This document shows positions 1-64,000 of a DNA stretch of 64,000 bases, piece after piece. The DNA is from an uncultured Pseudomonadota bacterium (GTDB lineage: Bacteria; Pseudomonadota; Gammaproteobacteria; Steroidobacterales; Steroidobacteraceae), in the NCBI GenBank assembly GCA_903879335.1, contig CAIRLC010000010.1, positions 62,001 to 126,000 of the forward strand, written 5' to 3'. Within the stretch, counting starts at the first letter, position 1. The number at the start of each line of letters is the position of its first letter. The translations under genes were made by a program, and so were the position numbers. The notes under the pieces are model-generated. The model made no database searches, was not told where the DNA came from, and saw only the letters and a program-made list of their open reading frames with translations.

Positions 1-261
1 CATCGCAAGACCGAGGTTCGCCGTGGTTTGTCCCGATTGCCCAGGCTGGTTCAGCATGGGAGTGGGTGGGTTCAAGACACCGCGAGGATCATAGGATGAT
101 GGGTTCGACAGGCCGAGCGAGCAGTTGTCGCACATCGAGAATTCGTCTTTCGCGAAGCCGTTCAGCTCGATGTCGCCGAATTTAACGGCCTGCGCGCTAC
201 CCGCGCCGAGGGTCGTCGCTACAACGAGAGCGATGACGCTTCTAAATTTTGCTGTGGTCAT
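1..261 (-). CDS. Partial exported protein, N-terminus only (possible outer-membrane protein)
   Basis: An open frame starts at the ATG at 261 and runs off the left edge of the window, giving 87 residues. A GGGAG ribosome-binding site lies about six bases upstream. The first 25 residues are a typical Sec signal peptide ending in A-Q-A. The mature start reads VKFGDIELNGFAKDEF and is followed by a C-D-N-C pair. The short alternating start is the style of outer-membrane beta-barrel proteins, but I do not recognise the family. It lies 35 bases downstream of the GH17 gene on the same strand and is probably co-transcribed with it, so a role in glucan-fragment passage across the outer membrane is possible but only inferred. 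Confidence 0.6.
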   Translation of the reverse strand, partial: MTTAKFRSVIALVVATTLGAGSAQAVKFGDIELNGFAKDEFSMCDNCSLGLSNPSSYDPRGVLNPPTPMLNQPGQSGQTTANLGLAM

Positions 262-296
262 GACTGTCTCCCGATTCATACGTCGCTCTGGGGGCA

Positions 297-1931
297 TCAT
301 GGGTAGTACCCGGCGCCGTCATAGACGGGGTTGTTGCACACATCGCCCGCGGGTGTGCCGCATAGCGCATAGCGCGCGGTGCGCGAGGCATCCCACAAGC
401 CCCAACCATCGTCCGTACCTTTCCACGCTTCGTCGAAGGCTTCAAAGTAGAAGATGGACACGGGGCCCGTGCCCGCGGCTTGCCAGCCATTCAGCAGATC
501 GAGGTACCATTTCTGGTTGATCTGATTGGCCGTGAACAATTCGATCAACGAGTTGCCGTTCGTCTGTGTGGCCTTCCAACCGGTTTCACCGATCACGATC
601 GGCAATGAGTTGCCGATGGTCACCGTATTGCCGTTGATATCGCGATAGAGGTAGTTCGCCACACTGTTGTAGCTCGTCACCGCATTTTGCAGCGAGGCGT
701 TCATCATAGCGACCGCACGTCCAGGCCCCGTGGCGACACTCAACTGCTGCCAGTCCCAGCGACCGGCATTGCTCAGCGGATAGGTGTGGATCGAGACGAA
801 GTCGAGCAGGGGCAAGACGAGGTCCGGCTTTTCACCCGATGACGTGAGGCCTGCATAGAACGTGTAGTCATCATCCGCCGTGACCGCTTGCTGCACTTGG
901 CCACGCACCGTGAGGACGTAGCTGGCTAAACAGGAGGCTGGCAGGTTACCGGCGAATGAGGTTTCGTTGCCGATGCTGACCGATACGACATTGCTGTAAG
1001 CGTTGGCCAACGAAATGGCTTTGTTGATCTGTGATTGATTCACCGAGTCGACACAGGACGCTGGCGCACCCTCGAGGTAAATGCCCAGTTGGAAGCGCAT
1101 CTCGGGGTAATTCGACTGAGCCAACGAGATGATCTTCTGCGCGACGTTGTCAGAACCGAAGAGGCGCAAGAGATTAAAACCCGCCGTATGCAGGAGCGAC
1201 AAATCCTGCAGCACGGCGTCATCGGTCGGCATTTCACCCACGCCCGGTCCGCCCGAGCGATAGGCGCTGTAAGCCACGGCCTTGCCGGTGCGATAAATCG
1301 CGGGCAGCGGGCGACGGACGAAGGCCGAGCAATTGACAGACACCGAGGTCACGGCGCCAGAGGCGGTGCCTGAACCGTTGGTGACCGAGCACAGCTCGCC
1401 ATTGGGTGGCGTCTTGACGGTGACCGCGTAAGCGCCGCCATCGTGGATCTTCTGGGCGAAGGTGAACGAGCCGTCTGCACCCACCGCCAAATCGTTGGCG
1501 CCATTATTTTGTAGGACGACGATGCCACCGTTGAGGCCGGTGGCGGCGCCGCCGACCGTGACGTCGGGTAAACAAGTGACGGCGACGTTCGTGACGTTAA
1601 AGGCGGCGGCGCCGGTGCCGCCACTCGTGACCGAACAGACGGCCCCTTCGGGCTGCGTTCGTATCGTGACGGCATATTGGGCGTTCGGAGCGATTTTCAG
1701 TGCGAAGGTGAATGCGCCGTTCGCACTGACCGTGAGTGGGTCGCCACCGTTATTGGCAAGCACCACGCTGCCGCCATTCAGACCCGATACGGTGCCACCG
1801 ATCGAGACGTAGGAGGCGTTGTTCGACCAATTCTGCGAGCCGCCGCAGCCGGTGAGGGCGAGGCCCAGGCCGACGATCGACAGCCAGCGATGGCGGCGGA
1901 GTAGGGGGAGGACTTGATTCATTGCATTCAC
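297..1931 (-). CDS. GH17 beta-1,3-glucanase lipoprotein with two N-terminal repeats
   Basis: A 544-residue protein. A lipobox (LTGC, Cys29) marks it as a lipoprotein. Residues about 40-115 and 125-200 are two copies of a small beta-sandwich repeat, each containing a G-LNGG-VVL-NNG pattern. The C-terminal part is a glycoside hydrolase family 17 barrel: the acid/base is Glu323 in SIGNE and the nucleophile is Glu449 in IGETGW. GH17 enzymes cleave beta-1,3-glucans such as laminarin. A second ATG three codons in could be the true start, as no strong ribosome-binding site separates them. The gene is divergent from the LacI-family regulator, with the shared operator about 150 bases upstream, so glucan-responsive control is likely. 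Confidence 0.85.
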   Translation of the reverse strand: MNAMNQVLPLLRRHRWLSIVGLGLALTGCGGSQNWSNNASYVSIGGTVSGLNGGSVVLANNGGDPLTVSANGAFTFALKIAPNAQYAVTIRTQPEGAVCSVTSGGTGAAAFNVTNVAVTCLPDVTVGGAATGLNGGIVVLQNNGANDLAVGADGSFTFAQKIHDGGAYAVTVKTPPNGELCSVTNGSGTASGAVTSVSVNCSAFVRRPLPAIYRTGKAVAYSAYRSGGPGVGEMPTDDAVLQDLSLLHTAGFNLLRLFGSDNVAQKIISLAQSNYPEMRFQLGIYLEGAPASCVDSVNQSQINKAISLANAYSNVVSVSIGNETSFAGNLPASCLASYVLTVRGQVQQAVTADDDYTFYAGLTSSGEKPDLVLPLLDFVSIHTYPLSNAGRWDWQQLSVATGPGRAVAMMNASLQNAVTSYNSVANYLYRDINGNTVTIGNSLPIVIGETGWKATQTNGNSLIELFTANQINQKWYLDLLNGWQAAGTGPVSIFYFEAFDEAWKGTDDGWGLWDASRTARYALCGTPAGDVCNNPVYDGAGYYP

Positions 1932-2078
1932 CGTCGTTACCTGCAGGCGGGCTTCATCAGAGCCGCGTCAGCCTCACAGGTCAACGGTCACTACTGTGCC
2001 CTTATTTGACCCCCAAGGCTTCCGCGGGCCGCCGTCACCGGTCAAGCCGTTGGGGCTTGAAGGCGAGCGACCGATTTG

Positions 2079-2090
2079 GAAAGCGCTTTC
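2079..2090. promoter_or_regulatory. Probable LacI-family operator, copy 1
   Basis: GAAAGCGCTTTC is a perfect 12-bp palindrome with a central CpG, the usual form of LacI/GalR-family operators. Three further outward base pairs (TTT/AAA) flank it after one mismatch. It lies between the divergent GH17 gene and the LacI-family gene. The identical 12-mer recurs at 4163-4174. Confidence 0.7.
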
Positions 2091-2193
2091 AAAAGTAGCG
2101 AAACGGTCTGGACTTTGTCAAATGCATGTTGAGCGTGGAGCGGAGTAAGATAGCCGGGCCCGGTTCAGCCGGCGGGCGTCTAGGGAGTGGGCA

Positions 2194-3249
2194 ATGGCAA
2201 CGGGTCGTAAGGCGACAGGCAAAAAGGCCGCGGCCACGTCGGTTCCCGACGGTGTCGTGACCCTGGAGATGGTGGCGGAGGAGGCGGGAGTGTCCCCGAG
2301 TACCGTCTCCCGTATCTTGAATGGCACCGCCAAAGTGCGCGAATCAAAGGTGCGTGCGGTCCGCGCGGCCATCTCGAAACTGCAGTTTCAGCCGAATCCG
2401 GTCGCGCGCTCGCTCGCTCGCGGGCGCTCCATGAGCGTCGGGGTCGTTATTCAAGCCATCGATTCGCCGTTCTACGGCGAGGCTTTGGCCGCGATTGAAA
2501 AAGGCCTGTTTCGTGCCGGGTACTCGGTCCTGTTCCTGTCCGGTCACTGGCGTGAGGACGACGAGCGCCGCTGCGTTGAGCATCTGCTCGCCCGTCGGGT
2601 CGAGGGCATCATTCTGGTCACGAGCTGTCTGCCAGACGCGGAACTCGTGCGGCTGGCCAAGCAAGTGCCGATCGTGCTGACCGGTCGCTCCATTGAGGCT
2701 GAACGCTCCTACAGCATGGACGCCGATTCGACCCCCGGTGCGCGCCTCGCCACCGAGTATTTGATCGGGCAAGGCCATCGCAAGATCGCCTTTATTGCTG
2801 GCCCAGCCGATCACCCGGACTCCCAGCAGCGACTGAATGGGTACAAGGCGGCTTTAGCGAACGCCAAGATCGCTTATTCGGCCAAGCTCGTGGTCCCCGG
2901 GGACTATACGGATGGCGGCGGACACCTCGCGATGAACCGGCTCTTGGACTCGAAGTCCGAGTTCACGGCCGTGTTCGCCGCGAATGACCAGATGGCCTAT
3001 GGCGCGATGCTGGCCTTGCACCGACGCGGTTTGCGGGTGCCGCAGAATGTTTCGGTTGTCGGCTTCGATGACCTGCCCACGTCGTCTTACATCATTCCGC
3101 CGCTGACGACGGTGCACCGATCCATCAACGAGTTAGGCGAGGCTGCGGCTGAAGCGATGATCGACCTGTTGGATGGTCGCGTGCCGGTCTCCAAGCAGTC
3201 GAGTGCCACCTTGGCGATTAGGGAGTCCACCAAGCCGCTGCGCCACTGA
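2194..3249 (+). CDS. LacI-family transcriptional regulator of the glucan locus
   Basis: A 351-residue regulator. After a basic, Ala-rich leader of about 20 residues comes the LacI helix-turn-helix (VAEEAGVSPSTVSRIL) and hinge helix (NPVARSLARG). The rest is a periplasmic-binding-protein-like effector domain with the usual GFDDLP motif near the C-terminus. GGGAG sits seven bases before the ATG. It probably represses the flanking glucanase genes until a beta-1,3-gluco-oligosaccharide binds, and the palindrome upstream of its own gene suggests autoregulation. The effector is inferred from the neighbouring GH17, GH16 and GH1 genes, not from the sequence of the binding pocket. Confidence 0.88.
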   Translation: MATGRKATGKKAAATSVPDGVVTLEMVAEEAGVSPSTVSRILNGTAKVRESKVRAVRAAISKLQFQPNPVARSLARGRSMSVGVVIQAIDSPFYGEALAAIEKGLFRAGYSVLFLSGHWREDDERRCVEHLLARRVEGIILVTSCLPDAELVRLAKQVPIVLTGRSIEAERSYSMDADSTPGARLATEYLIGQGHRKIAFIAGPADHPDSQQRLNGYKAALANAKIAYSAKLVVPGDYTDGGGHLAMNRLLDSKSEFTAVFAANDQMAYGAMLALHRRGLRVPQNVSVVGFDDLPTSSYIIPPLTTVHRSINELGEAAAEAMIDLLDGRVPVSKQSSATLAIRESTKPLRH

Positions 3250-3251
3250 GT

Positions 3252-4106
3252 TCAGGGGTGGTGCTGGTCGCGAAGGAAAGCCTCGAATGGCGGATGCCAG
3301 CTGTCTGCGTTGCGATTGAAAATGAAGTGCCCATTGTTTTTGTCGGCGGGCAATTCGATAAATTGATCTGCGTGGCCGGGATGGTGCCAAGCGTCAAACC
3401 AGCGCCGAGGCCAGCTTGGCCCCCAAAAGCGGTCGTTGGCGCTGAATAAAAAGAGTGCCGGTACCTGTGCCGTAGCCCCGAGATCGTGCAGTTCCCGTGA
3501 CAGCGCGAGCGGATCGCACGGCGCATCGACGTGACGCAAGGAGTCGCCCCCATCGCCGCCCGCCACATTGACCACTGCCGATAATCCCGGCGGCGGGTCC
3601 GCGGCGAGGGCCAGGGCGATGAGTCCGCCGAAGGAGTCGCCGATGACGATAGCCTCGTGGGGGTTGGCCCACGGCGCCGATAAGGCATGGGACATGACCG
3701 CCTTCATTTCGGCTGCGGCAGCCCGCAGCGCAGCATGCGGCGCTTTATGGTCACAGGGTCCGGTGTCCTCAATATTCGGGCCAGCAGCGATGCCGTAGCC
3801 GATTCGGGTCGGGATGAGTACGGCGTAGCCGCGAGCGGCGAGATAGCGGGCATTGGCGGGAAAATCAACGCGGCCCATCCGTTGGTTTTCAAGGGCATCG
3901 ACCCCCCGGCCATGGATAATTAACGCAAGTGAATGCCGGCGCTGATCATCCGGGCGTACCAGGAGTACGGGTACCGTTGCGTCGATCGAGATCGGCAGTA
4001 CGCCGTGCATTGGGACATGGATCGTCTCCTCGATCACGGCGGCGCAAGCCGCCGCTGCGTGAAGACCGCCTAGCCAGAAAACCATCAAAGTCCATAAGCG
4101 CGACAT
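3252..4106 (-). CDS. Exported alpha/beta hydrolase (dienelactone hydrolase-like)
   Basis: A 284-residue protein, taken from the ATG at 4106 because this start gives a clean signal peptide (hydrophobic stretch ending in A-C-A). A start at 4190 is open but would bury that signal. The nucleophile elbow is GDSFGG with Ser158, and a C-terminal H-F-I-F segment can supply the catalytic His, as in alpha/beta-hydrolase esterases. It ends two bases from the end of the LacI-family gene (convergent). Its start is only about 57 bases from operator copy 2, so it probably belongs to the glucan regulon. It may remove an acyl group from the polysaccharide or its fragments. The substrate is unknown. Confidence 0.75.
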   Translation of the reverse strand: MSRLWTLMVFWLGGLHAAAACAAVIEETIHVPMHGVLPISIDATVPVLLVRPDDQRRHSLALIIHGRGVDALENQRMGRVDFPANARYLAARGYAVLIPTRIGYGIAAGPNIEDTGPCDHKAPHAALRAAAAEMKAVMSHALSAPWANPHEAIVIGDSFGGLIALALAADPPPGLSAVVNVAGGDGGDSLRHVDAPCDPLALSRELHDLGATAQVPALFLFSANDRFWGPSWPRRWFDAWHHPGHADQFIELPADKNNGHFIFNRNADSWHPPFEAFLRDQHHP

Positions 4107-4162
4107 GCCGTGATCGTAGCGTAGGCGTTGACATACGGGTCGGGCTTTGTGGTACTTTCCAT

Positions 4163-4174
4163 GAAAGCGCTTTC
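4163..4174. promoter_or_regulatory. Probable LacI-family operator, copy 2
   Basis: This 12-mer, GAAAGCGCTTTC, is identical to the one at 2079-2090. It lies between the divergent alpha/beta hydrolase gene and the lipoprotein-GH1-GH16 operon, 64 bases upstream of the lipoprotein start. The position suits control of both transcripts by the LacI-family protein. Confidence 0.7.
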
Positions 4175-4237
4175 TTGATTTAAGGCGCACGGTTAGCCAT
4201 TTAAATAATTGCGCGCGGTTCCAGGGGGTCCCAATCC

Positions 4238-5098
4238 ATGAACGCCATTGATCGTAAGTCGTCGAGCCGAATCACCGGTCTACTGGCTGCTGTGGCGGTT
4301 TTTGTTGCCGCCTGTGGTGGCGGTGGAGTGACGCCTGCGCCGTCTAGCGGTGGTGGTGGGACCGGCGGCGGTGGCGGCACGGGCGGTGGTGGTGGGACCA
4401 CGGTCAGTGCATCGCCGTACATTTTATTTGCCTCGAACTACGTCGCTTACAACGCGCAGACGAATGGTGCCTACTTGCACTCCATTCAGGGCGGCGACCT
4501 CTATGCCGGTTTTGGGGGTAGCTACGCCTATGGGTGCTACTCGGCTTCGCAGGGCGACATGGACCGCACGCAGTTGTATATCGTCCAGGCGCAAGCCGAT
4601 GGTGATGGCAATTGCAATGCGACCTCGTCGACAGCGCCGACTGCGGCCGGTGACTATGCGTTCGTGGCCGTTAAGGCGCCAGCCAGTAACGCAGCCGGCG
4701 TCACGTCAGTTCCGCCGGTCGATATTAGCCAGGCCAGCACCTTGTTGATCCAGATGGGTAATACCGTGACGCCCGATGCCATCCATGGCAATGCGAAGGT
4801 GTTCACGATCGTGCTCACGAACGATCCACAGGGTAACGGCTCGTCGGGCAACGCAACGGCCACCTGCAGCTATGATCAGACCCTTGCGACCATCGGTGCC
4901 GGCGGCCCGTCTGCGCTTGGCGTTCTCAACTATGCCATTCCGTTGGCCTCGTTTACCTGCTCGCCGGGTTCCATGTCGACCCTGCAGACGAGCGGGATTA
5001 CCTCGGTGGCCGTGAAGTTCACGGGAGACAAGAATCCAAGCGCCGTGGCCGGTGAATACGACACGATCGCGTTGGGCTACATCGGCTTCATGAAGTAA
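4238..5098 (+). CDS. Lipoprotein with Gly-rich linker, possible surface glycan-binding protein
   Basis: A 286-residue protein. Its lipobox is VAAC with Cys26, followed by a Gly/Thr-rich flexible tether of about 30 residues. The remaining roughly 220 residues look like a beta-sandwich with several Cys residues and a Gly-rich surface. It is the first gene after operator copy 2 and is followed 62 bases later by the GH1 beta-glucosidase. A lipid anchor, flexible linker and beta-sandwich at the head of a glucan operon suggest a surface protein that binds the glucan. I do not recognise a named carbohydrate-binding family, so binding is inference. A G-run upstream of the ATG can act as ribosome-binding site. 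Confidence 0.7.
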   Translation: MNAIDRKSSSRITGLLAAVAVFVAACGGGGVTPAPSSGGGGTGGGGGTGGGGGTTVSASPYILFASNYVAYNAQTNGAYLHSIQGGDLYAGFGGSYAYGCYSASQGDMDRTQLYIVQAQADGDGNCNATSSTAPTAAGDYAFVAVKAPASNAAGVTSVPPVDISQASTLLIQMGNTVTPDAIHGNAKVFTIVLTNDPQGNGSSGNATATCSYDQTLATIGAGGPSALGVLNYAIPLASFTCSPGSMSTLQTSGITSVAVKFTGDKNPSAVAGEYDTIALGYIGFMK

Positions 5099-5160
5099 AC
5101 GCCATCTGACGTTGAGCATTGACGCTTAAGAAGAATTAGAACAAGGAAGACAGCGGGTCT

Positions 5161-6573
5161 ATGAGCGCCAATCCTGATGAGCAACTGGCACCCACGCCGC
5201 TCGATCCTGAGCGCTTGGCCCGCAAATTCCCCTCAGACTTTATCTGGGGGGTCGCGACCAGCGCCTTCCAGATCGAAGGGACGGTGCCCGGCGATGGCCG
5301 TGGTGATTCGATCTGGGATACGTTTTGTGCGCGGCCCAGCGTTATTTTGGATGGCAGCGACGGCCGTGAAGCCTGTCAGCACTTAACGCGCTGGGAGGCC
5401 GATCTTGATCTGATCGCCTCGCTCGGGATCTCGAACTACCGTTTTTCGATCAGTTGGTCACGGGTGCAGCCAGAGGGGCACGGCGCGTGGAATGACGCTG
5501 GTCTTGCCTTCTACGATCGTCTTGTGGATGGCATGTTGGCGCGTGGCATCCAACCGCACGCGACCTTGTACCACTGGGATCTCCCGGAAGCCTTGCAGCA
5601 ACTGGGTGGTTGGCAGTCTCGAGAGACCGTGCAGCGCTTTGTCGACTATGCGCGACGCATGGGCCAACTCTTAGGTGATCGGGTCGCGACCATCGCGACC
5701 CATAACGAGCCGTGGGTCGTTGCGACGCTTGGCCACCAGCAGGGCATCTTTGCGCCTGGGTTGCGTGACCGTCGAGCGGCCATGCAGGTCTCGCATCACC
5801 TGTTGCTGTCCCACGGTCTTTCGCTCAGTGCGCTCCGAGCGGACGGAGTGCCGGCGAAACTCGGCATTGTGCTCAATCAAGCGCCGGTGCATCCAGCGAC
5901 TGCGTTAGTCGAAGATCGGGTGAAGGCCCAACTCGACGATGGCGAGTTGGTCCGTTGGTATATGGATCCGTTGCTGAAAGGCGGCTATCCTCAAGATGTG
6001 CTCGATCATTTAGGCGCTGATGCCCCTGACGTGCAGTCGGGCGATCTTGAAGCTATCGGTGTGCCGCTCGATTTTCTGGGTATCAATTACTACACCCGTA
6101 ATATCGCGATCGCCGACGGGACCTATGACACCCGGACTAGTGGGCTTGAACTGACCGATATGGGTTGGGAAGTGTATCCCGCGGGGCTGACCGAACTGCT
6201 GATGCGCCTGCAACGCGACTATCGCTTGCCGCCGGTCTACATCACCGAAAATGGCGCAGCCTATGCAGATCGCTTCGAGGGTGGCGCGGTTCAGGATGCC
6301 GCTCGCGTGGGCTATCTGGGCTCGCACATTCAGGCTGTTGCGACCGCTCGTGACGCCGGCGTTGACGTGTGCGGGTATTTTGCCTGGAGCCTGCTCGACA
6401 ACTTTGAGTGGGCGCATGGTTACACCAAACGGTTCGGGATCGTGCACGTAGACTATGCGACGCAGGCGCGAACGCCTAAGGCCAGCGCCTTTTGGTACCG
6501 AGATCTGTTGAAGGCCTTCCGAGAGCGTAAGGGTGGGATCGTACGGCGTGTCCAAAATCGCGAGCAGCCCTGA
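5161..6573 (+). CDS. GH1 beta-glucosidase
   Basis: A 470-residue cytoplasmic enzyme of glycoside hydrolase family 1, close to the normal family length. The family signatures are clear: FIWGVATSAFQIEG at the N-terminus, acid/base Glu183 in THNEPW, and nucleophile Glu363 in ITENGAAY. There is no signal peptide. It should release glucose from short beta-linked oligosaccharides such as laminaribiose after import by the GPH symporter downstream. It stands second in the operon that starts at the 4238 lipoprotein. The GH16 gene begins 10 bases after its stop codon. Confidence 0.93.
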   Translation: MSANPDEQLAPTPLDPERLARKFPSDFIWGVATSAFQIEGTVPGDGRGDSIWDTFCARPSVILDGSDGREACQHLTRWEADLDLIASLGISNYRFSISWSRVQPEGHGAWNDAGLAFYDRLVDGMLARGIQPHATLYHWDLPEALQQLGGWQSRETVQRFVDYARRMGQLLGDRVATIATHNEPWVVATLGHQQGIFAPGLRDRRAAMQVSHHLLLSHGLSLSALRADGVPAKLGIVLNQAPVHPATALVEDRVKAQLDDGELVRWYMDPLLKGGYPQDVLDHLGADAPDVQSGDLEAIGVPLDFLGINYYTRNIAIADGTYDTRTSGLELTDMGWEVYPAGLTELLMRLQRDYRLPPVYITENGAAYADRFEGGAVQDAARVGYLGSHIQAVATARDAGVDVCGYFAWSLLDNFEWAHGYTKRFGIVHVDYATQARTPKASAFWYRDLLKAFRERKGGIVRRVQNREQP

Positions 6574-6583
6574 GTGTTTTGGA

Positions 6584-7501
6584 ATGGATAATGCGCAGGC
6601 GAGTCAATCAGCGCATGTGTCGGGCTGGGATTTGCTCTGGTCCGATGACTTCGATGGCGCCGACTTGGATCGCACGTACTGGGAAGCGCAGTTCGGTAAC
6701 GGATTCCATGACCCACGCGCAGATCAATGGGTCCCAGGTTGGGGTAACGGGGAATTACAGTATTACACCGACGCGCCGGAGAACTTATTCCTGCGCGACG
6801 GCTGTCTTGTGATTCGAGCGGTTGCGCAAGAGCGCGAAGGATGCCCATACACCTCGGCCCGGATTCGGACTTTCTCGTCGGCCGGACACGCTCTCTTTTC
6901 ACAGGCCTACGGGCGGTTTGAGTGTCGTGCGCGTATCACGGCAGGGCAGGGCCTGTGGCCCGCCTTCTGGCTATTGCCGACCGATGAGCGCTATGGCGGC
7001 TGGGCCGCGTCGGGCGAAATCGATGTGCTCGAGGTCGTCGGTGCGCGTCCGCAGGAAATTCTGGGCAGTATCCATTTTGGCGCTACGTGGCCGCATCGCG
7101 ATCATCGGACGGTGATTCATCAGTTCCCGGACCGCGGTACTGCGGAGGCCTTTCACGTTTACGCCGTGGAATGGGATCCCGGCGTGATTCGGTGGCTCGT
7201 GGACGGTCAGGTGTACGCCGAGCAGACCTTTTGGTGGAGCGCGAGTGGACGCGGTTCGGAGGGCGGTCTCGCGCCGAAGACGGCCGATGACCTCAATCCA
7301 TGGCCTGCACCTTTTGATCAACCATTTCATATGGTCTTGAATCTTGCCGTTGGCGGTGGCTTGCCGGGACCCCCGGACCCTTCAACACCGTTTCCAGCCG
7401 AGTTTGTGATCGATTACGTCCGGGTCTATGCGCGAGCAGGTGGTTTATTGCCACTGGCTTCGCCGGGACCGGGTGAGGTGCCTTACGCAGGGATTGGCTG
7501 A
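6584..7501 (+). CDS. GH16 beta-glucanase (laminarinase type) without signal peptide
   Basis: A 305-residue protein that is almost entirely a family 16 catalytic domain. The active-site signature is GEIDVLEVVG, with Glu145 as nucleophile, Asp147, and Glu150 as acid/base, matching the E-x-D-x-x-E pattern of endo-beta-1,3-glucanases. I chose the ATG at 6584, which leads into MDNAQASQS. An in-frame ATG at 6533 overlaps the GH1 gene but adds no signal peptide either. Most bacterial laminarinases are exported, so the missing signal is odd. The enzyme may work in the cytoplasm beside GH1 or leave by another route. Confidence 0.88.
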   Translation: MDNAQASQSAHVSGWDLLWSDDFDGADLDRTYWEAQFGNGFHDPRADQWVPGWGNGELQYYTDAPENLFLRDGCLVIRAVAQEREGCPYTSARIRTFSSAGHALFSQAYGRFECRARITAGQGLWPAFWLLPTDERYGGWAASGEIDVLEVVGARPQEILGSIHFGATWPHRDHRTVIHQFPDRGTAEAFHVYAVEWDPGVIRWLVDGQVYAEQTFWWSASGRGSEGGLAPKTADDLNPWPAPFDQPFHMVLNLAVGGGLPGPPDPSTPFPAEFVIDYVRVYARAGGLLPLASPGPGEVPYAGIG

Positions 7502-7556
7502 TGCACGCTTGCATCGCACTGCTGCTGAGGCGGACCGAATTTTTGAGGGTACAGTT

Positions 7557-9809
7557 ATGAACGTGAGTCGCGGATTGCTTCGATTTATCGCAGGGATTGC
7601 GGCAGCCATGGGCCTTGCGGCCTGTCAGCCGGCATCGACGACTGCGCCCGCGCAGCCGAGCGTGGTGGCGATTGCGGCACTGCCAGCATCGTTCTCGTTG
7701 CCGGAAGGGCACACGCAGGCGATCGCGGTCCAAGCCGTGCTCTCAGATTCCACCAAGCCGCCGATCGACGTGACCTCCGGGTCATCCTTCTCGACCTCAG
7801 ATGCCCGTGTGGCGACGGTCGATTCGCGTGGCATCGTGACCGCAATGCACAGTGGTTCGACGCAGATACATATACTGCATTCGCAATCCGGCAAGCAGAC
7901 CACGGCCACAGTCACCGTCCCGCAGGCCGCACTGGCGGGGATTCTCATTTCGCCGTCGCAAGTCGCGGTCGCGCCTGGGGCGACAACCACGATCGGAATC
8001 ACTGCCGTTTATGCGGACGCCGCGCAGTCTGCGTTGCTGTCTGGCGTCACCTTCGTATCCGCAGATCCCTCAATCGCGACGGTCGACGCGCAAGGTGTCA
8101 TTACTGGCGTGAAGTCGGGATCGACGTCGATCACGGCGACAGACACGGCCTCCGGTAAGAGCGCGGTCGCGGCCGTGACCGTGGGGTCCAGTTATGCGGT
8201 GCTGTCCTTCAACGATCCTACGCAAATCTACGCGCTGACCCCCTTCGGTGGTGAATACGCGAGTTTGGTGTCTGCCGGCGTTCCACCGGGCGGCCCCGCC
8301 GGCACGGTGGTGAAGATCACGAAACCTGCGGGTGCGCCATGCTGGGCGGGCACAACGCTGTCCGTCGGTGGCCAGCTCTCCATCGGAACCTTGCCGTTCT
8401 CGGCATCCGCGACCGTCATCACGGTGCAGTACTACGCCCCAGCAGCAGGCTTAGACGTCAAACTGAAGGCCGAGAACGCATCGGATCCAGGAATTAGCGT
8501 CGAAGTGGACGTCATCACGACAGTGGCCGGCTGGCAGGTGCTCACCTTCGACTTCTCCAAGCAGGCGGCGGGCACCGCGGCTCTGGATCCCCGTCAGACG
8601 TATAACAAGCTGTCGATCTTCGGTGATTTCACCTGCTCCAGCAGCGGCGCTTCGCCGGGCGCGGATGAGGTGTTCTATGTGGGGCCTGTGACCTTCGTGG
8701 GCTCGTCTGGACCGTCGGCAGCGCCCTTGCCGTTGCCGATCCCGAGTTACGCGATCATGGATTTCAACACCAGCGGCGTGACCTACACGATGACGCCCTT
8801 TGGTGGCGCTGGCGCGTCGCTGACGCAGACGGCTGTCCCCGGTGGCGGTCCGTCCGGTTGGGTCGTTGGGTACGACAAGACGGCGGGTGCGCAGTGCTGG
8901 GCTGGCGCCACGATGTCCGTGGGCTACAACTTCTCCATCGGCACCGTGCCATTTGCGCCCGGGGCTACGAAGATCACGGTGCCGGTCTACGTGCCGGTGG
9001 CGGGCGTCGACATTAAACTGAAGCTTGAAGACGCCAATAATCCCGGTGTCACGGTCGAGACCGACGTGATTGCTTCATCTGTGGGTTGGCAGACATTGAC
9101 CTTTGACATGGCGACACCGGCGCCCGGCACGGCGGCGCTGGATTACACCAAGACCTACAACAAGCTGTCGTTCTTCGGTGACTTCACCTGCAGTAATGGT
9201 GCCGCCGCGCCGACCGCCGATGAGGTCTTCTATGTGGGGCCATTGACCTTCGTGGGTGCGGCAGCACCCTGGGCGCCGCCACTCGTGGCGCCGGTCATCA
9301 CGAGCACCTATCAGACGGTCAATTTCGATGATCCGACCAAGACCTATCCCACCTCAGATTTCGCGGGTGACGTGAGTAGCGTTGGTGCAGGCCCGGCGGG
9401 TAGTAGCGGCAGTGTGCTGAAGATCATTAAGAGCGCTAATTCAGCGCTCTACGCCGGCACGCTGGTCGGTGATTCGGGCACCTCGGCTGCGCCGACTGTT
9501 GGCCTCATTCCCTTTAGCGCGACTCGGACCACCTTCACGGTCAACGTCTGGGCGGCTCAAGCGGGCCTCGATGTGAAGCTCAAGTTCCAAGACGCTTCGG
9601 GGGCGCACACCGTTGAAACGGATGCGGTCACGACCGTTGCCGGGGCTTGGAGCCCATTGACCTTCAACTTGGCGAATCCGGCTCCAGGTACGCCTGCACT
9701 GGATCCGACGCAGAGCTTTACCACGATGGTGATCTTCCCAGACTTTGGCAGCACGCCGGTGGCGGATGAAGCGGCGATGTACTTTGATGACTTTACCTTG
9801 CTGCCCTAG
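7557..9809 (+). CDS. Large lipoprotein: two Big2 Ig-like domains and three repeated beta-sandwich modules
   Basis: A 750-residue protein, starting at the ATG at 7557 behind a GAGGG ribosome-binding site. The lipobox is LAAC with Cys23. Residues about 35-115 and 125-205 are bacterial Ig-like (Big2) domains with the typical V-A-T-V-D-x-x-G-x-V/I-T pattern. Three copies of one module of roughly 165-185 residues follow, starting near residues 213, 398 and 585. Each opens with a F-(N/D)-(D/T) motif and contains D-(V/I)-K-L-K and W-x-x-L-T-F. The design (anchor, Ig spacers, tandem sandwiches) fits an outer-membrane glycan-binding protein. No hydrolase motif is visible. It is the last gene before a strong hairpin at 9817. 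Confidence 0.75.
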   Translation: MNVSRGLLRFIAGIAAAMGLAACQPASTTAPAQPSVVAIAALPASFSLPEGHTQAIAVQAVLSDSTKPPIDVTSGSSFSTSDARVATVDSRGIVTAMHSGSTQIHILHSQSGKQTTATVTVPQAALAGILISPSQVAVAPGATTTIGITAVYADAAQSALLSGVTFVSADPSIATVDAQGVITGVKSGSTSITATDTASGKSAVAAVTVGSSYAVLSFNDPTQIYALTPFGGEYASLVSAGVPPGGPAGTVVKITKPAGAPCWAGTTLSVGGQLSIGTLPFSASATVITVQYYAPAAGLDVKLKAENASDPGISVEVDVITTVAGWQVLTFDFSKQAAGTAALDPRQTYNKLSIFGDFTCSSSGASPGADEVFYVGPVTFVGSSGPSAAPLPLPIPSYAIMDFNTSGVTYTMTPFGGAGASLTQTAVPGGGPSGWVVGYDKTAGAQCWAGATMSVGYNFSIGTVPFAPGATKITVPVYVPVAGVDIKLKLEDANNPGVTVETDVIASSVGWQTLTFDMATPAPGTAALDYTKTYNKLSFFGDFTCSNGAAAPTADEVFYVGPLTFVGAAAPWAPPLVAPVITSTYQTVNFDDPTKTYPTSDFAGDVSSVGAGPAGSSGSVLKIIKSANSALYAGTLVGDSGTSAAPTVGLIPFSATRTTFTVNVWAAQAGLDVKLKFQDASGAHTVETDAVTTVAGAWSPLTFNLANPAPGTPALDPTQSFTTMVIFPDFGSTPVADEAAMYFDDFTLLP
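8193..9806 (+). repeat. Three tandem copies of an unrecognised beta-sandwich module
   Basis: Within the 750-residue lipoprotein, copies begin at about 8193, 8748 and 9309. Copies 1 and 2 are the most alike: both keep C-W-A-G, a G-x-x-x-S-I-G-T-x-P-F segment, Y-N-K-L-S-(I/F)-F-G-D-F-T-C and A-D-E-V-F-Y-V-G-P. Copy 3 is shorter and has lost both the Cys-Trp and the second Cys. In copies 1 and 2 the two conserved Cys could form a disulfide. Confidence 0.75.
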
Positions 9810-9816
9810 TCACTGA

Positions 9817-9852
9817 GATAGCGCCGACCGCGCGGATGCGGTCGGCGCTATC
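9817..9852. terminator. Strong hairpin ending the glucan operon
   Basis: A perfect 15-bp stem (9817-9831 with 9838-9852) closes a 6-base loop, eight bases after the lipoprotein stop codon. There is no T-run, so it may stop transcription with Rho or protect the 3' end. It separates the operon from the GPH transporter gene. Confidence 0.7.
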
Positions 9853-9941
9853 GACTCGGGTGGGACCGAAATACACTGAAACGGGCTGTCGTTACGCTGA
9901 GGGGTTGCGTAAGGGCAAGCTGAACATGCGGAGCGCAGATA

Positions 9942-11309
9942 ATGACAACGACCGACCGCGCACGATTATCGTTCTTCGATAAGATCGGCTACGGATTTGG
10001 GGACTTCGCGTCTAATTTCTTCTGGCAGATGTTTGCCATCTATATCGCGAAGTACTACACCGACGTCTTCATGCTCGGCGCTGCGGCCATGGGCACGATG
10101 ATGCTGGTGACGCGCTCGGCCGATGCCATCATTGATCCATTGATTGGCATTGTGGCGGATCGCACCCGGACGCGCTTCGGTCGCTTTAGGCCTTATTTGC
10201 TGTGGTTTGCACTGCCCTTGGCCTTAGCGGCGGTCGCGACATTCACAGTGCCGGCGCTTGAGGGTGGAGCGAAATTAACCTACGCCTACATCACGCTGAC
10301 CTTGCTGATGTTCTGCTACTCGGCCATCAACATTCCTTACTCCGCGCTCTTCGGCGTGTTGACATCCGATGCGACGGAACGCAGCACGGTGTCGGCCTAT
10401 CGGTTTGTGTTTGGGTTTTTGCCGATCTTTATCCTGGTGAATGCCACGGATCCGATGGTGCGATATTTCGGGGGATCCAGTGTCGCGCCGCGTGGTTGGC
10501 AAGCCGCGATGATCGTGTACTCCGCGGTGGCCGTCGTCTTTTTTGTGCTGACGTTTTTGCTGACGCGAGAGCGGGTGCAGCCGGTCGCCGACCACCGCCA
10601 GAATCTCCGCCAGGATTTGCGCGACTTACGCGCGAACCGTCCGTGGATGATTTTGAGCCTCGTCGGCATTGCCGCCTTGACCTGCGGGAACATGCGCAGT
10701 GCCGTGATGTTGTACTACTTTGATTACGTCGTACCCGGCGGCCACGGGGCCTTCGGTACCGCAATGACCATCGGCGCGATTGCCTTTCTGGTCGGGGTTG
10801 CAGCCTCTGCGCCACTCGTCCATCGATTCGGTAAGAAGCCCTTTTATATGTGGTCGACGCTGGCCACGGCCGCTCTGCTGGTGGGCTTCTACTTCGTGCC
10901 CGTCACAAACTTGCACGCGATTTGGGTCATGCACGGTTTGATCAGCCTCGCGATCGCGCCCACCGCGCCCATTATTTGGTCGATGTATGCCGATACGGCT
11001 GATTATTCAGAATGGAAGAGCGATCGGCGCGCCACGGGTCTCGTGTTTTCAGCAGCCTCGTTCTCGCAGAAAGTCGGCTGGGCTTTCGGTGGCGCGGGTA
11101 CTGGATGGTTATTGGAGTATTTCGGTTACCACCCGAATGTCGCCCAGTCACCGGGTACCGTGCAGGGCATCATGTTGATGATGAGCGTGATTCCAGCGGT
11201 GATCGCCGTGCTGGCCGCTGTCGCCTTGCGTTTCTACACTCTGGATGATGCGGCAGTGAGCCGGATGGCGCAGGAACTGGTACCGCGCCGGGCAGCGGCC
11301 AGCGCTTAA
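9942..11309 (+). CDS. GPH-family (MFS-type) glycoside/cation symporter
   Basis: A 455-residue inner-membrane protein with about 12 hydrophobic segments. The N-terminus (KIGYGFGDFASNFFWQM) and the loop DRTRTRFGRFRPY are hallmarks of the glycoside-pentoside-hexuronide:cation symporter family, whose MelB-like members import di- and oligosaccharides with H+ or Na+. GGAG lies eight bases before the ATG. In this context the likely cargo is laminaribiose or short beta-1,3-gluco-oligosaccharides feeding the GH1 enzyme. It follows the glucan operon on the same strand after a hairpin, so it may have its own promoter. I saw no copy of the GAAAGCGCTTTC site in front of it. Confidence 0.87.
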   Translation: MTTTDRARLSFFDKIGYGFGDFASNFFWQMFAIYIAKYYTDVFMLGAAAMGTMMLVTRSADAIIDPLIGIVADRTRTRFGRFRPYLLWFALPLALAAVATFTVPALEGGAKLTYAYITLTLLMFCYSAINIPYSALFGVLTSDATERSTVSAYRFVFGFLPIFILVNATDPMVRYFGGSSVAPRGWQAAMIVYSAVAVVFFVLTFLLTRERVQPVADHRQNLRQDLRDLRANRPWMILSLVGIAALTCGNMRSAVMLYYFDYVVPGGHGAFGTAMTIGAIAFLVGVAASAPLVHRFGKKPFYMWSTLATAALLVGFYFVPVTNLHAIWVMHGLISLAIAPTAPIIWSMYADTADYSEWKSDRRATGLVFSAASFSQKVGWAFGGAGTGWLLEYFGYHPNVAQSPGTVQGIMLMMSVIPAVIAVLAAVALRFYTLDDAAVSRMAQELVPRRAAASA

Positions 11310-11731
11310 TTTGGCTCAGCGTCGAGATGCTTGCGCAACACCAAGACGTTGCGGCCGTCTACGAGGGCGTAACTGACGGCATCCATCAGGGTGCGAATCA
11401 GATGGACGCCAAGACCGCCAATGGGCCGGTCTTCTAAGGGCGCGGTCACATCCGGTTCAGGCGCCGCTAGTGGATCAAACGGCGCCCCATTGTCGCGGAT
11501 GGTCAGTTCGACCCACGAGTCTTCATGTCGCAACGTAAATTCGGCCCGCACATCGGGTCGATCGCGACTGCCGTGCATCACGACATTCATGAAGACCTCT
11601 TCCAGGGCCAATTCGAAGGGGAAGAGGGTCGCCGGCGGTAGCTGGCAATTGGACCAGAACTCGAGCAAAAAGGACTGCAGCGGCGCTAGCGCCGCTGCAT
11701 CCGCGCCGACCTCAGTCCGAGACTCGCTCAC
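11306..11731 (-). CDS. RsbW-like serine kinase / anti-sigma factor (HATPase domain)
   Basis: A 141-residue protein consisting of one histidine-kinase-like ATPase fold. It shows the N-box (ELALEEVFMNVVMHG), the G1 box (DNGAPFDP) and a G2-type loop (GGLGVHLIR), the layout of RsbW/SpoIIAB-type partner-switching kinases. In such systems the kinase either holds a sigma factor or phosphorylates a STAS partner on Ser. Its start overlaps the stop of the STAS gene (ATGA), so the two proteins are probably made together. Its end overlaps the convergent GPH gene by four bases. No sigma factor or PP2C phosphatase gene lies in the window, so the target is unknown. Confidence 0.85.
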   Translation of the reverse strand: MSESRTEVGADAAALAPLQSFLLEFWSNCQLPPATLFPFELALEEVFMNVVMHGSRDRPDVRAEFTLRHEDSWVELTIRDNGAPFDPLAAPEPDVTAPLEDRPIGGLGVHLIRTLMDAVSYALVDGRNVLVLRKHLDAEPN

Positions 11732-12081
11732 GCGCTGCGTCCGACCTTTTCGAGCGCACCCGCGCGATCGGCCAGCACATCAATGATGCGACCGAAGCCA
11801 CTGACATCGAATACTTCTTTGACCGCGGCCGTCAGTGCGTACACGGCAAACGGGACGTTGGCGGCTTTCGCTGCCCGTGCGCCGACGAGGAATACGCGCA
11901 AGCCGGCGCTTGACACGTAGTCAAGCGTCGCGCAGTCGAGGAGGACAGCATTCCCGGCAGCGGCGGCTGCAGCGATGGACGCTTCTAAATCCTTCTGAAA
12001 TGCGCCTGCCGCTTCGAAATCGAGCCGGCCGGTGGCATGGATGGTGGTCGTTTTGTGGTCGTTATCGTGTGTGACGTTCAC
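11728..12081 (-). CDS. STAS-domain anti-sigma-factor antagonist
   Basis: A 117-residue protein using a GTG start at 12081, chosen because AGAGG stands seven bases before it and the STAS fold begins right there. An open frame extends further upstream but is low-complexity and overlaps the next gene. The STAS signature DYVSSAGLRVFL contains the Ser that partner kinases phosphorylate. It overlaps the RsbW-like gene by four bases and lies 22 bases downstream of the GPP34-like gene. It probably counteracts the RsbW-like partner. Confidence 0.87.
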   Translation of the reverse strand: MNVTHDNDHKTTTIHATGRLDFEAAGAFQKDLEASIAAAAAAGNAVLLDCATLDYVSSAGLRVFLVGARAAKAANVPFAVYALTAAVKEVFDVSGFGRIIDVLADRAGALEKVGRSA

Positions 12082-12103
12082 GGCGTAGCCTCTGAAATAA
12101 AAC

Positions 12104-12757
12104 TCAGTGAATGGAAAGCATGATCGCGTGGGCGCGGACTTCAGCGTCCGCCCGGATCGCGGACTCGACGCCGCGGACCACGAGGTCCAGGCCGCCGATT
12201 TCAGCAATACGTTCTGCCAAGCGAGCAACTTCGGATTTGGACATGAAGGCTTCCAGCAAACCGCCGGCAACCGCCAGACCGATGAGCATGGAATCATCCG
12301 GTGTGGGCAGTCCCTCGGAGAGGAGGGCGGCCAGAATGCGCAGCTTGGCTTCCTTCTGCTCCTTGCCGCCGTCGTCGATCGGGTATCGGCGTGCGCGTAA
12401 GGCCCACAGGAAGCGCTTCTCAGCCTGATGCAGGATCCCGCGGCGCTGCAAATGAGCCAAGGTCATGCGAACGAGGTCCGGCGAGTCGCCCTGCAGCTCG
12501 AGCACCCAGCGCTCCGTGGTCTGCACGGGGCCTGCGGCAATGACTTCTAAGACCCGGTCCTGTGCTTCTAGGCCCGTGGGCTCGGTGCTCAAGACGTTCA
12601 GACCTTGCAGGTCCGCATCGACCCGGCCGGCTTTGTTGAGATCGACGATGCATGCACCCACCAAGGCCATCGCGAAATTCGGCGAACCGGCTGTGTAGGC
12701 GATTCGACCGTCGTCTTCAACGGCCAGCAGGGTGAGTTCCTCAGTAAGGCTGATCAC
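12104..12757 (-). CDS. GPP34 (GOLPH3/Vps74-like) domain protein
   Basis: A 217-residue protein. I place the start at the GTG at 12757, since GGGAGAA lies six bases upstream. The N-terminus ISLTEELTLLAVEDDGRI, the later GACIVDLNKAGRV, the RGIL segment and the C-terminal PDDSMLIGLAVAGGLLEAFM follow the GPP34 family (Pfam PF05719). Eukaryotic members bind phosphatidylinositol-4-phosphate at Golgi membranes. The role of bacterial members is unknown and they are better known from actinobacteria. The gene sits directly upstream of the STAS and RsbW-like genes on the same strand, which suggests a membrane or stress-signalling task. That link is inference. Confidence 0.8.
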   Translation of the reverse strand: MISLTEELTLLAVEDDGRIAYTAGSPNFAMALVGACIVDLNKAGRVDADLQGLNVLSTEPTGLEAQDRVLEVIAAGPVQTTERWVLELQGDSPDLVRMTLAHLQRRGILHQAEKRFLWALRARRYPIDDGGKEQKEAKLRILAALLSEGLPTPDDSMLIGLAVAGGLLEAFMSKSEVARLAERIAEIGGLDLVVRGVESAIRADAEVRAHAIMLSIH

Positions 12758-12826
12758 GGCACTTCTCCCATTAAGGACCCCGATTATAGGCATGATCTTG
12801 CTCGGACGCTGTGACGCGACGCATCG

Positions 12827-13336
12827 CTAGTGCGTGATGTCACTCCATTCGGCGAATGTGGCGGCCTGACCGACCCGGCGACCATCGCGATCGAGGACGT
12901 TCCAAACGGTCGCGGATCGGATTTGGAAGCGACGGCCGGAGGCGGCAATACGGATGCCCGCGTAGTCATCGCAGTACCCCTCGACCATCACCCGGGCCAG
13001 CAGTCGAGTGCGCTCGGCTTGTTCATCCGCCTCAGCCGAATGTCGTGAGGGCAGGCCGACGAGCGTGCTCCAGGGGTATTCGAAGAGCCGTTGGGCGGTC
13101 CGATTGGCATAGATAAAGTGAGGGTCCTCGCGACCGTCGTGGGCGAGTAACACGAATGGCGCCTCGTACGCGCGCAGCGCGTACTCGGTGACAGACTCGC
13201 CATAGGCCCGCGAGAGTAGGGGTCGCCCGGTGAGGACCTCGTAGCTGGAGAGGATCGGCAGCGCGAGATCGGCGCGGTGATGGTTCACAGGGCTTGGGCT
13301 TGGATAGCCCGTTTCAGTGCGATCGAAAATGCTCAA
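12827..13336 (-). CDS. MEKHLA-domain protein (PAS-related)
   Basis: A 169-residue protein with an unusual TTG start at 13336, supported by AGAGAGG seven bases upstream. The MEKHLA domain (Pfam PF08670) is easily seen: VLLAHDGREDPHFIYANRTAQ, then LFEYPW, then LVGLPSRHSAE, then the C-terminal GQAATFAEWSDI. The domain is related to PAS sensors and is found alone in bacteria and at the end of plant HD-ZIP III regulators. Its ligand is unknown. The gene lies 69 bases upstream of the GPP34-like gene on the same strand and may supply the sensory input to that operon. Confidence 0.85.
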   Translation of the reverse strand: MSIFDRTETGYPSPSPVNHHRADLALPILSSYEVLTGRPLLSRAYGESVTEYALRAYEAPFVLLAHDGREDPHFIYANRTAQRLFEYPWSTLVGLPSRHSAEADEQAERTRLLARVMVEGYCDDYAGIRIAASGRRFQIRSATVWNVLDRDGRRVGQAATFAEWSDITH

Positions 13337-13447
13337 CGCAAGCCTCTCTAGAGATTATAAAAACTTGACAAGAATATGAAATCAATTAACTAAATTAGAA
13401 ATAACTTGAAATTAAATTTCGAATTCTATGAATGGAAGAGAGTGTAT
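13337..13447. other. AT-rich intergenic patch
   Basis: This stretch is about three-quarters A+T, against about 40% in the rest of the window. It includes a minus-strand TATAAT (13354-13359) and a plus-strand TTGACA (13365-13370). Neither makes a convincing complete promoter at normal spacing. It separates the MEKHLA gene from the end of the methyltransferase gene. Confidence 0.5.
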
Positions 13448-14071
13448 TTAGAATTTTATATACACGTATAAACGGTTTTTTACGTGAGGCTCTGCGCGCG
13501 GTAGCGACTGGAATGGAGCGCCCACGTGGACGAGTGACCAGCGTCCCTCAGCGACCAGCTGGCCGAGCGCGGCATGGAAGTCCGGCTGCTCCACATCGGC
13601 GCGCAATGAAAAGATAGCGTACCCGCCAGGACGAAGGATGCGCGCTAACTCGTCCAGCGAGGACGCTGGCGCATGCCCAGGCGTGAAGGCCCCGGCCACC
13701 GTGACGGCATCGAAGCGCTCGTCAGCGTAGGGTAACGGTTCGCCCAAGGCCGCACACATCAGGGGGCCGTAGACCTTTTTGCGGCGGGCGACCTCAAGCA
13801 TCCCCGACGACAGGTCCAGGCCTTCGACGTGGGTGAACCCATAGCGGGCGAGGTGCTCGCCGATCAGGCCGGTGCCGCAGGCGGCATCCAGAATGAGGGC
13901 ATCACGGGGTAGCAACCAGGCGACGAGCCCGGCCACAATCTCAGGCATCCGCCAGTCGTGACTGCCAACCAAGACCTCGTCATAGCTCTCGGCAACGCGG
14001 TCGTACTCGGCGGCCAGTTCACTCGGCGTGCGGGCGGCGTAGACGCGGTCGGCGTCAAATAGGTCGGACAT
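13448..14071 (-). CDS. Class I SAM-dependent methyltransferase
   Basis: A 207-residue protein starting at the ATG at 14071, behind a textbook GGAGGG site. A much longer open frame upstream lies antisense to gph and is not used. The S-adenosylmethionine-binding motif I is LDAACGTGLIG, followed by the acidic end of strand 2 (VEGLDLSSGMLEVAR) and a motif (LRPGGYAIFS) typical of UbiE/Tam-like enzymes. The substrate cannot be told. The last dozen codons run into the AT-rich patch and use A/T-rich codons, unlike the rest of the gene, so the C-terminus may have been altered by insertion of foreign DNA. Confidence 0.82.
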   Translation of the reverse strand: MSDLFDADRVYAARTPSELAAEYDRVAESYDEVLVGSHDWRMPEIVAGLVAWLLPRDALILDAACGTGLIGEHLARYGFTHVEGLDLSSGMLEVARRKKVYGPLMCAALGEPLPYADERFDAVTVAGAFTPGHAPASSLDELARILRPGGYAIFSLRADVEQPDFHAALGQLVAEGRWSLVHVGAPFQSLPRAEPHVKNRLYVYIKF

Positions 14072-14167
14072 CAAAGTTCCCTCCTCCAGAGCGCGCAGTG
14101 TCTCGCGAGCGTGGAATTGTCTCAAGCACGCTATGGGCGCAAGGCTCGGCGGTGGCAAAATAGGGAG

Positions 14168-14872
14168 ATGACTACGTTCATTCATCGCCCCTTGGCCGCC
14201 GTTCTGTTCGATCTCGACGGGACACTGCTCGACACCCTGCCGGATATCGCGACCGCATTGAATCGAGCGCTCATGGCCGAAGGGTATGACGCACTCCCCT
14301 TGGAGACGGTCCTTGAAGGGGTGGGGCGTGGCGCTGCGGTGCTGGTCGAGCGCATGACGGCCGGTCGGCCGGTGGATGCGGCGACTCGCGAGCGGATCTT
14401 GGCGGGCTTCTTTACGCATTATGAGGCGCTGCATCACGCGGCAGACGCAGCCGTCCAGCCCTTCCCCGGGGTGCGAGAGTGTCTCGATCAGTTGCGCGAA
14501 CACGGCTATCGCTTGGCGGTTGTCACCAATAAGCGGCGGGACTTGGCCTTGCGCTCCCTCGCCGATGGCGGCGTCTTGGATGCCTTTGAGCTGGTGGTCG
14601 GTGGCGACACCTGCCGCGAGCGCAAGCCGCACCCGGAACCTTTATTGCACGCGCTGCAACAGATGGGCTTGCCGGTTGAGGCGGCCTTGATGGTCGGCGA
14701 CTCCTCAAACGACGTGGATGCTGCCCGCGCTGCGGGGATCCCTGTGGTCGTTGTCCCCTACGGTTATAACGGTGGCGAAGATCCGCGCGCGCTGCCGGCC
14801 GATGCCCACGTCTCCGGACTTGCCGAACTGCCGGGCCTGCTGGCCGCCATCCCGGCGCAGGATTGGGCATAA
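14168..14872 (+). CDS. gph: Phosphoglycolate phosphatase (HAD superfamily)
   Basis: A 234-residue HAD-family hydrolase that removes phosphate from 2-phosphoglycolate. Motif I is VLFDLDGTLLDTLPD with the nucleophile Asp. Motif II is the Thr in VVTNK, the conserved Lys lies in RKPHPEP, and the motif III acidic pair is in MVGDSSNDVDAARAAG. The ATG at 14168 follows GGGAG with almost no spacing, which is unusual, but no better in-frame start exists. It diverges from the methyltransferase gene and lies 44 bases upstream of fba. Other small phosphosugars could be substrates of so general a family. Confidence 0.85.
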   Translation: MTTFIHRPLAAVLFDLDGTLLDTLPDIATALNRALMAEGYDALPLETVLEGVGRGAAVLVERMTAGRPVDAATRERILAGFFTHYEALHHAADAAVQPFPGVRECLDQLREHGYRLAVVTNKRRDLALRSLADGGVLDAFELVVGGDTCRERKPHPEPLLHALQQMGLPVEAALMVGDSSNDVDAARAAGIPVVVVPYGYNGGEDPRALPADAHVSGLAELPGLLAAIPAQDWA

Positions 14873-14916
14873 TCGCGGCTTATTGATTCCAAATCACTCG
14901 ATCGAGGACTACCCGA

Positions 14917-15954
14917 ATGGCTTTCATCTCGCTTCGCCAGCTCCTAGACCACGCCGCCGAGCACGACTATGGCGTGCCGGCTTTTAACGTCAATAATCTT
15001 GAGCAGGTCGTGGCGATCATGAGCGCCGCCCAAGAAACACGCAGCCCGGTCATCTTGCAGGCCTCCGCCGGCGCACGTAAATACGCCGGTGAGCCGTTCC
15101 TGCGTCACTTGATGCTCGCGGCCGTCGAGTCCTATCCGGACATCCCCGTGTGCGTCCACCAGGACCACGGCACGTCGCCTGCGGTCTGCCAAGCCTCGAT
15201 CCGTTCGGGATTCTCGAGCGTGATGATGGATGGCTCGCTGATGAGCGATGGCAAGACGCCGTCGAGCTACGACTACAACGTGGGCGTCACCAAGCTTGTG
15301 GTTGAGATGGCGCACCCGGTCGGCGTGTCGGTCGAAGGCGAACTTGGCTGCTTGGGTTCGCTCGAGTCGGGTGAGGCCGGTGAGGAAGACGGCGTGGGCG
15401 CCGTCGGCAAACTCACGCACGACATGCTGCTCACGGATCCCGAACAGGCCCGTGACTTCGTGGCCAAGACGGGCGTTGATGCGCTGGCGATCGCCATCGG
15501 CACCAGCCACGGCGCCTACAAATTCTCGCGCAAGCCGACCGGCGACATCCTCGCGATCGACCGCATCGCCGCGATCCATGCCGCCTGCCCGAACACCCAT
15601 TTGGTGATGCACGGTTCGTCCAGCGTGCCGCAGGAATGGCTGGCGGTCATTCGTGAGTTCGGTGGTGCGCTCAAGGAAACCTACGGCGTGCCGGTGGAAG
15701 AGATCCAGCGCGGCATCAAGAGCGGCGTGCGCAAGATCAACATCGACACGGACATTCGTTTGGCGATGACGGGCGCGATTCGTCGCCATTTTGCGCAGGA
15801 TCCGGCCGAGTTCGATCCGCGCAAATATTTGGCGCCGGCGCAGAAGGCCGCTCAGTCCATCTGCAAGCTGCGCTTCGAGGCCTTTGGCACGGCCGGCCAT
15901 GCCGAACGTATCAAGCCCTTGTCTTTTGATGCGATGGCAAAGAAGTACGCCTGA
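14917..15954 (+). CDS. fba: Class II fructose-bisphosphate aldolase
   Basis: A 345-residue zinc enzyme that splits fructose-1,6-bisphosphate into dihydroxyacetone phosphate and glyceraldehyde 3-phosphate. The zinc-site regions are VHQDHGTSP and [10 protein letters not shown], and the phosphate-binding segment is [11 protein letters not shown]. Length and sequence match the Calvin-cycle subtype of class II aldolases common in proteobacteria, although no RuBisCO is present here. CGAGGA lies upstream of the ATG. It follows gph on the same strand and is closed by a strong hairpin. Confidence 0.93.
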
Positions 15955-15964
15955 TGCCCTCGAG

Positions 15965-15995
15965 CCGACCGGAGCACTGTACGGGCTCCGGTCGG
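15965..15995. terminator. Hairpin after fba
   Basis: A perfect 11-bp inverted repeat, CCGACCGGAGC with GCTCCGGTCGG around a 9-base loop, begins ten bases after the fba stop. It separates fba from the convergent prolyl oligopeptidase gene. Confidence 0.7.
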
Positions 15996-16003
15996 TCGAC
16001 GCA

Positions 16004-16020
16004 TGACTCCGTCGGAGTCA
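16004..16020. terminator. Second small hairpin between convergent genes
   Basis: TGACTCC-GTC-GGAGTCA is a perfect 7-bp stem with a 3-base loop, 13 bases before the end of the prolyl oligopeptidase gene. It could serve as that gene's own stop signal, but it has no T-run. Confidence 0.45.
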
Positions 16021-16032
16021 GCGCGCCCATCC

Positions 16033-18180
16033 TTAATGCGCAGCGTCCGGGATCAAGCCGGTGAAATGTCCAAAGAACGCCAGCAAGTCCGTGGTTTCGG
16101 CGATTTGCTTGTCAGTGGGTTTTCCGGAGCCATGACCGGCGCGCGTCTCAATACGAATGATGCGCGGTCGGGTGCCCAAATCTAAGGACTGGAGTTTCGC
16201 GGTGTACTTGAAACTGTGTCCCGGTACGACGCGATCATCCGTGTCCGCCGTCACGACGAGTACGGCCGGGTAGTCGCGACCCGCGCGAATGTTGTGGTAA
16301 GGCGAATACGAGAGCAGGTTACGGAAGTGGACCTCCTCGTCTGGGCTACCGTAATCATCCACCCAATAACGACCCGCCGTGAATTCCGGATAGCGCAACA
16401 TATCCATCACGCCCACTTCCGGGGCGGCCGCGGCAAATAGATCCGGTCGTTGATTGACGACGGCACCGACCAACAGACCCCCGTTAGAGCCCCCTAAGAG
16501 CGACAACTGTTGGCGGCTTGTGACTCCGGTCTTGATCAGATGCTCGGCGGCTGCAATGCAGTCGTCAAAGACGTTTTGCTTATTCAGTAAACGGCCACCG
16601 TCGTGCCACGCTTTGCCGTATTCGCCGCCACCCCGCAGGTTTGCTTGAACCCAGACACCGCCCATATCGAGCCAGGCCATCCGCGCAGGCGAGTAGTTGG
16701 GGGTCAGTGAGACATTAAACCCGCCGTAGCCGTAGACGATGGTCGGGTGCGGTCCTGCCGCCAGGTCACGGCGAGACACCACAAACATCGGTACACGCGT
16801 GCCGTCTTTGGACGTGTAGAACTCTTGACGAACCACGTAAGCCGCCGGATCGAAGGGCACGGCCGGCGCACGGAATACGGTCGATACCCCCGTCTCCAGA
16901 TCGACGTGGTAGATCGATTGCGGCGTGGTGAAGCTGGTGTAGCCGTAATAACTATCACTGTGCTTCGGGTCGCTCTCAAAACCATCCACCGAGCCCAGCC
17001 CCGGCAGCGATAGGAGGCGCGGCTCACCGCCGTTCAGGGTGTAAGTGCGGACGACACTTTTGGCATCTTCCAGTGAGTTCACGACAATGCGTTGACCCAC
17101 AATCGATGCGCTCTCCGCGGTGCCGCTGCTCTCGGCGATCACCGGCTCGAGCGCCGCATGCGGGTCCGAGACGTCAATCGACACAATCCGGTATCGCGGA
17201 GCATCGCGATTCGTGCGCCAGTACAGTCGGTCGCCGACGGAGCCGATCAGGGACCACGCATATTCAAGGCCCGGGAAGAGCACGCGAGGTGGGCCACCGT
17301 GCACCAGATCCTGCACGTGGATCTCATAGCGGTCGTCGGTGCCTTCCATCGTCGAGATGACCAGCCATCGACCGTCGTGCGTAATCTCGGCGCTGTGTGA
17401 CCGACGCGGCTGATCAGGGGTGGCATAGACCAATGAATCCTCGCTTTGCGGGCTGCCAACGCGGTGGAAGTACACGGCCTGATTCAAATTGAGGCTTTGG
17501 AACTCGGCGCCGGCTTGCGGTGCGGGGAAGCGTGAATAGTAGAAGCCGGAACCATCCGGCGCCCAGACGAGCGCCGAGAACTTCACCCAACGCAGTTCGT
17601 CGGCGAGGGGCTTGCCGCTATCGACGTCGAGGAGATGGACGGTACGCCAGTCCGTGCCGCCATCTTGCACGGCATAAATGAGGCGACGTCCATCTTCAGA
17701 TGGGGTCCATTCGGCCAGCGCCGTGGCGCCGTCTTTGGCCCATGGGTTCGGGTCAATCAAGACGCGAGGCTGTCCGCTCGGACCTTCTTGGACGAACAGG
17801 ACCGATTGGTTTTGCAGGCCGGTGTTCAAACGATAGAAAAGCCGATTGCCTCGGCGAGTCGGTACGGTTTGACGTTCAAAGTTCCAGATCTTTTTGAGTG
17901 AGGCCTGCAAGGCGGCGCGACCGGGGAGCTTGTCCAGAACGCTTCGAGAGACTTCATTCTGGGCTTTGACCCAGGCTTCGACGTCCGGATCCGTGCGGAC
18001 ATCATTTTCGAGCCATCGGTAGGGATCATCAACCCGCGATCCGAATCGGTCGATGTGGACGTCCACGGTGCGGGTGACTGGGTACTGCGGTGGATTTTGT
18101 GGGTCGTTCATCACTGTACCTGCGAGTGCCGTTGCGGCCGTCAAAAGGATCCAGGGAGCTACATTGAAACCGAGACGCAT
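16033..18180 (-). CDS. Exported prolyl oligopeptidase (S9A)
   Basis: A 715-residue serine peptidase. The start at 18180 gives a signal peptide and has GGAAGG upstream. A longer frame from 18204 does not improve it. The N-terminal part resembles the family's beta-propeller (DPYRWLENDV opening), and the C-terminal alpha/beta hydrolase domain has the nucleophile Ser565 in GGSNGG. A DTDDRV segment and a C-terminal RAGHGSGKP can supply the Asp and His. It cleaves after proline in short peptides, here in the periplasm. It stands 45 bases upstream of nothing on its own strand and is preceded by the AKR-RidA gene, so linkage to that operon is possible. Confidence 0.9.
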   Translation of the reverse strand: MRLGFNVAPWILLTAATALAGTVMNDPQNPPQYPVTRTVDVHIDRFGSRVDDPYRWLENDVRTDPDVEAWVKAQNEVSRSVLDKLPGRAALQASLKKIWNFERQTVPTRRGNRLFYRLNTGLQNQSVLFVQEGPSGQPRVLIDPNPWAKDGATALAEWTPSEDGRRLIYAVQDGGTDWRTVHLLDVDSGKPLADELRWVKFSALVWAPDGSGFYYSRFPAPQAGAEFQSLNLNQAVYFHRVGSPQSEDSLVYATPDQPRRSHSAEITHDGRWLVISTMEGTDDRYEIHVQDLVHGGPPRVLFPGLEYAWSLIGSVGDRLYWRTNRDAPRYRIVSIDVSDPHAALEPVIAESSGTAESASIVGQRIVVNSLEDAKSVVRTYTLNGGEPRLLSLPGLGSVDGFESDPKHSDSYYGYTSFTTPQSIYHVDLETGVSTVFRAPAVPFDPAAYVVRQEFYTSKDGTRVPMFVVSRRDLAAGPHPTIVYGYGGFNVSLTPNYSPARMAWLDMGGVWVQANLRGGGEYGKAWHDGGRLLNKQNVFDDCIAAAEHLIKTGVTSRQQLSLLGGSNGGLLVGAVVNQRPDLFAAAAPEVGVMDMLRYPEFTAGRYWVDDYGSPDEEVHFRNLLSYSPYHNIRAGRDYPAVLVVTADTDDRVVPGHSFKYTAKLQSLDLGTRPRIIRIETRAGHGSGKPTDKQIAETTDLLAFFGHFTGLIPDAAH

Positions 18181-18225
18181 AACGTACCTTCCGGGGTAAA
18201 TCAAAACGGTTAAATCCGCGGCATC

Positions 18226-19725
18226 TTAGGGCGCCGCTGGAACGGGTTGCGAGGCAATCGCCTCGGCTTCGATCTCAACCCGATAGTTGCCGATGAGGCG
18301 ACTGATCTCGAGTAAGACATTGGCCGGGCGGATCGAACCAAAGTATTGGCCATGCACACGGGATACGGCGTCGCAGTCGGCCGCGTCGGCTAGATAAACG
18401 CGCGTGACCACAACATCCTCCAGACGAGCGCCTAAGGCGGTGAGACTGGCGGCAATCTTGTCCAGCACGTAAGTGGCCTGCGCGGCGGCATCACCCGGCG
18501 CAACCACGGTATCCTCGCCATGGGTGGCCGTCGTGCCACTGACCAAGACTCGATCGCCGACCCGCAGCGCGCGGCTGTAGCCACAGATGGGCTCCCAGCG
18601 GCTGCCGCTCGAGACTCGGTATCGACCCGGCACGTCGTCGACGGGCTGTGCTGCATACACGCGCGGGAGTTGCGCCAGGTGATGACTCAGATCGCCCGAC
18701 GCCGTTAAGAATGGCGGACGTCGATATTCATCGCCGCAGTCACCGGGCACGGCCCGGGTCTTTGCGAGCGCCGGTTCCAGCAGCGCGTGGTCTTCTGCCG
18801 ACAGCCTGAAATCGAAGACCCGACAGTTGTCGGCCCGATGGTCTCGCTCACCCGGGCGCATGCCAACGATCGCGCAGGCGACGGCCGGTTGCTCGAGCAC
18901 CCAACGGTTAGCCACGTTCGAGATCGAGACCTCATGGCGCTTCGCAATGGTGGATAGGGCGGACAACACCTGCTGGTAGGCGCTCCAGCCGCCGATGGCG
19001 TCAATGAACCGGCGGTACTTCATCTTGCTCCAATCCGTGATGCCATCGGCTGCAGGCTCAGCGACGCCGAGCCAGCGTTCGGACAGCAGTCCACCGGCCA
19101 AGGTGCCGTAGGCGAGCAGGCGGATGCCGTGTTGGGCGCAGACGCTCGTGAGTGCACCGGCCGCTCGGCGATCCAAAATGGAGAACGACACCTGATTGCT
19201 GATCAGTCGAATCCCGTGAGCGGCGACGAGGTGCAGATGTTGCGCATCGAAGTTCGTGACGCCGAGGTGACGAATGAGCCCCGCCCGTTGCAGTTGCGCC
19301 AGTTCATGCAGCGCATCGAGGTAGGCGGGGTGTTCAAAGGTCCACCAGTGGAACTGCAACAGGTCGATGCAGTCGACCCCGAGCCGCTGCAGGCGCTCCT
19401 CGACACCGGCACGGACAATGGCCGGTGTCATCGGTCCCGGCGTCGGGCACCATTTGGTGAATGCGTAGCCCCGACGGTCGCCCAACTCGCCGCGTCGTCC
19501 CCGCGCCAATAATTGCGCCGTGATGAGTTCGGCGCTGCCGTAATGATCAGCCATGTCAAAGGTGTCAAAGCCGGAGCGGGCGTAGTCGGCGAGTATTGCC
19601 GATGTCTCGATCGCGTCCAGCGGCGAACGATCTCGTTCCATATCGGCGACTTGCCAGAGTCCGGTGACGAGCCGACTGACCTCAAGATCATCGGTGAGGG
19701 CAATGCGAGCGGGTGTGTGGTTCAT
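18226..19725 (-). CDS. Aldo/keto reductase fused to a RidA-like domain
   Basis: A 499-residue two-domain protein. Residues about 10-335 are an aldo/keto reductase barrel with the full catalytic tetrad visible: Asp57, Tyr62, Lys91 and His126. Residues about 375-490 are a RidA/YjgF-like domain (VGDRVLVSGT start, VEIEAEAIA end). In RidA proper an Arg in the P-A-R motif is needed for imine deaminase activity. Here the motif reads RPANVLLEI, so that Arg is replaced by Asn, and imine deaminase activity is doubtful. The gene overlaps the stop of the ABC substrate-binding protein gene (ATGA), so it probably acts on the imported compound. Confidence 0.88.
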   Translation of the reverse strand: MNHTPARIALTDDLEVSRLVTGLWQVADMERDRSPLDAIETSAILADYARSGFDTFDMADHYGSAELITAQLLARGRRGELGDRRGYAFTKWCPTPGPMTPAIVRAGVEERLQRLGVDCIDLLQFHWWTFEHPAYLDALHELAQLQRAGLIRHLGVTNFDAQHLHLVAAHGIRLISNQVSFSILDRRAAGALTSVCAQHGIRLLAYGTLAGGLLSERWLGVAEPAADGITDWSKMKYRRFIDAIGGWSAYQQVLSALSTIAKRHEVSISNVANRWVLEQPAVACAIVGMRPGERDHRADNCRVFDFRLSAEDHALLEPALAKTRAVPGDCGDEYRRPPFLTASGDLSHHLAQLPRVYAAQPVDDVPGRYRVSSGSRWEPICGYSRALRVGDRVLVSGTTATHGEDTVVAPGDAAAQATYVLDKIAASLTALGARLEDVVVTRVYLADAADCDAVSRVHGQYFGSIRPANVLLEISRLIGNYRVEIEAEAIASQPVPAAP

Positions 19726-20984
19726 CGGGTCGATCCTTTAGCGCGCAGAGCGGCGACGTCCTCGGCGCTCAGTTGGCCGGTGGTGCGGACAGTGCCGTGG
19801 TCGATGCGCCAAAGACGGAATGGACCGGAGATATCTCCATACTCATCGAAGCTTACCGCACCGATGACGCCTTCGTAGCGGATCGGTCGACCCGCCTTCA
19901 ACAGGCGACGCGCGCGGCGAAATTCATCGGCACCGGCGTGCACGACCTCGCCCTTCGGATCAGTCACGCGCCGCAAGCCAGCGCGGATACCGGCAGCATC
20001 GCGTTGCGGTGCGGCCAATAGCGCAAGTCCAGCCAATGCCGTCGCATCGTAACTACGATCGGCTGCCGGGCTTTCGGGGTCATCATTGGCCCGCGCGCGA
20101 AAAGCCCGCGCAAAATATTCACTGGACGCGCTCGCGACCGTACCGGAAGAGGTGCCGTAGGCCTCGTCCAGATATTTAGCGCCGACAGCCCGGATAAAGT
20201 CAGCGCTGTTCATGCCGTCGTTGAGCAGGAACCGACGGGGACCGCCGGCAGCGATCCACGCACGGGCGATGGTGGCACCGTCGACCGGCGTGGCTACGAG
20301 GTAAAGGGACTGCGGGTGAGTGGCGAGCGTGCGTGTCACCTCAGCTTGATAACTGCCTTGACGCTCGTTGTACGGGGTCATCGTCACCACTCGGCCGCCC
20401 AACGCTTGGTAGGCCCGCACGAATTCTTGCTGCAGTCCGCTGCCGAAATCGTTATTGGCGTAAATGATGGCGATATCGCGCAAGCCGTGGTCCAAGGCCT
20501 GCCTGGCGGCTGCGGTGCCTTGCAGCGCATCGGAGGTGATGGTGCGATAAAAAAGCCCGCCGGTTTTGCCGGCCCGCGCCAGTTCCGTCAGGCGCGGCGA
20601 CGAGGCCGCCGTTGAGATCTGCACGACGTGGGCCGGCGCCGTCACTGAAGTCAGGATCGGCAATGTCGTTGCTGAGATAATGCCGCCGATCAACAAGGGC
20701 ACGTGATGCAGCGTAATCAATTGGTTGGCGGCATCGACGGCGACAGTCGGCTCACTCTGGCTGTCTCGAATCTCTGCGCTGAAGGTGCAATCGGCCCCCT
20801 CTGCAGCCCCATTTAAATCGGTAAGGGCCAGATTGACGGCTTTGGCCGCGGCCTGACCGTAGGCGCCGGCTGCGCCGGTCAATTCCATGACGACGCCGAG
20901 TGGGACCGTGCATGCGGGGGCAGCCTGCGTGGTGGCGGCAGCGCTTAGGCTCAGTAAAGCAAGCGCGATCAGATGGGGGCGCAT
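19722..20984 (-). CDS. ABC transporter substrate-binding protein (Leu/Ile/Val-binding type)
   Basis: A 420-residue periplasmic protein, started at the ATG at 20984 because this gives a signal peptide ending in T-Q-A. It is the type 1 periplasmic-binding fold of LivJ-like proteins (opening VPLGVVMELTGAAGAYGQ). It stands divergent from the LivG-F-H-M genes, with 111 bases between the starts, and supplies the receptor that transporter lacks on its own strand. Ligands of this family include branched-chain amino acids, amides, urea and aromatic acids. The sequence alone does not tell which. Confidence 0.85.
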   Translation of the reverse strand: MRPHLIALALLSLSAAATTQAAPACTVPLGVVMELTGAAGAYGQAAAKAVNLALTDLNGAAEGADCTFSAEIRDSQSEPTVAVDAANQLITLHHVPLLIGGIISATTLPILTSVTAPAHVVQISTAASSPRLTELARAGKTGGLFYRTITSDALQGTAAARQALDHGLRDIAIIYANNDFGSGLQQEFVRAYQALGGRVVTMTPYNERQGSYQAEVTRTLATHPQSLYLVATPVDGATIARAWIAAGGPRRFLLNDGMNSADFIRAVGAKYLDEAYGTSSGTVASASSEYFARAFRARANDDPESPAADRSYDATALAGLALLAAPQRDAAGIRAGLRRVTDPKGEVVHAGADEFRRARRLLKAGRPIRYEGVIGAVSFDEYGDISGPFRLWRIDHGTVRTTGQLSAEDVAALRAKGSTR

Positions 20985-21095
20985 CGGGGATAAACCTTTG
21001 GTTCGGAGGTGGTGGGCATGCTGCATCACCACAAGGGCCTTGTCTGAATCGACGCGGGCCGCTACCGTCCAAAGTTTACGAAGGATCGGCGACGG

Positions 21096-21899
21096 ATGAA
21101 AGGCGACGCGGAACAACGGTCGATGACGGACGATCGGCCGGTGCTCAGGGCTCGCGGACTCGTCCGTGCGTTTAATGGCATTCGCGCGGTGGACGCCGTG
21201 GACCTGTCCGTGTCGGCCGGCGAGATACTGGGTGTGATCGGTCCCAACGGCGCCGGTAAATCAACGCTTTTTAACCTCCTGGCCGGCGAGTTACTTCCAA
21301 CCGCGGGGACGATCGAATTGTTGGGGGAGCGCGTCGAGCGGGCGCCCGCTGCGACCCGATTGGCCCAAGGTATGGGCCGTACGTTTCAGATTCCGCGTCC
21401 TTTTGGCGCGCTCTCGGTGCTTGAGAATGTCATGCTCGGCGCGCAAGACCACGCCGGCGAGCGCGTCTTCGCGAACTGGCTGGCGCCATCGCGCGTGCAT
21501 GCCGCTGAGCGCGATGCCAAAGCGCGGGCGATGGAATTGTTAGCCTTCATGAAGTTGGCGCCGCTGGCCCGTGAACCCGCGCGGGTACTCTCCATCGGCC
21601 AGCGTAAGTTATTGGAACTGGCCCGAGTCATGATGGCGGCGCCGCGCGTCGTACTCCTGGACGAGCCCATGGCCGGCGTACACCCGGTCTTGGTCGAGAC
21701 ACTCAGCGAGCGCATCGCCGCATTGGCACGCGAAGGCACGACCTTCTTGCTGGTTGAACATCAATTGTCATTGATCGCTGCCGTGTGTCAGCGCGTGCTC
21801 GTCATGGCGGCCGGGCGAGTCTTGGTGTCAGGGTCTCCCGCAGCGGTATTGGCTGACCCACGTGTCGCTGAGGCTTATCTCGGTGGAGTCACGACGTGA
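21096..21899 (+). CDS. Branched-chain-type ABC transporter ATPase, LivG-like
   Basis: A 267-residue ATPase. The Walker A is GPNGAGKST, the signature reads LSIGQRK (the relaxed form usual in LivG), the Walker B is VVLLDEPMAG, and the switch His is in LVEHQL. An in-frame ATG at 21123 is an equally good start. It powers import of an amino-acid-like solute with LivF, LivH and LivM. The next gene starts at a GTG overlapping its stop codon, the first of three such four-base overlaps. Confidence 0.9.
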   Translation: MKGDAEQRSMTDDRPVLRARGLVRAFNGIRAVDAVDLSVSAGEILGVIGPNGAGKSTLFNLLAGELLPTAGTIELLGERVERAPAATRLAQGMGRTFQIPRPFGALSVLENVMLGAQDHAGERVFANWLAPSRVHAAERDAKARAMELLAFMKLAPLAREPARVLSIGQRKLLELARVMMAAPRVVLLDEPMAGVHPVLVETLSERIAALAREGTTFLLVEHQLSLIAAVCQRVLVMAAGRVLVSGSPAAVLADPRVAEAYLGGVTT

Positions 21900-22621
21900 G
21901 TTCGGCTTTAGAGGTGAAGGGCCTCCGGGCCGGCTATGAGCCCGGTAACCCGATCGTTCGGGATGCCGGCTTTTCGGTGCGCTCAGGCCAAGTACTGACC
22001 TTGATTGGCCCCAATGGTGCTGGGAAATCCACCTGCGTCCGTGCGGTGGCGGGACTGGTGAACGTAGAGGCGGGCGACATTCAATTGTGTGGGGTCGCGA
22101 TCGACCCATTGCCGACCCATCGCCGCGTTGCGGCTGGGCTCGGGTTTGTGCCGCAAAGCGACAACGTCTTTGCCTCACTGAGCATCGCCGAGAACCTCGC
22201 GCTCGGCGCGCCGCGTGGTGCGGATGCGCAAGGCAAGATCCGGGCAGAATCACTGCTGGAGGCACTACCCGAACTCAGTGGCCAACGGTCTCGGTTGGCA
22301 GGCACGCTGTCGGGCGGGCAGCGGCAATTGTTGGCGATTGCGCGTGCGCTGATGGCCAATCCGAGCGTCTTACTGTTGGATGAGCCCACCGCCGGGCTTG
22401 CTCCCGCCGCCGTAACCCAAGTGCTCACCCAATTGCGGCGTCTGGCGGATGAGGGCCTGGCGATTGTGTTAGTCGAGCAGAATGTGCGCGCCGCGTTTCG
22501 AATCTCAGACCAGGTTGTGGTCTTGGTGCAGGGCACACCGGTGATGTCTGGCACACCGGATGCGCTCATCGCCGATCCTCAATTGACTGCTCTGTATCTG
22601 GGCGGCGGGTCCGTTTTATGA
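21896..22621 (+). CDS. Branched-chain-type ABC transporter ATPase, LivF-like
   Basis: A 241-residue ATPase with a GTG start overlapping the LivG-like stop (GTGA). The Walker A is GPNGAGKST, the signature LSGGQRQ is canonical, the Walker B is VLLLDEPTAG, and the switch His is replaced by Gln in VLVEQNV, which is normal in LivF. It is the second nucleotide-binding subunit of the same importer. Confidence 0.9.
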   Translation: MSSALEVKGLRAGYEPGNPIVRDAGFSVRSGQVLTLIGPNGAGKSTCVRAVAGLVNVEAGDIQLCGVAIDPLPTHRRVAAGLGFVPQSDNVFASLSIAENLALGAPRGADAQGKIRAESLLEALPELSGQRSRLAGTLSGGQRQLLAIARALMANPSVLLLDEPTAGLAPAAVTQVLTQLRRLADEGLAIVLVEQNVRAAFRISDQVVVLVQGTPVMSGTPDALIADPQLTALYLGGGSVL

Positions 22622-23523
22622 GTCTGCAAGTCTTGGCAGATGGCTTAATCCAAGGGTCGCTGATCGCCCTCGGCGCGGCCGGCGTGACGATGACCTACGG
22701 CACATTGCGCTTCGGCAACTTCGCCCATGGCGAGTTGATGTCGGCGGGTGCATATGCAGCGCTCGTCGTCGTGGGGGCCTTGGGCAGTGTCTGGCCGGCA
22801 TCTCTGGTCACGCCGGACGGAATGACCGTGACAATCGCCTTAGGGGTCGGCCTCTTGATCGCCGCGCTCGGCTCCGGATTGGTCGCCAGTGTCATTGATC
22901 GCGTGGTTTTTAAACCTGTCCGCGATCGGGGTGTCGCGATTGCCGTGTCGATGGCCAGTTTCGGCGTGTCGATGGCGCTTCGAGCACTGTTAGAAACCAT
23001 CTTCAGCGCGCGTCCGCGGTATTACAGCGAGGACCTGTCGATTGCATGGGAATTCGGCGATGTGCGGATTGCGCCCGATCAACTGGTGGTGGTCGCTGTC
23101 GTGGCGTTGATCTTCATGCTTTTGGGTTGGTTTTTGACGCGCTCACGCATCGGCCGTGAGATGCGTGCGGTGGGTGAAAACCCAACGCTTGCGGCCGTCG
23201 TCGGAATCGACGTCGCACAGGTGGTTCGAGCGACGTGGCTCTGTGGCGGCGCCGTCGCCGGCGCGGCGGGTGTCGGCTTGGGTCTCTTGGTACAAATCCG
23301 TCCGTCGATGGGTGCTGAATTGTTGCTGCCGATGTTTGCTGCTGCGATCGTTGGGGGCTTGGGCAGCCTGCGGGGTGCCTTATTGGGTGGCTTGTTGGTC
23401 GGTTGCGGTGAAGCCGCGGCGGTTGCCTACGTGGGTGCGCAGTGGCGGGCCGCGGTGTCGTTCGCCTTGCTCGTTCTGGTCTTGATGATCAGGCCTGCCG
23501 GGCTTTTTGGGAGACCCGAGTGA
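22618..23523 (+). CDS. Branched-chain-type ABC transporter permease, LivH-like
   Basis: A 301-residue inner-membrane permease with about eight hydrophobic segments. The opening GLIQGSLIALGAAGVTMTYG and the cytoplasmic loop with GREMRAVGENP are characteristic of LivH. It overlaps the LivF-like gene by four bases (ATGA) and is overlapped in turn by the LivM-like gene. Confidence 0.9.
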   Translation: MSLQVLADGLIQGSLIALGAAGVTMTYGTLRFGNFAHGELMSAGAYAALVVVGALGSVWPASLVTPDGMTVTIALGVGLLIAALGSGLVASVIDRVVFKPVRDRGVAIAVSMASFGVSMALRALLETIFSARPRYYSEDLSIAWEFGDVRIAPDQLVVVAVVALIFMLLGWFLTRSRIGREMRAVGENPTLAAVVGIDVAQVVRATWLCGGAVAGAAGVGLGLLVQIRPSMGAELLLPMFAAAIVGGLGSLRGALLGGLLVGCGEAAAVAYVGAQWRAAVSFALLVLVLMIRPAGLFGRPE

Positions 23524-24482
23524 GTGGCGCGTTGAGTGGATGGCTTGCCTATGCCGCCTCCTTTGGCGTGCTCGTGCTGGTGCAGGGTGTGGCTTGCCTA
23601 GGCCTTAATCTGCAGTGGGGTCAAACGGGTCTTTTTAATGTCGGCGTGGCCGGTCTCGTTGCGGTGGGCGCCTACACCTCAGCGATCCTGACCAGCGCTG
23701 CGGTCGCCGGTCACAGTGGTGGGTTCGGCCTGCCGGTGGTCGTCGGCTGCCTCGGCGCCGTGTTGGTTGCGGGCGCCGTATCGGGATTGCTCGGCCTCCT
23801 GACCTTGCGCTTACGTACGGACTACCTGGCGATCACGACCTTTGGTGTCGCCGTGGTGATCGATCTACTGATCCGCAATCTGACCGGCTTGACCGGCGGT
23901 CCCTTGGGTATCGGCTTTATTCCACGCCCCTTTGAGTCACTCGGTTTAGGGGCGGATGCATTTCGCGCGGTCAGCTTCGTCTGGGTGGCGCTCGTCGTCT
24001 TGCTCGCCTATCTCCTGCTGGAGCGCTTAGTGGCGAGTCCGTGGGGTCGAGTGCTGCGGGCCTTGCGCGAAGATGAGCGGGCTGCCGCTGCGCTCGGTAA
24101 ATCACCGACCCGCTATCGATTACAGTCCTTTGTGATCGGCGGTGCGCTGATGGGGCTCGCGGGCGCCCTGCAAGCGCATACCTTGGGCTTTATCGCACCG
24201 GAAAATTACAGCGCCGCGCTTACCTTCCAAGTGTGGGCCATGCTGATTATTGGGGGCTCCGGTAATAATCGCGGTGCGTTGTTGGGGAGTGTGTTGGTGG
24301 TCGCGCTGTGGAGTGCCACGGGATTGCTGGCTGCGAACGTATTGCCACCCGATTGGCAGGCGCGCGGAGCGGCACTGCGGATTGTGGCCATCGGCGTGCT
24401 GCTCGCAGCGGCGATCTTGTGGCGCCCGCGGGGCCTGATGGGCGAGTCCGTGACGGTGTCGCGTCACCTGGACCACGACTGA
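23520..24482 (+). CDS. Branched-chain-type ABC transporter permease, LivM-like
   Basis: A 320-residue permease that I start at the GTG at 23520, which overlaps the LivH-like stop (GTGA) as the other subunit genes do. A start further upstream would lie inside that gene. It has LivM features: GLNLQWGQTGLFNVG, TGGPLGIGFIPRP and the loop GRVLRALREDERAAAALGK. It completes the LivGFHM set. A short hypothetical gene follows after two bases. Confidence 0.9.
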   Translation: MSGALSGWLAYAASFGVLVLVQGVACLGLNLQWGQTGLFNVGVAGLVAVGAYTSAILTSAAVAGHSGGFGLPVVVGCLGAVLVAGAVSGLLGLLTLRLRTDYLAITTFGVAVVIDLLIRNLTGLTGGPLGIGFIPRPFESLGLGADAFRAVSFVWVALVVLLAYLLLERLVASPWGRVLRALREDERAAAALGKSPTRYRLQSFVIGGALMGLAGALQAHTLGFIAPENYSAALTFQVWAMLIIGGSGNNRGALLGSVLVVALWSATGLLAANVLPPDWQARGAALRIVAIGVLLAAAILWRPRGLMGESVTVSRHLDHD

Positions 24483-24484
24483 GG

Positions 24485-25138
24485 ATGAACGATCGATTGG
24501 AGGGTTCCGTGGTGGATCCACGTGATCGCATGGCTCGGGTAGGGGTGGTTGAGCACGGCAACACTGCAGTGCTCGTGACGCTGGATGCCAGCGGCCACTT
24601 GCTGGATCGACGCACGATTGCATTGACCCGCAACTTGCCGACCCATCCGTATCACCACGAAGGCGCATGGGCAGTAGGCCGCTACTTGAACAGTCCATGG
24701 GCCAAACCGATCCGACTACCGGAGGCGGAAGTATTGATTGAGGCCGTGCACGCCGCTGCGCTGACAGGTGCAGCGGATGGTCTTGCGGCGCTGGCTGCAT
24801 CGCTCGCCACGCCGATCGGACTCCTCGCGATCCGGCAATGCCCACCGCTTCCGCCGACGATTCGGGAGCGAATCATGGACCATCAGGCCGAAGTCATCGC
24901 GGATTCCGTCCTGTATCGGCAAGCCGTTGCGCAATCGGCAAAAGACCGAGGTTGGATCGTCGTGGAATACGATCGTGATCAGGTCTTTGATCAGGCAGCA
25001 ACGATCTTGCCGTCGGGTGAGCTCGAGGCGTATTTACGTCGCCTCGGTCAGCGCGCGGGCACGCCGTGGCAAGCGCGCCATAAACTGGCAGCAGCGGCCG
25101 CACTGGCAGGCCGAGGCGCCGCTTTGGGCTGCTTCTAA
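24485..25138 (+). CDS. Uncharacterised protein at the end of the Liv-type operon
   Basis: A 217-residue protein that I do not recognise. It begins at the ATG at 24485, two bases after the LivM-like stop, with GAGG directly in front. An in-frame ATG at 24530 is an alternative. It is soluble, with no signal or membrane segment. An N-terminal strand pattern with an Asp (VLVTLDASG) followed by E-x-L-I-E-A-V, and a later VEYDRDQVF, faintly recall RNase H-like folds, but this is too weak to name. Its position at the 3' end of a transporter operon is the only functional hint. Confidence 0.6.
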   Translation: MNDRLEGSVVDPRDRMARVGVVEHGNTAVLVTLDASGHLLDRRTIALTRNLPTHPYHHEGAWAVGRYLNSPWAKPIRLPEAEVLIEAVHAAALTGAADGLAALAASLATPIGLLAIRQCPPLPPTIRERIMDHQAEVIADSVLYRQAVAQSAKDRGWIVVEYDRDQVFDQAATILPSGELEAYLRRLGQRAGTPWQARHKLAAAAALAGRGAALGCF

Positions 25139-27339
25139 TTCACAGCGTCCGGTTTGAGATAGCGGTCGAAAAATTCCACCAGACGCCGAAACGCATAGCG
25201 AGTTTGCGCGAGGCCTTGTGTATCCCAGCCGTGCGGCGCGTCGGGCAAGACCGCCATTTCGAAGTTCTTATCCGCCAGGATGAGGCGTTGCGCCAGTGTG
25301 AGCGTGTCCTTCAATAGCACGGTGTCATCGCGCATGCCGTGGATGAACAGTAGCGGGTCTTGCAAGCCATCCGAGTACAGGAATGGCGACGCGGCGCGAT
25401 AGCGCTCCGCGCGACTGACAGGATCCATCATGGTGCGCATCTCGCCGGTTTCGGCATGAAAGACATTCGTGGCCGGTGCGCCAGCGACGCCAGCGGCATA
25501 GGTGCCGGGGTGCTTCATGAGAGACATCGTGGTTAATAATCCACCGTAGGAACTCCCCCAAAGACCAATCCGCTTCTCATCGATATAGCCGGTGGCTGCG
25601 AGATACCGGGTGGCGCTGTAAAGATCCTCAACATCCACACCGCCGTAATCTTCCCGAATCCGTTGTCGGAATCCTTTGCCATGTCCAGAACTGCCGCTGA
25701 TGTCGACGTTCATGATCACGTAGCCGTGGCGGACCAAGTATTGGTCCAGCGCCCAAGTCGGATGGTAAATCCGGCCACCGAAGCGATTGTGGGCCGTGTT
25801 GCTGTACACCGAACCGATGATTGCGGGGTAATGACGGTGCGGATCAAAGTCGGGCGGCAAGGTCAGCCGTGCATGGACGAGCGTGCCGTCGTGCACGTTC
25901 GGAAAGTCAACGTAATGGGCGACGGCCCACGGATACTGCTCGTACTCCGGCAGCGGAGAGTGCGTCACGCGTCGAGCGGGCTCGGATCCGCCACGAACGT
26001 TCAAGCGGCGTAGATACAGTTCGGGTGGCGTGCCGTCGCTGGAGTCAATTTCGGCGAGCCACTGTCCATCGGGTGAGGCGATCGGTTCGTGATAGCCGGG
26101 GTCTTGCGAGAGTGCGACCGGTTGACCGCCGAAGGGTAAAAAATACGGTTGACGATCTTCCGGTTGACTGCGATTGCTGATGTACAAGATCCCATGAGCG
26201 GCCGGGACTACAGCGGCCGAAAAGACGGCTGCCCGTCCATCGGTCAGTGGCGTCGGCTCGGCGCCATTCAGTGGGATTTGCCACAACTGGTAGTCCGCGT
26301 CACGATCTGACGTGAGGAATACGCTCCGGCCGTCCGGCGCCCAATCGGCCCACCATTCGGCCGTGACGTTGGCTGCGTCGCGTTCCTCGTACGGGGTGCG
26401 ACCGGTTCCAGTCGAAGGGTCTAGCACCCGCAGCCAGCGATGTTTGATGTACAGGTCAGACCGATCCACCAGCAAGTGGCGACCGTCGGGTGACCACGCG
26501 ATGCTGAACACTAAATCATCCGGCGCGCCGTCCAAGTCCATCCACACGGGATCGCCTCCCGCTGTCGCGACCACGCCCACGCGATAGCGCTCTGAGGGTT
26601 CGCCGGGAAAGGCGCGGCGTATCGTTGGCGCCTGCGTTTCAGCGCCTAAGTAGTCGGGAATGATGCGTTCGGGTATTGCGCGGGTATCGGCTTCCAGAAA
26701 AGCGATCTGGCGACCGTCAGGAGAGAGGCGAAATGATTCGACCATCACGTCATCGGGAACGTGGACGAGCGTGCGCACGACGGGTGCGCTTGCTGCCGTA
26801 TCGACCAGCTTTAAGCCGTGGGCATCGGTGTAAGCGATGAGGGTCGACGTCGGTACTGCGGTGAGTTCGTGCGCGCCCGCGACGGTGGCCATCAGCCGCG
26901 TCGCGGGTGCAGATCCGGCGGTCGGCACGCGATAGAGCGCATCTTGTCGGGTGTACACCAGGGCGTCGCCGGCGGCCGTGAACGTGAAACTGGTGACCCC
27001 GGGGTCGCGCTCGCGGGCGGCCGTCGCTTGCAGGGCGACTTGGCGATCTGCATTCGCGGGCACGGTGAACGCCGCGGTGGCAGCCACTGGGCTCAGTCGT
27101 ACTGCGGGATGCCCGGCGGTATCTGCAATCCAGAGGTCGCGCGTATTAGTGCCGGCCTCGCTCCACAAGAAGGCGACATGTCGGCTATCGGGTGACCACG
27201 CTGGCTTCTCGGGCGTAGAGCCGATGACCCACGGCAGGCTATACAAGCGCTCGAGCGACGGCGGCGACGCGATGGGCGTCGGTGCAGCGACGACAACCGT
27301 GCTCACCATCACTGAGCTGAGTAACGTGACAAACTTCAT
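25135..27339 (-). CDS. Exported dipeptidyl-peptidase-type S9 serine peptidase
   Basis: A 734-residue peptidase with a signal peptide. The N-terminal half carries repeated WSPDSRH / WSPDGRH / PDGRQ segments of a beta-propeller (residues about 45-430). The hydrolase domain has the nucleophile Ser597 in GSSYGG, the Asp in HGMRDDTV and the His in DAPHGW. It releases dipeptides or short peptides in the periplasm. GGAGG lies before the ATG, inside the end of the DUF885 gene, and the two genes overlap by four bases. Its 3' end overlaps the convergent hypothetical gene by four bases. Confidence 0.9.
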   Translation of the reverse strand: MKFVTLLSSVMVSTVVVAAPTPIASPPSLERLYSLPWVIGSTPEKPAWSPDSRHVAFLWSEAGTNTRDLWIADTAGHPAVRLSPVAATAAFTVPANADRQVALQATAARERDPGVTSFTFTAAGDALVYTRQDALYRVPTAGSAPATRLMATVAGAHELTAVPTSTLIAYTDAHGLKLVDTAASAPVVRTLVHVPDDVMVESFRLSPDGRQIAFLEADTRAIPERIIPDYLGAETQAPTIRRAFPGEPSERYRVGVVATAGGDPVWMDLDGAPDDLVFSIAWSPDGRHLLVDRSDLYIKHRWLRVLDPSTGTGRTPYEERDAANVTAEWWADWAPDGRSVFLTSDRDADYQLWQIPLNGAEPTPLTDGRAAVFSAAVVPAAHGILYISNRSQPEDRQPYFLPFGGQPVALSQDPGYHEPIASPDGQWLAEIDSSDGTPPELYLRRLNVRGGSEPARRVTHSPLPEYEQYPWAVAHYVDFPNVHDGTLVHARLTLPPDFDPHRHYPAIIGSVYSNTAHNRFGGRIYHPTWALDQYLVRHGYVIMNVDISGSSGHGKGFRQRIREDYGGVDVEDLYSATRYLAATGYIDEKRIGLWGSSYGGLLTTMSLMKHPGTYAAGVAGAPATNVFHAETGEMRTMMDPVSRAERYRAASPFLYSDGLQDPLLFIHGMRDDTVLLKDTLTLAQRLILADKNFEMAVLPDAPHGWDTQGLAQTRYAFRRLVEFFDRYLKPDAVN

Positions 27340-29036
27340 GGTGCCTCCGCCGGCAGCGGCAATAATTCCGGTAGTTCGCTGCGATCACCCCACATTTCCA
27401 AGCGGGTGAGGGCGAAGGGCACGTTGCCCTCGCGCCAGAGGTGATCCTGAAAGCGTTGCAGTGAGAACTGATCGCCCTCCCGGCGTCTCGCATCGGCTAG
27501 AAGCGCCAGAATTTGCGTCTTGCCGATCTGGTAGGAAATCGCTTGTCCAGGCGTGGCGGCAAAGCTCGCCGCTTCTTCCATGGCCGTCGCTGGGTCCATG
27601 GGTACTGTTCGCGCCAAATAGTCTGCTGCCTGCGTCAGCGTGAATTCGCCGAGCGCCAATTTCACATCGACTTCGACGCGAAGCGCACGCAATCGAGCGA
27701 AGCTGTAAATCGTCGAGCGGGTGCGGGGCTGATCGTCGAATAAGCCGGCTTGAAGCATCATTTCTTCGGCATAAAAGCCGATCCCTTCATTGGCGGCGGA
27801 GTCATAGAAATGGCGGCGAATGGGATCCGGGTGGCGCCATCCGAGGACCAGCTGGAAATAATGCCCGGGGACGCCTTCATGCACGACGATCGACCGTGGA
27901 TCGCGTGCCGTCGACAAGTAGAAGTAGGGCAGATCAGGGCGGGGGCTGCGGATATAACTGACCGCATTCTCATGCAGTCGGGAGGGCCCCGTGAGATCGT
28001 CGCTGACGCCAAGAAACGCTAAGGGTTCCAAATAATCCGGAAGCAATTGATTCGTGTAGTGAGCGACATCCTCCGGGATCGTTAACAGGTGATGGGTGGT
28101 CAAGAAGTGTCGGATGTTCAGTTCTTGCTCGTGTTCAGCGGCAACTTGTGCGGCACTTGAACTGAAAATCGACGCTTGGGGCGTGCCCCGCAAGCGATTC
28201 TCCTCAATACCCTCGAAGGTGACTGCGCGCGACCATTCGGCGCGAGCCAAGGTAAGAAGACTTGGCGGGTCGTAAGGCAGCAACGCGACGTTATGCAGGA
28301 AATACGCATACGCCGCCGGACCAATGGCCGTATCGCTTCTGGCCTTCACGCGTTGCGTCTCCAGCCAATTACGGTACTCGTTAAGGGCGACGGCCGTCCG
28401 TTTTAAGAGCGAGCTCAGGCGTCTTTGATTATCCGGTGTGAACTGAGGCCCAAGCGTTTGAGCGAGGCGGTCGAGTTTCGTGTCGATTCCGCTCAAGTCT
28501 GAGACCGCAAGCCCGAGAAACGGTGCGCGCAGGTCCGTTAGGTTTTGACGGGCATCGGCTAAGGTTTTGGGGATGGCCTCCAGCCTATCCAGTACCGTCG
28601 CTTGTCGCTCGGCCGTGAAGGGCGGTGGCGGCAAAAGGACTTCATAGACGCTACCGAGGCTCTGGTCGATATAAAAACCGGGGTGACGGGCCCAGAGTCG
28701 CGATACATCCAATTCAAACCGAGCGCGGGCAATCGCCGATCCAATGAGTCGATAGTCGACTTGATCGGCTAAAGAAGCTTGTGGCTTCGGTTCCAAGCTT
28801 TTCCAACGTGTTTCAAAAGCCGTGACCGTATCGCGGTAGCGCTCGACGGTCGTCGCAGACCAATCGACCCGGAAGTGGCTCGGCCGTTCCAGCCGGGGGA
28901 TGTCATCGCTTGTAAACGGTTGTTCCTGCGCACGCCACGCCCAGTAGTCGCGGTCTAGTGTTTGTACATCGTCCGCCTGAGCGGTGACCGCCCAGAAGAG
29001 ACCCAACAGCAAGGCAATGCGCAGATAGCCGGTCAC
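27336..29036 (-). CDS. DUF885 family exported metallopeptidase-like protein
   Basis: A 566-residue protein beginning at a GTG (29036) with GGGAG six bases upstream, which gives a signal peptide ending in T-A-Q-A. The DUF885 signature HEGVPGHY (His386, Glu387, His392) and NEGIGFYAEE resemble a zinc-peptidase site, and members are usually annotated as carboxypeptidase-like. The substrate is unknown. It overlaps the S9 peptidase gene downstream (ATGA), so the two probably process the same peptides in the periplasm. Confidence 0.87.
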   Translation of the reverse strand: MTGYLRIALLLGLFWAVTAQADDVQTLDRDYWAWRAQEQPFTSDDIPRLERPSHFRVDWSATTVERYRDTVTAFETRWKSLEPKPQASLADQVDYRLIGSAIARARFELDVSRLWARHPGFYIDQSLGSVYEVLLPPPPFTAERQATVLDRLEAIPKTLADARQNLTDLRAPFLGLAVSDLSGIDTKLDRLAQTLGPQFTPDNQRRLSSLLKRTAVALNEYRNWLETQRVKARSDTAIGPAAYAYFLHNVALLPYDPPSLLTLARAEWSRAVTFEGIEENRLRGTPQASIFSSSAAQVAAEHEQELNIRHFLTTHHLLTIPEDVAHYTNQLLPDYLEPLAFLGVSDDLTGPSRLHENAVSYIRSPRPDLPYFYLSTARDPRSIVVHEGVPGHYFQLVLGWRHPDPIRRHFYDSAANEGIGFYAEEMMLQAGLFDDQPRTRSTIYSFARLRALRVEVDVKLALGEFTLTQAADYLARTVPMDPATAMEEAASFAATPGQAISYQIGKTQILALLADARRREGDQFSLQRFQDHLWREGNVPFALTRLEMWGDRSELPELLPLPAEAP

Positions 29037-29182
29037 AGACGCTCTCCCAAGGGAATGCTCTAGAGTATACCGACGCCCAACGCGGTCTGAGACTCGGCAC
29101 AGCCGCCGCTAGGCGCATCGATGCGACGACGGCAACGGTCTGCGCTATTCTCAGACGATCCTACTGATGACCGGAGTGCTCC

Positions 29183-30499
29183 ATGTCCTCGTTACCTCGC
29201 GATCAGTCCAAGCTCGTTGTCCTCATTGCTGCCTGCATGGCCGGTCTTGGCCTTAACATGAACGCACCCGCCGCTGCAGTCACTCCGACGGTGCTGCATT
29301 GTGGTTCCGTGTGGGACGGCGTGACAGCGGGTCTGCGGGGCGAGTCCTATATTGAAATCAGCGGCGAACGCATCACCGCGATTCGGCCGGCGTCGAGCGG
29401 TCGTCCGACTGGGACGGTGACTGATCTGTCGAATATGACGTGTTTGCCCGGCTTGATTGATACGCACACGCATGTGCTGCTGCAAGGCGATATCACGGCG
29501 GCCGATTACGACGAGCAACTGTTAAAGCAGTCGCCCGAGTTGCGCACGATTTACGCGACCGTCAATGCGGCGCGCATGTTGTCGTGGGGTTTCACCTCCA
29601 TCCGCGATATTGAAACGGAAGGCGCAGGCTATGCCGACGTCGACGTGAAGACCGCGATCGACCGCGGCATCATTCCAGGACCGCGGATGCAGACCGCCGG
29701 GCGCGCCATGGATGTGACCGGGGCCTATCCGCTCCTCGGCTACGCCCCGGCGGTGGTGGTGCCTAAAGGCGTGCAGGAAGTCGATGGCGCCGACGGTGGC
29801 CGACGCGCCGTGCGTGAGCAACTGTCGCATGGTGTGGACTGGATCAAGGTCTACTCGGATCGTAGCTACCGCGTTGAAGGCGATATGTTGAACGACATCC
29901 CCACCTTTACGCTCGACGAACTAAAAGCCATCGTCGATGAGACACACCGTCAGCGGCATTACATCGCCTCGCACGCGATGGCCTTACAGGGTGTCCATAA
30001 TTCGGTCGAAGCGGGCGTGGACAGTATCGAGCACGGCGACTACATCAGTGATGCCGATCTCCAGACGATGGTCGCCAAAGGCATTTATTACGTGCCCACC
30101 ATCTATGTCGGCGAATATGTCGCCGAAGGTCGCGCCGCGGCCGGCGCACCGGTGTGGTTGCAGATGATGAAGATTCACGAGGATACCTTCCGTCGCGCGC
30201 TCAAGTCGGGCGTCAAGATTGCCTTCGGGACGGACGTCGGTGGCTTTGATTGGAAGACCAATCCCGCAATCGAGTTCGGTCTGATGGTGCGCTATGGCAT
30301 GACACCGGAGCAGGCCTTGCGGGCCGCAACGGTGACGGCAAGCAGCCTCTTACACGTGAACGATCGACTGGGCTCGCTTGAGCCCGGCAAACTCGCGGAT
30401 ATCGTCGCGGTGCCTGGCAACCCACTCACCGACGTCTCCCGATTAGAGCACGTCGGATTTGTGATGAAGGGTGGGGTCGCTGTCCATTCAGCGAAGTAG
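29183..30499 (+). CDS. Exported metal-dependent amidohydrolase (imidazolonepropionase-like/Xaa-Pro dipeptidase type)
   Basis: A 438-residue protein with a signal-like N-terminus (residues about 10-33). Metal-binding motifs are DTHTHV (His95, His97), a conserved ASHA and EHGD, and FGTDVGG with the catalytic Asp. Such enzymes hydrolyse cyclic amides or dipeptides, often Xaa-Pro. CGGAG lies seven bases before the ATG. It is divergent from the DUF885-S9 pair and is closed by a perfect 13-bp hairpin. Confidence 0.85.
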   Translation: MSSLPRDQSKLVVLIAACMAGLGLNMNAPAAAVTPTVLHCGSVWDGVTAGLRGESYIEISGERITAIRPASSGRPTGTVTDLSNMTCLPGLIDTHTHVLLQGDITAADYDEQLLKQSPELRTIYATVNAARMLSWGFTSIRDIETEGAGYADVDVKTAIDRGIIPGPRMQTAGRAMDVTGAYPLLGYAPAVVVPKGVQEVDGADGGRRAVREQLSHGVDWIKVYSDRSYRVEGDMLNDIPTFTLDELKAIVDETHRQRHYIASHAMALQGVHNSVEAGVDSIEHGDYISDADLQTMVAKGIYYVPTIYVGEYVAEGRAAAGAPVWLQMMKIHEDTFRRALKSGVKIAFGTDVGGFDWKTNPAIEFGLMVRYGMTPEQALRAATVTASSLLHVNDRLGSLEPGKLADIVAVPGNPLTDVSRLEHVGFVMKGGVAVHSAK

Positions 30500-30526
30500 T
30501 TTTATCGCCATCGCGCGTGGATGGTC

Positions 30527-30558
30527 ACTCGAGCTGACCGGTCTAGGTCAGCTCGAGT
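30527..30558. terminator. Bidirectional hairpin overlapping a stop codon
   Basis: ACTCGAGCTGACC pairs perfectly with GGTCAGCTCGAGT around a 6-base loop. It follows the amidohydrolase gene. It also contains the last codons and TAG stop of the convergent cupin gene, so it can serve both transcripts. Confidence 0.72.
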
Positions 30559-31721
30559 AGCCCAACATCGCAGAATCGTTGTGCGAGCGATAGCCGGACC
30601 TCGTCATCAATATCACCGGGAATATCGCGAATCCGAAAGCGCGCCGCGTTGACCATGAAGAGCACGCTCGATTCCGCCCCACGGTGGATATAGAGATGTC
30701 CGCCGGGATAAGCGACGTCTATTTTTTCGGTGTTCGCTGACAGATGGCAAAAACTACGACTGCGCTGTCGTAGTTCGCTGTCGAGCGTCAAGCGTCGACT
30801 CGGCTCACTCGTCTCGCCAGCTAAAGATCCCACGGCCCGTGCCGAGCGTCGCTGTAGTGCTGCGTCTACGAAGCCCGGTGCCGCCACGGCCTCTTGCAGC
30901 GCCTGCGCCGCCCGTCGCAGGAGGTCGGGTAACGGGTCGAGGCGCCCCGTCGTCAGTTGCTGCGCCAAGATTGGAGTCGCCGTGACCCGCCAGCCGCGAT
31001 CAAGATCAGAGACGTGATCAATCGCCGCAATCAGCGCTTCGCGCACGGTGAGCGGCGTAAAGCCAATCGACACGTGGATGGATTCCTCCTCTCCATCCAC
31101 CGCATGGACCGTACCGCGCGGCAAATAGACGGCGTCGCCTGGCCCGACTTCGAATTTGGCGTGTTCGCCTAAGGAGGGAGGAGAGCTCGGGATGCGCTCC
31201 CAGGCGTTATCCAGGTTCGAGGGTGATTGCGCCACGAACCACCGCTTGCGCCCGACCAACTGGATCACCAAGAGGTCGTGGTCGTCCGAATGTACCGGGG
31301 CCTTCATCCCGCCGTGACTCCAAAACGCCGATGCTGTGACGGGTTTGTGTAAGAGCGCCTCAAGCGCCCGACAGGCCTCGTCCAGACGCGGCGAATAGGG
31401 GCGCAAGCTTGGAAAGCGCACGGAGTAGCGGCGCTCGTGGAAGGTGCGGATATGCGAGCGGAAAGCGGCAGCATCCGTGAAAGCGGTGAGCGCGGGAGGC
31501 GCAGCAGTCGGATTTGCCGAATGAAAGGTGAGTTGGGTGGCGAGTGGGTAGGCGTCCGTCAGCGTTTGCGCCGGATCAATGCCGAGGATCGAGAGCCGCT
31601 CCGTCGTGGCGGCCTTCGGTAGCTGTCGCCAAGGTCCGTCGGCGAGACTCTGTAGAAAGTCTTGTGCTGATAGGGGTGCGAGGAACCGATTGAGGGTCTC
31701 GAGGGCGTCAGGCAGTCGCAT
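30543..31721 (-). CDS. Cupin_4/JmjC-like oxygenase (ribosomal oxygenase-like)
   Basis: A 392-residue protein, started at the ATG at 31721 (GGTGA six bases upstream). A longer frame to 31817 adds an unlikely basic leader. It carries the Fe(II)/2-oxoglutarate facial triad of the cupin_4 family: His144 and Asp146 in HSDDH, then His206 in GTVHAVD. Relatives such as YcfD/RoxA hydroxylate ribosomal-protein residues. Others act on peptides or are linked to TonB systems. The target here is unknown. It has no signal peptide. It is convergent with the amidohydrolase gene and divergent from the S10 peptidase gene. Confidence 0.8.
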   Translation of the reverse strand: MRLPDALETLNRFLAPLSAQDFLQSLADGPWRQLPKAATTERLSILGIDPAQTLTDAYPLATQLTFHSANPTAAPPALTAFTDAAAFRSHIRTFHERRYSVRFPSLRPYSPRLDEACRALEALLHKPVTASAFWSHGGMKAPVHSDDHDLLVIQLVGRKRWFVAQSPSNLDNAWERIPSSPPSLGEHAKFEVGPGDAVYLPRGTVHAVDGEEESIHVSIGFTPLTVREALIAAIDHVSDLDRGWRVTATPILAQQLTTGRLDPLPDLLRRAAQALQEAVAAPGFVDAALQRRSARAVGSLAGETSEPSRRLTLDSELRQRSRSFCHLSANTEKIDVAYPGGHLYIHRGAESSVLFMVNAARFRIRDIPGDIDDEVRLSLAQRFCDVGLLELT

Positions 31722-31850
31722 CGGGTCACCGGTCTTGAGTATCCCGCCGATTATGCCGCAAACGCGCCTCAAGCAGCCCTTGCGGGAGCCCCCAGGCTCG
31801 TCCATTCTCAACATCACAACGGCCGCCGGGCCACTTTAGCAGGACGTGTT

Positions 31851-33467
31851 ATGCGCAATGTGTGGGGTTTGCTTCTCGCGATGAATGTGGCGGCGGCCGT
31901 GGCGACAGTCCCGGCAGCCGAGGTCGTGAGTCCTGATGCGAAGAGCGAGGCAGCAAAGGCGGAACCCGGACGCTTTAGTCCGTTCAAAGTCGAGTCAAAA
32001 ACGGGCGCAGGCACCGTCACCGTCAATGGCCAGACCATTGCCTACCAATCCGTCGCCGGCACCCTCGTGGTGCATCAGAAGGGTTGGGATGATGTCCCCA
32101 AGGACCCTAAGGCTGACAAAGATCCCGCGGACGCGGAGGCATCCATGTTCTACGCCGCTTACTTCAAGCAGGGTGGCGGCAACCGTCCGATCACCTTCTT
32201 GTTCAATGGCGGGCCAGGTTCGTCGACCTTCTGGCTGCACATGGGTGCCTTCGGACCGAAGCGGATCATGGCCGTTTCGGATCGTCACTTGCCGGCCGCG
32301 CCGTACGAGATCGTGAACAATGTCGGCAGCTTGCTCGATGTCAGCGATCTGGTGTTCATCGATGCCCCGGGCACGGGCTTCAGTCGAATCGCGGGCAAGG
32401 AGGCTGAGAAGGCCTTTTTCGGCGTTGATGGCGATGCGAATGCCTTCGCCGATTTCATTACACTCTTTCTGACCAAGTACAGCCGATGGAACTCGCCGAA
32501 GTATATTTTCGGCGAGTCGTACGGCACACCGCGGGCAGCTGTCCTCGTGAATCTGTTGGAGAACGACCGATCCGTGGACGTGAACGGTGTGATCTTGCTC
32601 TCGCAGATCCTGAATTTTGATTTGTCGCCTGACGGTCCGAGCGCTAACCCGGGAATCGATCTGCCGTATCAGACCGCCTTGCCCACCTATGCTGCGACGG
32701 CTTGGTATCACAAAAAGGTGCCGGGCAATCCGGCCTCACTGGAATCCTTTCTCACCGATGTAGAACGCTTTGCGCTCGGCGATTATGCCACTGCGCTGGC
32801 GCAGGGTTCGGATCTGTCAGCGGCGCAACGGACTGCGATTGCGCAGCGCCTGCATGACTACACCGGACTGTCGACGGAATATATTGAGAAAGCGGATTTG
32901 CGCATCGATGGCGGTGAATTCCGGCAGCAATTGAAATTGGACGATGGTGAATCGACCGGCCGCTTGGATACGCGCTTTGCAGGACCCGTGCTTGATTCGC
33001 TCGCGCAGCGCGCAGGCTATGACCCGCAGTCCGCCTCCATTTCGAGCGCCTATGTCTCCGGTTACAACGACTACGCGCGTCGCGAGTTGCATTGGGGTGA
33101 AGATAAGATTTTTAAGCCCAGCATTTCCACTTATCGCACTTGGAATTGGCAGCACCAGCAGCCTGGATCCAGTGGCGCGGGCAGTTCGCGCCAGGGCGCG
33201 AACACAATGCCGGATCTCGCGAATGCGATGAAAGTGAATCCCAATCTGAAAATTCAATTGCACGCCGGTTATTACGATTTGGCGACGCCGTATTTCCAGG
33301 GCGTTTACGAAATGAAGCATTTGCCAATTTCTAAGGCATTGCAGTCGAATATCGAATATCAGTTTTATGACTCCGGTCATATGGTGTATGCGAAGGAGAG
33401 CTCCTTAAAGGTCTTGCACGATTCGGTCGCGGATTTCATCCGCCGTACGTCAGGAGCACACCAATGA
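31851..33467 (+). CDS. Exported serine carboxypeptidase-like protein (S10)
   Basis: A 538-residue protein with a signal peptide ending near residue 23. It has the S10 features LFNGGPGSST (oxyanion region), the nucleophile Ser223 in FGESYGT, and a C-terminal DSGHMVY with the catalytic His. It removes C-terminal residues from peptides in the periplasm. AGGA lies six bases before the ATG. It overlaps the M61 aminopeptidase gene by four bases (ATGA), so the two form an operon that can trim peptides from both ends. Confidence 0.9.
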   Translation: MRNVWGLLLAMNVAAAVATVPAAEVVSPDAKSEAAKAEPGRFSPFKVESKTGAGTVTVNGQTIAYQSVAGTLVVHQKGWDDVPKDPKADKDPADAEASMFYAAYFKQGGGNRPITFLFNGGPGSSTFWLHMGAFGPKRIMAVSDRHLPAAPYEIVNNVGSLLDVSDLVFIDAPGTGFSRIAGKEAEKAFFGVDGDANAFADFITLFLTKYSRWNSPKYIFGESYGTPRAAVLVNLLENDRSVDVNGVILLSQILNFDLSPDGPSANPGIDLPYQTALPTYAATAWYHKKVPGNPASLESFLTDVERFALGDYATALAQGSDLSAAQRTAIAQRLHDYTGLSTEYIEKADLRIDGGEFRQQLKLDDGESTGRLDTRFAGPVLDSLAQRAGYDPQSASISSAYVSGYNDYARRELHWGEDKIFKPSISTYRTWNWQHQQPGSSGAGSSRQGANTMPDLANAMKVNPNLKIQLHAGYYDLATPYFQGVYEMKHLPISKALQSNIEYQFYDSGHMVYAKESSLKVLHDSVADFIRRTSGAHQ

Positions 33468-35377
33468 TCCGCCGAATTGTTGACATGGCCTGTCTAGGGC
33501 TTTGCGCAGGGCTGCTGAGCTGTACGTGGGTGTCGACGGTGCCGGCAGCGGTACCCGCGCCGGTCGATCGTGATTACCCAGGCGTGCTCTCGATTAACGT
33601 TGATGCCAGCGATGTAGAGCGGCGCATCGTGCGCGTGACGGAAACACTCACAGCGCCTCCCGAGGACTTGGTGCTTTATTATCCCAAATGGATTCCGGGG
33701 CAGCATGCGCCTGGCGGGCCGATCGATCGCTTAGCGGGACTCGTGATTCGGGCGGGTGGACAAACGCTGCACTGGCGGCGCGATCCGCTCGATACCAATG
33801 CCTTCCACGTGCAGGTGCCAGCGGGTACCGCTGCGCTGGATATACGCTACGACTATCTCTCACCAACCAGCTCAAAAGTGGCGCAGGCGGAGATGAGTCG
33901 GGACCTGATGTTTCTCGAATGGATTGAGGTCGGTCTCTATCCGGCTGGTTATTACGCACGCCGTATCCCGGTCGATGCCAGTCTCACGCTCGCCGAAGGT
34001 TGGGACTACGGCACGGCGCTTAAAACAGTACGCCGCGATAATGCATACGTTGAATTCGACCGAACTGATCTAGAAGCTTTCTTTGATAGCCCAGTGTATG
34101 CCGGTCGCTATGCCCTCCATATTGCTTTGGATCCGGGCGCCTCTGTGCCGGTCGTGCTGAATGCCTTCGCTGACCGACCGTCAGCGCTTAAGGTTCCGGA
34201 GTCTGAACTTCGGATCCACCGAGCACTGGTGCAGCAGGCCTACAAGCTCTACGGCGCGAAACACTACGCACATTATGATTTCCTGTTGTCGCTTTCGGAT
34301 CAAATCGCACAGATTGGTACCGAGCATCATCAATCCAGTGAGAACGGACAAGATCCAGACTATTTCACGGATCGCGAAGCGACGATTGAAGGGCGTGATC
34401 TGCTGGCCCATGAGTACACCCATTCCTGGAATGGCAAGTTCCGCCGCCCGGCCGACCTGTGGACCCCAAGCTATGACGTGCCGATGCAGAACAGCTTGCT
34501 CTGGGTCTATGAAGGCCAAACCCAATATTGGGGTCAGGTTCTCGCTGCTCGTTCAGGCCTCTGGTCGCCGTCTGAAATGCGCGATGAGCTCGCGATGGTT
34601 GCGGCGTTTTACGCCGAGCAGGCCGGTCGTCGGTGGCGCCCGCTGGTCGATACGACTCAGGACGAGGTGATGAATGGACGGCGTCCGGAGTCCTGGCCGA
34701 GTTGGCAACGGTTTGAGGAGTATTACTCAGAAGGGCAGTTGATCTGGTTGGATGCCGATACCTTGATCCGAGAGCAAAGCGGTGGACACAAGTCACTCGA
34801 TGATTTCGCTCGCTCGTTCTTTGGCGTTCAGGATGGGCGCGTGACGCCCCTGACCTATACGTTTGAGGACGTGGTTCAGGCCTTGAATGCCGTATGGCCG
34901 CATGATTGGGCCGCATTCCTCAATGCGCGCGTCAATGCGGTGGCCCCGGAGGCGCCGTTGGATGGACTACGCCGCGGTGGCTATCAGTTGGTCTATGACG
35001 ATCAAGAGAATCCCTTTCTCAAGGCCGCGGATAAACACAAACACCGCCTGACACTGTCGTCCTCCTTAGGTCTTGTGGTGGATAGCGATGACGGGATGAT
35101 TTCCGAGGTTGCCTGGGATGGGCCGGGTTTTCAGGCCGGGCTGTCCGAGGGGATGCAAATCGTGGCGGTCAATGGCATCAGCTTTAATGACGAGCGCTTT
35201 ATCGAAGCGATTCGAACAGCGAAAAGTGATCCTCAGCCGATGGAATGGATCATTCGGCAAGCTGACCGGTTCAAAGTCATCGCTGTGGATTACCACGGCG
35301 GATTGCGTTACCCGCATCTGGTTCGAGATCCGAAAGTCCCCGCCCGGTTGGATGACATTTTGCGAGCACGAAGCTGA
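33464..35377 (+). CDS. M61 glycyl-aminopeptidase-type metallopeptidase with PDZ domain
   Basis: A 637-residue exported metallopeptidase. The zinc motif is HEYTHSWNGK (His316, Glu317, His320), with the third ligand Glu in VYEGQTQYWG. A PDZ-like domain follows near residues 530-600 (VAWDGPGFQAGLSEGMQIVAVNG). Family M61 members release N-terminal Gly or Ala. The N-terminus is hydrophobic with a Cys at residue 20 (LLSC), a poor lipobox, so plain export is more likely. It is translationally coupled to the S10 gene upstream. Confidence 0.88.
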   Translation: MIRRIVDMACLGLCAGLLSCTWVSTVPAAVPAPVDRDYPGVLSINVDASDVERRIVRVTETLTAPPEDLVLYYPKWIPGQHAPGGPIDRLAGLVIRAGGQTLHWRRDPLDTNAFHVQVPAGTAALDIRYDYLSPTSSKVAQAEMSRDLMFLEWIEVGLYPAGYYARRIPVDASLTLAEGWDYGTALKTVRRDNAYVEFDRTDLEAFFDSPVYAGRYALHIALDPGASVPVVLNAFADRPSALKVPESELRIHRALVQQAYKLYGAKHYAHYDFLLSLSDQIAQIGTEHHQSSENGQDPDYFTDREATIEGRDLLAHEYTHSWNGKFRRPADLWTPSYDVPMQNSLLWVYEGQTQYWGQVLAARSGLWSPSEMRDELAMVAAFYAEQAGRRWRPLVDTTQDEVMNGRRPESWPSWQRFEEYYSEGQLIWLDADTLIREQSGGHKSLDDFARSFFGVQDGRVTPLTYTFEDVVQALNAVWPHDWAAFLNARVNAVAPEAPLDGLRRGGYQLVYDDQENPFLKAADKHKHRLTLSSSLGLVVDSDDGMISEVAWDGPGFQAGLSEGMQIVAVNGISFNDERFIEAIRTAKSDPQPMEWIIRQADRFKVIAVDYHGGLRYPHLVRDPKVPARLDDILRARS

Positions 35378-35572
35378 AGTGGCCTGTTAAAGTCTGCCTT
35401 CCTTGCATGAGGACGACCCGGGGGGGGGGCTGCGCGTTTCGACGGGGAAACGCCAGACGGTGAACAGATGACGTCGGCGCCTTGCGCTGGCGTCATCCGT
35501 GCTGTTGGTTGCTTGACGTTTACCCCTCAACCCCTGAGGACGTCCCGGCTGTCTTCCAGTTGGGGGGTAACG

Positions 35573-37132
35573 ATGATCAGACTATTGAAGACTTGGGGTG
35601 TATGGACGGCAGTGGCCGCATTGTCGGGATTGTTCGCTGCATTCAGTGCGGCGGCCGATGATCTAGTGGTTAAGGCCGATGCGCCGGTGACCCCACTGAA
35701 TCATTTTTGGGAACACATGTTCGGTTCCGGTCGGGCGGTTTTGGCCTTGCGTGACGATTATCGGCAGGATTTACGGGCGGTGCACGCCATCACCGATACG
35801 CAGTACGTCCGTTTCCATCATATTTTTTCCGATGAGATCGGGGTCTATAGCAAAGATAAGCAGGGTCACGATGTTTGGAATTTTTCCTACGTCGACCAGA
35901 TTTATGACGGCTTGCTCGACATCGGTGTTCGTCCGTTCGTGGAACTGTCCTTCATGCCGGTCAAAATGTCGTCGGATCCCAATTTAAAGTTTGGTTTCTG
36001 GTATGGGCCGAATTTTGCGCCGCCAAAGTCCTATGCGAAGTGGGATGAGATGATGCAACGGTTTGCTGAGCATCTAATTGAACGGTACGGCATCGAAGAA
36101 GTCTCGACTTGGTATTTCGAGGTATGGAACGAACCCAATATCGGGTTCTGGGGTGGCATGCCGCATCGTGCGACCTATTATGAACTCTACGAACACACGG
36201 CTAAGGCGTTGAAGGCTGTCAACCCGCGTCTCAGGGTTGGTGGTCCTTCTACGGCTCAGGCGGCTTGGGTCGGACAGTTTTTGACCGACATGTCGAAGAA
36301 AGGTGTGCCGGTTGATTTCGCCTCATCCCACGTCTACGCCAACGACACGGCGGATAATGTTTTTGGTACGAATGAAGTGATCTCGCGCGAGCACATGGTG
36401 TGCCGCGCGACCCGAAAAGTGCACGACGAGATCGCGGCCTCGCCGCTGCCCAAGACCCCGTTCGTCATGAGCGAGTTCAACGCCAGTTACATGAATGAAC
36501 CGGACGTGACCGACACCGTGTACATGGGACCTTGGCTCGCCAATATGATTCGCGAATGCGACGGGACTGTGGATGAGATGAGTTACTGGGCGTTCTCAGA
36601 CGTCTTCGAAGAGCAGGGGATTGTTAAAACGCCGTTCTATGGTGGCTTTGGTCTGATCGCCGAGCGTGACATCCCCAAGCCTGCCTTCAACGCCTTTGCT
36701 TTGCTGCATCGCTTGGGCGATGAGCGCTTAGCCTTAGACAGCACGTCGGCCCTGGCGACGCGTGCCAAAGACGGTCATTTGGCCATTGCGGTCTGGAACT
36801 ATGCGCCGCCCGATGGTGGTGAAGCGATCTACCATGGTCCATCCAAGGAGGCACGCCCACTTAAGCATTACTCGTTGAAGTTCGAGGGCGTTTCCGCTGA
36901 TGCGGCGGTGCGAGTGTCGCGCGTCGATGACACGCACGGGAATGTGGTGGCGACATTCGATCGTATGGGACGACCGCCATTCCCATCGCGTGCACAAATT
37001 GCGGAGCTGCGGGCGAGTGCCGCCTTGCCGGCACCGGAAGTGACTCATCTGTCTGGCGGCCGTCTTGAACTCGATGTCCCGACGCATGGCCTAGTCTTGA
37101 TTGAAACGGAGCAACGAGCTGTCACGGAATAG
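35573..37132 (+). CDS. Exported GH39 beta-xylosidase-like glycoside hydrolase
   Basis: A 519-residue protein starting at the ATG at 35573, where a GGGGGG run provides the ribosome-binding site and a signal peptide (ending S-A-A-A) follows. A frame open from 35468 adds no sensible sequence. The family 39 barrel shows the acid/base Glu187 in EVWNEPNIGF and the nucleophile Glu301 in VMSEFNASYM. GH39 enzymes remove beta-xylose or related sugars. It stands alone among peptidase and unknown genes, 195 bases after the M61 gene, and ends in a textbook terminator. The exact sugar is uncertain. Confidence 0.87.
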   Translation: MIRLLKTWGVWTAVAALSGLFAAFSAAADDLVVKADAPVTPLNHFWEHMFGSGRAVLALRDDYRQDLRAVHAITDTQYVRFHHIFSDEIGVYSKDKQGHDVWNFSYVDQIYDGLLDIGVRPFVELSFMPVKMSSDPNLKFGFWYGPNFAPPKSYAKWDEMMQRFAEHLIERYGIEEVSTWYFEVWNEPNIGFWGGMPHRATYYELYEHTAKALKAVNPRLRVGGPSTAQAAWVGQFLTDMSKKGVPVDFASSHVYANDTADNVFGTNEVISREHMVCRATRKVHDEIAASPLPKTPFVMSEFNASYMNEPDVTDTVYMGPWLANMIRECDGTVDEMSYWAFSDVFEEQGIVKTPFYGGFGLIAERDIPKPAFNAFALLHRLGDERLALDSTSALATRAKDGHLAIAVWNYAPPDGGEAIYHGPSKEARPLKHYSLKFEGVSADAAVRVSRVDDTHGNVVATFDRMGRPPFPSRAQIAELRASAALPAPEVTHLSGGRLELDVPTHGLVLIETEQRAVTE

Positions 37133-37164
37133 TCATCACGCGTGGTCTGGCAGGGTAGATAATT

Positions 37165-37197
37165 GAATGCGGGGTGCTTGTGCACCCCGCATTCTTT
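37165..37197 (+). terminator. Intrinsic terminator after the GH39 gene
   Basis: A perfect 13-bp stem (GAATGCGGGGTGC with GCACCCCGCATTC) with a TTGT loop is followed by TTTCT. It lies 32 bases after the GH39 stop and 18 bases before the phosphoesterase start. Confidence 0.88.
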
Positions 37198-37215
37198 CTG
37201 GGCTAGAGGTCTTCT

Positions 37216-38370
37216 ATGGGACGTTTATTCTGTGCTTGTGTGGTTCTGCTGTGTGCAGCCGAACTGCAGGCTCGACCGCAGGTGGTCGCCGTATTTGGCG
37301 ATATGCCTTACGGCAAGTCAGCGGCAGATACGGTTCAGCTTGAGGCGACGCCACGCTTCATCGACGACATCAACGCCGAAAAATCGGTGTCCCTCGCGAT
37401 TCACCTTGGGGACATCCACTCGGGCAAGCAACCCTGTACGGCCGCCTATGATCGTGCGGTGCTCGCGCAGTTTCAGCGTCTCACGGTGCCTTTGATTTAC
37501 ACGCCGGGTGACAACGAATGGATGGACTGCCATAAGCCCGGCGAGGGTGGCGGCAGTTGGAACAGCGAGAAGGGTGCCATCGACTATGCGCTCGATGCGG
37601 CCGGGCAATGGGTAGATTACGCCGGCGGCGATCCCATCGAAAATTTAGCGCTCGTTCGAGAACTCTACTTCCCTAAAGCCGGCCACACCCTCGGTCGCGA
37701 TAAGCGAGTCCAGTCCCAAGCGACGGCCTACGCGCGCAGCTACCCCGCCGATGGCGATTTTGTCGAAAATGTTCGTTTCGTCGAGGACGGTGTGCTGTAC
37801 GCATTCGTCAATATTCCGGGCGGCTCGAATAACGGCGAAGATCCGTGGTACGGCGCGCCGGAGCCGTCGAAACGCCAGCGGGACGAAATCGCGGCGCGCA
37901 CGGGTGCGACCATTCGTTGGATTGAGGCAGCCTATCGCGAAGCCCGAAATAACGGGGCTCGAGCGGTCGTGATTGGCACACAGGCGGACCTATGGGACCT
38001 CGATGGACGTGATGCGAGCCATGTGGGCGCGTACGAGCCCTATGTCCAGGCGCTTGCCGAGGGCGCCAAGGCCTACGGACGCCCGGTACTGCTCCTGGTG
38101 GGTGACTCTCACGTGTATCGCTCGGATAACCCGTTTGAGGCCGGCTCACCGTGCTTGATTGAGCCCTCAGCCGGGCAGCCGGCAACGCCGTGCCAAGACG
38201 ACGCGGCCGAGGCTCACCCGGGTTACCACGTTGCGAATATTCACCGGGTAGTGGTCCACGGCAGTTCGCTGCCGATGGAATGGCTGCAGCTCACGGTTGA
38301 TTTGTCCAAGCACGCGCCTGCTGCCGAAAGTGCTTTTGGTCCCTTCGCGTGGACCCGACGCCATCCCTAG
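37216..38370 (+). CDS. Exported calcineurin-like metallophosphoesterase
   Basis: A 384-residue protein with a short signal peptide (ending L-Q-A, residues 1-19). The two-metal phosphoesterase motifs are present in order: FGDMPYG, HLGDIHSG, TPGDNEW, and a C-terminal LVGDSHVY followed by VHGSSLPMEW. Such enzymes hydrolyse phosphomonoesters or diesters in the periplasm. The substrate is not evident. GAGG lies six bases before the ATG. It is probably transcribed on its own, between two hairpins. Confidence 0.82.
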   Translation: MGRLFCACVVLLCAAELQARPQVVAVFGDMPYGKSAADTVQLEATPRFIDDINAEKSVSLAIHLGDIHSGKQPCTAAYDRAVLAQFQRLTVPLIYTPGDNEWMDCHKPGEGGGSWNSEKGAIDYALDAAGQWVDYAGGDPIENLALVRELYFPKAGHTLGRDKRVQSQATAYARSYPADGDFVENVRFVEDGVLYAFVNIPGGSNNGEDPWYGAPEPSKRQRDEIAARTGATIRWIEAAYREARNNGARAVVIGTQADLWDLDGRDASHVGAYEPYVQALAEGAKAYGRPVLLLVGDSHVYRSDNPFEAGSPCLIEPSAGQPATPCQDDAAEAHPGYHVANIHRVVVHGSSLPMEWLQLTVDLSKHAPAAESAFGPFAWTRRHP

Positions 38371-38405
38371 GCGGAGGCGTCAATGGCCGTCACCTCGGCC
38401 TAGGG
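38365..38405 (+). terminator. Hairpin overlapping the phosphoesterase stop codon
   Basis: A 13-bp stem with one mismatch (38365-38377 with 38393-38405) includes the TAG stop of the phosphoesterase gene. There is no T-run. Confidence 0.5.
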
Positions 38406-38479
38406 CTCGGCATCGAACCCTCGGTGTGTGAGCCATCAAGGCTAATGTGTGATCCCGCTACAACCGGCGATTGCAGGAC

Positions 38480-39775
38480 CTATTGCCGAGCCATGCTGGG
38501 CGATTCAAGTCCATGGCCGTTCGGGCCACGCTCTCGACGCCATAAGAGCACAACGGACGTCAGGGCGATGAGGCTCACCGCCCCAAAGAACAGCAGCATC
38601 ACGGCGTAGCCTTCCGGGTGTTCTGCGCTGGCATGGGCATGGTCCGCGAGCGCGCCGGCGGCCACGTTCGAGGCCAAAATGCCGAAGGCCTGAATCACGG
38701 TGATCACGCCCAAGGCGGTACCGAGCCGTTGCGGTTCAACGATCAAGGTCGTCGACGGCCAGATGATCGCCGGCACCAAGGCCCAACTGATCCCCATGAG
38801 CACGGTCGAGACCCAAGGATTCCAATCGGTCAGTCCGAGCACCGCCAGAGTCACGGGCAGTAAGACCGTCCCAAAGCAGAGCAACAGCGCCCGGTGACCG
38901 AAGCGATCGGCCAGCAGGCCAAATAAGGGGGTTGCGAAAATCGCGGCCAAGAATACGCCGGAGTTGACCTGGCCTGCGGACTGCAGCGAGAGGTGCTTGG
39001 CGTGCTGCAGGTATTCAACGGCATAGGTTTGGCGGAACGGAAAGAACACCGAGGCATACAGGACGTGTAAGCCCAAGATGTACCAAAAGGAGGCGTCGAA
39101 CTGAAACAACTCGCGCAGTTTGGGTAGGTGCTGCCCGGCCTCGGCTGCGGTGGTTCTCGACCGGCGCCCGTCGATCGCTAAAAAGAGCAGGGCTGCGACA
39201 AAGCCGGCCACCGTGATACCAACACCTAGCCACAAGGGTGGCTGCCAGCCGGCGTCATAGAGAGGCTTGGCCCACGTCGATGACGTGTTGCACATGAACG
39301 AGCCGACCCGGGCGAGCGATAAGAAGAGGGCGGTCGCCAGCGCAATCCCCGATCGTGGGAACCACAAAGCCAGACCCGCGACGAGCGCCATGAAGATCGC
39401 CCCCTCGCTGATGCCGAATAAGAAGCGTCCCAACCACATGACACGATACGGCTCACCGAGTGCCGTCAGAACCGCACCGAGGACGCCGACGCCTGCGGTC
39501 CAGCAGGCCATGCGGGCAGCGCCGAAGCGGTCAATGAGCACGCCGCCGACCAAGGCCAATAAGACGCTCGGCCAGTACATCGCGGCATTCAGATTTCCGA
39601 TATCCGCTTGACTGAAGCCCCGCTGACGTTCCAAGAGGTCCGCCAGTTCGCCAATCACATCGGATTCGTAGTACGTCGCGAAGATCGCCATGGCCGCAAG
39701 ACCGAGGGCCAGCCACCGCGCCGGTGATACCGGGAAGTCGTGGCTGTCATTGGCATCAGTCGCGGCGTGCGTCAT
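38480..39775 (-). CDS. MFS transporter
   Basis: A 431-residue inner-membrane protein with about 12 hydrophobic segments and MFS loop motifs (DRFGAAR between segments 2 and 3, LLADRFGHR in the second half). It resembles the MFSD1-like group of general MFS permeases. The substrate is unknown. Its start codon overlaps the stop of the FAD-oxidoreductase gene (ATGA), so the transporter and that enzyme likely handle the same compound. Confidence 0.82.
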   Translation of the reverse strand: MTHAATDANDSHDFPVSPARWLALGLAAMAIFATYYESDVIGELADLLERQRGFSQADIGNLNAAMYWPSVLLALVGGVLIDRFGAARMACWTAGVGVLGAVLTALGEPYRVMWLGRFLFGISEGAIFMALVAGLALWFPRSGIALATALFLSLARVGSFMCNTSSTWAKPLYDAGWQPPLWLGVGITVAGFVAALLFLAIDGRRSRTTAAEAGQHLPKLRELFQFDASFWYILGLHVLYASVFFPFRQTYAVEYLQHAKHLSLQSAGQVNSGVFLAAIFATPLFGLLADRFGHRALLLCFGTVLLPVTLAVLGLTDWNPWVSTVLMGISWALVPAIIWPSTTLIVEPQRLGTALGVITVIQAFGILASNVAAGALADHAHASAEHPEGYAVMLLFFGAVSLIALTSVVLLWRRERGPNGHGLESPSMARQ

Positions 39776-41136
39776 CGGATTCGGGCCCCCTGGCGGACGA
39801 GTTCGTCCTGCAACGCGCCGATGTTAACCCGATCCAGTGCCTCGTCGCGCCGGATTGAGATGGCCGCCGCGACACCGGCCCCTTGGCCGCCCACCGCGCA
39901 GCACATCATGTTCCGAGCTGACGCATGCGAGATCAGATCACCGCCGATGGCGCGGCCAGCGACCAAGAGATTGCCGACACGCTTCGGCACGAGCGCGCGA
40001 TAAGGCACGTGCCAGTAGCGGCCGGTTGTCGGCAGGATCAGCACGCCGTAGCCGTCGATGAACTCCGGAAAGATACCGATGGCGTCGTCAAAACGGCCTT
40101 GCTCACGCACGTCGGTCTCCGTGATGTTGTAGACCGCATCGATTTTTCGGGTGTCGCGGATACCGAGCGTCATGCCGAAATTACGCAACTTGGCCTTCTC
40201 GCAGCCGCCCATGTAGTGGCGCAGCGCGTTCATGGCGTGGATGGCTTGCGCGCGGCCGTCGATTTCGCCGCGGGTCAAATCATCGGGGTTGGTGCCGTCG
40301 AGACCCTGGATATGCACCAGATTCAGGTAGGTCAATTCGCCGGTATCCGACATCGTGCCCCACGTTCCGGCGATGGTTTTGAGATCCTCGGGGATTAAGC
40401 CGGCCTCAACCGCTTGTGCGAAAGGCTTGCGCAAGAACGGCGAGAAGAGATGATCTTCCTTACCGGAGGTTTCGTAATCCCACTCGTGGTTGCCGGACCA
40501 ATCGCCGTAGGTTTGGGGGTCGGCATGCACCGCCTCGATGAAGCCCCGCTTGTCGACGCCCGACATGGAGAACATCACCGAGACAGACATCATTTTTTCT
40601 CGGGGTGTCATCACCGTGGGTGCACCGGCGCGATAGGCCAAATCGGCATCGCCCGTCGCGTCGATGACTCGTTTGGCGAGGATTGCCTCGCGCCCGGCCT
40701 TGCTCTCGGTATAGACGCCACGTATCGCGCCATCAACCACGATCGGCATGACGGCGGTTCGATGCAGCATCGGATGTATGCCTGCTTCGGCTACCAACTG
40801 ATCGGCCACGTACTTGAACATTTCTGCGTCCAAGGCGGAGCTCGTCGATTGTGGTTCGGGAGAGGTTGCGCCCATCTCATGGGCGCGACGCTCAAGTTCA
40901 GGACCAATGCCTTCGCAGTCGACGGTACCTTCGCGCCGATACCAGGCAAAGCCTTCGACGCCGACTTGCGTGATATTGCCGCCGAAACAGCCGTAGCGCT
41001 CAAGCAGCGTTGTTTTGGCGCCCGCGCGTGCGGCCGCTAATGCTGCCGAGAGTCCGCCAGGTCCGCTGCCGACCACCAATACATCCGTCTCATGCACGAC
41101 ATCAATCGTGCGGCTCGCTTCAAGAATCGTCGCCAT
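39772..41136 (-). CDS. FAD-dependent oxidoreductase (FAD_oxidored family)
   Basis: A 454-residue flavoprotein. The FAD-binding Rossmann motif is VLVVGSGPGGLSAALAAARAGA at residues about 19-40, with ERYGCFGGN following. VIDATGDADLAYRAG and the C-terminal NLLVAGRAIGGD are typical of the FAD_oxidored group (Pfam PF12831), which has few characterised members. GGTGA lies seven bases before the ATG. There is no signal peptide. It is the first gene of a two-gene operon with the MFS permease. Confidence 0.82.
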   Translation of the reverse strand: MATILEASRTIDVVHETDVLVVGSGPGGLSAALAAARAGAKTTLLERYGCFGGNITQVGVEGFAWYRREGTVDCEGIGPELERRAHEMGATSPEPQSTSSALDAEMFKYVADQLVAEAGIHPMLHRTAVMPIVVDGAIRGVYTESKAGREAILAKRVIDATGDADLAYRAGAPTVMTPREKMMSVSVMFSMSGVDKRGFIEAVHADPQTYGDWSGNHEWDYETSGKEDHLFSPFLRKPFAQAVEAGLIPEDLKTIAGTWGTMSDTGELTYLNLVHIQGLDGTNPDDLTRGEIDGRAQAIHAMNALRHYMGGCEKAKLRNFGMTLGIRDTRKIDAVYNITETDVREQGRFDDAIGIFPEFIDGYGVLILPTTGRYWHVPYRALVPKRVGNLLVAGRAIGGDLISHASARNMMCCAVGGQGAGVAAAISIRRDEALDRVNIGALQDELVRQGARIR

Positions 41137-41217
41137 AGTCGGTCACCTCTCGCTAGAGGCGAAAGTATGCCTGAGTCGCATCTCCGGCAGATGACGCAGA
41201 TGCTAATGCATCAACCC

Positions 41218-43236
41218 TCATGAGGTCCGATACCGAGTGACTGCATCGCCCAGCGCCGTTTTCAGTTCGCCCAACCACGGTTCGTAGTGACGCCATTGAT
41301 CCAATCCTTCCCGATAAATCGGCTGCCGCACTTGCTCGGAACTTGCCGTTTTTACACTACGAACGTTCTTATGAAACTCAAGGCAGCCTTGTTCGAAGGG
41401 TAAACCTAAGAAATCAAGGATACGGCGCACGCTGCCCTCCAGATCATCCACCACGTCTTCGTGGTGCACACGCAGGATTTGTCCCGGTAGCGCCTCATCC
41501 CAGTGCTTCATGAGATCAAGATAGGTGCGGTAATAACGGGCGATATCATCGATGCTGTAGCAGAACTCCTGGCCGCGGGCGAACAGTTGTTTCAGATTGC
41601 CGAAACAGCACGCCATCGGTTCACGGCGGGCATCGATGATTTTGGCGTTCGGCAGAATGAGCTTGATTAAGCCCACATGCCGAAAGTTGTTCGGCATTTT
41701 GTCGATGAAGTAGGGCGGACTCGTTCGATAGATGCGGGTGTCGTCGATGTATTTCTGACCGAAGGCTTGGACTTCTTCTGGGCTCAACTCGGTCATGCTG
41801 TTGGGGTAGCGTGGGTTGTTGAGGTCCGGGTTCAAGCCCTGCAACTGCAAGGCGTAGCGTGGAATATTCGCAAGCTCCTGCGTTCCCTCAACCATGGAGT
41901 GGGAGGCCAAAATCTGCTCCAGCAGCGTCGAGCCCGCGCGTGGCAGTCCCAGAATGAAAATCGGATCGGGTGCGGGGCACCCCCAACCGCGTCTGGCGTC
42001 GAAGAACTCACGGGTGCAGACCTTGATCTGATTCGTGGTGTTCTGCTCCAGAAGATCGGCGCGGTATTTGCTCTCCGCACGCTTCATGGCATTGCCGCGC
42101 GCGTAGTAATGCCAACTCGTCTCGTAGTCCTTGCGGTCTTCGAAAGCTTTCCCGAGTGCAAAACAGATGTGGTATCGATCAATGGTCGCGAGCGACTCGT
42201 CGGTCTCGGCGTGGCGCAAGTGTGCGATGTCATCGTCGCTGAACTTGTAAGTTTTTAAGTTCGCGAGGCTCCAGTAGGCGTCGCCGAATCGAGGCCTGAC
42301 TGCGATGGCGCGATGATAGGCGTCGATCGCTTCGGGGCGGCGGCCAACGGTCTTGTGCGAGTGACCGATCGACAGCAGCAAATCTGCCGCGAGCGGTGAC
42401 GTCGGGTCGCTGTCGGCGAGCACCTCCGTGAACCGACGCACACCTTCATCGTGATCGCCAAGGCCCACCGTTGCGGTGGCGCGCAGCGTTCTGTAGTCGA
42501 TGTTCTTCGGATCGATCGCAATCAAACAGTCGAATTCAGCAATCGCTTCGACATGTTTGTGCCGGTCAAGCAAGACGCACGCGTAGTCGCGGCGAAGTTC
42601 AACGTAATCCGGATCAAGCCGCACGGCCGCCTCCAGCAGCACCTCGGCCTCATCAAAAATTTCATGCGTGATAGCAATCCGCGCCAAGAGGCGCATGGCC
42701 TCTGGGTGGTCACCGTGCGTGACCAGATAGGCGCGTATGACGTTTTCCGCCGTGCTCAGGTCTCCTTCGCAAAAGAGGCCTGTCGCTTTGATGACGTCGG
42801 CCGGCATCGCCCCAAGGCGGCGCACGTGTTCAGACGCCATCTGTCTCTGCGCCTCCAGGCGCGACATCTTGTAGAGCCCCTCAAGCATGCTCCAGGTGGC
42901 CGGTAGGGCTGGGTTGATCCGCACGGCGTGCTCGTAGGCCTCAATCGCGCCACGGGCGTCTTTCAATGCCACGTAGCAGTGGCCGCGTTCTTGATAGAGG
43001 AGGCTGGACTTGGGGTGATAGCGTTCCATGGCCTCGAGGGTTTCGAGCGCCTCCTGCGTCAGCCGGCTGTGCCGTTCCGCCAGTGCCGTGAGGTAGAGGA
43101 CGTCCCGGTTCTCCGGAACTCGCGCCAATAATGCGCGGGCCGCGGAAAGCGCTTCACCCAGCGCTTGGTCACGCAGCAGTCCGCGGATCCGCTCAACTTC
43201 GGCTGCAACGGGGTTCAAGGCAACGGTATTCGTCAT
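41218..43236 (-). CDS. TPR-repeat sulfotransferase
   Basis: A 672-residue protein, started at the ATG at 43236. Residues about 10-340 are a run of tetratricopeptide repeats. The C-terminal third is a sulfotransferase with the 5'-phosphosulfate-binding loop FILGLPRAGSTLLEQ near residue 430 and a DKMPNNF segment later. It would move sulfate from PAPS to a hydroxyl or Tyr acceptor. Such fusions are often found beside TonB-dependent receptors, as here, but the acceptor is unknown. An intrinsic terminator ends about 10 bases before its start codon, so it depends on read-through or on a promoter inside that short stretch. Confidence 0.85.
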   Translation of the reverse strand: MTNTVALNPVAAEVERIRGLLRDQALGEALSAARALLARVPENRDVLYLTALAERHSRLTQEALETLEAMERYHPKSSLLYQERGHCYVALKDARGAIEAYEHAVRINPALPATWSMLEGLYKMSRLEAQRQMASEHVRRLGAMPADVIKATGLFCEGDLSTAENVIRAYLVTHGDHPEAMRLLARIAITHEIFDEAEVLLEAAVRLDPDYVELRRDYACVLLDRHKHVEAIAEFDCLIAIDPKNIDYRTLRATATVGLGDHDEGVRRFTEVLADSDPTSPLAADLLLSIGHSHKTVGRRPEAIDAYHRAIAVRPRFGDAYWSLANLKTYKFSDDDIAHLRHAETDESLATIDRYHICFALGKAFEDRKDYETSWHYYARGNAMKRAESKYRADLLEQNTTNQIKVCTREFFDARRGWGCPAPDPIFILGLPRAGSTLLEQILASHSMVEGTQELANIPRYALQLQGLNPDLNNPRYPNSMTELSPEEVQAFGQKYIDDTRIYRTSPPYFIDKMPNNFRHVGLIKLILPNAKIIDARREPMACCFGNLKQLFARGQEFCYSIDDIARYYRTYLDLMKHWDEALPGQILRVHHEDVVDDLEGSVRRILDFLGLPFEQGCLEFHKNVRSVKTASSEQVRQPIYREGLDQWRHYEPWLGELKTALGDAVTRYRTS

Positions 43237-43245
43237 ATCCAGTCC

Positions 43246-43281
43246 ACAAAAAACAAAGGCGGGCATCGCTGCCCGCCTTTG
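43246..43281 (-). terminator. Intrinsic terminator between receptor and sulfotransferase genes
   Basis: On the minus strand a perfect 12-bp stem (CAAAGGCGGGCA with TGCCCGCCTTTG, 4-base loop) is followed by six T. It lies about 50 bases after the TonB-receptor stop and ends roughly 10 bases before the sulfotransferase ATG. Confidence 0.88.
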
Positions 43282-43330
43282 AGTTTACCGCAACCGGCGA
43301 TGCCGGCTGCGGCAGGGGTCGCAAGTCGTA

Positions 43331-46036
43331 TTAGAACTTGTAGCCCAACTTCACGCCAATGACGCGCGGACGCAGCGGCACTTCTGCCTTGATGAACTGG
43401 CCCGAGGTCGTGAACGTGCTGGCGTTCGAGTCCGACAGGTTGCTGCCGTACACGGTCGCCGTCCACGAGTCCTTCGACACGCCGAGCGACGCATCGAAGG
43501 TGTTGTAGGCCGGCATCTTGTAGCGGAGCCACGTCGTCGTCGGGATCAGGACACCTTCGCCCGAGGGGAAGCTCGACGGGGTGTTGTTCTGGTCGTCCAT
43601 GTGGTTCATGCCCACCAACAGGAACGCCTTGTAATCACCCGATTCCCAGTCGTAACGCGCATGGAGGTTGTACTGCAACTTCGGCGAGAACGCCGGAGTT
43701 GAGCCCACCGTGCCGAGCGGATCTGGGATGTCGATGTTCTGGCCACCAACGCGAACCTGCGAGATGCACTGGCCAGCCGGAACCGGGTTGCCAGGCGTGT
43801 AGTACGTCGCGCCGGCCGAACGGATGCACGGCGAGTTGTTCTGCTTCGCATCGTTATTCGACATCGAGGCCATCAGGGTCAGGCCATCAGTCACCTTGGC
43901 GGTGATCTGCAGCTCGATACCCTTGACGCGGTAGGTCGCGCCGTTGACGCCGAACGTGGTGTTGCCATAGACCGGCGGGTTGTAGATCAGCGTCTGAACA
44001 TCCTTCCAGTCCATCTGATACAGCGAGCCGTTGATCTGCAGGCGGCGGTTCAAGAAATCCGTCTTGAAACCGAGTTCCATGTTGTTCAGCGAGTCAGGCG
44101 CGTACGAGAGCGGCTTGACGTACTGCTTGACCTGGTAGGCACCGTCAACCGTGCTGGCGAGAACGCCCGACGGCAGAGCAACGCCATTGCCGTCGACCCA
44201 GAGCTTCGTCACGCCCTTGGTAGTACGGTTGAACGCGCCTGGGCGGTAGCCCTGCGAGTAGGTCGCATAGACCATCGCATCCGGCGTGATGTGCCAGGTC
44301 AGGTTCGCGCGGCTCTTGAAGCCAGAGAACGTCGCCGTGTGGAGTTCCTGGTTGCGCACGCCGGTGACCGGATCCGGGTCGAGACCGCCGCCGATCGGGG
44401 TCGCGACGCAGTCGCCGTTCGGAACGTTGACGCAGCCGCCGCCGGTGCCGTACTGCGAGCCGATTTCGTTTTCTTCGTACTTGTAGTAGCGGGTGCCGAT
44501 CGTTGCGGTCAAGGTCTTCGGGATCAGGTCGTAATCGACCGATGCGAAGAACGCAGTCTGCTTGTAGCCACGCGCAAGATCTTCGCCGAAGTTCACGCCC
44601 GCATTGCGGGTGTTAGGGTTGATCGCCGCGTTAACCGGCGTCACGTTACCCAAGCAGATCGGGCCGCCCGCGAGGGCTGACGCAAGGTTGTCAGGGGTGC
44701 AGTCTGGGATCGACTTCTGGTAGAAATCCATCGAGTCCTTCACCTGGAAGTCCTCCCAGAACGCGCCCACGAGTGCGCGAACGCGCAGATCGTCTGGCGT
44801 TGAGAGACGGAACTCATGGCTCTGGTGGGTGTTCTCGATCTGATCCTTCCAGCCCATGACCGGCGAGTAGCAGGTCGCAGGACCGCTGCCGCCGAAGTTA
44901 GAGCCGCCGCCGCCGGTGCAGGAGTAGTAGAACCCACCCGGTGTACGGGTGTAGTTCGTGTAGTCCATGCTCTGCTCAACATGACGGCTGAGGTACGAGC
45001 CGGTGTATACCGCCTTGAGCGCCCCCAACTTGCCGTTCACGGTCCACGACGTCAGCGACGCGCGGTCCTTGTTGTAGGCCGGGAAGAACGAGGTCTCTTC
45101 GAGCTGGTTCAACGGGGTCAGGCCGACGCCGATCGGCATCTGCACGCTCATGCCTTCCGCGTCCATGTTCTGGTACGTCTGGCTGACGAGCACATCCCAA
45201 TCGTCGTTAACCTGGTAGAGGGCCGATACGCGGGCACCGTTATAGGTGACCGGGTTCTGCGCCTTCTTGGCGATCGAGTAGTTGTTGTAGGTGTCGAGGT
45301 GCGCCGGGTACGACGACGAGTAGGCGCTAGGACCCGTATCCACCGCAGGATTGCGGGTGAAGGTGGTCGGCACGTTGTCGATGTAGCCACCGCGACGATC
45401 ATTGTAGATCGCAGCGCGAACCGCCAACTTGTCGGCGATCAATGGCAGGTTGAGCACGCCGCTGACGGCCGTGTTCGGGTCGCCGTGCGCCGTGACGCCG
45501 TAGCCGGCTTCGAACGAGCCTTCGGTCTTGTTCAGCTTCGGCTTGTTGGTGATGTAGCGGATCGCGCCGGCTTCGGCGCCACCGCCGAACAGCGTGCCCT
45601 GAGGGCCTTCGAGAACTTCGACGCGCTCCATGTCGACCATGTAGATGTCCAGGTTACGCGCCGGGAAGGTCAGCGACTGGTCATCGAGGTAGGTGGCGAC
45701 GTTCGGGAACGGCGCGATGGAGGCCGACGACTGACCGCCGGCGAAGCCGGCCGACAGGCCGCGCATGAAGATGTTGCCTTGACCTGGGCCGTTGGTGCCG
45801 AAGGTCACGTTCGGGAGCATCTTGATGACGTCGTCAAAGGTAGAGATGTTGAGCTTCGAGAGTGAGTCGCTGCCGATGGCCTGGATCGTGATTGGCACGT
45901 CCTGGATCGATTCATTGCGACGCTGCGCGGTAACGACGATCTCTTCGATGCCACCCGAGTCAGCAGCAACGGCGGTGCCGGCACTGGCGCTCAGAGCCGC
46001 GAGTACGGCATAGGCGATCTTGTGATTTGCTTTCAA
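43331..46036 (-). CDS. TonB-dependent outer-membrane receptor
   Basis: A 901-residue receptor. I place the start at a TTG (46036): AGGGAG lies eight bases upstream and the reading then opens with a perfect signal peptide (MKANHK..., 24 residues, ending A-V-A). An ATG at 46120 would put a non-signal leader in front. The TonB box IEEIVVTAQ is at residues 30-38, followed by the plug domain (RNESIQDVPITIQAIG) and a 22-strand-type barrel ending in the usual aromatic residue, Phe. It imports an unknown large ligand. It lacks the SusC-type N-terminal extension. Confidence 0.88.
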   Translation of the reverse strand: MKANHKIAYAVLAALSASAGTAVAADSGGIEEIVVTAQRRNESIQDVPITIQAIGSDSLSKLNISTFDDVIKMLPNVTFGTNGPGQGNIFMRGLSAGFAGGQSSASIAPFPNVATYLDDQSLTFPARNLDIYMVDMERVEVLEGPQGTLFGGGAEAGAIRYITNKPKLNKTEGSFEAGYGVTAHGDPNTAVSGVLNLPLIADKLAVRAAIYNDRRGGYIDNVPTTFTRNPAVDTGPSAYSSSYPAHLDTYNNYSIAKKAQNPVTYNGARVSALYQVNDDWDVLVSQTYQNMDAEGMSVQMPIGVGLTPLNQLEETSFFPAYNKDRASLTSWTVNGKLGALKAVYTGSYLSRHVEQSMDYTNYTRTPGGFYYSCTGGGGSNFGGSGPATCYSPVMGWKDQIENTHQSHEFRLSTPDDLRVRALVGAFWEDFQVKDSMDFYQKSIPDCTPDNLASALAGGPICLGNVTPVNAAINPNTRNAGVNFGEDLARGYKQTAFFASVDYDLIPKTLTATIGTRYYKYEENEIGSQYGTGGGCVNVPNGDCVATPIGGGLDPDPVTGVRNQELHTATFSGFKSRANLTWHITPDAMVYATYSQGYRPGAFNRTTKGVTKLWVDGNGVALPSGVLASTVDGAYQVKQYVKPLSYAPDSLNNMELGFKTDFLNRRLQINGSLYQMDWKDVQTLIYNPPVYGNTTFGVNGATYRVKGIELQITAKVTDGLTLMASMSNNDAKQNNSPCIRSAGATYYTPGNPVPAGQCISQVRVGGQNIDIPDPLGTVGSTPAFSPKLQYNLHARYDWESGDYKAFLLVGMNHMDDQNNTPSSFPSGEGVLIPTTTWLRYKMPAYNTFDASLGVSKDSWTATVYGSNLSDSNASTFTTSGQFIKAEVPLRPRVIGVKLGYKF

Positions 46037-46478
46037 GAACTTTCTCCCTAGGGGGTGAGTGTAAAAAACGCAACAAAACTGAGGCGATTTTTGCGGTCTG
46101 AGACGTAGCACCGACCACAAAAATTGACCGGATGGATAGGCGATATCGCGAGGAGTGGACTCCTTCTTGATGACCGCCGAACCCCCGGTCGGTACTTTCG
46201 TCGCACCGAAATCACGAATGAACGGAATATTGACGCCCCAAGGTTACAGTATTTTGACAATGTGAGCACCGTCACCGAACTGAAACGCCACGGTGGTGGT
46301 ATACGCGGCGAGTCGCCAGGCCGTGTCCCGGGACGGACGGCGACGATCAGGCTGAATCCATCGCGTTGCGGATGTTGCAAACGAGCAACAGGCGCCCGCC
46401 GAGAGATCGTCCATGGCAGAATCCTTTGGCGTCATCCGCCGGATGTCGTTGGACTACATCGAATGATTGGGGGGGGCT
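46037..46478. other. 442-base intergenic region between receptor and MFS gene
   Basis: Divergent promoter region. I see no gene, no good inverted repeat and no promoter with normal spacing. A TTGACG at 46230 lacks a -10 box at 16-18 bases. A run of eight G (46469-46476) stands immediately in front of the MFS start codon. Confidence 0.5.
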
Positions 46479-47768
46479 GTGGCCCGAACGCTGCGTCAGA
46501 GACTTGAACATGCGCACCCTGCGATTTTCACGATCGCGGCAGGTTCGGCGGGATTCGCTGCCTATTTCGCGATGTACGCGTTCCGAAAGCCGTTTTCGGT
46601 GGCGACCTACGGTCATGTCCCGGGTTGGGATTTTGCGCTCGATTACAAGATCGCCCTGGTCCTTGCCCAGGTACTGGGCTACGCGATCTCTAAGATGATT
46701 GGAATCAAGGTGATCTCCGAATTGCCGCCTGAGCGCCGGCCCTTGGCGATCATCGGGCTCATTGCCGGCGCCTGGGTGTCCTTGATCCTGTTTGCGCTGG
46801 TGCCGGCCCCGTGGAACGTCGGCTTCATGTTCTTGAACGGGCTACCGCTCGGCATGATCTGGGGCCTCGTCTTTGGCTTCATGGAAGGCCGCCGGACCTC
46901 TGAGGTCTTGGGCGCCGTGGTCTGCGCAAGCTTTATTGTCTCGTCAGGTGCCGTCAAATCGGTTGGCAAGTGGCTCATGACCGGTTTCGATGTGCCCGTC
47001 CAGTGGATGCCGGCGGCGACCGGGACGGTCTTTATTCCCGTGTTGTTGCTGTCGGTCTGGGTCTTGAGCGCACTGCCGCCGCCCAGTGCTGAAGATGAAG
47101 CCGCGCGCATCAAGCGCGTCCCGATGGACGCCCGCGCCCGCGCCGCATTCCTCAAGCAGTATGGCCTCGGCATTTTGCTGCTCGTCATCACCTACGTTTT
47201 TGCCACCGCCTTGCGCGACTTCCGCGATAACTTTGCCGCCGAACTGTGGCTCGCCCTCGGTCGTGGCGACGGCGTCGCGATTTTCACGGCTAGCGAGTTA
47301 CCGGTCGCGGCATTGGCGCTCGTCGTGCTGGGTCTCATTATCGTGGTCAAAGACAATGCCCGCGCGCTGATGGTGATTCATGGCGTGGTGTTTGGCGGGT
47401 TGTTCTTGCTCGGCGCCTCAACGCTTGGGTTTCGTTTGGGATATTTCGGGCCCGTGACCTGGATGATTCTGTCGGGCGCAGGCCTGTATATGGCCTATAC
47501 GCCCTTCAACGCGATGCTTTTTGATCGGCTGGTAGCCGTCAGTGGGCGCGTAGGCACCGCGGGCTTTCTGATCTACGTGGCGGACACCGCCGGCTACTTC
47601 GGTAGCTCAGCGCTGCTGATTTGGCGCAACTTCGGGCTTGTATCCATGGATTGGCTCGAGGTCTACGTCAAAAGCGCCTACGCGATCAGTATTGCCGGCA
47701 TGGTCTGTGTCGCCGGTGCAGCCCTGTATTTCTCAGGGCGGCACCGACGGTCAAACTCGGCGCCTTAA
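46479..47768 (+). CDS. DUF5690-type MFS membrane protein
   Basis: A 429-residue membrane protein with about 12 hydrophobic segments. The motif AYFAMYAFRKPF near residue 30 is typical of the DUF5690 family, related to sugar-phosphate/organophosphate MFS antiporters. I chose the GTG at 46479, directly after a G8 run that can act as ribosome-binding site. A TTG at 46467 is the alternative. From memory, DUF5690 genes often occur beside phosphonatase-like and FAD-oxidoreductase genes in other bacteria, so an organophosphonate cargo is possible. It shares a four-base overlap with the convergent FabH-like gene. Confidence 0.7.
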   Translation: MARTLRQRLEHAHPAIFTIAAGSAGFAAYFAMYAFRKPFSVATYGHVPGWDFALDYKIALVLAQVLGYAISKMIGIKVISELPPERRPLAIIGLIAGAWVSLILFALVPAPWNVGFMFLNGLPLGMIWGLVFGFMEGRRTSEVLGAVVCASFIVSSGAVKSVGKWLMTGFDVPVQWMPAATGTVFIPVLLLSVWVLSALPPPSAEDEAARIKRVPMDARARAAFLKQYGLGILLLVITYVFATALRDFRDNFAAELWLALGRGDGVAIFTASELPVAALALVVLGLIIVVKDNARALMVIHGVVFGGLFLLGASTLGFRLGYFGPVTWMILSGAGLYMAYTPFNAMLFDRLVAVSGRVGTAGFLIYVADTAGYFGSSALLIWRNFGLVSMDWLEVYVKSAYAISIAGMVCVAGAALYFSGRHRRSNSAP

Positions 47769-48889
47769 CCGCGCTGTTCGGAGAAGCTGGCTGTCGCGAG
47801 GCTGTCCGCGGTCGACGCGCCTCGCGCTTTGATCGCGCGAATCTCGTTGACCAATTCCAACGCAGTCTTCTCGCAGGGCGGCAATTCCGCCGTGCTTTCG
47901 CTGAGCGGTGTGATGCGGTCGCCCCATCGCAGCAGATGCGATGAGAGCGTCAGACCACCACCGAAAGCCGGCATCAGGATAAGGTCGTTCGGCTGAACCC
48001 GGCCCTCTTCGACGGCCTCGACCAGCGCGACTGGCGCGGTTGCGGAACTCATGTTGCCGTATTTGTGGACCGTGAGAAAAACCTTCTCCATCGGGGCGCC
48101 TGCATATTTAGCAACCGCTTCGATGATGCGCAGATTCGCCTGATGGGGCACCACGAGAGCCACGTCATCAATCGTGACGCCGGCGCGCGTGAGCACATCA
48201 ACCGACGCTTCGCTCATGCCGCGAACGGCTTTCTTGAAGATCTCCTGCCCATCGAAATCCCAGCGCGTCTGGCCGAAGTCAAGTCCGTGCAGCGCGTATT
48301 GAGTACCAATACCGCGCACGCGCAAAATTTGCCGCGCATCGGCGTAGCACTGCAATTTCTCTTTAATGACGCCTGATTCCGTGTCGCTGGCTTCGAGAAA
48401 AACCGCCGCGGCGCCGTCACCAAAGAGCACCGCAACGTTGCGGTTGTCCCAGTCCATATAGCGGGAGATGAGTTCAACGCCGAGCACTAAGGCGTTGCGC
48501 ACCACTCCAGTTTTGATCATCGCGGTGCCAATCGACAACGCATACATAAAACTGGTGCAGGCGGTATTCACGTCCATGGCCGCGGCACGGGTCGCACCGA
48601 TGCGTTGCTGCACGCCGGATGCCGTATTGGGGACGGCTTCATCGTTACTGACACTGCCGTAGATGACAAGGTCGACGTCGGCGCCCGTTTTGCCGGCGCA
48701 GGCGAGGGCACGCTCAGCGGCCACGATCGCCAATTCAACGCCCGGTACGTGCGACACGCGTCGCTCCACCATCCCGGTGCGGGATCGGATCCATTCGTCA
48801 TCTGTCGGCAAGAAGGTGGCTAAGTCCGCATTCGTCAGTACAGCCGGAGGTAGGCATTTGCCCCAACCGGTAATCGCCGCATAGGTCAC
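47765..48889 (-). CDS. 3-oxoacyl-ACP synthase III-like (FabH-like) enzyme
   Basis: A 374-residue thiolase-fold enzyme, started at the GTG at 48889 with GGAGGG eight bases upstream. The catalytic Cys111 is in NTACTSF, the His in PHQANLRI and the Asn in YGNMSSAT, giving the full Cys-His-Asn triad of beta-ketoacyl-ACP synthase III. It is somewhat longer than housekeeping FabH (about 320 residues), with a C-terminal tail of some 40 residues. No acyl carrier protein or other fatty-acid gene is adjacent, so an accessory acyl condensation is more likely than bulk fatty-acid initiation. It is divergent from the tauR-like gene. Confidence 0.85.
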   Translation of the reverse strand: MTYAAITGWGKCLPPAVLTNADLATFLPTDDEWIRSRTGMVERRVSHVPGVELAIVAAERALACAGKTGADVDLVIYGSVSNDEAVPNTASGVQQRIGATRAAAMDVNTACTSFMYALSIGTAMIKTGVVRNALVLGVELISRYMDWDNRNVAVLFGDGAAAVFLEASDTESGVIKEKLQCYADARQILRVRGIGTQYALHGLDFGQTRWDFDGQEIFKKAVRGMSEASVDVLTRAGVTIDDVALVVPHQANLRIIEAVAKYAGAPMEKVFLTVHKYGNMSSATAPVALVEAVEEGRVQPNDLILMPAFGGGLTLSSHLLRWGDRITPLSESTAELPPCEKTALELVNEIRAIKARGASTADSLATASFSEQRG

Positions 48890-49013
48890 AAGGGTACCCT
48901 CCAATCGATGGGCGGATTCTGACTGGAAGCGCTGCGGATAGCACCTCCCCGGGGGTGAGTTTGCGGCGGTGTTAAGATGTCGGCCCACCGACACTTGGCC
49001 AGAATGATCGAGT

Positions 49014-50507
49014 ATGCGCCGTCCGACACGCGCCCCGCTGTGGGCTCAATTGTTCTCATTGGACCCGCTGGGGCCGCTGACGATTCAGGCGCAATTGCGG
49101 GCCCAGATCGTCTCGGCGATTGGGGCCGGTCGGCTTGCCGCAGATGAAGCGATGCCTTCCAGTCGAGAGTTGGCCGAACACCTGAGTATTGCCCGTAATA
49201 CCGTGGTCAGCGCCTACGCGCAGTTGGCTGACGATGGTTACCTCGAGGCGCGTCCGCGCCGCGGCTACTTCATCAACCCACTGGCGTTGGCCATTAAGCC
49301 CTCGACCAAGGCCGCTCCCGTGGGCTCGATGACCGCGGTGGATTGGACCGAGCGCTTTCGAGTGCAACCGAGTCGGCAACGCAATATTTCCAAAGTGGCC
49401 GACTGGGAACGTTACGACTATCCCTTTATTTATGGTCAGTTTGATCCAAGCTTGTTCCCGGCCGCGGACTGGCGCACCTGTTGCCAAGAGGTGCTCGGCA
49501 AAACCGGGGCGCGCACCTGGGGGCAGGATCTCTTTACCCGCGATGATCCACAGCTGATCGATGAACTGCGCAATAAGGTCTTGCCCTTGCGCGGTGTCTG
49601 GGCCGATGCGGACGAAATTATCGTCACGATCGGCGCCCAACAGGCCTTATACCTATTGGCCGATCTCTTGGTTGGTAGCGACACGGTGGTCGGTCTTGAA
49701 AACCCGGGCTATCCCGATGCGCGCAATATTTTTGCACTGCGCACGAAGCGCTTAAAGCCATTGCCTGTCGACGCGCAAGGCCTCCAGATCGGGGCGGCGC
49801 TGAAGCACTGCAAATATGTCTACGTGACGCCCAGCCATCAGGCGCCGACCACGGTCACACTCCCGGTTGATCGACGGGTCGAGTTGCTGCGACGTGCCGA
49901 GCGCGATGATTTTTTGATCATCGAAGACGATTACGAGACCGAAATCAGTTTTTCAGGCCTACCGAACCCAGCGTTAAAAAGTCTGGACCGGTCGGGACGT
50001 GTGATTTATGTCGGCAGTCTCTCCAAGTCCTTTGCGCCGGGGATTCGGCTCGGCTATATCGTCGCACCGCGCCCACTGATTGCTGAATTGCGGGCGCTGC
50101 GGCGCTTAAATATTCGCCATCCTACGGCCTTCATTCAGCGCAGCATGGCGCGCTTTATTGCGCTTGGTCACTACGATTTATTGAGTCGCCGGCTGGTGGA
50201 TGCCCATCGCGAGCGCGCAAGGATTCTGTCGGCCTCGGTCAGTGAGTTTGGTCTCGAGGCCGCTCATGTGCCGGTGAACGGCGGATCGTCGGTGTGGTTC
50301 GAAGGCCCAGTGTGGCTGAACGCGCACGAATGGGCCGAATCGGTCCGCGGGGAGGGCGTGCTGATTGAGCCGGGGGATGTGCATTACATGGACGAGCGGC
50401 CGCCCTTAAATCGCTTTCGGCTCGGTTACTCCTCGATCCCTCGCAGCCGAATTCAAGAGGGCGTGAGGCGGCTCGCGCTGTCATTGGCGAAACTGCGCCC
50501 CACCTAA
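49014..50507 (+). CDS. tauR: MocR-family regulator, probable taurine regulator TauR
   Basis: A 497-residue regulator made of an N-terminal GntR-type winged helix (residues about 20-85, PSSRELAEHLSIARNTVVSAY) and a PLP-dependent aminotransferase-like domain. The Schiff-base Lys is in VGSLSKSFAPGIRLGY. MocR proteins sense amino compounds through PLP. TauR activates taurine catabolism genes in Rhodobacter and relatives. Here the gene lies directly upstream, on the same strand, of tauX-, tauY- and xsc-like genes, which supports the TauR call. The name rests on context, as MocR proteins are alike in sequence. Confidence 0.78.
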   Translation: MRRPTRAPLWAQLFSLDPLGPLTIQAQLRAQIVSAIGAGRLAADEAMPSSRELAEHLSIARNTVVSAYAQLADDGYLEARPRRGYFINPLALAIKPSTKAAPVGSMTAVDWTERFRVQPSRQRNISKVADWERYDYPFIYGQFDPSLFPAADWRTCCQEVLGKTGARTWGQDLFTRDDPQLIDELRNKVLPLRGVWADADEIIVTIGAQQALYLLADLLVGSDTVVGLENPGYPDARNIFALRTKRLKPLPVDAQGLQIGAALKHCKYVYVTPSHQAPTTVTLPVDRRVELLRRAERDDFLIIEDDYETEISFSGLPNPALKSLDRSGRVIYVGSLSKSFAPGIRLGYIVAPRPLIAELRALRRLNIRHPTAFIQRSMARFIALGHYDLLSRRLVDAHRERARILSASVSEFGLEAAHVPVNGGSSVWFEGPVWLNAHEWAESVRGEGVLIEPGDVHYMDERPPLNRFRLGYSSIPRSRIQEGVRRLALSLAKLRPT

Positions 50508-50561
50508 CTGGACCCATCGCCACCATTCGGCTGGTTCTACCCCGGCACCTTGGGAGCCCAT

Positions 50562-50589
50562 AGCATTCGATCCCATTATTCTGAATGCT
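50562..50589 (+). promoter_or_regulatory. Inverted repeat in front of tauX
   Basis: AGCATTC (50562-50568) and GAATGCT (50583-50589) form a 7-bp inverted repeat with a 14-base spacer. It ends just before the GGTGA ribosome-binding site of the tauX-like gene. It may be a regulator site or a small leader hairpin. I could not match it to a known TauR site. Confidence 0.35.
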
Positions 50590-50598
50590 GGTGAAATC

Positions 50599-50991
50599 AT
50601 GAGCATGACTGCCGATGCACAGGTCGCGCTGATCGCGCGTCTTTTTGACGCCTTCAACGCCCATGACGCTGACGGTGTCGGCGCATGCATGACGGACGAC
50701 GTGGTCTTTGATGCAGCCGTCGGCGCTGAAGTCTACGGCACGCGTACGATCGGCCGAACGGCCGTCGCAGCGGGTTTTGCCAAGACGTTTAAGGATTTGC
50801 CCGATGTGCGCTGGGACGATGTCACCAGCTATCCGGGCGCCGATGACTACGTGACGACGACCTGGGTGATGCGTGCTACGCGCCCCGATGGTCTGCGTCT
50901 GGAAGTGGAAGGCATTGATCTTTTCACGTTGAAAGATGGTCTCGTGTCCAACAAGCGCGCTTTCCGTAAGGAGCGCCCACTGCAGAAGTGA
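50599..50991 (+). CDS. tauX: SnoaL-like protein, probable small subunit of taurine dehydrogenase
   Basis: A 130-residue protein with a SnoaL/NTF2-like fold: the opening ALIARLFDAFNAHDADGV and the ending DLFTLKDGLVSNKRAFRKE are typical. GGTGA lies five bases before the ATG. In bacteria that use taurine dehydrogenase, a small protein of this kind (TauX) precedes the FAD subunit TauY. Here the FAD subunit gene starts four bases after its stop. The partner role follows from this position. The protein itself shows no catalytic motif. Confidence 0.65.
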   Translation: MSMTADAQVALIARLFDAFNAHDADGVGACMTDDVVFDAAVGAEVYGTRTIGRTAVAAGFAKTFKDLPDVRWDDVTSYPGADDYVTTTWVMRATRPDGLRLEVEGIDLFTLKDGLVSNKRAFRKERPLQK

Positions 50992-50995
50992 TGTT

Positions 50996-52378
50996 ATGAG
51001 TACCGCTCCACAGACTGCATACGATCCGCTGTACGATCCCCTGAAGGACGCGACCCCAGGTCACGGCCGAGAATACGCGCCAACGTACTGGGTCGATAGC
51101 GCGGGACCCGCTCCCGAGGATGACGGCCCGATCCGCGCTGACGTGGATGTCGAAGTGGCAGTGATCGGTTCGGGTTACACCGGCCTGTCGGCCGCCGTGC
51201 ACCTGGCCCGCGACCACGGCATCAGCGCCGTGGTGCTTGAGGCTAATCGTGTCGCCTTTGGGTGTAGCACCCGTAACGGTGGCCAGGGTCAGTTCGCGAC
51301 CGGACGTTTGAAGCGTTCGGGCTGGATCGACCGTTGGGGCGTTGATATCGCCCGTGGGATGCACGCGGAATGCATGGAAGCGTTTGATCTCTTCCGATCG
51401 CTGCTCGCTGAACCCTTGGTTCAGCCCGACGCCGTCGATGACGGACATATCTACGCGGCGCATCGGCCTTGGGCCCTTGAAAAACTCAAAGCCGAAGTGC
51501 AAGTGCTCAATGACGTCTTCAACTATCCAGCCAAAGTGCTGACGGCGGAAGAGACGCGCGAGCAGCACTTCTTTGACCGCGAATGCTGTGGCGCGCAGTT
51601 CGAACCCGATGGCGTGGCCGTGCACCCGGCGAAGTACGCGTTTGGTTTGTTGCGCCTGGCGCGCAGTCTCGGCGTGAAGGTACACCCGTCGAGCCCGGTC
51701 CAAGGTTGGCGTCGTCAGGGGGATCGTTACATCCTCTCAACGCCCGGCGGTGATGTACGTGCCAAGCGCGTCATTGTGGCCACCGCCGGCTACACGGCGC
51801 CGGGCCTGCATGCGCTGACCCGCCACCGGCTCTTTCCGATCCTGTCGAACTCGATCGTCACGCGTCCATTGAGCGACGACGAGATTGCCGATTGTGGGTT
51901 TAAGTCCGGAGCCTTCTACACCGATACGCGCATCCTCCGGCACTACTATCGCTTCATTGCGAGTGCTAAGCGCGTCCAGATCGGTAGTCGCAGCGCCGTG
52001 TACGGTCGCGATGCAGCCAATCCAAAGCACCTGGCCCGGTTACGCGGTGCGCTCGGGCGTAAGTTCCCGGCGCTGGACGGTATCGACCTCGACTACTCGT
52101 GGTGGGGCTGGGTCGACGTCGGCCACGACATGATGCCGCGGATTTTTAAGCCCGATGCGAATGAACATATTTATTACTCGCTCGCCTACGGCGGCAACGG
52201 AGTCATGTACTCCGCGCAGGCTGGGCGCCGCGTGGCGGCCTTGTGCGCAGGCCAAGCGATGCCGGCATTGCCGATTTTCCAGTCGGTCTTGCCGACGGAA
52301 GGCGTGTTAACGCCATTCCGTCGCCTCGGCCAACAGTTACTGTACATCTGGTATTTCACTAACGATGAGCGGCCCTAA
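50996..52378 (+). CDS. tauY: FAD-dependent amine oxidoreductase, probable large subunit of taurine dehydrogenase
   Basis: A 460-residue flavoprotein of the D-amino-acid-oxidase (DAO) superfamily. The FAD-binding motif is VAVIGSGYTGLSAAVHLA near residues 52-70, with NGGQGQF and the C-terminal GGNGVMYSAQAGR as further nucleotide-contacting segments. TauY oxidatively deaminates taurine to sulfoacetaldehyde. Placement between tauX-like and xsc genes supports this over the related gamma-glutamylputrescine oxidase (PuuB), which it also resembles. The start at 50996 was chosen since the earlier in-frame ATG lies within tauX. Confidence 0.75.
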   Translation: MSTAPQTAYDPLYDPLKDATPGHGREYAPTYWVDSAGPAPEDDGPIRADVDVEVAVIGSGYTGLSAAVHLARDHGISAVVLEANRVAFGCSTRNGGQGQFATGRLKRSGWIDRWGVDIARGMHAECMEAFDLFRSLLAEPLVQPDAVDDGHIYAAHRPWALEKLKAEVQVLNDVFNYPAKVLTAEETREQHFFDRECCGAQFEPDGVAVHPAKYAFGLLRLARSLGVKVHPSSPVQGWRRQGDRYILSTPGGDVRAKRVIVATAGYTAPGLHALTRHRLFPILSNSIVTRPLSDDEIADCGFKSGAFYTDTRILRHYYRFIASAKRVQIGSRSAVYGRDAANPKHLARLRGALGRKFPALDGIDLDYSWWGWVDVGHDMMPRIFKPDANEHIYYSLAYGGNGVMYSAQAGRRVAALCAGQAMPALPIFQSVLPTEGVLTPFRRLGQQLLYIWYFTNDERP

Positions 52379-52440
52379 TCGAACGCGTTTTGGGCGTGAT
52401 TTGTGCCGTAGGGATTGACCCGAACAAGGGGGAATTGCTG

Positions 52441-54216
52441 ATGAAGATGACGACTGAAGAGGCTTTCGTAAAGGTTCTGCAACGCCACGGTATCGAGCAT
52501 GCCTTTGGCATCATCGGTTCGGCGTTTATGCCGGTCTCTGACCTGTTCCCCAAAGCCGGTATTACCTTCTGGGACGTCGCCCATGAAACGAACGGCGGCA
52601 TGATCTGCGACGGATACACCCGCACGACCGGCAAGATCGCGATGGCGATTGCGCAAAACGGCCCTGGCGTGACCGGTTTCGTGACGGCGATCAAGACCGC
52701 GTACTGGAACCACACGCCAATGTTGCTCGTGACGCCGCAAGCGGCGAACAAGACCATCGGTCAGGGTGGCTTCCAAGAAGTGGAGCAGATGGCGCTCTTC
52801 CGCGACATGGTCTGCTACCAAGAAGAAGTGCGCGATGCGTCGCGCATTCCCGAAGTACTTAACCGCGTGATCTGCAAGGCGAAGCGCCTGTCAGGTCCTG
52901 CCCAGATCAATATCCCGCGTGATTTCTTCACGCAGGTCATTGATGTGGCACTGCCTGAAGTCGTGGAATTTGAGCGTCCGCAGGGCGGCGCTAAGGCGAT
53001 CGCCGAAGCCGCTGAGTTGCTCTCAAAGGCCAAGAAGCCCGTCATCCTGTCGGGTGCGGGCGTCGTGCTTGGCAATGCGATCCCGGACCTCGTGGCCCTC
53101 GCTGAAAAGCTGGATGCAGCCGTCTGCAACAACTACCAGCACAACGACTCCTTCCCAGGCAGCCACCGCTTGGCGGCCGGCCCACTGGGCTATAACGGCT
53201 CGAAGGCCGCGATGCGCCTGATTGCCGAAGCCGACGTCGTGCTCGCTTTGGGGACCCGCCTGAATCCGTTCTCGACACTGCCAGGCTACGGCCTTGATTA
53301 CTGGCCGAAGACGGCGAAGGTCATCCAGGTCGACATCAATGCCGACCGCATCGGGCTCACAAAGCCGGTGGCGGTGGCCATTTGCGGTGACTCCAAGCTC
53401 GTGGCGCGCCAGTTGTTGGCCCAGTTGGCGCCGACCGCGGGTGACGCGGGTCGTGCGGAACGCGTCGCCAAGATCGCGGCGGAAAAAGCCGCTTGGGCGA
53501 CGGAACTCGCTGGCTTGGATCATGAAGATGACGATCCAGGCACCGACTGGAACGCGGAGTGCCGGGCACGCGAGCCGGAGCACATGGCGCCGCGTCAGGC
53601 CTGGCGCGCCATCATGGCTGGATTGCCGAAGGACGCGATCATCTCCTCCGATATCGGCAACAACTGCGCCATCGGTAACGCCTACCCCTCCTTCGAGAAG
53701 GGTCGGAAGTACCTCGCGCCAGGTCTCTTCGGTCCGTGCGGCTACGGCTTTCCGTCGATTATCGGTGCGAAGATCGGTAACCCCGATGTACCGGTCGTCG
53801 GCTTCGCCGGTGACGGCGCCTTCGGCATCTCGATGAACGAGATGACCTCGGTGGGTCGTGACGAGTGGCCGGCGATCACGATGGTGATCTTCCGCAACTA
53901 CCAGTGGGGCGCCGAAAAGCGCAATTCGATCCTTTGGTACGACAACAACTTTGTTGGCACTGAGCTCGATCCGAACCTGTCCTACGCACGCGTGGCCGAA
54001 GGCTGTGGACACAAGGGTGTTTGTGCTCGCACCACTGAAGAATTGACCGCGGCCTTGCGCACCGCTTGTGAAGAACAGCAGAAGGGCATCACGACCTTCA
54101 TCGAAGTGCTGCTCAACCAGGAACTCGGTGAGCCGTTCCGTCGCGATGCGATGAAGAAGCCCGTCGTTGTCGCCGGCATCAGCCGCGACGATATGCGTCA
54201 GCAGATCGTCGAGTAA
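52441..54216 (+). CDS. xsc: Sulfoacetaldehyde acetyltransferase
   Basis: A 591-residue thiamine-diphosphate enzyme, the normal length for Xsc. It converts sulfoacetaldehyde and phosphate to acetyl phosphate and sulfite. The catalytic Glu region reads AHETNGGMICDGYTRTTGK, and the ThDP-binding segment is GFAGDGAFGISMNEMTSVGRDEWP. The YQWGAEKRNS and WYDNNFVGTEL stretches are typical of Xsc and unlike acetolactate synthase. The start at 52441 follows a GGGGGA site. An upstream in-frame ATG at 52390 lacks one. It lies 62 bases after the tauY-like gene and is followed by a terminator-like hairpin. No phosphate acetyltransferase gene is close. Confidence 0.95.
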   Translation: MKMTTEEAFVKVLQRHGIEHAFGIIGSAFMPVSDLFPKAGITFWDVAHETNGGMICDGYTRTTGKIAMAIAQNGPGVTGFVTAIKTAYWNHTPMLLVTPQAANKTIGQGGFQEVEQMALFRDMVCYQEEVRDASRIPEVLNRVICKAKRLSGPAQINIPRDFFTQVIDVALPEVVEFERPQGGAKAIAEAAELLSKAKKPVILSGAGVVLGNAIPDLVALAEKLDAAVCNNYQHNDSFPGSHRLAAGPLGYNGSKAAMRLIAEADVVLALGTRLNPFSTLPGYGLDYWPKTAKVIQVDINADRIGLTKPVAVAICGDSKLVARQLLAQLAPTAGDAGRAERVAKIAAEKAAWATELAGLDHEDDDPGTDWNAECRAREPEHMAPRQAWRAIMAGLPKDAIISSDIGNNCAIGNAYPSFEKGRKYLAPGLFGPCGYGFPSIIGAKIGNPDVPVVGFAGDGAFGISMNEMTSVGRDEWPAITMVIFRNYQWGAEKRNSILWYDNNFVGTELDPNLSYARVAEGCGHKGVCARTTEELTAALRTACEEQQKGITTFIEVLLNQELGEPFRRDAMKKPVVVAGISRDDMRQQIVE

Positions 54217-54226
54217 ATCGGCTGCA

Positions 54227-54260
54227 GGGGCGCCAGGGATGACCTTGCGCCCCCTTTCTT
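54227..54260 (+). terminator. Terminator-like hairpin between xsc and tauZ
   Basis: GGGGCGC pairs with GCGCCCC across a 13-base loop and is followed by a C/T-rich tail (CTTTCTT). It starts 11 bases after xsc. The exporter gene begins 24 bases further on, so its expression may be a reduced, read-through share of the operon. Confidence 0.6.
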
Positions 54261-54283
54261 AGGCCCTGAGACGGGGACTCACC

Positions 54284-55339
54284 GTGCACCTGAAAGATAA
54301 GCTCCCCGGGCTTGCGCTTGCCGCGATCGTCGCGAGTGCCTCAAAACTGTTGGCCGCGGCGCCCTGGGCCCAGGCCCACGGGTTCAGTCCGCTGACGCTG
54401 GCCATTGTTTTAGGCCTGCTGGCGGGTAATACCTTTTATCCGGCCATCGCCGCAAAAGCGGGAGCCGGCATCGGTTTTTCACGACAGACCATTTTAAGAA
54501 CGGGCGTCGTTCTTTATGGCTTCCGGTTGACCCTGCAACAAGTGGGCAGCGTGGGCTGGGCTGGTGTTTTGATTGACGCGGTCGTGGTCCTCATGACGGT
54601 GGTCATCGCCTACCAAGTGGGTACACGTTGGTTAAAAATGGACCGGACCTCGGCACTGTTGGTCGGATCCGGCAGCGCCATCTGCGGCGCGGCCGCGGTG
54701 TTGGCCACAGAACCTGTGGTGCGAGGCAAGTCGGAACAGGTGAGTGTCGCGGTCGCAGGCGTTGTCATTTTTGGCACGCTGTCGATGTTCTTATACCCAT
54801 TGCTGTACGCGCTGGATGGCGTTCGCGCCTACATCCCCGGCGGTCCACACGGCTTCGGCGTTTATATCGGTTCGACCATTCATGAGGTTGCCCAGGTGGT
54901 CGCCGCGGGTCGTCAGGTGGGTCCGGAGGCGGCAGGACCGGCCCTGATTGCCAAGATGACTCGCGTCTTCATGTTGGCCCCATTTTTGGTGGGCCTTGCG
55001 CTGTGGATGCGCGGTCGGGGCGAAGACCACGAGTCTTCAATGAGCACGAAGCAAGCCTTGGCCGCCGTGCCGACCTTCGCGTTTTATTTCGTTGGGGCGG
55101 TGTTCCTCAACTCACTCAATGCGGCGATGGGGTGGTTCTCCGCAGCCGTCACCGATGGTCTATTCAATGTGGCGGTCTTCTTGTTGTCGATGGCGATGGC
55201 GGCGCTCGGCATGTCCACCCACTTCGGTACCTTGCGCCGTGCCGGTGGTAAACCGCTGCTCCTGACCGGGATCTTATTTATTTGGTTAGTCGTGGGCGGC
55301 GCCGCACTGAATCACTACGTGTTAGGAGCGTGGCGCTAA
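54284..55339 (+). CDS. tauZ: Putative sulfate/sulfite exporter (UPF0324/YeiH family, TauZ type)
   Basis: A 351-residue membrane protein with about 10 hydrophobic segments and a GTG start after GGGGA. The family signatures are the GLLAGNTFYP opening, LRTGVVLYGFRLTLQQV and VGSGSAICGAAAVLATEPV. The family (Pfam PF03601, TCDB putative sulfate exporter) includes TauZ and CuyZ, found next to xsc-type sulfonate genes, where they are thought to export sulfite or sulfate. The chemistry is an assignment by genomic context in the family, not directly shown for most members. Confidence 0.82.
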   Translation: MHLKDKLPGLALAAIVASASKLLAAAPWAQAHGFSPLTLAIVLGLLAGNTFYPAIAAKAGAGIGFSRQTILRTGVVLYGFRLTLQQVGSVGWAGVLIDAVVVLMTVVIAYQVGTRWLKMDRTSALLVGSGSAICGAAAVLATEPVVRGKSEQVSVAVAGVVIFGTLSMFLYPLLYALDGVRAYIPGGPHGFGVYIGSTIHEVAQVVAAGRQVGPEAAGPALIAKMTRVFMLAPFLVGLALWMRGRGEDHESSMSTKQALAAVPTFAFYFVGAVFLNSLNAAMGWFSAAVTDGLFNVAVFLLSMAMAALGMSTHFGTLRRAGGKPLLLTGILFIWLVVGGAALNHYVLGAWR

Positions 55340-55341
55340 AG

Positions 55342-55362
55342 ACCCCGGCCTTAAGCCGGGGT
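55342..55362. terminator. Bidirectional hairpin between tauZ and paiB
   Basis: ACCCCGGC pairs with GCCGGGGT around a 5-base loop, immediately after the tauZ stop. It includes the last codons and TAA stop of the convergent paiB-like gene. It is GC-rich and compact but has no T-run. Confidence 0.65.
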
Positions 55363-55986
55363 GATCGGTTCCTGCGCCAAAACCGCAACGTGGGTAGGGC
55401 TCAGGCCATCGGCCGCGAGTCCTGCGCGCAAGCCCTGCCGATCGCTCGCCACGCGATTTTGGCTGGCTTTGAATTTCCCCACCATCGACGTCACCTCAAT
55501 GGTGAAGCCGACGATCGCGGCCAACATGCCCTCGATATAGTCAGGCGGCGCGTCCGATACCGCCCAAGGGTGGGCGCGGGGGCCCTCATGCCGGTTCGTC
55601 AGTTGGGTGACGATCTTCAGCAAGGGTTCAGGCTCGCGCGTCCATCGAATGTGGCCGCGCACATGCACCGCCTCATAGTTCCACGTCGGCACCGCTTTGC
55701 CGTGCTCGGCTTTGGACGGGTAGTGGTTCGGCGTGATGTAAGCATCAATCGCGCGAAAGACCGCGAGCACCTCACCGCCGTCGGCAACATGCTTGTGCAT
55801 CGGGTTTGCTCGGGCGATGTGTCCGAGCAATTCGAGTTTCCCGTCCCGTTCGACCAGTTCAACCGGGATGTGATCTGCGGTGGGTACGCCGTCCGCCAGG
55901 GTGATCAGCACGGCCAGCGGATGATCGCGGATGACGGGCGCCAGCAGGACTGGGTCATCGACGCGAAAGTGGTTGGGTAAGTACAT
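55351..55986 (-). CDS. PaiB-type FMN-binding negative transcriptional regulator
   Basis: A 211-residue protein. The opening MYLPNHFRVDDP and the segments HIARANPMHKHV, YITPNHYPSK and VPTWNYEAVHVRGH are the hallmark of the PaiB family (Pfam PF04299). Its founding member in Bacillus affects protease and sporulation genes, and family members bind FMN through a split-barrel fold. The target here is unknown. It stands between the exporter and permease genes, divergent from the permease, so control of the permease is a fair guess. Confidence 0.88.
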   Translation of the reverse strand: MYLPNHFRVDDPVLLAPVIRDHPLAVLITLADGVPTADHIPVELVERDGKLELLGHIARANPMHKHVADGGEVLAVFRAIDAYITPNHYPSKAEHGKAVPTWNYEAVHVRGHIRWTREPEPLLKIVTQLTNRHEGPRAHPWAVSDAPPDYIEGMLAAIVGFTIEVTSMVGKFKASQNRVASDRQGLRAGLAADGLSPTHVAVLAQEPITPA

Positions 55987-56114
55987 GCGGCGCGGCCTCT
56001 CAAGGATCAGACGAGCCGAAACGATGCCCTGACGTGATCGTGATGTACAGGTTATTTTCTTTACTACACGGACGGGACGCGTAATGCTTCCAAACGGGAG
56101 AGGGGATACAAACG

Positions 56115-57503
56115 ATGAGTGAACAAGAATTACCAAGCATCGATAGCGCCGAGACTGGGCTGCAGCGCTCACTGAAAGAGCGACATATGCGCATGATTGC
56201 GCTCGGCGGCGTCATCGGCGCGGGCCTCTTTGTGGGTAGCGGCGTCGTGGTGCAGGCGACCGGACCCGCCGCCGTTTTCTCCTTTGCGCTGACCGGACTC
56301 TTGGTCGTGCTGGTCATGCGGATGCTCGGCGAAATGGCGGCTGCGTTTCCGGCGGTGGGCGGCTTCTATGAGTACAACCGACTGGCCTTGGGCGAATTTG
56401 CCGGCTTCATGACCGGGTGGATGTACTGGTACTTCTGGATCATTGTGGTGGCCTTCGAGGCGGTTGCGGGTACCAAGCTGCTCGTCGGTTGGTTTGGAAG
56501 CTCGTTACCCGGCATTCAGCCGTGGGAATACACCCTCGGACTCACCACGGTGTTCACCATCGTGAATCTGCTGTCCGTGCGCTCCTGGGGTGAGGCTGAA
56601 TACTGGTTCGCATCGATCAAGGTCGCGGCCATCACGCTCTTTCTGGTCATCGGCGTCGTCGTCGTGCTCGGCCTTTGGCACGGCGTGCCAGGCGGTTTTC
56701 ATCTGCTGACCGAGAATGGTGGCTTCATGCCTAAGGGCATTGGTCCTGTGCTGACGGGTGCAGTGGCGGCCACTGGATTTTATTTTGGTTCCGAAATTGT
56801 CACGGTCGCGGCCGCTGAATCCGCAGAACCCGAGCGGGCGATTGCGCGGGCGACACAGTCCGTGGTGTCGCGCGTGCTGGTGTTTTACGTCGGTTCTATA
56901 TTTCTGGTGGTGTGCATCGTGCCGTGGAATACCCCGGCCATGGCCACCCCGTACGTCAGTGTCCTGGATGCGCTGCACGTGCCCTATGCCGGGACTGCGA
57001 TGGGCATCGTGATCCTGACCGCGGTGTTGTCATGCCTGAATAGCGGTGTCTTCGCCTCATCCCGCATGATGATGGCACTGGCGCGTCGCGGCGATGCGCC
57101 GAGTATTTTCGCGCGCTTGGACCGTCGTGGCGTGCCGGTGGCGTCCATCCTCGCCAGCATGACCTTCGCCTTTGTTGCCGTCTTCATGAACTACTTGTCG
57201 CCGGACAAAGTGTTCAAGTTTTTGGTCGACTCCTACGGCACGGTGGCTATCTTTGTGTATGTACTGATCGCCTTCGCGGAACTGGGCTTACGACGCCGTT
57301 TGGAGCGGGAGGCACCCGAGCGTCTGAAGGTGCGCATGTGGGCATTCCCATGGCTCACCATCCTCGCGATCGTCATGATGTTCTCGGTGCTTGGCGCCAT
57401 GGCATTTATCCCCGAGCAGCAGAATCCTTTGCTGTTCGGTCTGATCAGCGCCGCGGTGATGGCCTTAGGTTACCTCTTTTTTCGGCGCGGTCGGACGGCC
57501 TGA
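56115..57503 (+). CDS. Amino-acid permease of the APC superfamily (GABA permease-like)
   Basis: A 462-residue inner-membrane permease with 12 hydrophobic segments. The opening RSLKERHMRMIALGGVIGAGLFVGSG belongs to the AAT/GabP group of amino-acid:proton symporters. A GAGAGGGG site lies upstream of the ATG. No taurine or aminoethylphosphonate ABC importer is present in the window. This permease lies between the taurine genes and the phosphonate genes, so it could import the zwitterionic substrate of either pathway (taurine, or aminoethylphosphonate). That substrate call is inference. Confidence 0.85.
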   Translation: MSEQELPSIDSAETGLQRSLKERHMRMIALGGVIGAGLFVGSGVVVQATGPAAVFSFALTGLLVVLVMRMLGEMAAAFPAVGGFYEYNRLALGEFAGFMTGWMYWYFWIIVVAFEAVAGTKLLVGWFGSSLPGIQPWEYTLGLTTVFTIVNLLSVRSWGEAEYWFASIKVAAITLFLVIGVVVVLGLWHGVPGGFHLLTENGGFMPKGIGPVLTGAVAATGFYFGSEIVTVAAAESAEPERAIARATQSVVSRVLVFYVGSIFLVVCIVPWNTPAMATPYVSVLDALHVPYAGTAMGIVILTAVLSCLNSGVFASSRMMMALARRGDAPSIFARLDRRGVPVASILASMTFAFVAVFMNYLSPDKVFKFLVDSYGTVAIFVYVLIAFAELGLRRRLEREAPERLKVRMWAFPWLTILAIVMMFSVLGAMAFIPEQQNPLLFGLISAAVMALGYLFFRRGRTA

Positions 57504-57511
57504 TTGAGACA

Positions 57512-57537
57512 TACGGGGTGGGTCACTCCACCCCGTA
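57512..57537. terminator. Bidirectional hairpin between permease and cytochrome genes
   Basis: TACGGGGTGG pairs perfectly with CCACCCCGTA around a 6-base loop, eight bases after the permease stop. The TGA stop of the convergent cytochrome gene lies within it. Confidence 0.72.
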
Positions 57538-57816
57538 CTGGCGAACGAGGTAGTCGACAATTTTGCCGGCTTCTTCATCGTTGACGGGTGCACCGAAGGC
57601 CTTGGTCATCTTCTTGACCTCAGCCTCCCAATTGGCCCGCTTGAGGAATCCGCCGTTCATCTGGATGTAGTCGGCCGAATGACAGATGGAGCACCGTGCC
57701 ATCACCAGCGCGGTATCGGTATCGGGGCTGAGCGCAACCTTGCTCTCATCAGCCAGGGTGACACCGCTGATGCACAGTCCGAGGAATACCGCGCTGAGCA
57801 TTGAGACATTACGCAT
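57523..57816 (-). CDS. sorB: Periplasmic cytochrome c, SorB-like subunit of sulfite dehydrogenase
   Basis: A 97-residue protein with a signal peptide and one haem c site, CSICH, with a later Met (KKMTKAF) as likely sixth ligand. An excellent AAGGAGG site lies before the ATG. It starts 13 bases after the molybdenum sulfite oxidase gene, the arrangement of SorAB, in which the cytochrome subunit takes electrons from sulfite oxidation. Length and gene order favour SorB. A generic small cytochrome c cannot be excluded from sequence alone. Confidence 0.78.
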   Translation of the reverse strand: MRNVSMLSAVFLGLCISGVTLADESKVALSPDTDTALVMARCSICHSADYIQMNGGFLKRANWEAEVKKMTKAFGAPVNDEEAGKIVDYLVRQYGVE

Positions 57817-57829
57817 GGACGGATCCTCC

Positions 57830-59035
57830 TTAGACGACGGTCAGCGTGACCGCTTGGATCACGTTGTTGTGATAACCCGGGTTGTTAAAAATCAGTTCCG
57901 ATACCTGCGTGCTGCCCTGTCGATTCGTGGCGCGGGCCATCAGCACCAATGGCCCCGGATCCTGCGCGTTGAGACCGAACTGCCACGTCCGGAATGAAAA
58001 ACGACCCAGATCGTCGCCGAGATCCGCCACATTCCAGCTTCGTCCACCATCGCGCGAGACCTCAACACGGCGGATGCCGGCGCCTGAATCCCAAGCCAGG
58101 CCCTTCAAGGTCAGCGGGCTGCCGCGAGATACCCGCTGGCCATCGGCATGACTCGTGATCACGGAATTGACGACGATTTCCGTGATTGGCGTCGTGGCGT
58201 CGTTTTCTTGTGAGATAAATCGATCAGCGAACGCGAACTTACCTTTTGGAATGCGGTATGCGCTCGCCATCCAGAAATTGGCCAGTGGCTTACGCAGCGC
58301 TTGGATCGAAACCACTTGTTTCATCCAATAGGTCGCTGTCCAACCCGGCACGATCAAGCGTGCCGGGTAGCCATTGTGATGGGGCAGAGGCTCACCATTC
58401 ATCGCATACGCAATGATGGTGTTCTCGTCCACGGCCTTCCAGACCGGGATGCTCTTGATGAAATCAGGCGTCACATCCAGCGCGGGCCGATCCGCCCCAT
58501 CAAACGCAATTTCGACCGTCTCTTTCGACAGTCCAGCGCGCTCCAAGACGTCTTTGAGTCGAACACCGGTCCAGCGCGCATTGCCCATTGCGCCGTAGCC
58601 CCATTCAACCCCGGGGACGTGAGGGTCGGAAAGACCGCGACGATTGCCTGAACATTGGCAGACGGCCACGAGTTCGACCGCTTCAAAGTCGCTCTTGAGT
58701 TGGTCGAGGGTCAGCTCATAGGGTTTCGTCGCGCCGTCACCCCCAATCGTCAGCCGCCATTCCCGGGCGTCGACCTCAGTGATACCCATCAAATGCCAAC
58801 GAACGAAGAATCTGTCGTTTGGGGTAATGGCCGAACTGAAATCTGCGAGCGGGGTTTCGTAATTCGGGGGTCGGTAAGAGCGCTTAATCAGGGGCTGTTT
58901 GCCCGGCAGTCGTTCGAGCGTCGCTGAGTCGATGGCGCCTTGGGGTAGGGCCGCGCGGGCCACTTGGCCTGCGATACCGGTGCTGAACGCGAGGCCCCCG
59001 AGGGCGGTCTGTAGAAGTGTGCGACGTGTCGTCAT
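57830..59035 (-). CDS. sorA: Periplasmic molybdenum sulfite dehydrogenase, SorA-like
   Basis: A 401-residue enzyme of the sulfite oxidase family. The start at 59035 gives a Tat signal (TTRRTLLQTAL) and has GGGGG seven bases upstream. The molybdenum-ligating Cys128 is in VCQCSGNRRG, the plant/bacterial sulfite-oxidase signature. The rest holds the molybdopterin domain and a C-terminal dimerisation domain with VSRDGGRSWN. It oxidises sulfite to sulfate, probably passing electrons to the SorB-like cytochrome. Sulfite would come from Xsc. It lies downstream of phnY in the same direction, so it may also be read from the phosphonate operon. Confidence 0.83.
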   Translation of the reverse strand: MTTRRTLLQTALGGLAFSTGIAGQVARAALPQGAIDSATLERLPGKQPLIKRSYRPPNYETPLADFSSAITPNDRFFVRWHLMGITEVDAREWRLTIGGDGATKPYELTLDQLKSDFEAVELVAVCQCSGNRRGLSDPHVPGVEWGYGAMGNARWTGVRLKDVLERAGLSKETVEIAFDGADRPALDVTPDFIKSIPVWKAVDENTIIAYAMNGEPLPHHNGYPARLIVPGWTATYWMKQVVSIQALRKPLANFWMASAYRIPKGKFAFADRFISQENDATTPITEIVVNSVITSHADGQRVSRGSPLTLKGLAWDSGAGIRRVEVSRDGGRSWNVADLGDDLGRFSFRTWQFGLNAQDPGPLVLMARATNRQGSTQVSELIFNNPGYHNNVIQAVTLTVV

Positions 59036-59067
59036 GTGGTGCCCCCTGCAATGTTTCCCGTAGCCCC

Positions 59068-59099
59068 CGCCGTAGGCCAAGTGTCTTCGACCTACGGCG
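59068..59099. terminator. Hairpin between phnY and sorA
   Basis: CGCCGTAGG pairs with CCTACGGCG across a 14-base loop, about 10 bases after the phnY stop on the minus strand. No T-run follows, so it may attenuate rather than end transcription into sorAB. Confidence 0.5.
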
Positions 59100-59109
59100 T
59101 TCCTGCAAC

Positions 59110-61766
<2,657 letters not shown>

Positions 61767-61814
61767 TCAAAATCGTTGTAATTGAGGGCGAGTTAAACAC
61801 GAAGCCGCCTAAAT

Positions 61815-61829
61815 TGTCGACAGTTGACA
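61815..61829 (-). promoter_or_regulatory. Probable GntR operator in front of phnA
   Basis: TGTCGACAGTTGACA contains the palindrome TGTCGACA and a TGTC-N7-GACA inverted pair. It differs at a single base from the site upstream of the gntR gene at 63980-63994. FCD-type GntR proteins often bind T-G-T-C/G-A-C-A palindromes. It lies in the 84-base gap between the FAD oxidoreductase gene and phnA. Confidence 0.65.
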
Positions 61830-61838
61830 GAATGAGAT

Positions 61839-63248
61839 CTAGGCGGAGGTCTTGTCGGCTTTACCTGCGCTTGCGGCGAGGCTAGCAAGCCGGCGGTCCC
61901 ATGGACGAACGGCGCGGCTTTCATCCTCGGCGCGTTCCTGTCGGCGGATGGCATTGCGCACGATCATCGAACCGACATAGCGGATCGGTTCGGGCGGGAA
62001 TCGACCCAGCGGGCCGGCGGTTAAGGGGCTGCGCGTCCAGTCGTTGTCGAGACCCAAGGCCAATGACGACAGGATTTCGCCGCCCATCCGCGTCGGACCC
62101 ACGCCGTTTCCGGAGTAACCAAAGCCGTACCAGACGTTACTGTGGCCGGGTAACGACCCAAAAAAAGGCAGGCCGGTGACTGAGCGATCCGATGGGCCGT
62201 TCCAGCTTGCCGCGATGGGGGTGTGAGAGAATTCCGGGACGAAACTGCGCAGCGCCTTTTGCAGGGATTCGGCATAGGGAGACGGTTGATCAAACACATC
62301 CAGCATCCGACCGCCGAATGCAAAGGTATTGCCGCCCTTGCCGAGCATCAGTCGGCCGTCGCTGGTGCTCCGGTAGTAGTGTACGAAGGTGCGCGAATCC
62401 AGCACTGAGATGCCGCGATCCAGTCCACTGCGGGTCAGCGCTGTCGGATTGGGTTCGGTAATCACCATATCCGACGAGACGATCGCGATCGAGCGCCGGA
62501 AGCTTGGAAACAGCGTACCCATCCAAGCGTTCACGGCGATGACCGCACGATCGGCGGTGATTCGCCCGCGAGGCGTCTCTAACTGCACGCGCTGACCGCC
62601 CGTGAGCCGACTCAAGGGCGTACCCTCATAGAGTCGCACGCCAAGGTCGCGCGCCACGCGGCGCAGGCCGCGCACCAGTTTCCCCGGTTGCACGCTGGCT
62701 GCCACCGGCGAGTACCAGCCTTCCAAGTGTGCACGGGACCCTGCTCGACGGCGCACCTCATCGGTTGCTAAGCGCGTCCACTGCGAGAGACCACGCTCCT
62801 CAAGCGCGCGCATGACTCCGTCTGAGGCGCCGACCTGCGCTTGGGAGGTCGCGGTATAGAGCGTGCCGTCTAGCCGCCAGTCGCAGTCAATGCGGTGCAA
62901 GCGCACAAAGGCGTCGATATCCAAGATCGCTTGCTCTGATGCGCGGACCAGTCGTGCCGCTTCCGTCTCGCCATAGAGGCGGACGAGTGTGGGCAGTTTG
63001 GTCGACCACGACAGTACGCAGCCGCCATTACGACCGCTCGCACCGCCACCGACGATGTCAGCATCGATGATCACGACGTCAAGATCGGGTTGCTGCTGTT
63101 TCGCGCGGATCGCGGTCCAAAACCCCGTGTACCCGCCACCGACAATCGCCAGATCAGCGCGTATTGCAGCGCTGAGCGGTCGCGCGGCAAGTTCAGTTTC
63201 GCCGGACAACGCTTCGGCGATCCAAAAGGGTCGGGCCTGGCGATTCAT
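61839..63248 (-). CDS. FAD-dependent aminophosphonate oxidoreductase-like enzyme (PbfC/PbfD type)
   Basis: A 469-residue flavoprotein of the DAO superfamily. The FAD motif is LAIVGGGYTGFWTAIRAKQ near residues 33-51, with GGGASGRNGGCVL and the C-terminal YGFGYSGNGVGPTRMGG. The opening FWIAEAL is common in the putative aminophosphonate oxidoreductases found beside phosphonate genes. Known relatives (PbfC, PbfD) turn aminoethylphosphonate or its N-methyl form into phosphonoacetaldehyde, the substrate of PhnY. It overlaps the gntR gene (ATGA), with phnA and phnY downstream. The exact amine substrate is open. Confidence 0.8.
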   Translation of the reverse strand: MNRQARPFWIAEALSGETELAARPLSAAIRADLAIVGGGYTGFWTAIRAKQQQPDLDVVIIDADIVGGGASGRNGGCVLSWSTKLPTLVRLYGETEAARLVRASEQAILDIDAFVRLHRIDCDWRLDGTLYTATSQAQVGASDGVMRALEERGLSQWTRLATDEVRRRAGSRAHLEGWYSPVAASVQPGKLVRGLRRVARDLGVRLYEGTPLSRLTGGQRVQLETPRGRITADRAVIAVNAWMGTLFPSFRRSIAIVSSDMVITEPNPTALTRSGLDRGISVLDSRTFVHYYRSTSDGRLMLGKGGNTFAFGGRMLDVFDQPSPYAESLQKALRSFVPEFSHTPIAASWNGPSDRSVTGLPFFGSLPGHSNVWYGFGYSGNGVGPTRMGGEILSSLALGLDNDWTRSPLTAGPLGRFPPEPIRYVGSMIVRNAIRRQERAEDESRAVRPWDRRLASLAASAGKADKTSA

Positions 63249-63937
63249 CGCGGCGGCCGCGCGCTGACAGGATCAGCCGCCTTGTGCATGCGCGCCCGGC
63301 TATCGGCTGCGTGCGTTCGCAATAGCCGACCTGCACGCGTCGGATCCCGCGCTTCGATGGCCTCCACAATCGCGGCGTGCTCGGCGATCGACACAGCAAA
63401 GCCACCGCCCTCAGTGAGGCCGCGCAATCGGTAGAGCAGCAGTTCCTTGGTCAGTCGGCGGTAAGTCGCCGACAAATGGCTATTGCCCACAGCGTCCACC
63501 AAGGCATCGTGAAAGCTCAAGTTGAGCGCGTGATAACGCTTGATATCCGCCGCCTGCGTGGCGTCAGCCATCTCCGCAAGTAAGGACTTGAGTTTCAGCA
63601 AAGCCTGCTCGTCGATTCTCTCCGCCAGCCGACGACCAATGAACTCATCCAACACTTCACGCAAGTCATAGACTTCATCGGCCTCGACGAGCGTGACCTC
63701 TCGGACGAAGACGCCACGATTGCGTTCGGCGCGCACGATGCCGCATTCCTCAAGCGCACGCAGTGCTTCGCGTACCGGGCCGCGACTGGTGCCAAAACGC
63801 TCTGCCAAGGCCACTTCGTTGATCCGCTGTCCCACGGGCAGGTCACCGGCCAGGATCAGGCGCTCAATCTCGGCTTGCACCACCGAGGGCAGGGAATGGG
63901 CCTGAAGGATTTGCAGGGCGCTGGCGGGAGCACTCAT
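63245..63937 (-). CDS. GntR-family (FCD subfamily) regulator of the phosphonate genes
   Basis: A 230-residue regulator. The winged helix lies at residues about 20-80 (AERFGTSRGPVREALRALEECGIVRAERNRGVFV), followed by an all-helical FCD effector domain with the metal/ligand residues typical of this group (LNLSFHDALVDAVGN; LTEGG; SIAEHAAIVEAIEARD). It is the first gene of the operon and overlaps the FAD oxidoreductase gene by four bases. It probably represses the phosphonate genes until a pathway intermediate binds. The candidate operator at 63980-63994 lies about 43 bases upstream of its start, suggesting autoregulation. Confidence 0.88.
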   Translation of the reverse strand: MSAPASALQILQAHSLPSVVQAEIERLILAGDLPVGQRINEVALAERFGTSRGPVREALRALEECGIVRAERNRGVFVREVTLVEADEVYDLREVLDEFIGRRLAERIDEQALLKLKSLLAEMADATQAADIKRYHALNLSFHDALVDAVGNSHLSATYRRLTKELLLYRLRGLTEGGGFAVSIAEHAAIVEAIEARDPTRAGRLLRTHAADSRARMHKAADPVSARPPR

Positions 63938-63979
63938 GGGGGTTCTCGTAACGGGCCGGACTGACGCAAGGGTTGAAAG

Positions 63980-63994
63980 TGTCGACAGATGACA
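63980..63994 (-). promoter_or_regulatory. Probable GntR operator in front of gntR
   Basis: TGTCGACAGATGACA matches the phnA-upstream site at 14 of 15 bases. It stands 43 bases upstream of the gntR start, near the right edge of the window. Confidence 0.65.
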
Positions 63995-64000
63995 CTTGAG

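Follow-up and report, generated by a model that had tools for sequence, protein, structure and literature searches.

Between positions 49,014 and 63,937 of the window (the whole 64,000-nucleotide stretch of the source genome, G000, that was analyzed), genes for the breakdown of taurine adjoin genes for the breakdown of aminoethylphosphonate (AEP), as listed in Table 1. The plus strand carries, in order, tauR, tauX, tauY, xsc, tauZ and a gabP-type permease gene, and the minus strand carries a single same-strand run of phnR, an FAD enzyme gene, phnA, phnY and the sorA-like and sorB-like genes. The original prediction had listed these genes on both strands, and profile-model scores and domain matches bear the list out, with the corrections given below. 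The FMN_bind_2 gene between tauZ and gabP has an equivalent location in the stretches L155 and L164. A promoter scan returned 1 site against 4.1 expected, and terminator-like sites numbered 19 against 13.9 expected, counts that carry little information.

Table 1. Features of the island, with positions in the window and the basis of each assignment (bit scores with model cut-offs).
Feature	Position	Strand	Basis
tauR-like MocR regulator, GntR head and aminotransferase-like body	49014..50507	+	domains, context, operator
Candidate TauR-like operator, two CTGG boxes, 23-bp period	50508..50540	+	tuned consensus scan
tauX-like NTF2/SnoaL small subunit	50599..50991	+	domain; NTF2-FAD-xsc order as in Limimaricola
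tauY-like FAD taurine dehydrogenase subunit	50996..52378	+	homology, order
xsc, sulfoacetaldehyde acetyltransferase	52441..54216	+	TIGR03457, 935 bits (676.4)
tauZ/YeiH-type putative sulfate exporter	54284..55339	+	TIGR00698, 291 bits (232.6)
FMN_bind_2 (PF04299) protein	55351..55986	-	domain match
gabP-type amino acid permease	56115..57503	+	TIGR01773, 503 bits, below cut-off (678); PF00324
sorB-like small c-type cytochrome	57523..57816	-	CxxCH motif CSICH; cytochrome match below gathering score
sorA-like sulfite dehydrogenase, molybdopterin domain	57830..59035	-	domain, PDB 2blf match; longest frame from 59080
phnY, phosphonoacetaldehyde dehydrogenase	59110..60537	-	TIGR03250, 832 bits (635.65)
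phnA, phosphonoacetate hydrolase	60534..61766	-	604 bits (407.55); PDB 1ei6 PhnA
pbf-type FAD oxidoreductase, for AEP or N-methyl-AEP	61839..63248	-	TIGR03329, 764 bits (632.8)
phnR, GntR/FCD regulator	63245..63937	-	TIGR03338, 304 bits (271.5)
phnW, longest frame	63996..64000, on to G000:C10:127168	+	NF010006, TIGR03301

Assignment of the two halves

In the taurine half, the only model passed by the tauR-like protein among the best 25 of 57 NCBIfam models is PdxR (345 bits, cut-off 320), and we use the name TauR because of the genomic context and the candidate operator. The TauX-TauY pair, which adjoins xsc, was assigned through homology and gene order, a TauXY family model being absent among the matches listed; the tauY product is 63.6% identical to the protein of an xsc-adjoining gene in Limimaricola. 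The ATG of tauY lies just 3' of the tauX stop (the longest tauY frame runs from 50936, and that of xsc from 52390). The permease belongs to the amino acid permease family and misses the cut-off of the GABAperm model, and we regard it as a candidate importer of taurine, perhaps of aminophosphonates too. The only PTA_PTB match in the G000 genome is an NADP malic enzyme, and another contig encodes an AckA that carries a fused phosphate-propanoyltransferase domain.

In the phosphonate half, PhnA aligns with the 1ei6 PhnA over 400 residues (566 bits, aligned residues 8-407) and keeps the blocks VDGCE, TFTNPNN or SFTNPNN, TTDYxQHKH, TADHGMN and SHGG, which we take to be the active-site region. The FAD enzyme is classed at the level of TIGR03329, above the subgroups PbfB/C/D. 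PhnW had been described as missing, an artefact of the window edge: only the first five bases of the longest phnW frame (G000:C10:125996-127168) fall inside the window, the likelier start lies past the window end, and the product scores 572 bits against NF010006 (cut-off 296) and 472 bits against TIGR03301 (cut-off 360.8). PhnW, PhnY and PhnA thus all lie above curated cut-offs and are encoded close together, which is the criterion for the PhnWYA pathway, and the position of phnW makes the phosphonate half this known pathway with an FAD accessory. The idea that both pathways begin with an FAD enzyme therefore holds for the taurine half only, and the relatives that carry an aminotransferase in place of TauXY also speak against parallel FAD-initiated pathways.

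The proposed sorAB pair stands in part. It agrees with the domain content, with the best PDB match of the sorA-like product (2blf SorA, 314 bits) and with the adjoining small haem protein, while a score of 426 bits against an NCBIfam cut-off of 600 makes the protein SorA-like only by that model. A twin-arginine-type leader can be read off the sorA-like translation, and the sorB-like cytochrome is probably secreted.

Our literature search showed no described joint locus among the papers listed, in agreement with the original prediction, and each pathway alone is already known. The Rhodobacterales taurine locus (tauR, TRAP, tauXY, xsc, tauZ, pta) has the order MocR, NTF2, FAD, xsc, sulfate exporter in common with the island, as seen in a Limimaricola plasmid locus (MocR, TRAP and usp genes, then NTF2, FAD, xsc, sulfate exporter, pta) that matches the tau half, whereas the island has a GabP-type permease for TRAP, no pta, and an attached phosphonate cluster with sorAB. 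In the part of the article by Suvorova and Rodionov (PMC5320631) that was available, the TauR regulons comprise, besides TauR itself, tauXY, tpa, xsc, ackA or pta, and tauZ, with GabP noted as a further member, a gene content that the taurine half resembles; words beginning "phosphon" are absent from the available main text. Likewise, the available parts of PMC10590968 and PMC10574752 describe the PhnWYA pathway with a pbf FAD enzyme, which has phnW, the FAD enzyme, phnA and phnY in common with the island, and the words "taurine" and "sulfonate" are absent from the available text of the latter. In contrast to that pathway, sorAB-like genes extend the phnA-phnY run of the island, and xsc is a close neighbor of the phosphonate genes or, in some relatives, part of one run with them.

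Linkage of xsc and phnA across genomes

A search for xsc and phnA within 15 kb had been suggested as the test of a joint locus, and the pair does recur. Full phnA and xsc occur together in 22 genomes of the family, which is probably Steroidobacteraceae. The two genes lie within 15 kb of each other in 10 of these against 0.21 expected from random placement, at 21 kb in one and at 205 kb in another (G474, with both halves present), and on different contigs in the remaining 10. When the 12 genomes with both genes on one contig are considered, 10 within 15 kb compares with 4.9 expected (P = 4e-4, uncorrected for shared ancestry and hence overstated, since related genomes are not independent). The close pairs span three genus codes. 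Of 20 genomes from a second order, six carry both genes on one contig, no more than 15 kb apart in three and 35-37 kb apart in the other three. Proximity of xsc and phnA exceeds chance by these counts, which carry no ancestry correction.

Two remote Xsc types (~47% identity) are both linked to phnA, the L169/L202 type being joined across long branches in the Xsc tree, and the linked phnA genes are scattered over several distinct branches in the PhnA tree. These remote types and the several arrangements speak against descent of every case from one founder cluster. Both gene sets are patchy within the family: an xsc match at E 1e-150 is lacking in 11 of the 33 genomes whose phnA is full, and 13 of the 38 that do have such a match contain phnA neither full nor partial. 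Of the nearest 80 named phnA loci (many with flanks below 10 kb), xsc occurs in three, all of them family contigs.

The permease gene keeps close to xsc in the family, with gabP beside or near it in 13 of 13 long stretches that contain xsc (the window included), and was not seen in the five second-order stretches (L169, L202, L203, L205 and L206). Relatives of gabP also adjoin phn genes in two genomes without xsc (G585 and G649) and pbfA in G554 and G736, in a same-strand run in G554.

Same-strand runs mix the two pathways. These are phnW-xsc-ackA-gabP in G643, phnW-xsc-ackA-yeiH-gabP in G749, and xsc-gabP-ackA-phnW-phnA-phnY in G645 and G719; G749 and G657 carry a phnA-phnY-sorA-sorB run, as do G000, G667 and G516, where the FAD gene comes first. 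Within mixed-pathway runs, genes overlap by 4-11 bp or are separated by 34-92 bp; phnW and xsc, for instance, are 34 bp apart in G749 and 92 bp apart in G643. Contigs of G657 and G689, genomes that bear two different genus codes, match at 98% identity over a 10.8-kb phn stretch, which suggests transfer or mis-binning. Because of this match, G689 was excluded as independent evidence for phnAY-sorAB, and it was counted among the both-gene genomes as a different-contig case.

Regulation and competing explanations

The candidate operator at 50508 has 2 mismatches in 20, and none of 300 shuffles was equally good, with the box consensus having been tuned on sites of relatives. The published TauR consensus (direct repeats of CTGGACYTAA) is at chance level across the window, and a stricter pair scan with it missed the candidate and gave no pair. 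Candidate TauR-like operators lie upstream of taurine genes and are absent from every phosphonate gene examined, including the phnR/phnW, phnW/phnA and phnY-sorA gaps examined; none was found 5' of the gabP of the window. Shared TauR control of both halves is thus unsupported.

This lack of a common operator in the gaps examined would fit a picture in which two independently useful accessory clusters had come together in one flexible region and been co-inherited or co-transferred with no functional tie, as would the patchiness of both clusters and the near-identical stretch in G657 and G689. We consider this unlikely, given that linkage to phnA is found in differing arrangements and with remote Xsc types and that tight same-strand runs hold genes of both pathways.

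It is also important to consider whether PhnW, and possibly PhnY, acts on the sulfur analogue, with one transaminase serving both pathways at least where phnW heads an xsc run. In G643 and G749, phnW lies directly 5' of xsc; the class III aminotransferase used as query matched nothing there at E 1e-80, and the stretches examined hold no tauY. The PhnW proteins of these two genomes are nonetheless set apart by just one residue (I, versus V, L or F in 36 other rows) and one end position, and an adaptation of PhnW to taurine finds no telling residues in the alignment. Other deaminases elsewhere in the two genomes could act, and FAD enzymes tested in PMC10590968 were, in the part of it available, unreactive with taurine, so that substrate discrimination is known in the phosphonate pathway. 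Such enzyme sharing seems quite improbable to us. That the phosphonate half serves an external supply of phosphonoacetate or N-methyl-AEP, with sorAB belonging to it by position only, fits the single minus-strand run in G000 and the preference of the tested pbf enzymes for N-methyl-AEP (available part of PMC10590968; the window enzyme is classed above those subgroups), but is very unlikely with phnW adjoining the cluster and xsc present in 6 of 6 genomes with sorAB after phnY (P = 0.07 given 22/33; 0.11 for five, without the doubtful G689).

A probable joint catabolic island

The taurine/aminophosphonate island is a real, recurrent and new arrangement of known parts. Since the pairing recurs in relatives, with genes of both pathways in common strings, we favor a joint module over chance neighborhood, and the likely reading is one island for the joint breakdown of two C2 zwitterions differing in their acid group; the recurrence and the mixed runs uphold this part of the original prediction, and its parallel FAD-initiated pathways fall away. 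Gene identities are assigned by sequence, and the reactions given here are those expected from the protein families. Taurine would enter through the GabP-type permease, be oxidatively deaminated to sulfoacetaldehyde by TauXY and be converted by Xsc to acetyl phosphate and sulfite, which SorAB-like proteins would oxidize, with TauZ exporting the sulfate. PhnW would convert AEP to phosphonoacetaldehyde, the FAD enzyme handling N-methyl forms, and PhnY would oxidize this aldehyde before PhnA yields acetate and phosphate. Because of the recurrence and the mixed same-strand runs, we suggest that the halves may be kept together by a common substrate pool and by common parts, such as the permease or the final steps that handle sulfite or acetate, and not by one known regulator. 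A stronger form appears doubtful, in which a single module would mineralize C2 amino-sulfonates together with C2 amino-phosphonates, importing both by one permease and, in some members (G643 and G749), using one transaminase (PhnW) to feed Xsc as well as PhnY-PhnA.

Organic sulfonates and phosphonates are mostly handled as separate nutrient streams, and a recurrent coupled locus predicts bacteria in which common parts serve to free sulfate and phosphate from analogous substrates. An xsc gene adjoining phnA can serve as a marker in metagenomes, and the island offers natural sets of enzymes and permeases for testing discrimination between sulfonate and phosphonate.

Gene content of the island

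Gene calls and family scans bear out, gene by gene and in place, the list that the original prediction had given. The window covers positions 62001-126000 of contig C10 in its genome (G000). The plus strand carries, in order, a MocR-type regulator, NTF2-like TauX, FAD TauY, Xsc, YeiH/TauZ and later a GABA-permease-like transporter (gabP), and the minus strand carries PhnR, a TIGR03329 FAD enzyme, PhnA, PhnY, a SorA-like protein and a small CxxCH protein. An FMN_bind_2 protein (window 55351-55986) lies antisense between tauZ and gabP and is kept in the fetched locus stretches L155 and L164. PhnW, which had been held to be missing, is in fact encoded directly after the window (572 bits for NF010006, cut-off 296), divergent from phnR and with its longest frame opening in the window's last five bases. 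Since phnW adjoins the window end, the phosphonate half consists of PhnWYA with an accessory of the aminophosphonate FAD group (pbf), and it matches the system described in PMC10590968; that paper reports that the tested FAD enzymes oxidise N-methyl-aminoethylphosphonate best, some also aminoethylphosphonate, and give no reaction with taurine. As to acetyl phosphate, the sole PTA_PTB match in the window's genome is an NADP malic enzyme, and on contig C7 (L181:859-2664) a single frame fuses the acetate kinase AckA with a phosphate-propanoyltransferase domain.

Judged from the genes present, the first step of the taurine half appears to be interchangeable between relatives. The tauY gene lies by xsc in G000, G551 and G554, and G516, G736, G657 and G474 carry a class III aminotransferase 81-91% identical to the one in G667 (15 genomes searched, 5 positive counting G667), which lies on a different contig from the island in G516 and G736. 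In a second order (code f156), a 66-67% relative adjoins tauR. A second Xsc type of the window's family (f1) has an IclR-type regulator together with an AptA-like aminotransferase (591 bits against a cut-off of 500 in L160, the sole one scanned) near 9 of its 12 loci, the remaining three having the regulator alone (one) or neither (two), with short flanks at several loci.

Linkage of xsc and phnA

PhnA exceeds its cut-off in 34 of 396 genomes of the window's order, 33 of them f1, and in 5 of 369 genomes of the class. Xsc reaches E 1e-150 in 49 of the 396 (38 in f1), and 13 of these 38 have neither full nor partial phnA. Among the 33 f1 genomes with full PhnA, Xsc is over its cut-off in 22, and xsc lies within 15 kb of phnA, the distance set by the original prediction, in 10 of these 22, with the two genes on different contigs in another 10. 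Random placement would give 0.21 of 22 within 15 kb vs. the 10 seen, and for the 12 genomes with both genes on one contig 4.9 are expected vs. 10 (P 4e-4), ancestry being uncorrected in both figures. Outside the 22, G753, whose phnA is incomplete at a contig end, has xsc linked at 4 kb, and G728 and G722 (partial phnA) have xsc on a different contig.

Linkage within 15 kb also occurs outside f1. Among 41 f156 genomes, PhnA reaches E 1e-100 in 23 (21 over cut-off) and Xsc E 1e-150 in 20 of those 23 (18 over cut-off); the genes share a contig in 6 of the 20 and lie within 15 kb in 3. In three more PhnA-bearing genomes of the class (G354, G214, G295), Xsc and PhnA are encoded on separate contigs. 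For the 80 nearest named phnA loci, many of which bear titles of Burkholderiales-type genera, xsc was sought within the available flanks, in many cases shorter than 10 kb; three loci show it (L038, L040, L042), and these belong to G667, G749 and G643 as contigs of those genomes.

Likely gene starts in the window and xsc-phnA distances by genome
Feature	Position, distance or genomes	Strand	Remark
tauY likely start	ATG 50996	plus	just past tauX
xsc likely start	near 52441	plus	
sorA-like likely start	about 59035	minus	twin-arginine-type leader in translation
xsc-phnA gap, f1	G749 1.2 kb; G643 1.3 kb; G645 3.8 kb; G719 3.8 kb; G000 6.3 kb; G516 7.3 kb; G667 8.8 kb; G736 10.7 kb; G696 13.1 kb; G551 14.5 kb; G554 21.4 kb; G474 205 kb		
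xsc, phnA on different contigs, f1	G629, G705, G743, G522, G689, G571, G673, G657, G615, G617		
xsc-phnA distance, f156	G762 6.5 kb; G772 9.0 kb; G265 14.6 kb; G787 35 kb; G775 36 kb; G776 37 kb		

Xsc splits into remote types (INDEPENDENCE). Compared with the window's Xsc, those of G719, G645, G753, G696 and also G265 show 45-47% identity, and the Xsc of G762 is of the window's type; in the Xsc tree, which carries a warning of long branches, the G265/G772 type joins the second f1 type. In the PhnA tree, linked phnA genes are spread over several separate branches, and the linked/other label requires 10 changes, "other" taking in undetermined cases.

Mixed runs and the permease

Like gene content and linkage, the mixed runs are observed directly. 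G749 has phnW-xsc-ackA-yeiH-gabP on one strand and phnA-phnY-sorA-sorB on the opposite strand, with overlaps of 4-11 bp at five junctions and 34-bp gaps at two, and G643 has phnW-xsc-ackA-gabP opposite phnA-phnY. In G645 and G719, xsc-gabP-ackA-phnW-phnA-phnY run in one direction, as they do up to phnW in G753. G657 places phnW-tauR-aminotransferase opposite phnA-phnY-sorA-sorB, the start of its xsc sitting at the edge of another contig. A PbfA, an enzyme acting on a hydroxylated aminophosphonate, follows gabP within the taurine run of G554 (660 bits, cut-off 525), and its gene is divergent from gabP in G736.

The gabP gene lies beside or near xsc in all 13 long f1 stretches holding xsc (window, L155, L156, L157, L159, L160, L162, L163, L164, L165, L167, L168, L173), and none was seen near xsc in the f156 stretches L169, L202, L203, L205 and L206. 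In G585 and G649, which lack xsc, a gabP relative (61-63%) stands ahead of phnR-phnA-phnY and branches separately from the permeases linked to xsc.

Several further genes accompany these loci. Genes for a TonB receptor and for a TPR-sulfotransferase protein are found repeatedly, either between the two halves or next to them (L157/L158, L161/L162, L163, L186, L194, L197), and a class A beta-lactamase-like gene, which stays under the cut-off of each of the 25 families listed, lies between aminotransferase and sorB in a near relative (L155:10519-11475). An MFS transporter, GlnA-like ligase, semialdehyde-type dehydrogenase and iron alcohol dehydrogenase lie 3' of phnY in L160 (14660-19999); this set, which may represent a further branch for phosphonates or omega-amino acids, also follows phnY in L156, L170, L182, L183, L187 and L199, in part incompletely, and is present in xsc-less genomes too. 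L170:8899-19723 and L171:3284-14108, of different genus codes, share 98% DNA identity over 10.8 kb starting at phnW, which points to transfer or a mis-binned contig.

TauR-like operators and published loci

Over the whole window, the TauR consensus published in PMC5320631 is about as common as expected by chance (47 found vs. 42.8 expected). In L155, L157 and L163 it forms box pairs at 23 bp between tauR and xsc or between tauR and tauX, and no such pair was found with it in the window's tauR-tauX gap. A partly circular scan with a consensus tuned on those three pairs covered 35 gaps: 0 of 300 shuffles were as good for the tauR gaps of the window, L155, L164, L157, L162 and L163, or for the gap ahead of the L155 aminotransferase. 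The tuned scan gave no clear pair in three f156 tauR-xsc gaps, L171 and L173 (best 0.05 of shuffles), and no phosphonate-side gap among the 35 fell below 0.1 of shuffles.

Among the matches listed from the open-licence literature, there was no paper on a joint taurine-phosphonate locus; PMC6754898, the only one found to name both aldehydes, discusses each pathway in a section of its own in its accessible portion. The taurine and phosphonate pathways are each known already; we infer the substrates, transport, co-expression and benefit of the island they form, and its novelty is the joining of the two pathways, with mixed runs.
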